A stretch of 36,402 bases of DNA, taken from contig JALSIX010000149.1 of the NCBI GenBank assembly GCA_026989655.1, positions 1-36,402 on the forward strand, written 5' to 3'. The position numbers and the translations under genes are program-made. The notes beneath the pieces are model-generated. The model saw nothing but the letters and a program-made list of their open reading frames with translations, made no database searches and was not told the origin of the DNA. Below are positions 1-36,402 of this stretch, piece by piece. Every line of letters begins with the position of its first letter. The first letter of the stretch is position 1. This DNA comes from Caldilineaceae bacterium. Its GTDB lineage: Bacteria > Chloroflexota > Anaerolineae > Caldilineales > Caldilineaceae.

Positions 1-347
1 GCCGGGCCTCCATGATCGAGACCCTGGTCCAGGACTTCATCCGGACGGCCCGATCCAAGGGGCTCTCCCATCGGGCGGTGCTGCTCCGTCACGCCCTGAA
101 GAACGCGCTCATCCCCACGGTGACGGTGATCGGCGTCCAGTTCGGTGCGCTGCTGGGCGGTGCGGTGATCATCGAGACCATCTTCGCCTTTCCCGGCGTG
201 GGCACCATGTTGCTGGTGGCGGTCAACCAGCGGGACTACCCCGTGGTCCAGGGGGTGACCCTGGTGGTGGCCCTGGCCTTTACCCTGAGCAACCTGATGG
301 TGGACATCCTGTACACCTGGCTCAATCCCCGGATCCGCTATGAGTGA
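1..347 (+). CDS. ABC transporter permease, DppB/NikB type (5' end outside window)
   Basis: This is the C-terminal ~114 residues of an inner-membrane permease of the dipeptide/oligopeptide/nickel family. The frame is open to the left edge, so the start is missing, and the Met at base 12 is internal. The visible part holds the cytoplasmic coupling (EAA) loop, with DFIRTARSKGLS followed by RHALKNALIP, then two hydrophobic segments, and the family-typical end LNPRIRYE. Its stop overlaps the ATG of the next permease by 8 bases, so the two are translationally coupled and should form the membrane heterodimer of one importer. Its binding protein and probably its ATPases lie to the left. Family is confident; the substrate cannot be read. 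Confidence 0.93.
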   Translation, partial: RASMIETLVQDFIRTARSKGLSHRAVLLRHALKNALIPTVTVIGVQFGALLGGAVIIETIFAFPGVGTMLLVAVNQRDYPVVQGVTLVVALAFTLSNLMVDILYTWLNPRIRYE

Positions 348-1242
348 CGCTGTCCGTTCCCCCTCGCTGCCCATGGCCACCCCGGCCCTGGAGGCGCCCC
401 GGGCCGCCGCGAGCCCTCGACAGCGGGCCCTGCGCCGCTTCCGTCGCCATCGGCTGGCCCTGGCCTCCCTCCTGGTCCTGGCCTTCCTGGCTCTGGGGGC
501 CCTCTTCCCCGGTCTGATCGCGCCCTACGACCCCTATGCCATGGACATGCCCAATCGGCTCCAGCCGCCCTCCTGGGCCCACCCCTTCGGCACGGACGAT
601 TTCGGCCGGGACATCTATTCCCGCATCATCTACGGGGCCCGGATCTCCCTGCAGGTGGGCGCGGTGGCCGTGGGCCTCTCGGCCAGCGTGGGGATCCTGT
701 TGGGCCTGCTGGCCGGCTACTTCGGCGGCCTGGTGGACACCCTGATCATGCGGGTCATGGACGTGCTCTTCGCCTTCCCGGCCATCCTGCTGGCCATCAC
801 CATCATGGCTCTGTTGGGCGCGTCCACGGCCAACGTGATGATCGCCATCGGCATCGTCTACATCCCCTATTTCGCCCGGCTGGTCCGAGGGACGACCCTG
901 GCCCTCCGGGAGGAGGACTACGTGTTGGCGGCCCGGGCCGCGGGGGCCCCGCCGGGCCGCATCCTCTGGCGACACATCTTCCCCGGCACCCTGGACACCA
1001 TCATCGTCCAGGTGACCCTCTCCCTGGCCTACGCCATCCTGGCCGAGGCCGCCCTCTCCTTCCTGGGGCTGGGCACCCAACCACCGGAGCCCTCCTGGGG
1101 CTCCATGCTCAGCTTCGGCCGGGACTGGATCCGGGAAGCCCCCTGGTTTTCCTTCTTCCCCGGTTTTGCCATCTTCGTCACGGTGCTCAGCCTCAACCTA
1201 GTGGGCGACGGCCTGCGGGATGCCCTGGATCCCCGGCTCTAG
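340..1242 (+). CDS. ABC transporter permease, DppC/NikC type
   Basis: The second permease of the importer, 300 residues, the normal family length. It has a ~40-residue cytoplasmic N-terminus rich in Arg, a first membrane span near residues 45-65, the DppC hallmark GTDDFGRD near residue 86, and a coupling loop EEDYVLAARAAGAP. Near the C-terminus it has the conserved SFLGLG and VGDGLRDALDPRL. The ATG at 340 sits inside the end of the upstream permease gene. No gene follows in the operon: the next 537 bases hold a terminator-like palindrome and a new promoter, so this is the last gene of its transcript. The substrate (peptide, nickel or other) is not determinable. Confidence 0.93.
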   Translation: MSDAVRSPSLPMATPALEAPRAAASPRQRALRRFRRHRLALASLLVLAFLALGALFPGLIAPYDPYAMDMPNRLQPPSWAHPFGTDDFGRDIYSRIIYGARISLQVGAVAVGLSASVGILLGLLAGYFGGLVDTLIMRVMDVLFAFPAILLAITIMALLGASTANVMIAIGIVYIPYFARLVRGTTLALREEDYVLAARAAGAPPGRILWRHIFPGTLDTIIVQVTLSLAYAILAEAALSFLGLGTQPPEPSWGSMLSFGRDWIREAPWFSFFPGFAIFVTVLSLNLVGDGLRDALDPRL

Positions 1243-1289
1243 CTCGGAGGCCTGAGGCCTGGAGGGGGGCAGGGACCTGACAGCCCCCA

Positions 1290-1305
1290 GGCCCGCGCGC
1301 GGGCC
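1290..1305. terminator. 16-bp perfect GC palindrome (terminator or operator)
   Basis: GGCCCGCGCGCGGGCC is a perfect palindrome 48 bases after the dppC-like stop, with GTTCTTTAC shortly after it. It could form a GC hairpin ending the upstream transcript. It also lies just upstream of the -35 box of the hydrogenase promoter, centred near -55, so it could instead be a binding site. The sequence cannot separate the two. Confidence 0.4.
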
Positions 1306-1315
1306 CCGCGCGTTC

Positions 1316-1345
1316 TTTACAACCGTTCCCGGGATGTGCTACAAT
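1316..1345 (+). promoter_or_regulatory. Sigma-70-type promoter of the hydrogenase operon
   Basis: TTTACA (1316-1321), an 18-base spacer, then TACAAT (1340-1345) preceded by TGC, an extended -10. This is the best promoter match in the left third of a very GC-rich window. It points at the hydrogenase genes and predicts a transcript start near 1352, leaving a leader of ~430 bases. Confidence 0.65.
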
Positions 1346-1779
1346 GGGCCGCAGCGACATCCCATCCCCCAATCTCACAGTGCACGGCGCGGAGCCCCCC
1401 AGCGGGGTGCTCTGCCCTTCGGTGTTTTCTGGAGCCCGAGCGCACCGTCTCCCGGGCTCCCTATCGCCGGCGCCTGGGGCCCCTTCCGGCAGGGGGCCGT
1501 CGGCGTTGGGCCGTGAACCTCGTTGCCGTGCAGCCCCTGGATCCTCGACGGGATCCATGTCCTCTGTGTCCTGGATGTGAAAGTGTCTCGAGTGGACGGC
1601 CCATCTGGGGCCCTTCCGTGGGGGTCCCTTCCGGTGAGGCCGTGCGCCGGCCCGACACACCATCCGTCCCCATCCCCCAGGCGGACTCCACGGTCGCAGC
1701 CCGGCCGTGGGGAGAGGTGCCGTCCGTACCCGCATATCGCCCACATGCTTTGCCGATCTGGATCGCAGGGAGACGAGCC
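1346..1779 (+). other. Long GC-rich leader before the hydrogenase genes
   Basis: I see no credible gene here. The frame of the small subunit happens to stay open back to 1336, but that Met overlaps the -10 box and has no ribosome binding site. The leader holds two clear hairpins: an 8-bp stem GGAGCCCG (1431-1438) with CGGGCTCC (1453-1460), and GGCCCC (1478-1483) with GGGGCC (1493-1498). No known riboswitch was recognised. The length suggests post-transcriptional control or a second promoter closer to the gene. Confidence 0.4.
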
Positions 1780-3102
1780 ATGGTCACCACATCCAGAATT
1801 CCGGAGCCGGTCCGGGAGACCCCCGCGCCGGCTCCTCCCCGTGTCCCCGCTCGGGCGGTGATCGAGCTGGAGGATCCCGTTCCCGCGCCCCTGCCGGAGC
1901 CCAGGGGCCTCTCCCCGGGGCCCATCCGCCAGGTCCACGTCTTCTGGCTGGCGGGCATGAGCTGCGACGGCTGTACCATCGCGGTCTCCGGGGCCACCAA
2001 TCCCAGCATCGAGGAGCTCCTCACGGCCAGCATTCCCGGCGTGCCCCGGGTTGTCCTCCACCATCCGGTCCTCTCCGTGGAGGCCGGCGAGGCCTTTGTG
2101 CACCACTTCGAGCTGGCCGCGGAGGGAGAGCTGGACGATCCTTTCGTGGTGGTCTACGAGGGCTCGGTGCCGAACGAGGAGCTCGCCGCCCAGACCGGTG
2201 GCTACTGGTCTGCCCTGGGGGTGCGCTGGGAGGGCGACCAGCCCCGGCCCATCTCCACCGCGGAGTGGCTCCGGCGCATGGCCCCGGCAGCCGCGGCCGT
2301 CATCGCCATCGGCACCTGTGCCACCTGGGGGGGTGTGCCCGCGGCCATCGGCAACCCCACAGATGCCATGGGGGTCATGGACTTCCTGGGGCCGGACTAC
2401 CGGAGCGCCCTGGGGTTGCCGGTGATCAACATCCCGGGATGTGCGCCGGTGGGGGACAACTTCACCGAGACGGTGGCCGCCATCCTCCTCTTCCTCCAGG
2501 GGCTGGGCCCGCTGCCGGAATTCGATGAGCTGGGGCGGCCGGCCTGGCTCTTCCAGGAGACCGTCCACCGGGGATGTACCCGGGCGGGTTTCTACGAGGA
2601 GGGGGATTTCGCCGACCACTACGGCGATCGCCGTTGCCTGGTGGAGATCGGCTGCTGGGGGCCGGTGGTCAACTGCAACATCGCCCGTCGAGGGGCCATC
2701 AACCACATGGGAGGCTGCATGAACGTGGGGGGGATCTGCATCGGCTGCACCATGCCCGGCTTTCCCGATCGCTTCTCTCCCTTCTACCAGCGGCCACCGG
2801 GCACCCTGATCTCCTCCAGCGCCTCCCGGGTCCACGGGACCCTCATCCGGAACCTCCGTCGTCTCACCAACAAGTTCATGGATCGCTCTGTCCGGTGGGG
2901 GGAGGAGGGCGAGATGGCCACCGGATGGGGCGAGGTGCCCGGGCCCAACCTGCTGGAGCGCATCGGCCACCACATCTACCAGTGGATGCAGTGGCGGCTG
3001 GGAGGCGAGCCGGTGGGCCACGTGACCTTCTCCTCCTTCTACGGCCTGCCCCGCCCCCATGGGGAGCCCGAGGAGAAGGAGGACGAAGCACCGGAGACGT
3101 AG
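1780..3102 (+). CDS. [NiFe] hydrogenase small subunit, cytoplasmic uptake type
   Basis: The electron-transfer subunit, 440 residues. It should carry three Fe-S clusters that pass electrons from the Ni-Fe site of the large subunit. Cysteines follow the family pattern: C62 and C65 (SCDGC), C180 (GTCATWGG) and C221 (IPGC) for the proximal cluster; H263, C266, C286 and C292 for a second cluster; C299, C313, C320 and C323 in the remaining cluster region. There is no Tat signal and no C-terminal membrane helix, so the enzyme should sit in the cytoplasm. The first ~50 residues are a Pro-rich extension. The ATG at 1780 has AGGGAG at a good distance. Group 1h-type high-affinity enzymes, as I recall them, have CDGD at the first motif; here it is CDGC, so subgroup assignment (1h, 1l or other) is open. 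The large-subunit gene follows only after five small genes. Confidence 0.93.
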   Translation: MVTTSRIPEPVRETPAPAPPRVPARAVIELEDPVPAPLPEPRGLSPGPIRQVHVFWLAGMSCDGCTIAVSGATNPSIEELLTASIPGVPRVVLHHPVLSVEAGEAFVHHFELAAEGELDDPFVVVYEGSVPNEELAAQTGGYWSALGVRWEGDQPRPISTAEWLRRMAPAAAAVIAIGTCATWGGVPAAIGNPTDAMGVMDFLGPDYRSALGLPVINIPGCAPVGDNFTETVAAILLFLQGLGPLPEFDELGRPAWLFQETVHRGCTRAGFYEEGDFADHYGDRRCLVEIGCWGPVVNCNIARRGAINHMGGCMNVGGICIGCTMPGFPDRFSPFYQRPPGTLISSSASRVHGTLIRNLRRLTNKFMDRSVRWGEEGEMATGWGEVPGPNLLERIGHHIYQWMQWRLGGEPVGHVTFSSFYGLPRPHGEPEEKEDEAPET

Positions 3103-3129
3103 GCCTGGGAAAAAAGGAGGTCCGTTCCC

Positions 3130-3423
3130 ATGGACGATGCCGCCCTGTTGGCGATCTGGCTTCGCCTCCTGGCCGTGGCCGGGCTGGTGGTGCTCCTCGC
3201 GGTGATCCTGCTGTGGCGGGTCATCCGAGCGGTCCGACGCATCGAGCGGCTGGCCGCCCGGGCCCTCCAGGTCGCGCAGGAGATCCAGGACCAGACCGGG
3301 GCCATCTGGGAGCTCCAGCAGACCAACCGGATGGCCGCACAGCTTCGGGATGCGGCCCAGCAGGTGGAGCAGCACGCGACGGAGGTGGTGTCCGTGCTGC
3401 ACGAGCCCCAGGAGCCGGCCTAG
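3130..3423 (+). CDS. Small single-pass membrane protein 1 of hydrogenase operon (group A)
   Basis: A 97-residue protein of unknown family, with AAAAGGAGG just before its ATG. Residues ~7-29 form one hydrophobic helix. The basic stretch WRVIRAVRRIER follows, which by the positive-inside rule puts the C-terminus in the cytoplasm. The rest is a long, mostly alpha-helical amphipathic tail rich in Gln, Ala and Glu. It resembles the proteins at 3442 and 4088 in layout and in short matches (RRIER, TNRMA), so it is probably a paralogue. It lies between hydrogenase small and large subunit genes. A scaffold or quinone-access role, like HucM of mycobacterial Huc hydrogenase, is inference only. Confidence 0.82.
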   Translation: MDDAALLAIWLRLLAVAGLVVLLAVILLWRVIRAVRRIERLAARALQVAQEIQDQTGAIWELQQTNRMAAQLRDAAQQVEQHATEVVSVLHEPQEPA

Positions 3424-3441
3424 CTTCGGAAGGAGGTGCCC

Positions 3442-3798
3442 ATGGAAGCCTTGTCCTCCCAGGTGAGCCCTGGAACGGTCTACCTGGTCTGGGGGGTCTC
3501 CCTTCTCCTGGCCCTGGTGGTGACCGCTGTGGTGGCCTATCTGCTCCGTCAGATCGAGCGGACGGCCCGCCGGATCCACCACACCGTGGCCGAGATCTGG
3601 ACCACAGGCCAGCAGATCGCGGCCGCCACCATCCACATCCCCGATCTGGCCATCACCAACCGCATGGTGGACGAGATCCACGCGGCCGGGGGGCGGATCC
3701 TGGAGGCCGCGGCCGCCATCCACGAGCACGCAGAGAGCTGCCCAGGGTGTCCCCAGTGTGTCCTGGGCCGTGCCCAGAGCCCAGGAGGTGCTCCGTGA
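3442..3798 (+). CDS. Small single-pass membrane protein 2, Cys-rich tail (group A)
   Basis: 118 residues. I place the start at the ATG 3442, six bases after AAGGAGG; a GTG at 3436 lies inside that ribosome binding site. Residues ~13-35 form the membrane helix, followed by LLRQIERTARRIHH and a helical cytoplasmic tail containing ITNRMVDEIHAAG, matching TNRMA in protein 1. Unlike the other four it ends with C100-P-G-C103-P-Q-C106, a CxxCxxC motif that could bind zinc or an Fe-S centre or form disulfides. The stop overlaps the next start (GTGA). Function unknown; association with the hydrogenase is inferred from position. Confidence 0.82.
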   Translation: MEALSSQVSPGTVYLVWGVSLLLALVVTAVVAYLLRQIERTARRIHHTVAEIWTTGQQIAAATIHIPDLAITNRMVDEIHAAGGRILEAAAAIHEHAESCPGCPQCVLGRAQSPGGAP

Positions 3799-4091
3799 TC
3801 GTCCTGTTGACCCTGCTCTCCGCCCTGGCCGTCCTCCTCTTCGTGGGCGTGTTGGCCTTCTACCTGTGGCGGATCTCCACCCTGCTCATGGCCATCGGCG
3901 GCGCGCCCACCAGCTACCTGGCCAAGCTCCGCCTGGGCCTCCGGGCCATCGAGACCGAGACCGGCCACCTGGGGGGGCAGGTGGAGCGCCTGAACGGCCG
4001 GCTGGCCTCCCTGGCCCAGGCCCTTCAGGCGGTGGACCATCACCTGGTGGCCACCATCGAGGCCGTCAAACGACAGGAGGGCCAGCCATGA
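3795..4091 (+). CDS. Small single-pass membrane protein 3 (group B)
   Basis: 98 residues from a GTG start overlapping the previous stop, with AGGAGG six bases upstream, so it is translationally coupled. The membrane helix comes almost at once (residues ~2-24), then YLWRISTLL and a tail predicted as helix with regular Leu spacing. The tail pattern (T, then L, N, L, L, then AVDHHLVATIEAVKR) matches the end of the protein at 4414 (QVDANLLQIVRVLHR), so these two look like a second paralogous pair. It has no cysteines. Role unknown. Confidence 0.8.
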   Translation: MIVLLTLLSALAVLLFVGVLAFYLWRISTLLMAIGGAPTSYLAKLRLGLRAIETETGHLGGQVERLNGRLASLAQALQAVDHHLVATIEAVKRQEGQP

Positions 4092-4417
4092 ACGTGCCGG
4101 ACATCGTGTATACCGTCTGGGGACTCCTGCTCCTGGTGACCTTCCTCCTGGTCCTTCCCCTGGTGCTCTTCCTGCTCCACCGCACCTTCACCGCGGCCCG
4201 ATACATCGAGCACTACCTGGCCGGGATGGCCCAGGCGGGCCAGGGCATCGCGGAGAACACCCGGCCCGTCCAGGATCTGGAGGAGACCATCCAGGTGGCC
4301 GCCCAGATGTTGGAGGTCGCGGGCAACCTGGAGGCCCACACCCACACCATCGCGGTGGTCTTGGGACAGCGGGCCAACGGTGTCAACGGGACCGGGAAAG
4401 GGGGGCCGCAGGGATGA
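4088..4417 (+). CDS. Small single-pass membrane protein 4 (group A)
   Basis: 109 residues with ATG overlapping the previous stop and AGGAGG upstream. The first ~8 residues are polar, then a strongly hydrophobic helix (about 9-30, with LLLLVTFLLVLPLVLFLL), then HRTFTAARYIEHYLAG and a Gln/Ala/Glu-rich helical tail. The layout and the AARYIEH and IQVAAQMLEVAGNLEAH stretches parallel proteins 1 and 2. The last ~15 residues are Gly/Asn-rich and probably disordered. No enzyme motif is visible. Confidence 0.82.
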   Translation: MNVPDIVYTVWGLLLLVTFLLVLPLVLFLLHRTFTAARYIEHYLAGMAQAGQGIAENTRPVQDLEETIQVAAQMLEVAGNLEAHTHTIAVVLGQRANGVNGTGKGGPQG

Positions 4418-4680
4418 ACGCCCTGACCGCTCTGACCCTGGTCGCGGTGCTGGGGGTGGTGTTGGCCCTGGTCTACTACCTGGTGCGCATCATCCGAGCC
4501 CTGGACCGAGCTGGAGACCATCTGGAGGCCCTGGTGGCCGGGCTGGAGACCGTCCGCGATCACACCCGCCCCCTGCCCGAGCATCTGGCCACCATCAACC
4601 AGGCCCTGGGCCGGCTATGGGTAGGGCTACGGCAGGTGGACGCGAACCTGCTCCAGATCGTGCGGGTGTTGCACCGCTAG
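4414..4680 (+). CDS. Small single-pass membrane protein 5 (group B)
   Basis: 88 residues, start overlapping the previous stop (ATGA). Residues ~5-25 are the membrane helix, followed by VRIIRALDRAGDHLEALVAGLETV and a helical tail ending VDANLLQIVRVLHR, paralogous in pattern to protein 3. It ends 11 bases before the large-subunit gene, which has its own GGAGGGA site. As the last of five coupled genes it shows that the whole set is made together with the hydrogenase. Confidence 0.82.
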   Translation: MNALTALTLVAVLGVVLALVYYLVRIIRALDRAGDHLEALVAGLETVRDHTRPLPEHLATINQALGRLWVGLRQVDANLLQIVRVLHR

Positions 4681-4691
4681 GAGGGAGCCCT

Positions 4692-6566
4692 ATGTGTTTC
4701 AAGAACCTGCCCATCGAGTTCGACGCCCAGGGGCGCCCGCACCTGAAAGAGGGCGTGGCCGATCCCTACCGCTACACCGCCCGTTCCCTGGCCGAACAGG
4801 AGGACCGGATCCGAGAGCTGCTGGCCCGCAATGGCTACATCAAGTCCGTGGACTTCGACCCGGTCACCCGGGTGGCGGGTGCCCTGGCCTTCCACACGGT
4901 GGTGGACCTGCAGGAGCGGAAGGTCCTGGCAGCCAACTCCATGGCCACCCTGTTTCGGGGCTACGAGGTCATCCTCCGGGGGCGGGATCCCCGGGATGCC
5001 GCGTTCATCAGCTCCCGGGCCTGTGGGGTGTGCGGCGGTGTCCACGCGACCACCGCGGCCTTGGCCCTGGAGATGGCCCTGGGCGTCCAGCCTCCACCCC
5101 TGGGTGTGGTGGTGCGCAACATGCTGTTGGCCATGGAGTTCCTCTACGACCACCCCCTCCACCTCTTCCTGTTGGCCGGCCCGGACTACTCCCAGCAGAT
5201 GGTGGAGGCCACCACCCCCACGGTGTGGGCCAAGGCCCAGGAGGCCCCCGCGGCCGGGGAGGCCATCCACGGCTACCGGACCATCGGGGCCATCATGGCC
5301 GGCCTGAACCCCTTGACCGGCGAGCTCTACCTGGAGGCCCTCCACATGACCCGGGTGGCCCGGGAGGCCTACGTGGTCCTCGGCGGCAAGTACCCCCATC
5401 CCGAGACGGCCATCCCCGGGGGTGTCACCGCGACGGTGGATATCACCGCGCTGAACGAATACTACATGCGTCTCCAGCGCATCTTCGACTACAGCAAGAA
5501 GGTGGTGGCCATCTGGGACGACCTGTGCGACTTCTTCTACCAGGTGGATCCCCGCTACCGCCAGGTGGGCGCGCGGCCCAAACACCTGATCGACTCGGGC
5601 ATCTGGGACGATCCCGAGGCCTACGACGCCTCCTACGAGCACTGCAACGGGTGGGGCGAGCGCCGATGGGCCACCCCTGGCGTCATCGTGGACGGCGAGC
5701 TGGTCACCACCCGGCTCCAGGACCTCAACATCGGTCTGGAGGAGTTCGTGGAGCACTCCTACTACGAGATCTGGGACAGCTACCCCTTCCCCAAGGACCC
5801 GAACGGCGCGCCGCTGAGCCAGTACCACCCCTGGAACAAGGAGACCATTCCCAAACCCACCGGACAGAGCTGGAAGGAGCGCTACACCTGGGATACGGCC
5901 CCCCGCTGGGATCGGATCGCGATGGAGGCGGAGTGCACGGCCCGGCTCTGGAGCACCGCGGTGGCCCGCAAACTTCCCCACACCCGCTTCATGGAGTCCA
6001 CCGGGACCGGTCTGCGCATGTACCTGCCCAAAGGGAAGCTGCCGGAGATGGTGCTGGAATGGGAGGTGCCCGAGGACTGGAACGCGTTCGAACGCAACCG
6101 TGGTCGGGCCTACTGCATCCCCTACACGGCCCTGGTGGCCATGGACAACTGGCTCATAGCCCTGGACCTGCTCAAACAGGGCCGTGACCGGGTCCACACC
6201 CCCTTCGAGATCCCCCGGAAAGGTCTTCAGATCGGCGTCGGCTTCTGGGGGGCCGGTCGAGGCTACCTGACCCACCACGCGGTCATCGAACAGGGCCGGC
6301 TGTCCAACTACCAGATCATCACCCCCTCCACCTGGAACGCGTCGCCCCGGGATCCCTGGGGCCATCCCGGGCCCTACGAGGAGGCCGTGTTGAACACACC
6401 CATCCTGGAGGAGTACGAGAGCCCCGATGGGTACAAGGGCGTGGACATCCTCCGTACCATCCGAAGCTTCGATCCCTGCATGCCCTGTACCACCCACATC
6501 CACGTGGACGGCGCGGATCACGTGGTGGTGCGGGAGGTCAACACCTGCGCCTGTGGGGTCGAATGA
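4692..6566 (+). CDS. [NiFe] hydrogenase large (catalytic) subunit
   Basis: 624 residues carrying the Ni-Fe site where hydrogen is split. The N-terminal metal motif is RACGVCGGVH (C111, C114, H118) and the C-terminal one is DPCMPCTTH (C596, C599, H602). Four cysteines therefore bind the metals as in all [NiFe] enzymes. H602 is the usual cleavage point, so maturation should remove a 22-residue tail, matching the protease encoded at 7531. The start is the ATG at 4692 after GGAGGGAGCCC. The stop overlaps the next ATG. The motifs fit respiratory uptake (group 1-like) enzymes; subgroup needs a phylogeny. No hypABCDEF genes are seen, so they must lie elsewhere. Confidence 0.95.
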   Translation: MCFKNLPIEFDAQGRPHLKEGVADPYRYTARSLAEQEDRIRELLARNGYIKSVDFDPVTRVAGALAFHTVVDLQERKVLAANSMATLFRGYEVILRGRDPRDAAFISSRACGVCGGVHATTAALALEMALGVQPPPLGVVVRNMLLAMEFLYDHPLHLFLLAGPDYSQQMVEATTPTVWAKAQEAPAAGEAIHGYRTIGAIMAGLNPLTGELYLEALHMTRVAREAYVVLGGKYPHPETAIPGGVTATVDITALNEYYMRLQRIFDYSKKVVAIWDDLCDFFYQVDPRYRQVGARPKHLIDSGIWDDPEAYDASYEHCNGWGERRWATPGVIVDGELVTTRLQDLNIGLEEFVEHSYYEIWDSYPFPKDPNGAPLSQYHPWNKETIPKPTGQSWKERYTWDTAPRWDRIAMEAECTARLWSTAVARKLPHTRFMESTGTGLRMYLPKGKLPEMVLEWEVPEDWNAFERNRGRAYCIPYTALVAMDNWLIALDLLKQGRDRVHTPFEIPRKGLQIGVGFWGAGRGYLTHHAVIEQGRLSNYQIITPSTWNASPRDPWGHPGPYEEAVLNTPILEEYESPDGYKGVDILRTIRSFDPCMPCTTHIHVDGADHVVVREVNTCACGVE

Positions 6567-7096
6567 AGGGCAAGGTCCTGATCGCGGGGGTCGGATACAC
6601 CTACATGCGGGATCTCTCCGTGGGGCCGGTGGTGGTCTCCCGGCTGCAGCGCCTGGAGTGGCCCCCAGGGGTGGAGATCCAGGACCTGAGCTACGGCCCC
6701 ATCGCGGTGGTCCAATGGCTCCAGGAGCGTCCGCACGCCTTCCAACGAGCCTTCTTCGTGGCCGCGGTGGAGCGGGGACGCCCCTCGGGTCGGCTCTACC
6801 GATATCGTTGGGCGGGCCATCTTCCCCCCCCGGAGGAGATCCAGCAGCGGATCGGGGAAGCGGTCACCGGGGTCATCAGCCTGGACAACCTGCTGATCAT
6901 CGCCCAGCACTTCCAGGTCCTTCCCCCCGAGGTCATGGTGATGGAGGTAGAGCCGGTGGACACCCAGTGGGGACCGGGATTCACGGCCCCGGTCCAGGAC
7001 GCGACCGAGGCAGCGATGGCCTGGATCCGGGAGATGGTGCTCCACAAGCGACGGCCTGTCTCCCATCCCGGCTCCCCACGGGCTTTCCGGGCCTGA
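6563..7096 (+). CDS. Hydrogenase maturation protease-like protein with lost metal ligands
   Basis: 177 residues, translationally coupled to the large subunit. The fold signature of HycI/HybD-type proteases can be followed: VLIAGVGY for the usual VLGxGN, RDLSVGP for xDDGxG, and VLPPEVMVMEVEP where the family has LPxxVxxxGxxP. However, by eye alignment each of the three residues that bind nickel in HybD is replaced: the Glu/Asp of the first loop by Leu, the Asp after the second strand by Ala, and the His by a non-ligand. It is therefore probably not a protease but a retained paralogue, perhaps a chaperone or docking factor. The intact protease is two genes downstream. Confidence 0.75.
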   Translation: MKGKVLIAGVGYTYMRDLSVGPVVVSRLQRLEWPPGVEIQDLSYGPIAVVQWLQERPHAFQRAFFVAAVERGRPSGRLYRYRWAGHLPPPEEIQQRIGEAVTGVISLDNLLIIAQHFQVLPPEVMVMEVEPVDTQWGPGFTAPVQDATEAAMAWIREMVLHKRRPVSHPGSPRAFRA

Positions 7097-7115
7097 CCTG
7101 CGGAGGGGAGGGCGT

Positions 7116-7514
7116 ATGACGGAGGGACCGGAGCCCAGGCCGGCAAGGGGGTCGGAGGGGGACGATCCCCTGGAGCTGTTGAAGTGGCAGGACGAACTCC
7201 TGCAGATCCTCTACTGGTATCGGGGGGAGGGGTTGGGCCAGGTGGTGGAGCCCCGAGATCTCCGGCCCTTTCTCCCGGCCGAGGAGGCCCAGATCCGGTT
7301 CCACCTGGAGCGGCTGGTGGACCAGGGCTACGTCCAGCGGGTGGTGGAGGGCCAGGGGATCGGCTATCGGCTCACGGAACAGGGCGTGGCGGAGGGAGGA
7401 CGCCGTTTCGCGGACGCGTTCGCCGGGTTGACCGGCCAGGCCCATGGCGAATGCAACGATCCGGACTGCGCGTGCAAGGTCTTCGGGCCCGAGGCCTGCG
7501 GACATCGGCCCTGA
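7116..7514 (+). CDS. Winged-helix-like protein with Cys/His-rich tail
   Basis: 132 residues. The middle (about 20-95) looks like a winged helix: helices around LLKWQDELLQILYWY and EEAQIRFHLERLVDQGYVQRV, then the wing GIGYRLTEQG. The C-terminus has H110, C113, C118, C120, C128 and H130 (CNDPDCAC then ACGH), a compact potential metal site. It lies between the two protease-like genes and starts after GGAGGGGAG. A metal- or redox-responsive regulator of the operon is a reasonable guess; a hydrogenase assembly factor that uses a winged-helix fold is the alternative. I do not recognise a named family. Confidence 0.75.
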   Translation: MTEGPEPRPARGSEGDDPLELLKWQDELLQILYWYRGEGLGQVVEPRDLRPFLPAEEAQIRFHLERLVDQGYVQRVVEGQGIGYRLTEQGVAEGGRRFADAFAGLTGQAHGECNDPDCACKVFGPEACGHRP

Positions 7515-7530
7515 TCCGGGGGTGCCCAGC

Positions 7531-8028
7531 ATGGGACGGGTGCTGGTCGCGTGCATGGGGAACATGCTGCGTCGGGACGACGGCTTCGGCGTGGCCGTGG
7601 CCCAGCGGCTGCGGGCGCGGATCCCCTGGCCCGAGCAGGTGCAGGTGGTGGAGGTGGGCATCGGCGGCATCCATCTGGTCCAGGAGCTGATGGCGGGATA
7701 CGACGCCCTGGCCATCGTGGACGCGGTGGACCGCCAGAGCCCGCCGGGGACCGTCCACGTCCTGGAGGTCCAGGTGCCGGACCTGTCCCAGTGGCCCCGG
7801 GAGCAGCAGGAGGACTTCCTGGCCGACATGCACTACGCGACGCCGACCAAGGCCATGATCCTGGCCAAGGCCCTCCAGATCCTGCCGCCCAAGGTCTTCA
7901 TTGTGGGATGTCAACCCGCGGACACGGAAAGCCTGGAGATCGGCCTGAGCGCGCCGGTGGCGCAGGCCATCGAGCCCACGGTCCGGGCCTTGGTGTCCTT
8001 TCTCGAGACGGTGGTGGATCCGCCATGA
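7531..8028 (+). CDS. [NiFe] hydrogenase maturation endopeptidase (HycI/HyaD/HupD family)
   Basis: 165 residues. This nickel-dependent protease trims the C-terminal tail of the large subunit once nickel is in place. Visible family features are VLVACMGNMLRRDDGFGV at the N-terminus (D17 at the first ligand position), AIVDAVD (second ligand Asp), DMHYAT (ligand His) and LPPKVFIVGCQP. I start at ATG 7531, where the conserved MGRVLVA begins; an upstream in-frame ATG at 7444 lies inside the preceding gene. The ribosome binding site is weak (GGGGGTG). Its presence beside a large subunit with a cleavable tail makes the role firm. Confidence 0.9.
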   Translation: MGRVLVACMGNMLRRDDGFGVAVAQRLRARIPWPEQVQVVEVGIGGIHLVQELMAGYDALAIVDAVDRQSPPGTVHVLEVQVPDLSQWPREQQEDFLADMHYATPTKAMILAKALQILPPKVFIVGCQPADTESLEIGLSAPVAQAIEPTVRALVSFLETVVDPP

Positions 8029-8226
8029 GCGGCCCGCGGCCCCGGTTCCCATCCCGGCCCGCAGGTCTTCCGGGTGGGTCGCGCGGGAAACATGTTCCGG
8101 GCTTTGCCGGGGCCCGGAGCGGCCGCCCCCCTGCCGGGGGTGACGGCAGGACTTGGTCCTGACGTCTTGGTCCCCTTCGGGTTCGCCCCTCTCGACGGTG
8201 CAGTCGGTTCACAGCAGCGAGATCCC
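8029..8226 (+). other. Intergenic segment with GC hairpins
   Basis: 198 bases between the protease and the HTH-CooC gene. There is a run CCCCC (8127-8131) that can pair with GGGGG (8136-8140) around TGCC. No promoter stands out. The hairpin could lower read-through into the downstream gene. Confidence 0.3.
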
Positions 8227-9426
8227 ATGGCCCCGGAGACCTCCCTGGCCCACACTCTGCGGAAGGCCCGGCTCCGACATGGCCTCACCCAGGTCCAGTT
8301 GGCCGCTCGGGTGGGGGTCAGCCAGGGGACCATCTCCTTCTGGGAGAACGGGGTCCAGACGCCCACCGTGGAGCACGTGATCGCCCTGGCCCTGGTCTTC
8401 CCCGAGATCGTGGAGAGCTTCCAGGGGCGAGAACGGGCCCTGCTGCAGCGGCTGTTGGTGTTGGAGCGGGAGCTGTTCGAGGGAAAGTGTGCCTGCCGAC
8501 GATGTCCGTGTGCCGAGGATGCGGAGGAGGGGGCACGGGCCTCGGCAGGGGAGAGGTGTGGAGAGGAGATGGAAAGGAGGGGAATTCCCATGAAGATCGC
8601 GGTGGCCGGGAAGGGCGGTGTGGGCAAGACCACGGTGGCCGGCACCCTGGCCCGGGCGTTGGCCCGGGAGGGCCGACGGGTTCTGGCCCTGGACGCGGAC
8701 TCGAATCCGAACCTGGCCATTGGCCTGGGCATCTCCCGTCAGGCGGTGGACGAGCTGGCCCAGGTGCCGTCGGGCCTGACCGAGTGGCGCCGGGATCCCC
8801 AGGGGCGGGCCTACGTCCACCTGCGCCAGCCCGTGTCCCGGCTCATCCAGGACTACAGCATCCCTGCGCCGGATCGGGTGCGTCTGATGATCATGGGCAA
8901 GGTGGTGGAGGCCAGTGTAGGGTGCCGCTGCGAGGCCCATGCCGTGGCCCGGGGCATCACCGGCCATCTGTTGACCCATGCCCGAGCCAACGGCGGGGCC
9001 CAGCCGGAGACGGATGCCCCGGCCGTGGACGTGGTCATCCTGGACATGGAGGCCGGGCTGGAGCACCTGAGCCGGGGCACGGCCGAACACGTGGACCTGC
9101 TCCTGGTCCTGGTGGAACCTTACTACCGGGCGCTGGAGGCCGGCCGCCGGAGCCACGAGCTGGCCACCCAGCTCGGTGTGCCCCGGATCTGGGTGGTGGC
9201 CAACCGGGTCCGCACCCCGGAGGAGGGCAGGGCCGTGGAGGCCTTCTGCCAGCGCTACGGCCTGGAGCTGGCAGCCACCATCCCCTTCGACGAGGCCGTC
9301 CTCGCCGCGGAGCAGGCGGACCGGGCGCCCATCGACCACGCTCCCCACAGCGCCGCGGTCCAGGCCATCCTTGCGCTGGGCCGGCAACTGTCCCCCCTCA
9401 TCCATTCCGGGATTGTGGAAGGCTGA
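8227..9426 (+). CDS. XRE-type HTH joined in frame to CooC-type nickel-insertion ATPase
   Basis: One open frame of 399 residues. Residues ~5-65 are a Cro/CI-like helix-turn-helix (LRKARLRHGLTQVQLAARVGVSQGTISFWENG), then a linker with KCACRRCPC. From M122 (base 8590) a complete SIMIBI-class ATPase begins: deviant Walker A GKGGVGKTT with signature Lys K8 of that domain, LALDADSNPNLA, and a GCRC motif whose cysteines are C112 and C114 counted from M122. The same CxC position binds nickel in CooC1 of CO dehydrogenase maturation. The likely job is nickel delivery to the hydrogenase. A very strong ribosome binding site lies right before base 8590, so a separate 278-residue ATPase is probably made too or instead. 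The start at 8227 is less certain. Confidence 0.85.
   Translation: MAPETSLAHTLRKARLRHGLTQVQLAARVGVSQGTISFWENGVQTPTVEHVIALALVFPEIVESFQGRERALLQRLLVLERELFEGKCACRRCPCAEDAEEGARASAGERCGEEMERRGIPMKIAVAGKGGVGKTTVAGTLARALAREGRRVLALDADSNPNLAIGLGISRQAVDELAQVPSGLTEWRRDPQGRAYVHLRQPVSRLIQDYSIPAPDRVRLMIMGKVVEASVGCRCEAHAVARGITGHLLTHARANGGAQPETDAPAVDVVILDMEAGLEHLSRGTAEHVDLLLVLVEPYYRALEAGRRSHELATQLGVPRIWVVANRVRTPEEGRAVEAFCQRYGLELAATIPFDEAVLAAEQADRAPIDHAPHSAAVQAILALGRQLSPLIHSGIVEG
8573..8592 (+). promoter_or_regulatory. Internal ribosome binding site and start for free CooC-like ATPase
   Basis: AAAGGAGGGG (8573-8582) lies seven bases before ATG 8590, inside the longer HTH-ATPase frame. It is better than any site near 8227. 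The protein from this ATG begins exactly at the conserved MKIAVAGKGGVGKTT, as free CooC proteins do. Confidence 0.7.
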
Positions 9427-9458
9427 GCGGCCCTGTCCGTCGTCCGCCTTTCCTGTTC

Positions 9459-9488
9459 TTGTGCTCGCGGGTATTAGCTGCCTAATTT
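9459..9488 (+). promoter_or_regulatory. Possible promoter of the ABC/FmdE operon
   Basis: TTGTGC (9459-9464), 18 bases, then TAATTT (9483-9488), in the only AT-richer patch of the 239-base gap before the first binding-protein gene. TATTAG (9472-9477) is an alternative -10. The match is moderate. Confidence 0.3.
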
Positions 9489-9665
9489 CAGGCCCATCCC
9501 CCGGGGCGACCGGGACGTGTTCCCCAGGCGACGATCGGCCGTACGCCGTTGTCGCCTGGATGCCCATCCCTGATCCAGAGCCCATGCGTGCAGCCCGTGG
9601 TCGCCTGCCGGGCCCCAGGCCCGGGGGTCCCCACGTCGGGAGGAACACGAAAGGAGAGAGGGGCC

Positions 9666-11318
9666 ATGTCTGGGAGATGTGGAGCGCTGCTGTTCGGGCT
9701 GTTGGCCTTCGCGTTGATCGCGTGTGTTCCGGTGGTGGAACCGCCTCGGGCTGTCGAGGAGGGCCAGGCTCCTCCGGAGGGGGGCGAACCCCTCTCTGCG
9801 TCGGCCCCTGAGGAGGGGGCGCCGGTGTCCGGTGGCACCCTGGTGGTGGCCGTCACCGCGGATCCGGGACACCTCAACCCGGCCATCACCACGGGATTCA
9901 ACGTCCACGCGGTCGCGGATTCCCTGTTCAACGGCCTGGTGGGGCTGGACGCCAACGCGAACCCCGTGCCCGACCTGGCGGAGGGCTGGGAGATCCAGGA
10001 CGATGGGCGGACCTACGTCTTCCACCTCCGCCGGAACGTCCGGTGGCACGACGGGGAGCCCTTCACCGCCGCGGACGTCCGGTTCACCTTCCAGGAGGTG
10101 TTGCTGAAGTACCACTCTCGGACCAAGGCCGGCCTGGAGAACGTCCTGGCGGCCATCGAGACCCCGGACGACTACACGGTGGTCTTCCGCTTCCGGGAGC
10201 CCTACGCGCCCCTCCTCCAGCGCCTGAACGTCACCGAGGCCCCCATCCTGCCCCGGCACATCTACCAGGGCACGGATCCCCAACAGGCGGAGGCCAACCT
10301 GAACCCCATCGGCACCGGGCCGTTTCGGTTCGTCTCCTACACCCCGGGCGAGGAGGTGCGGGTGGTCCGCAACGACGACTACTTCAAGGAGGGACTCCCC
10401 TATCTGGACCAGGTCATCTTTCGGGTGATCCCCGATCCGAGCACCCAGTTGGCCGCGCTGGAACAGGGGGAGATCGACTATGTATGGCGGGTTCCGGGGC
10501 CGGACATCCCCCGGTTGGCGGCCGACCCGGAGATCGAACTGGCCCAGGTGGCCTCTGGTCCGGGTGGGGGGTTCTGCATCATGACCCTGACCTTCAACCT
10601 GGAGCGGCCCCTCTTCCAGGATCTGCGGGTGCGCCAGGCCTTCGCCCACGCCATCAACCGCCAGCAGCTCTTGGAGCAGGTGCAGTTCGGCCAGGGAAGG
10701 GTGGCCACCTCCCCCATCGCCAGTGGCATTGCCTGGGCCCACATCGATCCCGAGCCGACCTACGAGTACGATCCGGCGAAGGCCAACCGGCTGCTGGATG
10801 AGGCGGGCCATCCCCCTGGCCCGGACGGCATCCGGTTCCAGGTGGACATCGTCCACTTTCCGGTCTTCAACCGGTGGAGCCAGGTCCTTCGGGAGAACCT
10901 GGCCCAGGTGGGGGTGGACCTGGTCATCCGGCCCCTGGACCGCAGCGCGGCCGTGGAGACCATCTTCGTGGCCCGGGACTTCGACACCAACCTGATCTCC
11001 TACTGCAACAACACGGATCCGGAGATCGGGGTCCGCCGCATGTACGTCTCCACCAACATCGGTCCCATTCCCTTCTCCAACGGCGCCGCGTACGTGAACC
11101 CCCGGATCGACGCGCTCTTCCAGCAGGCCGCGGCCACCGCGGATCGGGGTCGGCGGGCCCAGATCTACGCGGAGATCCAGCGGATCCTGAAGGCGGAGCT
11201 GCCCTACCTCTGGCTGGTGGAGAACGCCTTCACCGTGGGCCATCGGGCCCACTGCCGCGGATTCCAGGCATGGTCCGGCCACTTCGCAGAGACGGCCTGG
11301 TGTTCGGTGGAAGGATAG
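9666..11318 (+). CDS. ABC substrate-binding lipoprotein, SBP_bac_5 (DppA/NikA/OppA) family
   Basis: 550 residues. A lipoprotein signal peptide ends at FALIAC, making C20 the lipid-modified residue; a low-complexity Pro/Glu linker to about residue 55 tethers it to the outer face of the membrane. The family body follows, with TADPGHLNPA, LRRNVRWHDGEPFTAADVRFTF, NPIGTGPFRFVSY and LRVRQAFAHAINRQQLLEQV. The ATG follows AAAGGAGAGAGG. It is the first gene of a run of eight on this strand. The substrate cannot be read; nickel or a nickel chelate is suggested by the adjoining nickel-enzyme genes, while peptides or opines remain possible. Confidence 0.92.
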   Translation: MSGRCGALLFGLLAFALIACVPVVEPPRAVEEGQAPPEGGEPLSASAPEEGAPVSGGTLVVAVTADPGHLNPAITTGFNVHAVADSLFNGLVGLDANANPVPDLAEGWEIQDDGRTYVFHLRRNVRWHDGEPFTAADVRFTFQEVLLKYHSRTKAGLENVLAAIETPDDYTVVFRFREPYAPLLQRLNVTEAPILPRHIYQGTDPQQAEANLNPIGTGPFRFVSYTPGEEVRVVRNDDYFKEGLPYLDQVIFRVIPDPSTQLAALEQGEIDYVWRVPGPDIPRLAADPEIELAQVASGPGGGFCIMTLTFNLERPLFQDLRVRQAFAHAINRQQLLEQVQFGQGRVATSPIASGIAWAHIDPEPTYEYDPAKANRLLDEAGHPPGPDGIRFQVDIVHFPVFNRWSQVLRENLAQVGVDLVIRPLDRSAAVETIFVARDFDTNLISYCNNTDPEIGVRRMYVSTNIGPIPFSNGAAYVNPRIDALFQQAAATADRGRRAQIYAEIQRILKAELPYLWLVENAFTVGHRAHCRGFQAWSGHFAETAWCSVEG

Positions 11319-11336
11319 CTGCGGCGGCACGCGCCC

Positions 11337-12299
11337 GTGACCCGATATCTCGTCCGACGGCTCCTGCAGATCGTGCCCAAGCTGGTGGGGATCGGGGTGG
11401 TCTCCTTCTCCCTGATCCACCTGGCACCCGGCGATCCCATCGTGGCCCTGGCCGGCGAGTACGGGGATGCGGCCTACTACGCGTTCATGCGCGCGAAGTT
11501 CGGCCTGGATCGGCCCTTGGGCGAACAACTGCTGATCTACCTGGGCAACGTACTGCGGGGCGACTGGGGGATCTCCTACACCCATGGCCGGCCGGTGGCC
11601 CAGGTCATCCTCTCTCGGCTTCCGGCCACCCTGTTGTTGATGGCCACCGCGCTGGCCCTTTCCAGTACCTTGGGCGTGGCCCTGGGGATGTGGGCCGCCC
11701 GTCGCCCCCACTCCGGCAGCGACCTGGCCATCCGGGTGTTGTGCCTGGTGGGCTACGCGCTCCCGGTCTTCTGGTCCGCGCAGATGCTCATCCTGCTCCT
11801 GGCCCTGCAGGTGCCGCTCTTCCCGGTCCAGGGGATGACCACCGCCCGCTATCGCTACCAGGGCCTGGAGTACGTGTGGGACGTGGCCCGCCACATGGTC
11901 CTGCCGGTGGCGGCCATGACCCTGCATCAACTGGCCCTCATCACCCGGCTGACCCGGACGAACCTCCTGGAGACCCTGGCCGCGGACTTCGTCCGCACGG
12001 CCTACGCCAAGGGGCTCTCCGAATGGCGTGTGCTGCACGGCCATGCCCTGCGGAACGCGCTGTTGCCGGTGATCACGGTCATCGGCGGTCGGGTGGGCTT
12101 CATGTTCACCGGCGCAGTGCTCACCGAGACGGTCTTCGCCTGGCCGGGCATCGGCCGCCTGCTGGTCTCGGCCACCCTGAACCGGGACTTCCCCCTCCTC
12201 ATGGGGCTGTTCACCCTGGTCTCCGCCGCGGTCCTGGTGTCCAACCTGGTGACCGATCTGGTGTATGCCTGGCTGGATCCTCGGATCCGCTACGGATGA
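11337..12299 (+). CDS. ABC transporter permease, DppB/NikB type (pair 1)
   Basis: 320 residues from a GTG start 18 bases after the binding-protein gene, with no strong ribosome binding site. It has the family N-terminus (TRYLVRRLLQIVPKLVGI), HLAPGDP after the first span, the coupling loop DFVRTAYAKGLSEWRVLHGHALRNALLP, and the end YAWLDPRIRYG. Six membrane spans are expected. It should pair with the permease at 12336. Confidence 0.92.
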   Translation: MTRYLVRRLLQIVPKLVGIGVVSFSLIHLAPGDPIVALAGEYGDAAYYAFMRAKFGLDRPLGEQLLIYLGNVLRGDWGISYTHGRPVAQVILSRLPATLLLMATALALSSTLGVALGMWAARRPHSGSDLAIRVLCLVGYALPVFWSAQMLILLLALQVPLFPVQGMTTARYRYQGLEYVWDVARHMVLPVAAMTLHQLALITRLTRTNLLETLAADFVRTAYAKGLSEWRVLHGHALRNALLPVITVIGGRVGFMFTGAVLTETVFAWPGIGRLLVSATLNRDFPLLMGLFTLVSAAVLVSNLVTDLVYAWLDPRIRYG

Positions 12300-12335
12300 G
12301 GGATCCTGGAGCAGGAGGACCTGCGCTCTGGAACC

Positions 12336-13229
12336 ATGTGTACGAGCCCACGGACCGCTGCGGGCCGGGCCCCGGGAGGGCTGGCCATACCCGCTTCCTC
12401 CCGCCCTCGGGTGGGGGCTTGGGGCCGCCGTTATCTGCGCAACCGGGCGGCCGTTCTGGGCCTGGCCCTGACCGGGACGATGGTGGGGGTGGCCCTTCTG
12501 GCCGAGCCCATTGCCCCGTATCCGCCCTTCCGCTCGGTGGGCCTTCCCCTGCAGGCCCCCTCGGCCCTCCATCCCATGGGCACGGACGACCTGGGCCGAG
12601 ACGTCCTCACCGGGGTGGTGTACGGAGCCCGGACCTCTCTTCTCGTCGGGGTGGCGGTGGCCGCTCTGGCCGGGGCCATGGGCGCGGGGATGGGCATCGT
12701 CTCCGCCTACCGAGGCGGCTGGGTGGACGACGTGCTGGTCCACGTGGTGGAGTTCTTCCAGGTGATCCCCCGGTTCTTCCTCGCGGTCCTCGCGATCGCG
12801 CTCTTCGGTGTGGGGCTGGATAAGGTGATCCTGGTCCTGATCCTGACCTCCTGGACCACCATCTCTCGGATTGTCCGGGCGGAGGTGCTCTCGTTGCGGG
12901 AACGGGAGTTCGTGCTCGCGGCCCGGGCCATCGGCGTCCGGGACCGAACCATCATGCGCCGTCACATCCTGCCCAATGTCCTGCCCTCCCTGGTGGTCAC
13001 CGCCTCGCTGCTGGTGGGGGAGGCCATCTGGGTGGAGGCCGGCCTGAGCTTTCTGGGGCTGGGCGATCCCAACAGCATGAGCTGGGGCTACCTGTTGGAC
13101 AGCGCCCGGCCCTTCATGCGGGTCGCCTGGTGGACGGCCTTCTTCCCTGGCCTGGCCATCACCCTGACCGTGTTGGGGGTCAACCTGGTGGGCGATGGGC
13201 TGAACGATGCGTGGAATCCCCGGCTGTGA
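12336..13229 (+). CDS. ABC transporter permease, DppC/NikC type (pair 1)
   Basis: 297 residues. Features are a basic N-terminal segment, the first span near 43-65, GTDDLGRD, coupling loop EREFVLAARAIGVRDRTIMRRHILPN, SFLGLGDP and the end VGDGLNDAWNPRL. ATG 12336 is the only standard start between the in-frame stop at 12297 and the conserved region; AGGAGG lies rather far (~17 bases) upstream. It completes the first importer, which has no ATPase of its own and may use the fused ATPase at 15811. Confidence 0.9.
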   Translation: MCTSPRTAAGRAPGGLAIPASSRPRVGAWGRRYLRNRAAVLGLALTGTMVGVALLAEPIAPYPPFRSVGLPLQAPSALHPMGTDDLGRDVLTGVVYGARTSLLVGVAVAALAGAMGAGMGIVSAYRGGWVDDVLVHVVEFFQVIPRFFLAVLAIALFGVGLDKVILVLILTSWTTISRIVRAEVLSLREREFVLAARAIGVRDRTIMRRHILPNVLPSLVVTASLLVGEAIWVEAGLSFLGLGDPNSMSWGYLLDSARPFMRVAWWTAFFPGLAITLTVLGVNLVGDGLNDAWNPRL

Positions 13230-13255
13230 GCGGTGGACGGCCGTTCGAGTGTCCT

Positions 13256-13291
13256 TCCGTCCCTTTCCATGAGTCCGTCCCTTTCCATGAG
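13256..13291 (+). repeat. 18-bp perfect tandem duplication
   Basis: TCCGTCCCTTTCCATGAG occurs twice back to back (13256-13273, 13274-13291) just before the GGAGGTGA of the FmdE-like gene. Each copy carries an ATG. It is probably a local slippage duplication. Confidence 0.9.
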
Positions 13292-13301
13292 GAGGTGAGC
13301 C

Positions 13302-13898
13302 ATGTTGGATATCCCCGCGGTCCAGCGTTTCCACGGCCACATGTGCCCCGGCCTGGCCATCGGCATCCGGGCCGCGGAGCTCGCGCTGCAGGAGATCGGC
13401 CCCCATGCCCAGGACGAGGAGGTCATCGCCATCGTGGAGACGGACATGTGCGCGGTGGACGCCATCCAGTACCTCACCGGGTGCACCTTTGGCAAGGGCA
13501 ACCTCATCCACCTGGACTACGGCAAGAACGCCTTCACCTTCATCCGTCGAGCCGACGGAAAGGCCATCCGCATCGTGGTCCGCCCCGAGGGATGGGGGCC
13601 CCTGGACCCGGAGCACCGGGCCCTGTTCGAGCGGGTGCGCCAGGGGGAGGCCAGCCCCGAGGAGCGGAGTCGTTTCCAGGAGCTGCACCAGGCCCGGGCC
13701 CGGTGGATCCTGGAGCGGCCTCTGGAGGAGCTGTTCGAGGTCCGGCCTGTGGAGCCCACGGTGCCGGCTCGGGCCCGGATCCACAGCGCCGTTCCCTGTG
13801 AGGGCTGCGGCGAGGCGGTCATGGAGACCCGGGCCCGGATCTTCCGGGGCAAGACCTACTGCATCCCCTGCTTCCAGGCCCTGGACCGGAGGTACTGA
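13302..13898 (+). CDS. FmdE-like metal protein with C-terminal zinc ribbon
   Basis: 198 residues, with a strong GGAGGTGA before the ATG. The N-terminal domain has the FmdE pattern FHGHMCPGLAIGIRAAELAL (H11, H13, C15) and TDMCAVDAIQYLTGCTFGKGN (C50, C61). The C-terminus is a four-cysteine ribbon (C166, C169, C187, C190; PCEGCG and YCIPC). FmdE was named from molybdenum formylmethanofuran dehydrogenase operons, but the family is widespread beside metal transporters and its chemistry is not settled. Here it sits between two Dpp/Nik-type permease pairs and downstream of a nickel enzyme and a nickel ATPase, so handling of an imported metal, most likely nickel, is the best guess. Confidence 0.88.
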   Translation: MLDIPAVQRFHGHMCPGLAIGIRAAELALQEIGPHAQDEEVIAIVETDMCAVDAIQYLTGCTFGKGNLIHLDYGKNAFTFIRRADGKAIRIVVRPEGWGPLDPEHRALFERVRQGEASPEERSRFQELHQARARWILERPLEELFEVRPVEPTVPARARIHSAVPCEGCGEAVMETRARIFRGKTYCIPCFQALDRRY

Positions 13899-13901
13899 GC
13901 C

Positions 13902-14933
13902 GTGGTCCGACGCCGGAGCGGGCCTGGATGGGCCTTTCCGGCCCGTGCTCCCTGGGCGCCCAGGCTGGCCCTCTACCTGCTCACCCTCTGGGGGATGCTC
14001 ACCCTGAACTTCCTGTTGCCCCGGGCCATGCCAGGGGATCCCCTCCTGGCCCTGATGGACCCGGAGAGCGACGCCTACCTGGCGGACCCCGGGATCCGGG
14101 AGCGGATCCTCCAGTACTACGGGCTGGACAGGCCCCTGTGGGAGCAGTATCTGGTCTATCTGGGACGCCTGGCCCGAGGTGAGCTGGGATGGTCCATCGC
14201 GTTGAACACCTCGGTGGCCGGGCTGTTGGCCGAACACCTTCCCTGGACCCTCCTCCTCATGGTGCCGAGCATCCTCCTGGCCACCCTCATCAGCGTATGG
14301 GCCGGCGCCCATGCGGGCTGGCGCCGGGACACCCGGGTGGACCGGGCCCTGTTGGTGGCCTTCCTCCTCCTGGACACCGTGCCCATCTTCCTGCTCGGCA
14401 TCCTTCTCCTCATGGTCTTCGGTGTCTACCTGGGGCGTTTTCCCCTCTCTGGAGGACAGACCCCCTTCGCCAGCTATGCCAGTCCCTGGGCCCAGCTCGC
14501 GGATATCCTCCGCCATCTGGCCCTGCCCATGGCCACCCTGACCCTGGGCCTGGCCGGGCGCAACTTCCTCCTGGCCCGCAACAGCATGGTCACGGTCCTG
14601 GGCATGGAGTTCATGCAGGTGGCCCGGGGCAAGGGCCTGCCCGAGCCCACGCTCAAGTACCGCCACGGCCTGCGCAACGCGGTCCTGCCCCTGGTCACCC
14701 GTTTCGCCATGCAGATGGGCGCTGCCCTCACCGGGATGATCCTGATCGAGACCCTCTTCGCCTATCCCGGCATGGGGCGGTTGATGTTCACGGCGGTGGC
14801 AGCCCGGGACTACCCCGTCCTGGAGGGAGGGTTTCTGGTGGCCGGGGTCGCCGTGCTCCTGGCCAACGCCCTGGCCGACCTCAGCTACGCCTGGCTGGAC
14901 CCCCGGACCCGGGAGGCCCCATGTCCTACGTAG
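13902..14933 (+). CDS. ABC transporter permease, DppB/NikB type (pair 2)
   Basis: 343 residues from GTG 13902, three bases after the FmdE-like stop, with GGAGG overlapping that gene's end. It has a basic N-terminal segment, a first span at ~24-42 (LYLLTLWGMLTLNFLLP), RAMPGDPLLAL, coupling loop EFMQVARGKGLPEPTLKYRHGLRNAVLP and the end YAWLDPRTREAPCPT. It overlaps the next permease by 13 bases. It differs clearly from pair 1 in sequence, so this is a second importer rather than a recent duplicate. Confidence 0.92.
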   Translation: MVRRRSGPGWAFPARAPWAPRLALYLLTLWGMLTLNFLLPRAMPGDPLLALMDPESDAYLADPGIRERILQYYGLDRPLWEQYLVYLGRLARGELGWSIALNTSVAGLLAEHLPWTLLLMVPSILLATLISVWAGAHAGWRRDTRVDRALLVAFLLLDTVPIFLLGILLLMVFGVYLGRFPLSGGQTPFASYASPWAQLADILRHLALPMATLTLGLAGRNFLLARNSMVTVLGMEFMQVARGKGLPEPTLKYRHGLRNAVLPLVTRFAMQMGAALTGMILIETLFAYPGMGRLMFTAVAARDYPVLEGGFLVAGVAVLLANALADLSYAWLDPRTREAPCPT

Positions 14934-15811
14934 AGGTGGCCCAGGTTCGAAGCGCGGTACACAGGCTGCACCGCAGGCTCGGCTCGGCCCGGGTGTCGGG
15001 GATCTTCTGGCTGGGCCTGGGGATCCTGGCCCTCTTCGGCGGGTTGGCCCTGGCTGCCCCCTGGATCGCGCCCCACGATCCTCGGGCCTTTGTGGGGCCG
15101 CCCCTGGCGCCGCCCAGCCCCGGGCATCCGCTGGGCACCAACGACGTGGGCCAGGACATCCTGAGCGAGCTGATCTTTGGGGCCCGGATCTCCCTGGGGG
15201 TGGGCCTCCTGGCCGGGGGGCTGGCCGTGGCCTTGGCCACCCTGGTGGGCGCGGTGGCCGGCTATCGGGGCGGCACGGTGGACGCGGTGCTCATGCGGTG
15301 GGTGGATGCCATGTTGGTCCTGCCCCGCCTGCCCTTGATGATCGTGGTCGCGGCCTACGTGGGCACCGGGCTGCCCGTGGTGATCCTGCTCATCGCGCTC
15401 CTGGGATGGCCGGCCCCGGCCCGGGTGATCCGGGCCCAGGCCCTGGCCATCCGCCGCCGGGCCCACATCCAGTCGGCCCGGCTGTTCGGCGCGGGCCTGG
15501 GCTACATCGTCCGGCGCCACCTGGTCCCAGAGCTGAGCCCGCTCATCGTCGCGATCTTCGTGGGCCAGGCCGGCCGGGCGGTGATGCTGGAGGCGGGCCT
15601 GGCCTTCCTGGGCCTGGGCGATCCCACGGCCAAGAGCTGGGGGCTGATGATCCGCTACGCGCTGGACTCCGGCGGCTTCTTCTTCACCCACCGTTGGGTG
15701 TGGTGGCTCCTCCCGCCCGGGCTGGGGTTGACCCTGCTGTTGCTGGGCTTCGCGCTCCTGGGCATGGGCCTGGAGCCCTGGACCCATCCGTTGACCCGCA
15801 GGCACGGCTGA
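14921..15811 (+). CDS. ABC transporter permease, DppC/NikC type (pair 2)
   Basis: 296 residues. GGGAGG precedes the ATG inside the end of the previous gene. Features are the first span near 28-50, GTNDVGQD (for the usual GTDxxGRD), a coupling loop around RRRAHIQSARLFGAGLGYIVRRHLVPE, AFLGLGDP, and a C-terminus that departs from the usual pattern (GMGLEPWTHPLTRRHG instead of DGLRDxLDPR). The start of the ATPase overlaps its stop. Confidence 0.9.
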   Translation: MSYVEVAQVRSAVHRLHRRLGSARVSGIFWLGLGILALFGGLALAAPWIAPHDPRAFVGPPLAPPSPGHPLGTNDVGQDILSELIFGARISLGVGLLAGGLAVALATLVGAVAGYRGGTVDAVLMRWVDAMLVLPRLPLMIVVAAYVGTGLPVVILLIALLGWPAPARVIRAQALAIRRRAHIQSARLFGAGLGYIVRRHLVPELSPLIVAIFVGQAGRAVMLEAGLAFLGLGDPTAKSWGLMIRYALDSGGFFFTHRWVWWLLPPGLGLTLLLLGFALLGMGLEPWTHPLTRRHG

Positions 15812-17619
15812 TGTTGGAGATCGTCGATCTGAAGGTCCACTACGAGAACCCGGAGGCCCCGGAGCGGCCGATCCGAGCCCTGGACGGCCTCTCCCTGGAT
15901 CTGGAAGCCGGGGAATCCCTGGGCATCGTGGGCGAGACCGGCTCGGGCAAGACCACCCTGGCCCTGACCCTGATGGGGCTGGTGCGCCGGGCCGCGATCC
16001 AGGGCCGGATCCGGTTCCAGGGCGAGCCCCTGCCGGTGGCCGACGAGGCCCGGATGCAGCGCGTCCGCTGGCGGCGCATTGCCCTGGCCTTCCAGAGCGT
16101 GGGCAGCGCGTTCGATCCGGTCTACACCATCGGTCAACAGATCCAGGAACCCATCCGGCTCCACCTGGGGATGGGAGAAGCCCAGGCCCGGGTTCGGGTG
16201 GCCGAGCTGCTGGAGCAGGTGGGCCTGGATCGGGCCTGCGCAGACCGGTACCCGCACCAGCTCAGCGGCGGCGAGAAACAGCGGGCCATGGTGGCCATGG
16301 CCCTGAGCTGCGACCCGGACCTCCTCATCCTGGACGAGCCCACCTCGGGCCTGGACGTGTTGACCCGGAGCGCTCTGGTGGAGATGCTGTCTCGGCTGCG
16401 CCGGGAACGGGGCCTGACCATGGTGGTCATCTCCCACGAGCTGGCGGACATCGCCCACCTCACGGACCGTACCCTGGTCCTCTACGCCGGCCGGGTTGTG
16501 GAGCTGGGTTCCACCCCCCATCTCCTGGAGGATCCGGCGCACCCCTATCTGTGGGGCCTGACCAATGCCTATCCCCTGATGACCCGGGCCAAGGACCTCT
16601 GGGGCATCCGGGGCGCCCTGCCGGATCCCGGAGATCCGCCGGCGGGCTGCCGGTTCCATCCCCGCTGCACCCAGGCCATCCCCCAGTGCCGGGAGGAGGT
16701 GCCGGTGCTGGCCCCACCGAACCCCCGGTTCCGGGGGGCGGGGCGCCGGGTGGCCTGCCACCGTGGCGGTGTGGTCACCCTCCTCGCGGTGGAGGAGGTG
16801 TGCCGCACCTTTCGCAACGGAGGGCAGCCCATCCCGGCCGTTCGAGGGGCCTGCCTGACCGTGCGGGAGGGCGAGGTGGTGGGCCTGGTGGGGCAGACCG
16901 GGAGCGGGAAGACCACTCTGGCCCGGATCATCGTGGGGTTGGAGCGGCCCGACAGCGGTCGGATCTGGTTCGAGGACCAGGAGCTGACCGCCGGGGGCCC
17001 AGAGGGCTGGGACCGGGCCCGGCAACGCATGGCCCTGGTCTTCCAGGACCCCTACGAGGCCCTCAGTCCCCGGCTCACCGTGTTGGAGCTGGTGCGGGAA
17101 CCCCTGGACATCCGCGGCCTGGGCACCCGCTCGGAGCGAGATGGCCGGGCCCAGGAGGCGTTGGCCGCGGTCAACCTGCCCACCGGCTTGGATTTCCTGT
17201 ACCGTCGGCCCCACGAGCTGAGCGGGGGACAGCTCCAGCGGATCGCCATTGCCCGGGCCCTGGTGACAGCGCCCAAGCTCCTCATCGCGGACGAGCCGGT
17301 CTCCATGCTGGACGCCAGCGAACAGGCCAAGGTGTTGCGTCTGCTCAAGCACCTGCAGAACGAGCGGGGCATGGCCATGCTCCTCATCTCCCACAACCTG
17401 GCCCTGGTGCGCAAGGTCTGCGATCGGATCGCGGTCATGTGCGCGGGGGAGATCGTGGAGGAGGGACCGGCCCATCGGCTCCTGGAGAGCCCGGGACATC
17501 CCTACACCGGCTCCCTGGTGGCGCGGTCGCGCCATCTGTTCTCGGCAGAACACCCGAACCCGCCATCTTCCGGATCCGCCACACCATCGACCACACGGAC
17601 AAAGGAGGGAAGAGCATGA
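15811..17619 (+). CDS. Fused double ABC ATPase (DppD-DppF/NikD-NikE type)
   Basis: 602 residues, two complete ATPase domains in one chain. Domain 1: Walker A GETGSGKTT (41-49), signature LSGGEKQR (151-158), Walker B LLILDE (171-176), H-loop VISHE. It ends with the oligopeptide-type Cys segment CRFHPRCTQAIPQC. Domain 2: Walker A GQTGSGKTT (361-369), LSGGQLQR (470-477), LLIADE (490-495), ISHN. All catalytic residues are present in both halves. It is the only ATPase for the two permease pairs in this run and may energise both. It overlaps the start of the binding protein that follows. Confidence 0.93.
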   Translation: MLEIVDLKVHYENPEAPERPIRALDGLSLDLEAGESLGIVGETGSGKTTLALTLMGLVRRAAIQGRIRFQGEPLPVADEARMQRVRWRRIALAFQSVGSAFDPVYTIGQQIQEPIRLHLGMGEAQARVRVAELLEQVGLDRACADRYPHQLSGGEKQRAMVAMALSCDPDLLILDEPTSGLDVLTRSALVEMLSRLRRERGLTMVVISHELADIAHLTDRTLVLYAGRVVELGSTPHLLEDPAHPYLWGLTNAYPLMTRAKDLWGIRGALPDPGDPPAGCRFHPRCTQAIPQCREEVPVLAPPNPRFRGAGRRVACHRGGVVTLLAVEEVCRTFRNGGQPIPAVRGACLTVREGEVVGLVGQTGSGKTTLARIIVGLERPDSGRIWFEDQELTAGGPEGWDRARQRMALVFQDPYEALSPRLTVLELVREPLDIRGLGTRSERDGRAQEALAAVNLPTGLDFLYRRPHELSGGQLQRIAIARALVTAPKLLIADEPVSMLDASEQAKVLRLLKHLQNERGMAMLLISHNLALVRKVCDRIAVMCAGEIVEEGPAHRLLESPGHPYTGSLVARSRHLFSAEHPNPPSSGSATPSTTRTKEGRA

Positions 17620-19286
17620 TGCGCCGGTACATCCTCGGCTGGCTTGCCGTCCTGGCCTGGGCCCTTGGGGCCTGCGCCCCGCCCCCCATGGCCCCGGCAT
17701 CTCCATCCACGCCCGCGGCGGACGCGGAGACCGAGCCATCTCCGTCCCCGGTGCAGGTCCTGCGCCTGCGCGGTGGGAACTTCGGCTATCCCTCGCCCTA
17801 CGGCTTCTTCCGAGGGCCGGGCTACACCCGGATGAGCTTCCTCTTCGACACGCTGATCTGGAAGGACGCCAGCGGCGAGTTCATCCCCTGGTTGGCCACC
17901 GCCTGGGAGGTGGATCCCCAGGGCCTCCTCTGGACCTTCACCCTGCGGGAGGGGGTCACCTGGCAGGACGGCACCCCCTTCCGCGCGGAGGACGTGGTCT
18001 TCACCTTCACCTATTTTGCCGAGAACCCCCATCCCTCCTTCCCTCTCTTCGGCCAGGCCGAGGTGGTGGAGGCGGTGGACGCGGTGGACGAGCGCACGGT
18101 CCAGATCCGGCTGGCCCGCCCCTACGCGCCCTTCCTGGCCCGGATGGTCTCCGTGGTGCCCATCCTTCCCAAGCACATCTGGGAGAAGGTGGCCGACCCG
18201 GTCCAGTTCCGGGACGAAGCCGCGCTGGTGGGCACGGGCCCGTACCGGCTGGTGAGCTACGACCAGGCAGAGGGCGCGTATCTCTACGAGGCCAACGAGG
18301 ACTTCTGGGCCGGGGTCCCCTGTGTCCGCCGTATCGAGCTCATCCCGGTGAGCGAGCCTCCCCTGGCCCTGCGGGAGGGCCAGATCCACGCCTACTCCAG
18401 CGTGGTCCGGGTGTTGCCTCGAGAGGTGGTCGCGGCCTTCGAGGAGGACCCGCGTTTCCGGGTCCTGGCCGCGCCGGGCGAGTGGAACCTGGTGCTCTAC
18501 TTCAACCTGGCCCGGGGTGAACCCTTCCAGAGCCGGCAGTTCCGCCAGGCGGTGGCCCATGCCCTGGACCTTCAGACCATGGTGGACCAGGTGTTGTTGG
18601 GGGATGGCCTGCCGGGCACGCCGGGCTGGCTGCCCCCCGCGAATCCCTGGCACAATCCCGATGTCCAGCCCTATCCCTACGATCCGGAGCGGGCCAACCG
18701 GCTCCTGGACGAGGCCGGCTACGTGGACAGGGACGGCGATGGGGTCCGGGAGCTGTCGGATGGACGTCCCCTGCGGCTGGAGCTCCTGTTCGGCAACTGG
18801 TTCTCTCCCCGGCCCGCGGAGATGATCCAGCGCTGGCTGGCCGATGTGGGCATCCAGGTGGTCCTGCAGTCCGTGGATCGCACCACATCGGACCAGCGGA
18901 CGGCCCAGGGACAGTACGAGATGGCCCTGGTGGGCCACGGGGGCCTGGGCGGCGATCCCTCCTTCATGGAGCGGGTCTTCTCCAGCCGTTCCAGGAGCCG
19001 AGGTTTCAACCGGGTCCACGGGTACGCGAATCCCCGTTTCGACGAGCTGGCGGCCCAGCAGAACGTCACCGTGGATCCAGAACTGCGGCGGCGGATGGTC
19101 TACGAGATGCAGGAGATCCTGGCCCAGGACGTGCCCGTGATCCCCCTGTACTACCCCAATCGGCGTCACATCTTCAACGCCCAGGTGCTGGATGCCTGGT
19201 ACTTCACCCCCGGTGGATATGGCGGCGGCATCCCCATGGCCTGGAACAAGCACCTCTTCGTGACCTGCCGCCAGACGGGCATGTAG
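17616..19286 (+). CDS. ABC substrate-binding lipoprotein, SBP_bac_5 family (second)
   Basis: 556 residues starting MMRR, with AAAGGAGGG upstream. The signal peptide ends ALGAC (C20 lipidated), then a Pro/Ser/Thr-rich tether. The body has FTLREGVTWQDGTPFRAEDVVFTFTYF, VGTGPYRLVSY, FRQAVAHALDLQTMVDQVLLG and YPYDPERANRLLDEAGY, followed by DRDGDGVREL, a calcium-binding-like acidic loop common in this family. It is the last gene of the run and probably serves permease pair 2. It is only distantly similar to the binding protein at 9666, so the two probably bind different ligands. Confidence 0.92.
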   Translation: MMRRYILGWLAVLAWALGACAPPPMAPASPSTPAADAETEPSPSPVQVLRLRGGNFGYPSPYGFFRGPGYTRMSFLFDTLIWKDASGEFIPWLATAWEVDPQGLLWTFTLREGVTWQDGTPFRAEDVVFTFTYFAENPHPSFPLFGQAEVVEAVDAVDERTVQIRLARPYAPFLARMVSVVPILPKHIWEKVADPVQFRDEAALVGTGPYRLVSYDQAEGAYLYEANEDFWAGVPCVRRIELIPVSEPPLALREGQIHAYSSVVRVLPREVVAAFEEDPRFRVLAAPGEWNLVLYFNLARGEPFQSRQFRQAVAHALDLQTMVDQVLLGDGLPGTPGWLPPANPWHNPDVQPYPYDPERANRLLDEAGYVDRDGDGVRELSDGRPLRLELLFGNWFSPRPAEMIQRWLADVGIQVVLQSVDRTTSDQRTAQGQYEMALVGHGGLGGDPSFMERVFSSRSRSRGFNRVHGYANPRFDELAAQQNVTVDPELRRRMVYEMQEILAQDVPVIPLYYPNRRHIFNAQVLDAWYFTPGGYGGGIPMAWNKHLFVTCRQTGM

Positions 19287-19318
19287 TGTGCGGCCGCTCT
19301 GGCCGGTGGAGGCCCTGG

Positions 19319-19357
19319 GCAACGGTCGCGGCCCTACAGGCACCTCGCGGCCGTTGC
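19319..19357 (+). terminator. Hairpin after the ABC operon
   Basis: GCAACGGTCGCG (19319-19330) pairs with CGCGGCCGTTGC (19346-19357) with one G-U pair and a 15-base loop. There is no T-run after it, so it may be a weak or Rho-assisted terminator. Confidence 0.4.
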
Positions 19358-19410
19358 GCGTCTGGGCCTGGCCCCGGGACGTGAGGGATTCCGGTCGGTC
19401 GGCTCCGGGC

Positions 19411-19439
19411 TTGCTCCCTGGGGGCAGAGCCGTTAGAAT
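19411..19439 (+). promoter_or_regulatory. Promoter of the thioesterase gene
   Basis: TTGCTC (19411-19416), 17 bases, TAGAAT (19434-19439). The -10 matches five of six bases. The transcript would start ~40 bases before the thioesterase ATG. Confidence 0.5.
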
Positions 19440-19485
19440 GGAGCCCATCGACCGCGGTTTCCAGACCTTGCCAGGATGATCCCGG

Positions 19486-19971
19486 ATGGAGATGGACGCT
19501 CTTCCCGCCGACCCGGCTGTCCAGGAGCTGCTGCGTCCCTACCCGGTGCGCATCTCCCTGCCAGTCCAGTGGGGCGATATGGATGCCATGCAGCATGTGA
19601 ACAACACGGTCTATTTCCGCTGGTTCGAGAGCGGCCGGGTGGCCTATTTCGAACGGATGGGCCTCTTGGCCGGCTCGGAGGGGTCCGGCGTGGGGCCGAT
19701 TCTCCATTCGACCCACTGTCGCTACCGGGTGCCGCTCACCTACCCCGACACCGTGTGGGTGGGCACTCGGGTGACCGAGATCGGCCTGGATCGGGTCCAT
19801 TTCGCCCATCGAATCGTGAGCCTGGCCCATGGCAGGGTGGCCGCGGAGGGAACTGCGGTGGTGGTCACCTACGACTACCGGGAGGCCCGGAAGGCCCCTG
19901 TTCCCGAACCGGTCCGCCGACGGATCCTGGCCCTGGAATCCGAGCCCGTGGCCGTGGCTGGAGGAGCGTGA
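19486..19971 (+). CDS. 4HBT-family acyl-CoA thioesterase (YbgC/FadM-like)
   Basis: 161 residues of the single hotdog-fold family that hydrolyses acyl-CoA or aryl-CoA thioesters in the cytoplasm. The diagnostic segment is VQWGDMDAMQHVNNTVYFRWFE (residues ~23-44): the Asp of WGDMD is the family catalytic acid and HVNN is the conserved turn. It continues with YRVPLTYPDTVWVGTRV and AEGTAVVVTYDYREARKAPVPE. Start choice is between ATG 19486 and 19492; neither has a strong ribosome binding site. The adjacent gene gives no metabolic clue and the substrate is unknown. Confidence 0.9.
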   Translation: MEMDALPADPAVQELLRPYPVRISLPVQWGDMDAMQHVNNTVYFRWFESGRVAYFERMGLLAGSEGSGVGPILHSTHCRYRVPLTYPDTVWVGTRVTEIGLDRVHFAHRIVSLAHGRVAAEGTAVVVTYDYREARKAPVPEPVRRRILALESEPVAVAGGA

Positions 19972-20002
19972 GCCACGGATCTGCCCAGGAGGGAGATCTC
20001 CA

Positions 20003-20692
20003 ATGAGCACCGCGACCCGCCCCGAACGAAGACGTTGCCGGGCCACCACCCGGGCCGGCACCCCTTGTCGGAACCCTCCGATGGCGGGCTCGGACTACTG
20101 CCGGGTCCACCAGCGCCTGGCCCATCCCCCGGCCCCGGAGGCGGCTTCCTCCCCACCCCCGGCCCCGGAGGCCACCGACGCCGGGACCTCCTCCCTGTCG
20201 ACGGCGGATGCGGAGCTGTTCCAGCGTCTCCGCCAGGAGCTGAACGAGCTGGTCCAGGAACTTCGTCGCGAGCAGCCCGAGTACACGCCTCCGCCCTTCT
20301 CTGTTCCCGGGCTGATTGCCCTGATCCAGGACAACCTCTACCGCTTCACCCCAGAGGCCCAGCGGGAGATCGTGGCACAGCTTCGGGACAGCTTCCGCGG
20401 CACCCGCCCCCGGGACCTGGTGGATCCGGAGACCTGGAAGGGGTTCTGGTACGTGTTGAACTACCTGGCCCAGAGGCAGGCGGAGTCCGCCCGGGACCGG
20501 TTGAACCGGCGCCTGGCCACCATTCCTGGCTTCGCCCTCCTCTCCGACCTCCGGGAGGGGCTGAAGGACGCGAAGCCCAGCGACTTCCTGGATCCGGAGA
20601 CGTGGAAGGGGCTGGTCTACCTCATGAACCACTCGGCCAAGCTCCAGATCCAGGAGATGAAGCGGCGCATTCTGGGCAAGGAGGAGGACTGA
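20003..20692 (+). CDS. Cys/His-finger protein with two DPETWKG repeats
   Basis: 229 residues of unknown function. The N-terminus has C12, C22, C33 and H36 in a short zinc-finger-like pattern (CRATTRAGTPC, then YCRVH) seen in many small bacterial proteins. A Pro/Ala-rich linker (~40-65) leads to a helical Glu-rich segment and then two related blocks: DLVDPETWKGFWYVLNYLAQ and DFLDPETWKGLVYLMNHSAK, each followed by a basic helix. The ATG has AGGAGGGA upstream. It ends before a strong hairpin and is convergent with the lipoprotein gene. Protein or nucleic acid binding through the finger is possible. Confidence 0.8.
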   Translation: MSTATRPERRRCRATTRAGTPCRNPPMAGSDYCRVHQRLAHPPAPEAASSPPPAPEATDAGTSSLSTADAELFQRLRQELNELVQELRREQPEYTPPPFSVPGLIALIQDNLYRFTPEAQREIVAQLRDSFRGTRPRDLVDPETWKGFWYVLNYLAQRQAESARDRLNRRLATIPGFALLSDLREGLKDAKPSDFLDPETWKGLVYLMNHSAKLQIQEMKRRILGKEED

Positions 20693-20719
20693 CGCCCCTA
20701 CGAAGGGGCTCGGGGCACG

Positions 20720-20756
20720 GGAGAGGGCCTCGGCCAGCTCGGCCGAGGCCCTCTCC
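20720..20756. terminator. Bidirectional hairpin, 16-bp perfect stem
   Basis: GGAGAGGGCCTCGGCC (20720-20735) and its exact complement (20741-20756) enclose a five-base loop. It lies in the 95-base gap between two convergent genes, so it can stop transcription from both sides, though it has no T-run. Confidence 0.75.
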
Positions 20757-20787
20757 ACGGCTTCTGGGTCCGGTCCGGTCCGTTTCC

Positions 20788-21861
20788 TCACCTCACGGGG
20801 GTGACGGTGACCCGCACCAGCATGGACGCCGGGGGATATCCCAGCCCCGGATCGGCTGGCCGCACCGTGGGATCCGGGTCCTGGGGCCCGGTGTTGGGGG
20901 CAGGCTGCCGTGGGGCCTGGTTGGGGCCGCTGCCCGGCACCTCGTTCACCTCGGTCCCCGCGTCCCACAGGTGGATCTCCAAGGTGAGCGCCTGGGCCTC
21001 CTGCTCCATTCCGGCGGCCGGATGGGAAGCTTCGAAGAGGTCGATGCCCGAGGGCCCGGGTGCGATGAACAGGTCGTTGGACTGGACCACCATGCTGGCG
21101 AAGGAGAGATAGCGGACGGCCTTCGTCCCGGTGACCTCGAACTCGTAGGCCTCTCCGGGGAACAGGGGACCCGGCCCCGAGGCTCCCACCGGGGTGTCGA
21201 AGATGCCCACGGTCAGTCCCCGGTCCGCCAACGCGGCGGCCAGGGGCGCGGGATCGCCGTCCTCGGCCAGGGCCTCCAGCCCCAGACCTGGATCGGGGGC
21301 TCCGGGCTGGAAGAGCGGGGTGCCCTCTGGATGGAGCACCCAGACACCCGGGGCCAGCGGTGTGGCGAACCCACTGTCGGCGGAGATGTTCTCGATGCGC
21401 ACCCGGAAGGTCTGGGAAGCCTCCATGTCCATCTCGTCCACCATGGCCTCCTCGTCCGCCATCTCCTCCCCCATACCCTGTTCCTGGCCGCCCATCTCCT
21501 CGTCGTCCATCTTGTCCTCGTCCGCCTGCTCTCCGTCCATGGCCTTCTTCGACATCCCATCGGCCTTGCCCGCGTCGTCCATGCCGGTCTCGTCCATCAT
21601 CTCGTCCGCCATGGCCTTCTCCTCGGCCTCCATGTCTGCGTCCTGCATGCCCTTGTCGTCCATCGTGCTGTCCTTCATGCTCTCGCCCATCATCTCGTCC
21701 GCGTCCATGGCTTTGTCCGTCTCTGGGGCCATGGCCTCCTTGTCCTGCATTGCCCGGGGCTCCGCGGCCGTGCCGCCGGGGGTCAGGCCTGCAGGGCCAC
21801 AGGCCGAGAGCACCAGCGCAAGGATGGCCACCAGGAACAGATATGGTCGATAGGCCTTCAT
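20788..21861 (-). CDS. Spondin_N-domain lipoprotein with Met/acid-rich tract
   Basis: 357 residues. I start at the Met of MKAYRPYLFL, with AAAGGAGA upstream; the signal peptide ends LSAC (C21 lipidated). Residues 38-146 are an extraordinary low-complexity tract of Met, Asp, Glu, Ala and Lys, with 22 Met in 109 residues. Residues ~150-310 match the Spondin_N pattern: FRVRIENIS, PLAPGVWVLH, LEALAEDGDP, LSFASMVVQSNDLFIA and LWDAGTEVNEVPGSGPNQAPRQ. Bacterial Spondin_N proteins are exported and of unknown function; in animals the domain is in extracellular matrix proteins. The Met/acid tract could bind Cu(I)/Ag(I) or serve as an oxidant sink, which is inference. It is divergent from a two-component system that may control it. 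Confidence 0.88.
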   Translation of the reverse strand: MKAYRPYLFLVAILALVLSACGPAGLTPGGTAAEPRAMQDKEAMAPETDKAMDADEMMGESMKDSTMDDKGMQDADMEAEEKAMADEMMDETGMDDAGKADGMSKKAMDGEQADEDKMDDEEMGGQEQGMGEEMADEEAMVDEMDMEASQTFRVRIENISADSGFATPLAPGVWVLHPEGTPLFQPGAPDPGLGLEALAEDGDPAPLAAALADRGLTVGIFDTPVGASGPGPLFPGEAYEFEVTGTKAVRYLSFASMVVQSNDLFIAPGPSGIDLFEASHPAAGMEQEAQALTLEIHLWDAGTEVNEVPGSGPNQAPRQPAPNTGPQDPDPTVRPADPGLGYPPASMLVRVTVTPVR

Positions 21862-22338
21862 GGGGAGGTCTCCTTTCTCGTGGGATACCCCCATCGCCCG
21901 ATCCAGGAGATGGGGCAGGTTGGATATCGTGGATGGGGAAGGCACGCCCCGCGGTGTGTCCTGGGGCCACGCTTCCCACGTGGCGGATGGAGCCGCCCGG
22001 AGGGCAGGCCATCCTCCGGGAGAGCGGCTGTCGGCTGTCCTGCCCGACGACCGGTCGATTCCTCTGCAGAGGGGCTCTTTGGACGAGACGATATCGTCGG
22101 GCCCAGTGTAGCCCCGGGGGATTACAGGGTGGGGGCAGAATTGTGAACAGAAGGTTACGTCTCCCTCCCGCTGGCCTCGGGACGTGCAACCCGTCCCGGT
22201 CCTGTAACACTTTCTTCAGAACTCTGTGGTATACCGGGGTGTAGGTCCGGGCATTCCCATTCCGGGAGCGTTCGGCACGGGCGGGACACGTCCCGCCATG
22301 GATGTCGCATCCGTATGGCTGTCCCAAGGGGCTACCCA
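21862..22338. other. Divergent control region, lipoprotein / two-component system
   Basis: 477 bases without a gene. Two perfect palindromes stand out: CGACCGGTCG (22048-22057) and GACGATATCGTC (22087-22098). An AT-richer stretch (22130-22250) has GTATAC (22229-22234), a possible -10 for the response regulator with no clear -35, and CTGT repeated at a 22-base distance (22202, 22224), as direct-repeat sites of OmpR-type regulators can be. No convincing promoter for the lipoprotein was found. Confidence 0.4.
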
Positions 22339-23028
22339 ATGCGCAAGGGCAAGATCCTGGTCGTGGACGATGAACCCAGCATCGGTGAGGTGGTCCGCCT
22401 CTACCTGGAGCAGGCCGGGTACCAGGTGACCGTCCTGGAGGACGGGGAAGCGGCCCGCCAGGCCCTTCTCCAGGAGCCGCCAGACCTTCTGATCCTGGAC
22501 CTGATGCTGCCCTCGGTGGATGGGCTGGAGTTGACCCGTTTTGTCCGGGCCCGAAGCGACCTGCCCATCATCATGTTGACGGCCCGGAAGGAGGAGACGG
22601 ACCGGATCGTGGGGCTGGAGATGGGCGCGGACGACTACGTGGTCAAGCCCTTCAGCCCTCGAGAGCTGGTGAGCCGGGTCAAGGCCGTGTTGCGCCGGAC
22701 CCGGCCCGACCCAGGAGGGGCGGGCCAGCGTCCCGTCACTGTGGGGGACATCCACATCGATCCCCGGACGCGCCAGGTCCATGTCCGGGGTCGGGAGGTG
22801 GGCCTGACCAGCAAGGAGTTCGACCTGCTGTGGACCTTTGCCACCCATCCCCGTCAGGTCTTCAACCGGACCCAGCTTCTGGATCGGGTGTGGGGGGTCA
22901 CGGAGTACGTGGATCCCAGCACGGTGACCGTGCATGTGCGGCGTCTACGGGAGAAGATCGAGGAGGATCCCTCCAATCCCCGCTACATCGTCACCGTCTG
23001 GGGGGTGGGATACCGCATGGACGTGTAG
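22339..23028 (+). CDS. OmpR/PhoB-family response regulator
   Basis: 229 residues. Receiver domain (1-~120): acidic pair in VVDDEPS, phospho-acceptor D54 in ILDLMLP, conserved T in MLTARKEE and K in VVKPFSPREL. C-terminal winged-helix DNA-binding domain (~130-229) with LTSKEFDLLWTFATHPRQVFNRTQLLDRVWG and VTVHVRRLREKIE, ending YIVTVWGVGYRMDV. ATG 22339 has AAGGGG eight bases upstream; the Met eight codons earlier has none. It forms an operon with the kinase 28 bases downstream. The signal is unknown. Confidence 0.94.
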   Translation: MRKGKILVVDDEPSIGEVVRLYLEQAGYQVTVLEDGEAARQALLQEPPDLLILDLMLPSVDGLELTRFVRARSDLPIIMLTARKEETDRIVGLEMGADDYVVKPFSPRELVSRVKAVLRRTRPDPGGAGQRPVTVGDIHIDPRTRQVHVRGREVGLTSKEFDLLWTFATHPRQVFNRTQLLDRVWGVTEYVDPSTVTVHVRRLREKIEEDPSNPRYIVTVWGVGYRMDV

Positions 23029-23056
23029 CGCAGATCGGTGGCCGAGGAGGAGGGCT

Positions 23057-24307
23057 GTGGAACGGACGCTTCGAGATGGGGCCCCAGGCAGGATGTCCCT
23101 GCAGTTGGTGGTGGGGGTGGGGTTGGCCCTGGTCATCAGCCTGGGCCTCTTCCTGTGGACCCTGAACCCGCCCCTGGAAGATCTGCGGGCCATGACCTTC
23201 TTCCTGTCGGCCGCGGCCATCCTCTCGGTGGGGGTGGGCTACGGCCTCTATCGCATGGGCTGGGTCCATCGTTCGCCTCGGCTGGGATGGACCTTGGTGG
23301 GGGGCTATGCGCTGGCCAGTCTGCTCACCTTCATGAACGTGTACGTCACCGCCCGGCTGATGTTCGTGAACGAGCACGATCTGCGGCTGGCCACGGTGCT
23401 TCTGGTGTACGCGGGGGGCATTGCCACCACCTTGGGGCTGTTCCTCTCCACCGCGGTGACGGACATCCTCCGCGCGCTGGAGGAGGCCGCGGCCGCCATT
23501 GCCCGGGGGCATCCCGGCGTGCGGGTGCCCGTGGTGGGCCGGAACGAGCTGGCGCGCCTGGCCGCGACCTTCAACCAGATGGCCCAGCGCCTGGAGGAGA
23601 CGGAGGATCTCCGTCGCCAGACCGAGCAGATGCGGCGCAACCTTCTGGTGTGGCTGGGCCACGATCTGCGGACCCCCCTGGCCTCTCTGCGGGCGGTGAC
23701 CGAGGCCCTGGCGGATGGGGTGGTGACCGATCCCCGGCAGGTGGAACGCTACCTCCAGATCGCCCAGCGGGAGGTCCACGCGTTGGGGAAGTTCATCGAC
23801 GACCTCTTCGACATGGCCCAGCTCGATGTGGGGCAGCTCCCCCTGGAGCTCCGGGCCAACTCCCTCGCGGATCTGGTCTCCGACAGCCTGGAGTCCATGG
23901 CCGTGTGGGCCGGGGAGAAGCGCATCCGGCTCCGGGGGCACGTGGCTCCGGACGTGGATCCGGTCACCATGGATGCCCGGCTGATCGGACGGGTGTTGGT
24001 CAACCTGCTGAGCAACGCGCTCCGACACACTCCGCCGGGCGGCTGGGTGGAGGTACGGGCCTGGCGGGTGGACTCGGGGCATGTGCAGGTGGAGGTGGCG
24101 GACTCGGGCCCGGGCATCCCCCAGGCGATCCAGGAGCGGATCTTCGAGCCCTTCTTCCGGGGCGAGCCCAGCCGAGTCCGCTCGGGCGGTCGGGTGGGGC
24201 TGGGCCTGGCCATCGCCCGGGGCATTGTCCGGGCCCATGGAGGGGAGATCGGGGTGGAGAGCGGCCCGGGGCAGGGGAGCCGCTTCTACTTCACCCTGCC
24301 GAGCTGA
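23057..24307 (+). CDS. Membrane sensor histidine kinase, HAMP-HisKA-HATPase
   Basis: 416 residues from a GTG start after GAGGAGG. Four membrane spans cover about residues 13-145 with only short loops, so there is no large outside sensing domain and the signal may be sensed in or at the membrane. A HAMP linker follows (ILRALEEAAAAIARGHP to FNQMAQRLEE), then the phospho-acceptor H202 (WLGHDLRTPLASLR), the N box (LVNLLSNALRHTPPGG), G1 (VADSGPGIP), F box (IFEPFFRG) and G2 (GRVGLGLAIARGIV). All catalytic motifs are intact. Its last 22 bases overlap the 3' end of the convergent metF-like gene. Confidence 0.93.
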   Translation: MERTLRDGAPGRMSLQLVVGVGLALVISLGLFLWTLNPPLEDLRAMTFFLSAAAILSVGVGYGLYRMGWVHRSPRLGWTLVGGYALASLLTFMNVYVTARLMFVNEHDLRLATVLLVYAGGIATTLGLFLSTAVTDILRALEEAAAAIARGHPGVRVPVVGRNELARLAATFNQMAQRLEETEDLRRQTEQMRRNLLVWLGHDLRTPLASLRAVTEALADGVVTDPRQVERYLQIAQREVHALGKFIDDLFDMAQLDVGQLPLELRANSLADLVSDSLESMAVWAGEKRIRLRGHVAPDVDPVTMDARLIGRVLVNLLSNALRHTPPGGWVEVRAWRVDSGHVQVEVADSGPGIPQAIQERIFEPFFRGEPSRVRSGGRVGLGLAIARGIVRAHGGEIGVESGPGQGSRFYFTLPS

Positions 24308-25284
24308 GGGGAGGAGGTGTCCCGGCGACGGGGGCGCTGCCACCCGGGCCGGGCCTGCCTGGGGAACAGCCCGGCCCGGTGGATGATCTCGGCCACGGTC
24401 TCCTCCTGGCGATAGGCCATGACATGGATGCCGTGGACCCCTTCGATCTCCCGCACCTGCTCGATGATCTCCACGCAGATGCGGATGCCCTCCTCCCGCT
24501 TGCGTTTCTTCGGGGTCTTGCGCAGCCGTTCCACGATCTCGTCGGGGATCCACACCCCAGGCACCCGGGTCCGCATGAACTCTGCGGCCTTTTCCGAGCG
24601 CAGAGGCCCCACCCCCACCAGGATGTAGACCTGTCGGTGCAGCCCCAGATCCCGCACCCGACGCATGTACTCCCGGAAGATCCGGATGTCGAAGCAGTAC
24701 TGGGTCTGGATGAAGTCCGCGCCTGCGGCCACCTTCTTGGCCAGGCGCAGGTGGCGGTACTCCAACGGGGGCACGAAGGGGTTGGCGGCCGCGCCCAGGA
24801 AGAAGCGGGGCGGGGTGGTCAGCCTTCGGCCACTGAGGAAGACCCCCTGTTCGCACATGATGCGGGCGGTTCGGAGGAGCTGGATGGAGTCCAGGTCGAA
24901 GACCCGTTTGGCCTCCGGCTGGTCTCCCACGGTCACGTCGTCCCCGGTCAGGCAGAGGACGTTCTTCACCCCCATGGCCGCGGCCCCCAGCAGGTCTCCC
25001 TGGATGGCGATGCGGTTCCGGTCCCGGCAGCTCACCTGGAGGACCGGCTCGTAGCCGGCCCGGGTGAGGAGCGCGCAGCAGCCCATGCTGCTCATGTGGC
25101 AGTTCGCGCCCGAGCCGTCGGTGGCGTTGATCGCGTCGCAGACCTCGGCCAGCACCAGCGCGTTCCGGTACACGTCCTCGGGATCCGCGCTGTCGGGCGC
25201 GTTCAGCTCCGCGGTGACCGCGAAACGTCCCGAGCGCAACACCCGCTCCAGTCGACTGTCCGCGCGCAGGGGTCTCTCGGACAT
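24286..25284 (-). CDS. metF: Methylenetetrahydrofolate reductase, MetF family
   Basis: 332 residues. This flavoprotein TIM barrel interconverts methylene- and methyl-tetrahydrofolate. Visible features are VTAELNAPDSADPEDV near the N-terminus with the catalytic Glu position, CRDRNRIAIQGDLLGAAAMGVKNVLCLTGDD (folate/FAD region with the conserved Asp), FDLDSIQLL, and GADFIQTQYCFD. GGAGGGAG precedes the ATG. The C-terminal ~25 residues are basic and specific to this protein. It follows a MetV-like gene by 55 bases; MetF and MetV form a complex in some anaerobes. With the MttB-like gene upstream, it may oxidise methyl-folate from demethylation rather than serve methionine synthesis. Confidence 0.9.
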   Translation of the reverse strand: MSERPLRADSRLERVLRSGRFAVTAELNAPDSADPEDVYRNALVLAEVCDAINATDGSGANCHMSSMGCCALLTRAGYEPVLQVSCRDRNRIAIQGDLLGAAAMGVKNVLCLTGDDVTVGDQPEAKRVFDLDSIQLLRTARIMCEQGVFLSGRRLTTPPRFFLGAAANPFVPPLEYRHLRLAKKVAAGADFIQTQYCFDIRIFREYMRRVRDLGLHRQVYILVGVGPLRSEKAAEFMRTRVPGVWIPDEIVERLRKTPKKRKREEGIRICVEIIEQVREIEGVHGIHVMAYRQEETVAEIIHRAGLFPRQARPGWQRPRRRDTSSPQLGRVK

Positions 25285-25339
25285 GGCCGTCTCCCTCCGG
25301 TGGCGCCTTTGGCGGGCGGCAGGCCTGCAGGGGCCGAGG

Positions 25340-25870
25340 CTAGGGATCTCCCGAGGTCTCTATCTCCAACTCCACCGGGACCCACCCGGGTGGGGTGCGG
25401 GCATCGATGCCCTCGAACATGTTGATCCACGCGGAGGTGTGCTCCAGTTGGCGGTTCACCGGCGGCTGGATGAGCCGGATCTCCTCCCCATAGTGGGCCA
25501 TACGGCTGCTCCGTTCCCAGGCCTGGACCCACACGCAGGGCATCTCTGGGATCACCTCACAGTGGCCGTCCGCGCGGACGCCGCCGCAGGGCCCGTTGCG
25601 GAGGTTCTTGGGGCAGTTCATGGGGCAGGTCATGCCGGTGCTGTGGAGGATGCACTGGCCGCACATCTGGCAGTTGAAGAGGTAGCCCTTCACCCACTCC
25701 TCGGAGCGGACGAAGAGGCGTTCGGTCCATCCGGGGCTGAGCCGCCGCATCCAGGGGTAGAGACGGCCCAGTACGGCCTTGGACCGGAGGTAGATCCACT
25801 CCAGGATCCGGGGATGGTCCTTCAACCACTCGCTCCCCGGCAGGCGCCGGGCCTCTGGCATCTGGGACAT
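25340..25870 (-). CDS. MetV-like Cys-rich protein (MTHFR C-terminal family)
   Basis: 176 residues. The centre is a cysteine-rich block: FNCQMCGQCILHSTGMTCPMNCPK then NGPCGGV, GHCEV and MPCVW, typical of the family found beside MetF and named MetV in acetogens, where it is required for a stable reductase complex and may carry an Fe-S or zinc centre. The N-terminus (WLKDHPRILEWIYLRSKAVLGRLYPWMRR) is helical and basic. It starts 23 bases after the methyltransferase stop, with AGGGG at a good distance, so the genes are co-transcribed. Confidence 0.85.
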   Translation of the reverse strand: MSQMPEARRLPGSEWLKDHPRILEWIYLRSKAVLGRLYPWMRRLSPGWTERLFVRSEEWVKGYLFNCQMCGQCILHSTGMTCPMNCPKNLRNGPCGGVRADGHCEVIPEMPCVWVQAWERSSRMAHYGEEIRLIQPPVNRQLEHTSAWINMFEGIDARTPPGWVPVELEIETSGDP

Positions 25871-25892
25871 GGCGTTGCCCCTGGCTCCGGGG

Positions 25893-27440
25893 TCACCCGG
25901 GGTACCCTGCCCTGCCGCGGAGGATCTGTTGCCGGCGTCGCTCCACGAAGGCCTCCAGGGCCTCCCGCAGGCCCGGGTCCATGGGGGGCGGGCTGTAGGC
26001 GGCCAGCATCTCCTTCCACCGGGCATTGGCCCGCCGGTAGGCGTCCTGGGCCCCTTCGGAGCTCCACTTCTCGTAGTTGTCCATGGCGAAGATCCGGTGC
26101 TGGTAGAAGGCCGTCTGGTAGTGGCGCATGGTGTGTTGGCTGCCCAGGAAGTGGCCGCCGGGCTCCACCTCTGCATACGCGTCCCAGGCGAACTGGTCCT
26201 CGTCCAGGGAGATGCCCCGGGCCAGTCGGTGCATCATGCCGCAGATCTCCAGGTCCAGGACGAACTTCTCGTACCCCGCGATGAGCCCCCCTTCCAGCCA
26301 GCCCGCAGCATGGAGCACGAAGTTCGTCCCCGCGTGCAGGGTGGGCCACATGGTGCTGGCCGATTCGTACCCGGCCTGGGCGTCGGGCACGCAGGAGGCG
26401 GTGAAGTTGCCGCCGGAGCGGTAGGGGAGGCCGTAGCGTCGGGCCATCTGCGCGCCCGCGTAGAGGGCCAGGGCGTTCTCCGGGGTGCCGAAGCAGGGGG
26501 CCCCGCTGCGCATATCGATGTTGGCCAGGAAGGAGCCGTAGATGCAGGGGGTGCCTGGCCGGATCATCTGCGCGTAGCAGATGCCGAAGAGGGCCTCCGC
26601 GTTCTGCTGGGCCAGGGTCGCGGCCAGGGTGGGGGGGGACATGGCTCCCGCGATGATGAAGGGGGTGATGAGGAGCCCTTGGCCGGCCTGGGCGTAGGCC
26701 TCCAGCGCGCCCAACATCCGATCGTCGTAGCGGAGGGGGCTGGAGACGTTGATCAGGGAGAGGACCACCGGGCGCCCGGGATCGTCCAGGGCCTCCTCTC
26801 CGAAGAGGAGCCGGCAGAAATCCACCGTGTCCTGGGCGTTGGCCTGGCCGGTGACGCTGCCCATGAAGGCCTTGTCGCTCAGGGTCGCGTGGGCCAGGAG
26901 CATGTCCAGATGGCGGACCGGCAGGGGCACGTCGTTGGGCTCCACCACGGTGCCGCCGGAGCAGTGGAGCTCTGGGGCCAGGTAGGTGAGCTTGACGAAG
27001 TTGTGGAAGTCGGCCAGGGTGGCCTGGCGGCGCCCCGTGTCCATGTCGCTGACGAAGGGAGGGCCGTAGACCGGGGCGAAGACCGTGTGGCGGCCGCCGA
27101 TGGGCAGGTCGTGGGCCGGGTTGCGGGCCCGGAGGGTGAAACGGGCCGGGGCTTGGCCCACGAAGTGCATGACCAGCTCCTCGTCCACGTACACCGTGTG
27201 TCCCTCCACCCGAGCGCCATGGCTGCGGAAGGTCTCCAGGGCGCGGGGGTAGTCCACGATGAGGACACCCCGGTCGCGGAGCAGCCGCATGGAGGCCCGG
27301 TGGATCTGCTCCAGGCCCTCCTCGTCCAGCACGGCCAGGGGTGGCAGCCGGTTCTCAATGGCCTGGATGGCCTGCTGGCCGATCTCCCGGCGCTGGCGCC
27401 GCTCCCGTCGTCGTTCCCGCCGTCGTGCGCGTCCGTCCAT
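25893..27440 (-). CDS. MttB-family corrinoid methyltransferase, non-pyrrolysine
   Basis: 515 residues, the normal length for MttB/MtgB proteins, which transfer a methyl group from a (quaternary) amine to a corrinoid protein. The frame is uninterrupted, with no in-frame UAG, so it belongs to the non-pyrrolysine branch that includes glycine betaine methyltransferase, not to true trimethylamine methyltransferase. Visible stretches are LEQIHRASMRLLRDRGV, VVEPNDVPLPVRHLDMLLAHATLSDKAFMGSVTG and a Gly-rich C-terminal half. I start at MDGRARRR, after GGGGAG; the first ~20 residues are very basic. The substrate is unknown. The corrinoid partner and the enzyme passing methyl to folate are not in the window. 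Confidence 0.88.
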   Translation of the reverse strand: MDGRARRRERRRERRQRREIGQQAIQAIENRLPPLAVLDEEGLEQIHRASMRLLRDRGVLIVDYPRALETFRSHGARVEGHTVYVDEELVMHFVGQAPARFTLRARNPAHDLPIGGRHTVFAPVYGPPFVSDMDTGRRQATLADFHNFVKLTYLAPELHCSGGTVVEPNDVPLPVRHLDMLLAHATLSDKAFMGSVTGQANAQDTVDFCRLLFGEEALDDPGRPVVLSLINVSSPLRYDDRMLGALEAYAQAGQGLLITPFIIAGAMSPPTLAATLAQQNAEALFGICYAQMIRPGTPCIYGSFLANIDMRSGAPCFGTPENALALYAGAQMARRYGLPYRSGGNFTASCVPDAQAGYESASTMWPTLHAGTNFVLHAAGWLEGGLIAGYEKFVLDLEICGMMHRLARGISLDEDQFAWDAYAEVEPGGHFLGSQHTMRHYQTAFYQHRIFAMDNYEKWSSEGAQDAYRRANARWKEMLAAYSPPPMDPGLREALEAFVERRRQQILRGRAGYPG

Positions 27441-27462
27441 GGTCGGTTGGCTCCCCAAGGGC

Positions 27463-28164
27463 TCACATCTTCTCCAACACCTCTTCCTGGAACGAGGCCA
27501 CATGGCGGTGCATGATGGCCTCGGCCCGGCTCGGGTCCCGCTCCTGGAGGGCCTCCAACAGGACCCGGTGCTCCTGGATGGCCTGGGCCATGCTCTCCAC
27601 CTGGGGCAGGACCACGTACCACAGACGCATGACGTGGCAGTAGAGCCAGTCCAGGATCTCGGCCAGGAACTCGTTGTGGGCGGCCTGGGCCAACAGGCGA
27701 TGGGCTTCCCGGTCCAGGTGGAGAAGCCACTCGTTGCGGCTCATCTCCGCGTATTCCTGGGGCGGAGTCCCCTCGGCCAGGGCCAGCAGCTCTCGCATGG
27801 CCTGGAGCTCCTCCTGGGTGGCCCGCTCCGCGGCCAGACGGGCGGCCAGGGTCTCCAGCTCCAGCCGGATCTCGAAGATCTTCTGCAGGTCCTGGGGGTT
27901 GAGATCGGCCACCAGGGTGCCCCGTCGGGGCAGGATCACCACCAGGTTCTCCAGGGCCAGCCGGCGGAGGGCCTGGCGGATGGGTGTGAGGCCGATGCCC
28001 AGCTCCTGGGCCAGCGCGGACTCGTCGAGCACCGCGGCTGGGGGCAGCTCCAACCGCACGATCTTGTCCCGGATCTTGCGGTAGGCCGTGGCACTGAGGG
28101 TCTCTCCCCGATCCCGGCGACGGCTCGATGCGGCCAGCATGGATATGGAGACAGGTGGTGCCAT
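27463..28164 (-). CDS. GntR-family regulator, FCD (FadR) subgroup
   Basis: 233 residues. N-terminal winged helix (~20-90): ATAYRKIRDKIVRLELPPAAVLDESALAQELGIGLTPIRQALRRLALENLVVILPRRGTLVA, the classic GntR pattern. The C-terminal all-helical FCD domain (~95-220) has EIRLELETLAARLAA, a conserved LHLDREAHRLLAQAAHN and EHRVLLEALQERD, whose Asp and His residues usually bind a metal beside the ligand pocket. GAGG precedes ATG 28164. It is the first gene of the MttB-MetV-MetF operon and divergent from a transporter operon, so it probably controls both in response to the imported substrate or a product. Confidence 0.92.
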   Translation of the reverse strand: MAPPVSISMLAASSRRRDRGETLSATAYRKIRDKIVRLELPPAAVLDESALAQELGIGLTPIRQALRRLALENLVVILPRRGTLVADLNPQDLQKIFEIRLELETLAARLAAERATQEELQAMRELLALAEGTPPQEYAEMSRNEWLLHLDREAHRLLAQAAHNEFLAEILDWLYCHVMRLWYVVLPQVESMAQAIQEHRVLLEALQERDPSRAEAIMHRHVASFQEEVLEKM

Positions 28165-28192
28165 GGGTGTGTTCCTCGGGATGGGTAGCGGT

Positions 28193-28204
28193 CTGAAATT
28201 TCAG
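28193..28204. promoter_or_regulatory. 12-bp palindrome, candidate GntR operator
   Basis: CTGAAATTTCAG, a perfect palindrome and one of the few AT-rich ones in the window. It lies between the predicted start point of the minus-strand promoter (near 28222) and the gntR ATG, where a bound repressor would block transcription. Confidence 0.45.
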
Positions 28205-28228
28205 TTTGATTTTTCCGGGATATCTGGT

Positions 28229-28258
28229 ACAATACTGCAAAACCCCCCGGATAGTCAA
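28229..28258 (-). promoter_or_regulatory. Promoter of the gntR-mttB-metV-metF operon
   Basis: Read on the minus strand: TTGACT (28258-28253), 18 bases, TATTGT (28234-28229). The -35 matches five of six bases. The predicted transcript start near 28222 leaves a ~58-base leader containing the palindrome at 28193. Confidence 0.65.
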
Positions 28259-28403
28259 GTCGTGCGAAACCGTTGGATGGGGGCCTGGCGGCCGGGCGTC
28301 CGGGACTGATGGCAGGGCCGGCCCCATTGCCCCTCGGCCAGGGCCCAGGAGGGCAACGGTTCCGCCCTGGGCCCGGCTGGGAAAGGAGGGAATGGCGGAT
28401 GCC

Positions 28404-28433
28404 TTGGTCTAGCTGACGGCCCTGTGCTATAAT
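28404..28433 (+). promoter_or_regulatory. Promoter of the third ABC transporter operon
   Basis: TATAAT (28428-28433) preceded by TGC, a consensus extended -10, with TTGGTC (28404-28409) as a weaker -35 at 18 bases. It points to the binding-protein gene at 28664 and diverges from the gntR promoter ~150 bases away. Confidence 0.65.
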
Positions 28434-28663
28434 GCAGCCACCGCCGCGTTGTCTGTAGCCCTCGTGTTGTCGGGCCTATCCACCTGCTTTGTCCCCCGGA
28501 GTTCGGAAGTCGTCCACCCAGGTCGAGGCCGCCCTCTGGGCTATGGACGTCGGCCTGGCCATGCTGTGTGCCCCGTCTTCCCTGGATGGAGGCAGGACTT
28601 CTGCCCAGCGTTCGCTATGGCTGTCCCTTCACATCACTTTCTCACGGCAAAGGAGCGTGTCTC
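28434..28663 (+). other. Leader of the third ABC operon
   Basis: About 220 bases of transcribed leader with no gene having a ribosome binding site. The last 25 bases hold the AAAGGAG of the binding-protein gene. I see no known riboswitch. Together with 28165-28403, which holds the minus-strand promoter and palindrome, it fills the ~500-base gap between the divergent operons. Confidence 0.4.
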
Positions 28664-30370
28664 ATGTCCCAGCCCACACCCCGCATCCATCCCCTGATCT
28701 ACGAGGCCCAGGACCAACTTCGTCGAGGGCGGATCACCCGGCGGGAGTTCATGCGCTACGCGACCCTGCTGGGAGCCTCGGTGGCCACCGCGTCGGCCCT
28801 GGCCGCGTGTGCCCAGCCCACCGCCCCGGCCCAGGAGGGGGCTGCGCCGGCCGAAGGGGGCGGTGCCGCCGCGCCGGCCCAGGAGGCCGCACCGGCCTCG
28901 GTCCAGCGTGGGGGCACCCTGCGCAAGGCCATGCAACTCCAGCGCATCGACCACCCGGCCCGCATGTCCTGGGTCGAGGCGGCCAACGTGGTCCGTCAGG
29001 TGGCCGAGTACCTGACCCTCACCGGCCCGGACAACATCACCCGGCCCTATCTGCTGGAGCGCTGGGAGGCCAGCGACGATGTCCAGACCTGGACCCTCTA
29101 CCTGCGCAAGGGGATCACCTTCAACAACGGCCAGGAGCTCACCGCGGACGACGTGATCTTCACCATCGGCCAGTGGCTGGACCCAGATGTGGGCTCCTCC
29201 ATGTTGGGGCTCATCTCCTACTGGGGCGGCATGGAGAACGTGGAGAAGGTGGACGACTACACCATCCGTCTCCACCTCCAGTCGCCCAACATCGCGGTGC
29301 CCGAACACCTCTTCCATTACCCCGCGGTCATCCTCCCCCGGACCTTTGAGGGTGATTTCATCAAGCAGCCCGTGGGCACCGGGGCCTTCACCCTGGCGGA
29401 GTACGCGGAGGGCGAGCGGGCCGTCCTCAAGGCCCGGCCGGACTACTGGCAGACGGGCGTGGACGGCCAGCCCCTGCCCTACCTGGACGAGATCATCTAC
29501 GTCTCCATCGACAAGGACGCGGCCGTGGCCGCGATCCAGGCCGGCCAGATCGACAGCATCTACCAGCCTCGGCCCAGCGACTACCTGGCCCTGAAGGACG
29601 TGCCGGGCATCTCCGTCTACTCTGTGGGCACCGCCCAGACCTTCGTGCTGCGGGTACGGGTGGACCTGGAGCCCTGGGACGACAACCGGGTCCGCACCGC
29701 GCTGAAGAAGTGCCAGGACCGGGAGAAGATCCTCCAGCTCTCCTACTTCGGCGAGGGCCTGGTGGGCATCGACGCCCACGTCTCCCCGGTCCACCCCGAA
29801 TACTGCGAGCAGCCCATCCCCGCCTACGACCCGGAGGGTGCCCGGGCCCTGCTGGAGGAGTACGCGGCGGAGAAGGGCATCGAGCTGCCCCTGCGGGTGA
29901 CCCTGGCCACCAAGAACGACGAGGCCGAGCCGGAGATCGCCCAGGCCTTGAAGGAACTGGCCGAGCCGGCCGGCTTCGACATCACCTTGGACATCACCGA
30001 GCCCAGCGGCTACTGGGATCGGTGGACCGAGGTGGACCTGGGCATCACCGCCTGGACCCATCGACCCCTGGGCATCATGGTCCTGCCTCTGGCCTACATC
30101 GCGGACGAGGAGGGCAAGCCGGTTCCCTGGAACGAGACCCGCTGGGTGGACGAGGAGTTCACCCAGAAGCTGCGGGAGGCAGAGCGGACCCTGGACCTGG
30201 AGGCCCGGCGGGAGATCATGTGCGACATCGAGGCGATCATGCAGGAGCGGGGGCCCATCGGCATCAGCTACTGGAAGAACGTGTGGAACATCACCCGTTC
30301 CGAGTTCCAGAACGTGGTGGCCCATCCCACCAGCTACGATCTCCTGTACGAGATCTGGAAGGAAGCGTGA
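28664..30370 (+). CDS. ABC substrate-binding protein, SBP_bac_5 family, Tat-exported lipoprotein
   Basis: 568 residues, ATG after AAAGGAG. The N-terminus combines a twin-arginine motif TRREFMR (25-31) with a hydrophobic run and lipobox LAAC (C49), so it is exported by Tat and then lipidated. A Gly/Ala/Pro/Glu-rich tether follows to ~85. The body has WTLYLRKGITFNNGQELTADDVIFTI, QPVGTGAFTLAEY, IDKDAAVAAIQAGQID and the end SYDLLYEIWKEA. The Tat route is common for Chloroflexota binding proteins. With the MttB-like operon divergent from it, a methylated amine or betaine-type ligand is possible; peptides cannot be excluded. Confidence 0.92.
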   Translation: MSQPTPRIHPLIYEAQDQLRRGRITRREFMRYATLLGASVATASALAACAQPTAPAQEGAAPAEGGGAAAPAQEAAPASVQRGGTLRKAMQLQRIDHPARMSWVEAANVVRQVAEYLTLTGPDNITRPYLLERWEASDDVQTWTLYLRKGITFNNGQELTADDVIFTIGQWLDPDVGSSMLGLISYWGGMENVEKVDDYTIRLHLQSPNIAVPEHLFHYPAVILPRTFEGDFIKQPVGTGAFTLAEYAEGERAVLKARPDYWQTGVDGQPLPYLDEIIYVSIDKDAAVAAIQAGQIDSIYQPRPSDYLALKDVPGISVYSVGTAQTFVLRVRVDLEPWDDNRVRTALKKCQDREKILQLSYFGEGLVGIDAHVSPVHPEYCEQPIPAYDPEGARALLEEYAAEKGIELPLRVTLATKNDEAEPEIAQALKELAEPAGFDITLDITEPSGYWDRWTEVDLGITAWTHRPLGIMVLPLAYIADEEGKPVPWNETRWVDEEFTQKLREAERTLDLEARREIMCDIEAIMQERGPIGISYWKNVWNITRSEFQNVVAHPTSYDLLYEIWKEA

Positions 30371-30439
30371 GCCCATTGGGGGAGCCGTTCCGAAGGAGGT
30401 GGCGTCGGCCCAGGCCGGCGTGCCCTCCTCGGAGCAGCA

Positions 30440-30464
30440 GGGGGGCCGGCGACCACGGCCCCCC
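30440..30464 (+). other. Intercistronic hairpin 1
   Basis: GGGGGGCCG (30440-30448) pairs perfectly with CGGCCCCCC (30456-30464) around seven bases. It lies 70 bases after the binding-protein stop with no T-run. Such hairpins often protect the binding-protein mRNA and reduce read-through to the permeases. Confidence 0.6.
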
Positions 30465-30493
30465 GGTGTAGGCGATGTCTAGCCCTGCTCAGA

Positions 30494-30523
30494 GGTGGGT
30501 GGGCGCGGAGACGTCCACCCACC
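30494..30523 (+). other. Intercistronic hairpin 2
   Basis: GGTGGGTGG (30494-30502) pairs with CCACCCACC (30515-30523) around a 12-base loop, 17 bases before the permease ATG. It may lower translation or transcription of the permease relative to the binding protein. Confidence 0.6.
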
Positions 30524-30539
30524 CACACCGGAGCTTGCC

Positions 30540-31838
30540 ATGGCTCGATTCATCCTGCGCAGTCTCCTCTCCACAGCGGTGACCATGTTCCTGGTCTCCC
30601 TGGCCCTCTTCCTCCTCGTGGAGGTGGGGTCTGGGGACATCACCGTGAAGATCCTGGGGGTCTTCTCCACCCCAGAGCAGCGGGCCTCCTACCGGGCCCA
30701 GCTTGGCCTGGACCAGCCCTGGTATCTGCGCTATCTGGACTGGTTGGTGGGGAATGACTGGCGGGCCGAGCGCCTGGTGGGCCATCCGCTGGTGACGGTC
30801 CGCAATCCCCAGTCTGGCGAGCTGGAGTGGTGGGCCCAGGTGGCGGGGGAGCAGCTTCGCTGGGACATGGAGGAAGGGCAGATCTACGAGCTGGTGCGCC
30901 AGGAGGACGGCTCCGCGATGCGGCGTCCGGCCCCGGAGACCATCTGGCGCGAGGGGCCGGAAGGAGAGGCCGTCTTCTGGGGGGTGGACGAGCAGAACCG
31001 GGCCGCCATGTGGATCCAGGGCAAACCCGGGGTGGCCTTCATCCTCACCAAGGCCGGCATGCGCCAGGAGACCGACGCGCCCCACCGCTACATCCCCCTC
31101 CGCAAGGGGCTGTTGCGGGGGGATCCGGGCATGTCCTTGATGACCGGCCGCCCGGTCATGGCCACCCTGCCCACCCGGATCCGCAACACCTTTGTCCTGG
31201 CGGGCCTGGCCTTCATGGTGGTCATGCCCCTGGCCCTCCTCTTCGGGATCGTCGCCGGGGTGAACGAGGGGCGCCCTCTGGACCGGACCATCTCCATCAC
31301 CAGTCTGGCCTTGACCGCCACCCCGGAGTTCGTCACCGGCGTCTTCCTCATCCTGATCCTGGGCATCTGGCTGCGGGTTCTCCCGCCCACCACCGTCTTC
31401 CTCAGCGACAGCGATATCTGGAACCTGAAGCTGCTGGTGTTGCCTGTCCTCACCCTGACCGCGGTGGAGCTGGGCTACGTGGTGCGCATGACCCGGGCCA
31501 GCATGGTGGAGGTGATGAACTCCCCCTACATCCGCACGGCCATTCTCAAGGGAATGCCCTTCCGGCGGGTGGTCTTCAGACATGCGGTCCGCAACGCGCT
31601 CATGGCCCCCATCACCGTGATCATGCTCCACGTGAACTGGCTGGTGGGCGGCATCGTGGTGGTGGAGGTGGTCTTCGGCTTTCCGGGATTGGGGAGCTAC
31701 ATCTACGACGCGGCCATCTTCGGCGACTTCAACGCGGTGGAGGCCGCGGCCATGCTCATGGTGACCATCGCGGTGGGGACGCGGCTGGTGGGCGACGTGA
31801 TCTACACCCTGCTCAATCCCCGTATCCGCTATTCGTGA
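30540..31838 (+). CDS. ABC permease, DppB type, with ~120-residue extra-membrane insertion
   Basis: 432 residues, about 100 longer than usual. The N-terminal span (MARFILRSLLSTAVTMFLVSLALFLLVE) and the C-terminal core from ~RIRNTFVLAGLAFMVV (residue ~217) are normal, with coupling loop YIRTAILKGMPFRRVVFRHAVRNALMAP and the end YTLLNPRIRYS. Between them, about residues 75-195, is a hydrophilic Trp- and Glu-rich insertion (ELEWWAQVAGEQLRWDMEEGQIYELV, then IWREGPEGEAVFWGVDEQN). By topology it lies outside the membrane on the binding-protein side, where it could help dock the binding protein. The ribosome binding site is weak (GGAG). Confidence 0.9.
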   Translation: MARFILRSLLSTAVTMFLVSLALFLLVEVGSGDITVKILGVFSTPEQRASYRAQLGLDQPWYLRYLDWLVGNDWRAERLVGHPLVTVRNPQSGELEWWAQVAGEQLRWDMEEGQIYELVRQEDGSAMRRPAPETIWREGPEGEAVFWGVDEQNRAAMWIQGKPGVAFILTKAGMRQETDAPHRYIPLRKGLLRGDPGMSLMTGRPVMATLPTRIRNTFVLAGLAFMVVMPLALLFGIVAGVNEGRPLDRTISITSLALTATPEFVTGVFLILILGIWLRVLPPTTVFLSDSDIWNLKLLVLPVLTLTAVELGYVVRMTRASMVEVMNSPYIRTAILKGMPFRRVVFRHAVRNALMAPITVIMLHVNWLVGGIVVVEVVFGFPGLGSYIYDAAIFGDFNAVEAAAMLMVTIAVGTRLVGDVIYTLLNPRIRYS

Positions 31839-31851
31839 GGGAGCGTTCTCC

Positions 31852-32775
31852 ATGGCCGTCGCACAGCCCACTGTGGACCCTGCTCGCCGTCGCCCCTCCA
31901 GGCTCCAGCGACTATGGGCCGGCCTGGCCCTGGTGTTCCAGTCCCGGGTGGGCACCATCGGGCTGGCCATGGTCCTCTTCTGGGTGGTGGTGGCCCTGAT
32001 CTCCCTGGTGTGGACCCCCTACCCGCCCAACGCCTCTCTGTTCGAGCAGAACCTGCCGCCCAACGGAACCAACTGGCTGGGCACGGATCACCTGGGCCGG
32101 GATCTCCTCTCTCGGCTGATGACCGGCACCCAGGTGATCCTCCTCAAGACCCGCCTGCCCAACGGTCTGGTCCTTCCCATCGGTGTGGCCATCTGGGGGG
32201 TCCTGGGCTCCCTGGTGTTGGGCACGGTGCTGGGGCTCAACGCGGGCTACCGGGGCGGATGGTGGGACCAGACCATCATGCAGGTCCTGGACGCGCTCAT
32301 CGCCTTCCCTCGGATCGTCCTCTATCTGGTGGTCATCGCGGCCCTGGGTCAGGGCGACTGGGTGGTGATCCTGGCCATCACCGTGACCGGCGCGCCGGGA
32401 GTGGCCCGCCTGGTCCGCAGCCTGGCCCTGGACATCAAGACCCGGGACTTCATCCGGGCCGCGGAGACCCGGGGGGAATCCCCCTGGTACATCATGTTCG
32501 TGGAGATCCTGCCCAACGCCCGGGGCCCTCTGATCGTGGACGCGATGCTGCGGGTGGGCTACGCGATCTTCGCCATCGGCACCCTGGGCTTCCTGGGCAT
32601 CGGCCTGCCCCCACCGGATCCGGACTGGGGGAGCATGGTCAACGATGCCCGCCGTTTCATCTACGCCAATCCCTTGGCCGTGGTCTGGCCCTCCCTGGCC
32701 ATCGCCAGCCTGGTGGTGGGTCTGAACCTCTTCGCGGACGGCCTGCGGGAGGAGACGACCCGGTACCAGAAGTAG
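31852..32775 (+). CDS. ABC permease, DppC type
   Basis: 307 residues, starting 13 bases after its partner, with GGGAGCG upstream. Features are the first span near 33-55, LGTDHLGRDLLSRLMTG, coupling loop TRDFIRAAETRGESPWYIMFVEILPNARGP, GFLGIGLPPPDPDWGSM and the end LFADGLREETTRYQK. It has an additional segment (VILLKTRLPNGLVLPIGVAIWG) near the second span. It pairs with the enlarged DppB-type permease. Confidence 0.92.
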   Translation: MAVAQPTVDPARRRPSRLQRLWAGLALVFQSRVGTIGLAMVLFWVVVALISLVWTPYPPNASLFEQNLPPNGTNWLGTDHLGRDLLSRLMTGTQVILLKTRLPNGLVLPIGVAIWGVLGSLVLGTVLGLNAGYRGGWWDQTIMQVLDALIAFPRIVLYLVVIAALGQGDWVVILAITVTGAPGVARLVRSLALDIKTRDFIRAAETRGESPWYIMFVEILPNARGPLIVDAMLRVGYAIFAIGTLGFLGIGLPPPDPDWGSMVNDARRFIYANPLAVVWPSLAIASLVVGLNLFADGLREETTRYQK

Positions 32776-32894
32776 GGGCAGAGGTGTAGAGATGTGACCG
32801 CTGTCGTCGGTCCCTGCTCCGGGGGGCCCTGGATTCCATGGGCCGGTATGATCTGTATCCGCGTTTCTCCGTCTCCCAAGCTTCCATCACACCC

Positions 32895-35033
32895 ATGAGC
32901 GAACCAACCCGTCAACCCCCTGTCCTGACCATCGAGAACTTGGCCGTGGCCTATCGGGTCCGTGGCGGCGAGATCGAGGCGGTCCAGGACGTCTCCTTCT
33001 CCATCCATCGGGGCGAGAGCTTCGGCCTGGTGGGGGAATCCGGCTGCGGCAAGAGCACCGTGGCCTGGGCCATCGTCGGCTTTCTGGGCGCGAACGGCTA
33101 TGTCAAGCGAGGGGCCATCCGTTTCATGGGCCGGGATCTGGTGGGCCGCAGCCAGGAGGAGCTGCGCCGCCTGCGGGGTGCCCAGATCGCCATGGTCTAC
33201 CAGGATCCCATGCAGGCCCTGAACCCCTCTCTGCGGATCGGGGACCAGCTCAAGGAGGTGCTCACGGTCCACCGGGGCATGTCCGATCAGGAGGCCACCC
33301 GACGCTGCATCGAGATGTTGGAGCGGGTCTACATGCCCGATCCCGCGGACGTCATGCGCCGCTATCCCCACCAGATCTCCGGGGGGCAGCAGCAACGGGT
33401 GGTGATCGCCATGGCCCTGCTCACCAACCCCGCGCTGCTCATCATGGACGAGCCCACCACCGCGTTGGACGTGACGGTGGAGGCCGTGGTGCTGGACCTC
33501 ATCGCGGAGCTTCGACGGGAGTTCGACACCGCGATCCTCTACATCAGCCACAATTTGGGGGTGGTGGCCCGGGTCTGCAATCGGGTGGGGGTCATGTACG
33601 CGGGCGAGCTGGTGGAACGGGCCCCGGTGCGGGAGATCTTCCAGGATCCTCGCCACCCCTACACCCAGGGTCTCATGCGCTGTGTGCCCCGGCTGGGCCA
33701 GGACAAGCGCAGCGCAGTCCTCTATCCCATCCCCGGTCGGGTGCCGCCCCCGGATCAGCGGCCCGAAGGCTGCGTGTTCCACCCTCGCTGCGACCACGCG
33801 GAGGAGCGCTGCGTGGCCGAACGGCCCGGGTTCCGGCCCTACCGGGCCGAGCACATGGTCCGCTGCCATCTGGCCGAGACCATCGACCCCCGTGCGTGGA
33901 CCCCGCCGCCGGATCTGGCCTTCCCCCTTCCCCAGGCGCCGGAGCCCAACGGCCGGACCGGGGAGATCATCCTGGAGGTGGACCGCCTGAGGAAGTACTA
34001 CACGGCCCAGGGGAACTCGCTGCGGGATGTGTTGGGCCTGACCCCCAAGCGGTTCGTCCAGGCGGTCCAGGAGGTGAGCTTCCAGGTGCCCCGGGGCAAG
34101 ACCCTGGGCATCGTGGGGGAATCGGGCTGTGGCAAGAGCACCCTGGTGAAGACCCTCATCGGCCTGGAGAGCGCCACGGACGGACGGGCCGAGTTCCTGG
34201 GCTTCGACATCACCGTGGACCTCTCCCAGCGGCCCCTGGAGGTCATCGAGGAGCTGCAGATGGTCTTCCAGAACCCGGACTCCACCATGAACCCGGCCTA
34301 TACCGTGGGGCACCAGATCGGGCGGCCCCTGCGTCGCTTTCGAAAGGTGCAGACCCGGGAGGAGGAGTACCGGGAGGTGGTCCGCCTGTTGGAGGCGGTG
34401 CGCCTGGACGCCAGCTACTACGATCGGCTGCCCCGCCAGCTCAGCGGGGGCGAGAAGCAGCGGGTGGGCATCGCCCGGGCTCTGGCCTCCCGGCCCGAGC
34501 TGATCCTGTGCGACGAGCCGGTCAGCGCGCTGGATGTCTCGGTCCAGGCCGCGGTGCTGAACCTTCTCCTGGAGCTCCAGCAGCGATACGGCACCACCAT
34601 GATCTTCATCGCCCACGACCTGAGCGTGGTGCGCTTCTTCTCGGACTACGTGGCGGTCATGTACCTGGGCCAGATCATGGAGTTCGGCCCCGCGGAGGCC
34701 ATCTACGCGCCGCCCTACCACCCCTACACCGAGGCCCTGCTCTCCGCGGTCCCCATCCCCGACCCGGACGCCCACCAGCGGCACATCCGGCTGGAGGGCA
34801 ATGTGCCCAGCGCGCTCTCCCCACCGTCGGGATGTCCCTTCCACACCCGCTGTCCCCGTCGACACCTGCTGCCGGACAACGGCGCCGTCTGCGCGCAGGA
34901 GAGACCGCCCTGGCGGGAGCCCGCGGAGGGGCACCGGATCCTCTGCCACCTCCCTCTGGAGACCCTCCAGGCCCTGGAGCCCGTGCTGGAGCCTGTGGCC
35001 TCGGCCTCTGGGGCCGAGACGTCGGCCCGGTGA
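32895..35033 (+). CDS. Fused double ABC ATPase (DppD-DppF type)
   Basis: 712 residues. Domain 1: GESGCGKST (47-55), ISGGQQQR (161-168), LLIMDE (181-186), ISHN, and the Cys segment CVFHPRC with downstream C residues. Domain 2: GESGCGKST (408-416), [24 protein letters not shown], and [10 protein letters not shown] near the C-terminus. Both nucleotide sites look active. I prefer MSEPTRQ at 32895, just before the ABC fold; an upstream in-frame ATG at 32838 exists and neither has a clear ribosome binding site. A TATGAT (32847-32852) suggests a possible extra promoter in the 119-base gap. It is longer than the ATPase at 15811 because of a linker and extra C-terminal segment. Confidence 0.92.
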
Positions 35034-35065
35034 GCCCCAGGGCCTCTGCCGCAGCGCCCCGGATG

Positions 35066-35100
35066 GCGCCCCTACCTCGGTCGGGGGCGCTTCCTCATTT
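35066..35100 (+). terminator. Terminator between convergent operons
   Basis: GCGCCCC (35066-35072) pairs with GGGGCGC (35084-35090), followed by TTCCTCATTT. It lies directly after the ATPase gene and overlaps the last codons of the convergent repeat-protein gene. Confidence 0.6.
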
Positions 35101-36402
35101 CTGCAGGAGGGGCAGGTAGACCCGCTGGCTGTAGTCCCAGATGCGCACTCGGACCCAGCGGGCGAAGCCATCCTCGGGCCGGCGGTAGACGGCGATCGAG
35201 CTGGAGGTCAGGCTACGCCAGTAGGCGCCCACCCGGTCGTCCGGGCTGTAGCCGCTGGGCGGGTTGACGCCGAAGTCCGCGCCGCCGTAGTGGCGTTGGT
35301 TCACGCCGTTGACACCCGTGGCCTGTTGCCACATGGCCATGAGGTAGAGCTCCGGGTTGCCGCCTACCGGATGGCCCAGTGTCCTGGCCTGGTCCGGGTT
35401 CAGGGCCACCCAGCCGCTGTCGTAGTCGGGTTTGGCCACGCGCCAGATGCGGATGCGCACCTCCGGCGCGTAGATGTCGTCGGGCCGGCGGTAGACGGTG
35501 ATGGTGTTGCTGTTCAGGGTGCGCCAGTAGGCCCCCACCCGGTCGTTCGGGTTGGCGCCGGGGGCCGGGTTGGTGCCGAAGTCTGCGCCGCCGTAGTAGC
35601 GCTGGTTCACGCCGCTGTTGCCGCTGCGGTACTGCATGTCCACCAGGTAGTCGCCGATGTCCCCACCCAGGCCGTGGACCAGGGTCCTGGCCTGGTTCTG
35701 GTTCAGGGCCACCCAGCCGCTGTCGTAGTCGGGCCTGGGCATCTTCCAGATGCGGATCCGGGCCTGGGCCGCGTAGTCGTCCTCGGCCCGGCGGAAGAGG
35801 GCGATGGTGTTGTTGTTCAGGGAGCGCCAGTAGGCGCCCACCCGGTCGTCCGTCCGGGTGCCGTTGAAGGCCTTGGTGCCGAAGTCTGCGCCGCCGTAGT
35901 AGCGCTGGTTGATGCCGCTGCCGGTGCTGTTGTACTGCATGTCCACCAGGTAGTTGGCCGCGTTGCCGCCCAGGCCGTGGATCAGGTTGGTGGCCGCCGC
36001 GCCTGGGGCCAGGCTCACCCAGCCGCTGTCGTAGTCCGGTGGGGTGGGCTGCCAGTAGTGCCAGATGCGGATGCGCACCTCCGGCGCGTAGATGTCCTCG
36101 GGTCGGCGGTAGACGGTGATGGTGTTGCTGTTCAGGGAGCGCCAGTAGGCGGCCACCCGGTCGTTCGGGTTGGCACCGGGGGCCGGGTTGGCGCCGAAGT
36201 CTGCGCCGCCGTAGTAGCGCTGGTTCACGCCGCTGTTGCCGCTGCGGTACTGCATGTCCACCACGTAGTGCTCCGGGTCGCCGCCGATGTTGTGGGCCAG
36301 GATCTTGGCCTGGTCCTGGTTGATGCTCACCCAGCCGCTGTCGTAGGTGGGCCGGGGGCGTCTCCAGATGCGGATGCGCACTTGATTCGCATAGTTATCC
36401 TC
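35095..36402 (-). CDS. Tandem-repeat surface protein, C-terminal part (5' end outside window)
   Basis: At least 435 residues; the frame is open through base 36402, where EDNYANQ continues the repeat, so the start lies to the right. It is built of ~100-residue repeats, four complete plus partial ends. Each has DSGWV, HxxGG, YxVDMQY, NQRYYGGADFG, DDRVGAYWRSL, TVYRRPED and RIRIW. The protein ends YLPLLQK, resembling the short VYLPL tail common on exported Chloroflexota proteins. Repeats 1 and 3 are nearly identical, a sign of recent duplication or gene conversion. The repeat looks like a beta-rich unit, possibly carbohydrate- or surface-binding; I do not recognise a named family. Confidence 0.85.
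   Translation of the reverse strand, partial: EDNYANQVRIRIWRRPRPTYDSGWVSINQDQAKILAHNIGGDPEHYVVDMQYRSGNSGVNQRYYGGADFGANPAPGANPNDRVAAYWRSLNSNTITVYRRPEDIYAPEVRIRIWHYWQPTPPDYDSGWVSLAPGAAATNLIHGLGGNAANYLVDMQYNSTGSGINQRYYGGADFGTKAFNGTRTDDRVGAYWRSLNNNTIALFRRAEDDYAAQARIRIWKMPRPDYDSGWVALNQNQARTLVHGLGGDIGDYLVDMQYRSGNSGVNQRYYGGADFGTNPAPGANPNDRVGAYWRTLNSNTITVYRRPDDIYAPEVRIRIWRVAKPDYDSGWVALNPDQARTLGHPVGGNPELYLMAMWQQATGVNGVNQRHYGGADFGVNPPSGYSPDDRVGAYWRSLTSSSIAVYRRPEDGFARWVRVRIWDYSQRVYLPLLQK

Follow-up and report, generated by a model that had tools for sequence, protein, structure and literature searches.

Five small membrane-protein genes of two sequence subfamilies lie between the subunit genes of a group 1l (Hyl) [NiFe]-hydrogenase in a Caldilineaceae bacterium

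Group 1l (Hyl) hydrogenases let bacteria live on traces of H2, which these enzymes oxidise widely in soils and in seawater. We found no account in the literature of the route by which electrons pass from group 1l enzymes to the respiratory chain. A 36,402-nucleotide stretch of a Caldilineaceae genome (contig JALSIX010000149.1; hereafter the window) encodes five small membrane proteins exactly between the two subunits of a hydrogenase.

On the forward strand, hylS (1780..3102) encodes a 440-aa [NiFe]-hydrogenase small subunit matching Pfam Oxidored_q6 and NiFe_hyd_SSU_C, and hylL (4692..6566) encodes a 624-aa large subunit (Pfam NiFeSe_Hases, 255 bits). The open reading frames at 3130-4680 confirmed that five membrane-protein genes of 88-118 codons lie between the S and L genes on the same strand. 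These are hylTM1 (3130..3423, 97 aa), hylTM2 (3442..3798, 118 aa), hylTM3 (3795..4091, 98 aa, GTG start), hylTM4 (4088..4417, 109 aa) and hylTM5 (4414..4680, 88 aa), all encoding single-pass membrane proteins, of which TM1, TM2 and TM4 are designated A-type and TM3 and TM5 B-type. An 18-nt gap separates TM1 from TM2 and the other three of the four junctions are 4-nt overlaps, in line with the initial annotation that most of the genes overlap. That annotation also gave every gene a ribosome binding site; a GGAGG-type site is clear for TM1 to TM4, but TM5 has no clear site. S, TM1 and TM2 share one reading frame through TAG. None of TM1-5 had a match above any Pfam or NCBIfam cut-off, and neither library identified a b-type cytochrome or Fe-S domain in them; in Pfam, TM1 matched DUF948 and holins weakly, under all cut-offs, and these matches were discarded. 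In the source genome, these five genes were the only matches to the A- and B-type profiles.

Downstream, on the same strand, are genes for a 177-aa hydrogenase maturation protease-like protein (6563..7096; TIGR00072, 59.7 bits against a cut-off of 47.45), a 132-aa small winged-helix-like operon protein (7116..7514; weak PaaX and ArsR-like matches only) and a hydrogenase maturation protease of the HycI/HupD family (7471..8028, in a frame that opens at 7444; PF01750, 64 bits; TIGR00072, 114 bits). A 450-aa open frame follows (8074..9426), combining an HTH at the N-terminus with a MinD/CooC-type NTPase (HTH_3 and CbiA matches); its product, judged by these domains, is likely a regulator combined with a Ni-insertion ATPase. 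The operon holds two different maturation-protease-like genes, and the product of the more divergent one, at 6563-7096, may have an altered function. Here the HTH and the MinD/CooC-like NTPase form one frame; at another locus (L116), similar genes do not share a frame and are encoded on opposite strands.

The window HylL is 63% identical to that of Hymenobacter roseosalivarius, a bearer of a group 1l enzyme, and 75% identical to the nearest HylL in the collected set. In the HylL tree, whose root is unsure because there is a single distant outgroup, the window protein groups with the H. roseosalivarius HylL, apart from that 1h-like outgroup, among a five-gene majority that includes both. The H. 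roseosalivarius locus (L044) carries the same cassette in the same S-TM1-5-L order, and the present locus is a Chloroflexota example with nothing essential different. A run of five short TM proteins separating S from L is the published group 1l arrangement (PMC9561532, citing Ortiz 2021) and is what is found at this locus. The initial annotation, which referred to reports of one or two membrane proteins in group 1l clusters and regarded five as more than was known, was borne out in its link to group 1l but not in the number, five being already in print. The arrangement is thus genuine, found widely and already in print, and the locus is a further example of a group 1l (Hyl) hydrogenase; what we add is the A/B composition, the variation in chain number and the cassettes that stand alone. 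We found no description of the A/B subfamilies or of the 2-, 4- and 9-gene versions in the accessible literature.

Among solved structures, the closest by sequence to both subunits is the group 1h AH of Cupriavidus necator (PDB 5aa5), with HofK as the best match of HylS (380 bits) and HofG as that of HylL (508 bits); Huc scores far below 5aa5. In group 1h, the S and L genes are adjacent, and the same source describes no HylTM cassette for it (PMC9561532). Isp-type hydrogenases of groups 1e/1g resemble Hyl in having membrane-protein genes between S and L, but there these encode a b-type cytochrome (Isp1) and an Fe-S protein (Isp2) (PMC11018855), whereas the HylTM proteins are single-pass helices without such domains.

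A scan with HylL yielded 80 loci; both S and L are present in 69 loci, the window included. The exact order TM1-2-3-4-5 was found between S and L in 56 of the 69, spanning Chloroflexota, Bacteroidota, Pseudomonadota, Gemmatimonadota, Acidobacteriota, Actinomycetota, Deinococcota, Myxococcota and SAR324. This recurrence of identical genes in identical order indicates that the arrangement is not due to chance. Shorter versions have four genes, placed either in the S-L interval (L039, L042) or upstream of S where S and L adjoin each other (L043, L061, L063, L077, L078, L081), or only two genes (L019, L022). In the HylL tree, the four-between form and the two-gene form each make up one group, and the four-upstream form appears in separate places.

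Profile comparison joined TM1, TM2 and TM4 at 98.6-98.9% and TM3 with TM5 at 98.9%, and a tree of 110 proteins separated A (TM1, TM2, TM4) from B (TM3, TM5) with support of 100/100. By these comparisons, HylTM1-5 are paralogues of two subfamilies, A and B. The operon orders observed are AB, ABAB, AABAB and AABABABAB, the minority forms being assigned by profile. By inspection, most share a mid-tail motif centred on a conserved Thr with a Leu/Ile after it.

Each of the five proteins has a single N-terminal hydrophobic segment, as initially annotated; across the family, this helix starts within ~13 residues of the N-terminus and is followed by 63-76 residues (medians). As to the basic anchor initially annotated in all five, the family-wide charge after the helix is positive on average, strongly so in TM1, TM4 and TM5 but weakly in TM2 and TM3. 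In all five tails, hydrophobicity has a period of 3.4-3.55 residues, matched by 0-2 of 500 shuffles, and the B tails follow strict 3-4 heptads. AlphaFold2 models placed helices at 2-50 and 55-87 in TM5 (pLDDT 85; break at 51-54) and at 10-63 and 66-99 in TM2 (pLDDT 85; break at 64-65), so that each of these two tails consists of two helices. The long helical tail of the initial annotation is not one continuous helix, both models being broken in mid-tail. Because of this break, the modelled tails may form hairpins only ~45-50 Å long, not a 90 Å tube. Foldseek with the TM2 model returned no match, and PDB matches of the B-type profile to designed coiled-coil barrels were rejected as homology on account of their heptad composition.

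The RRxFxK (Tat) motif is absent from HylS and from all 69 homologous S frames, in agreement with the initial view of a hydrogenase without a Tat signal. In the alignment of these frames, 11 Cys of HylS are kept in 98-100% and the C-terminal extension is conserved. The missing motif together with the retained cysteines suggests that the enzyme is likely cytoplasmic.

We consider it probable that the A and B chains form a single hetero-oligomeric bundle of helices, which would dock cytoplasmic HylSL at the membrane. HylS and HylL would remain in the cytoplasm; each HylTM would span the membrane once near its N-terminus, and its helical tail, ~65-75 residues long and in two parts, would reach into the cytoplasm, where A tails would pair with B tails to form the bundle. 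Docking, probably via the extended HylS C-terminus, would then let H2 electrons reach the quinone pool. Pairwise distance correlations were 0.58-0.76 for TM-TM pairs against 0.29-0.50 for TM-L pairs, partly reflecting shared ancestry; together with A/B paralogues in fixed order and coiled-coil tails, these higher TM-TM values favour one hetero-oligomer. A hetero-oligomer tied to the hydrogenase, as the initial annotation had proposed, is thus supported by cross-phylum synteny, A/B paralogous chains, coiled-coil tails and the lack of a Tat motif in S/L. What is observed is the set of genes and its conserved order, the paralogy within A and B, the coiled-coil periodicity and the missing motif; from these we infer the assembly of HylTM with each other and with HylS, the C-in topology and the position of the enzyme at the membrane. 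Three things speak against the bundle: the helix break in the tails, the lack of sequence kinship with HucM described below, and the five- and nine-gene cassettes that stand alone, with no adjacent hydrogenase, in three genomes from a single class.

The most speculative step, which we advance tentatively by analogy with HucM and Huc, as the initial annotation did, is that the bundle would be a hydrophobic conduit giving quinone access to HylS. In Huc (group 2a), S and L are likewise not exported and a helical coiled-coil protein joins the enzyme to the membrane; however, this is a single protein, HucM, which forms a homotetrameric tube and is peripheral to the membrane (PMC10017518), whereas HylTM comprises five different TM proteins. 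The same organism carries both Hyl and a Huc with a true HucM. In that Huc-type locus (L087 6494-10042; G000:C88), the HucM homologue (DUF1641; 7uus_Q, E 1.9e-13) is encoded upstream of the small subunit. Comparison of HylTM with this HucM by hhalign gave probabilities of 0.1 and 2.1%; the A-type profile did not match HucM (7uus_Q) among PDB sequences and had no match to E 10, and HucM was not among the 60 PDB matches listed for the B-type profile. HylTM thus appears unrelated to HucM in sequence, and Hyl may work like Huc without belonging to the Huc family.

This lack of kinship with HucM would also suit a plain membrane tether, in which the bundle takes up no quinone and HylS electrons leave by way of another, quinone-reactive protein whose gene lies elsewhere; tails with the conserved break may fold back near the membrane and place HylS there directly. 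However, the genes examined, those from S to the NTPase, include neither a cytochrome b nor a ferredoxin-like partner, and five conserved paralogues are not obviously needed for a plain tether, which makes this account rather unlikely in our view. We regard it as improbable that the HylTM proteins are assembly, insertion or stability factors outside the working enzyme: cassettes can sit upstream of S or apart from hydrogenase genes, but in most relatives the S-L position and overlapping genes point to stoichiometric co-synthesis, and the maturation proteases are separate downstream genes. The C-terminal H-x3-CPGCPQC of TM2 (3727-3759) is a possible metal site, the other four proteins having almost no cysteine. 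An electron relay through a metal centre at this motif, passing HylS electrons to the membrane, is very improbable, since H-x3-CPGCPxC, although present in 42 of 59 five-gene loci, is missing in the other 17, including the closest relative L007, and in all four- and two-gene versions, and is therefore not essential.

We surveyed 400 Chloroflexota genomes and the class of genome G231 for stand-alone cassettes, using an A-type match at 1e-5. The small genes were not mostly away from hydrogenases in Chloroflexota, an outcome that the initial annotation would have taken as a refutation: HylL adjoined them in 9 of the 12 genomes with an A-type match and was not adjacent in 3, which belong to one Chloroflexota class. 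Of these, G054 carries TM1-5 without an adjacent hydrogenase, and G231 and G413 carry arrays of nine genes, which include additional A-B pairs with long tails (190-205 aa), also without one, on short contigs that leave linkage to a hydrogenase past their ends possible. All three encode more distant hydrogenase subunits elsewhere in the genome (41-53% identical). At the level of loci, nine-gene arrays of HylTM relatives in the order AABABABAB occupy L113 5124-9215 and L124 456-4690 on contigs without hydrogenase genes; tails of 190-205 aa are found in the final four proteins of these arrays. A five-gene cassette without hydrogenase neighbours lies at L114 7643-10879; after it comes a gene for a multi-pass membrane protein built of repeated domains, for which no family match passed the cut-off.

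The A/B pattern provides a composition that can be tested: AB units and a single additional A. The two-gene systems (L019, L022) are minimal and should lend themselves better to expression and structure determination than the five-gene form. The presence of Huc and HucM in the same genome allows a direct comparison with Hyl. It is possible, if doubtful, that the modular A/B family (AB, ABAB, AABAB, AABABABAB) represents a membrane-spanning hetero-oligomeric stalk, of an origin independent of HucM, through which a soluble hydrogenase would gain access to quinone; in some lineages this stalk would be encoded away from the hydrogenase and might work with other oxidoreductases.
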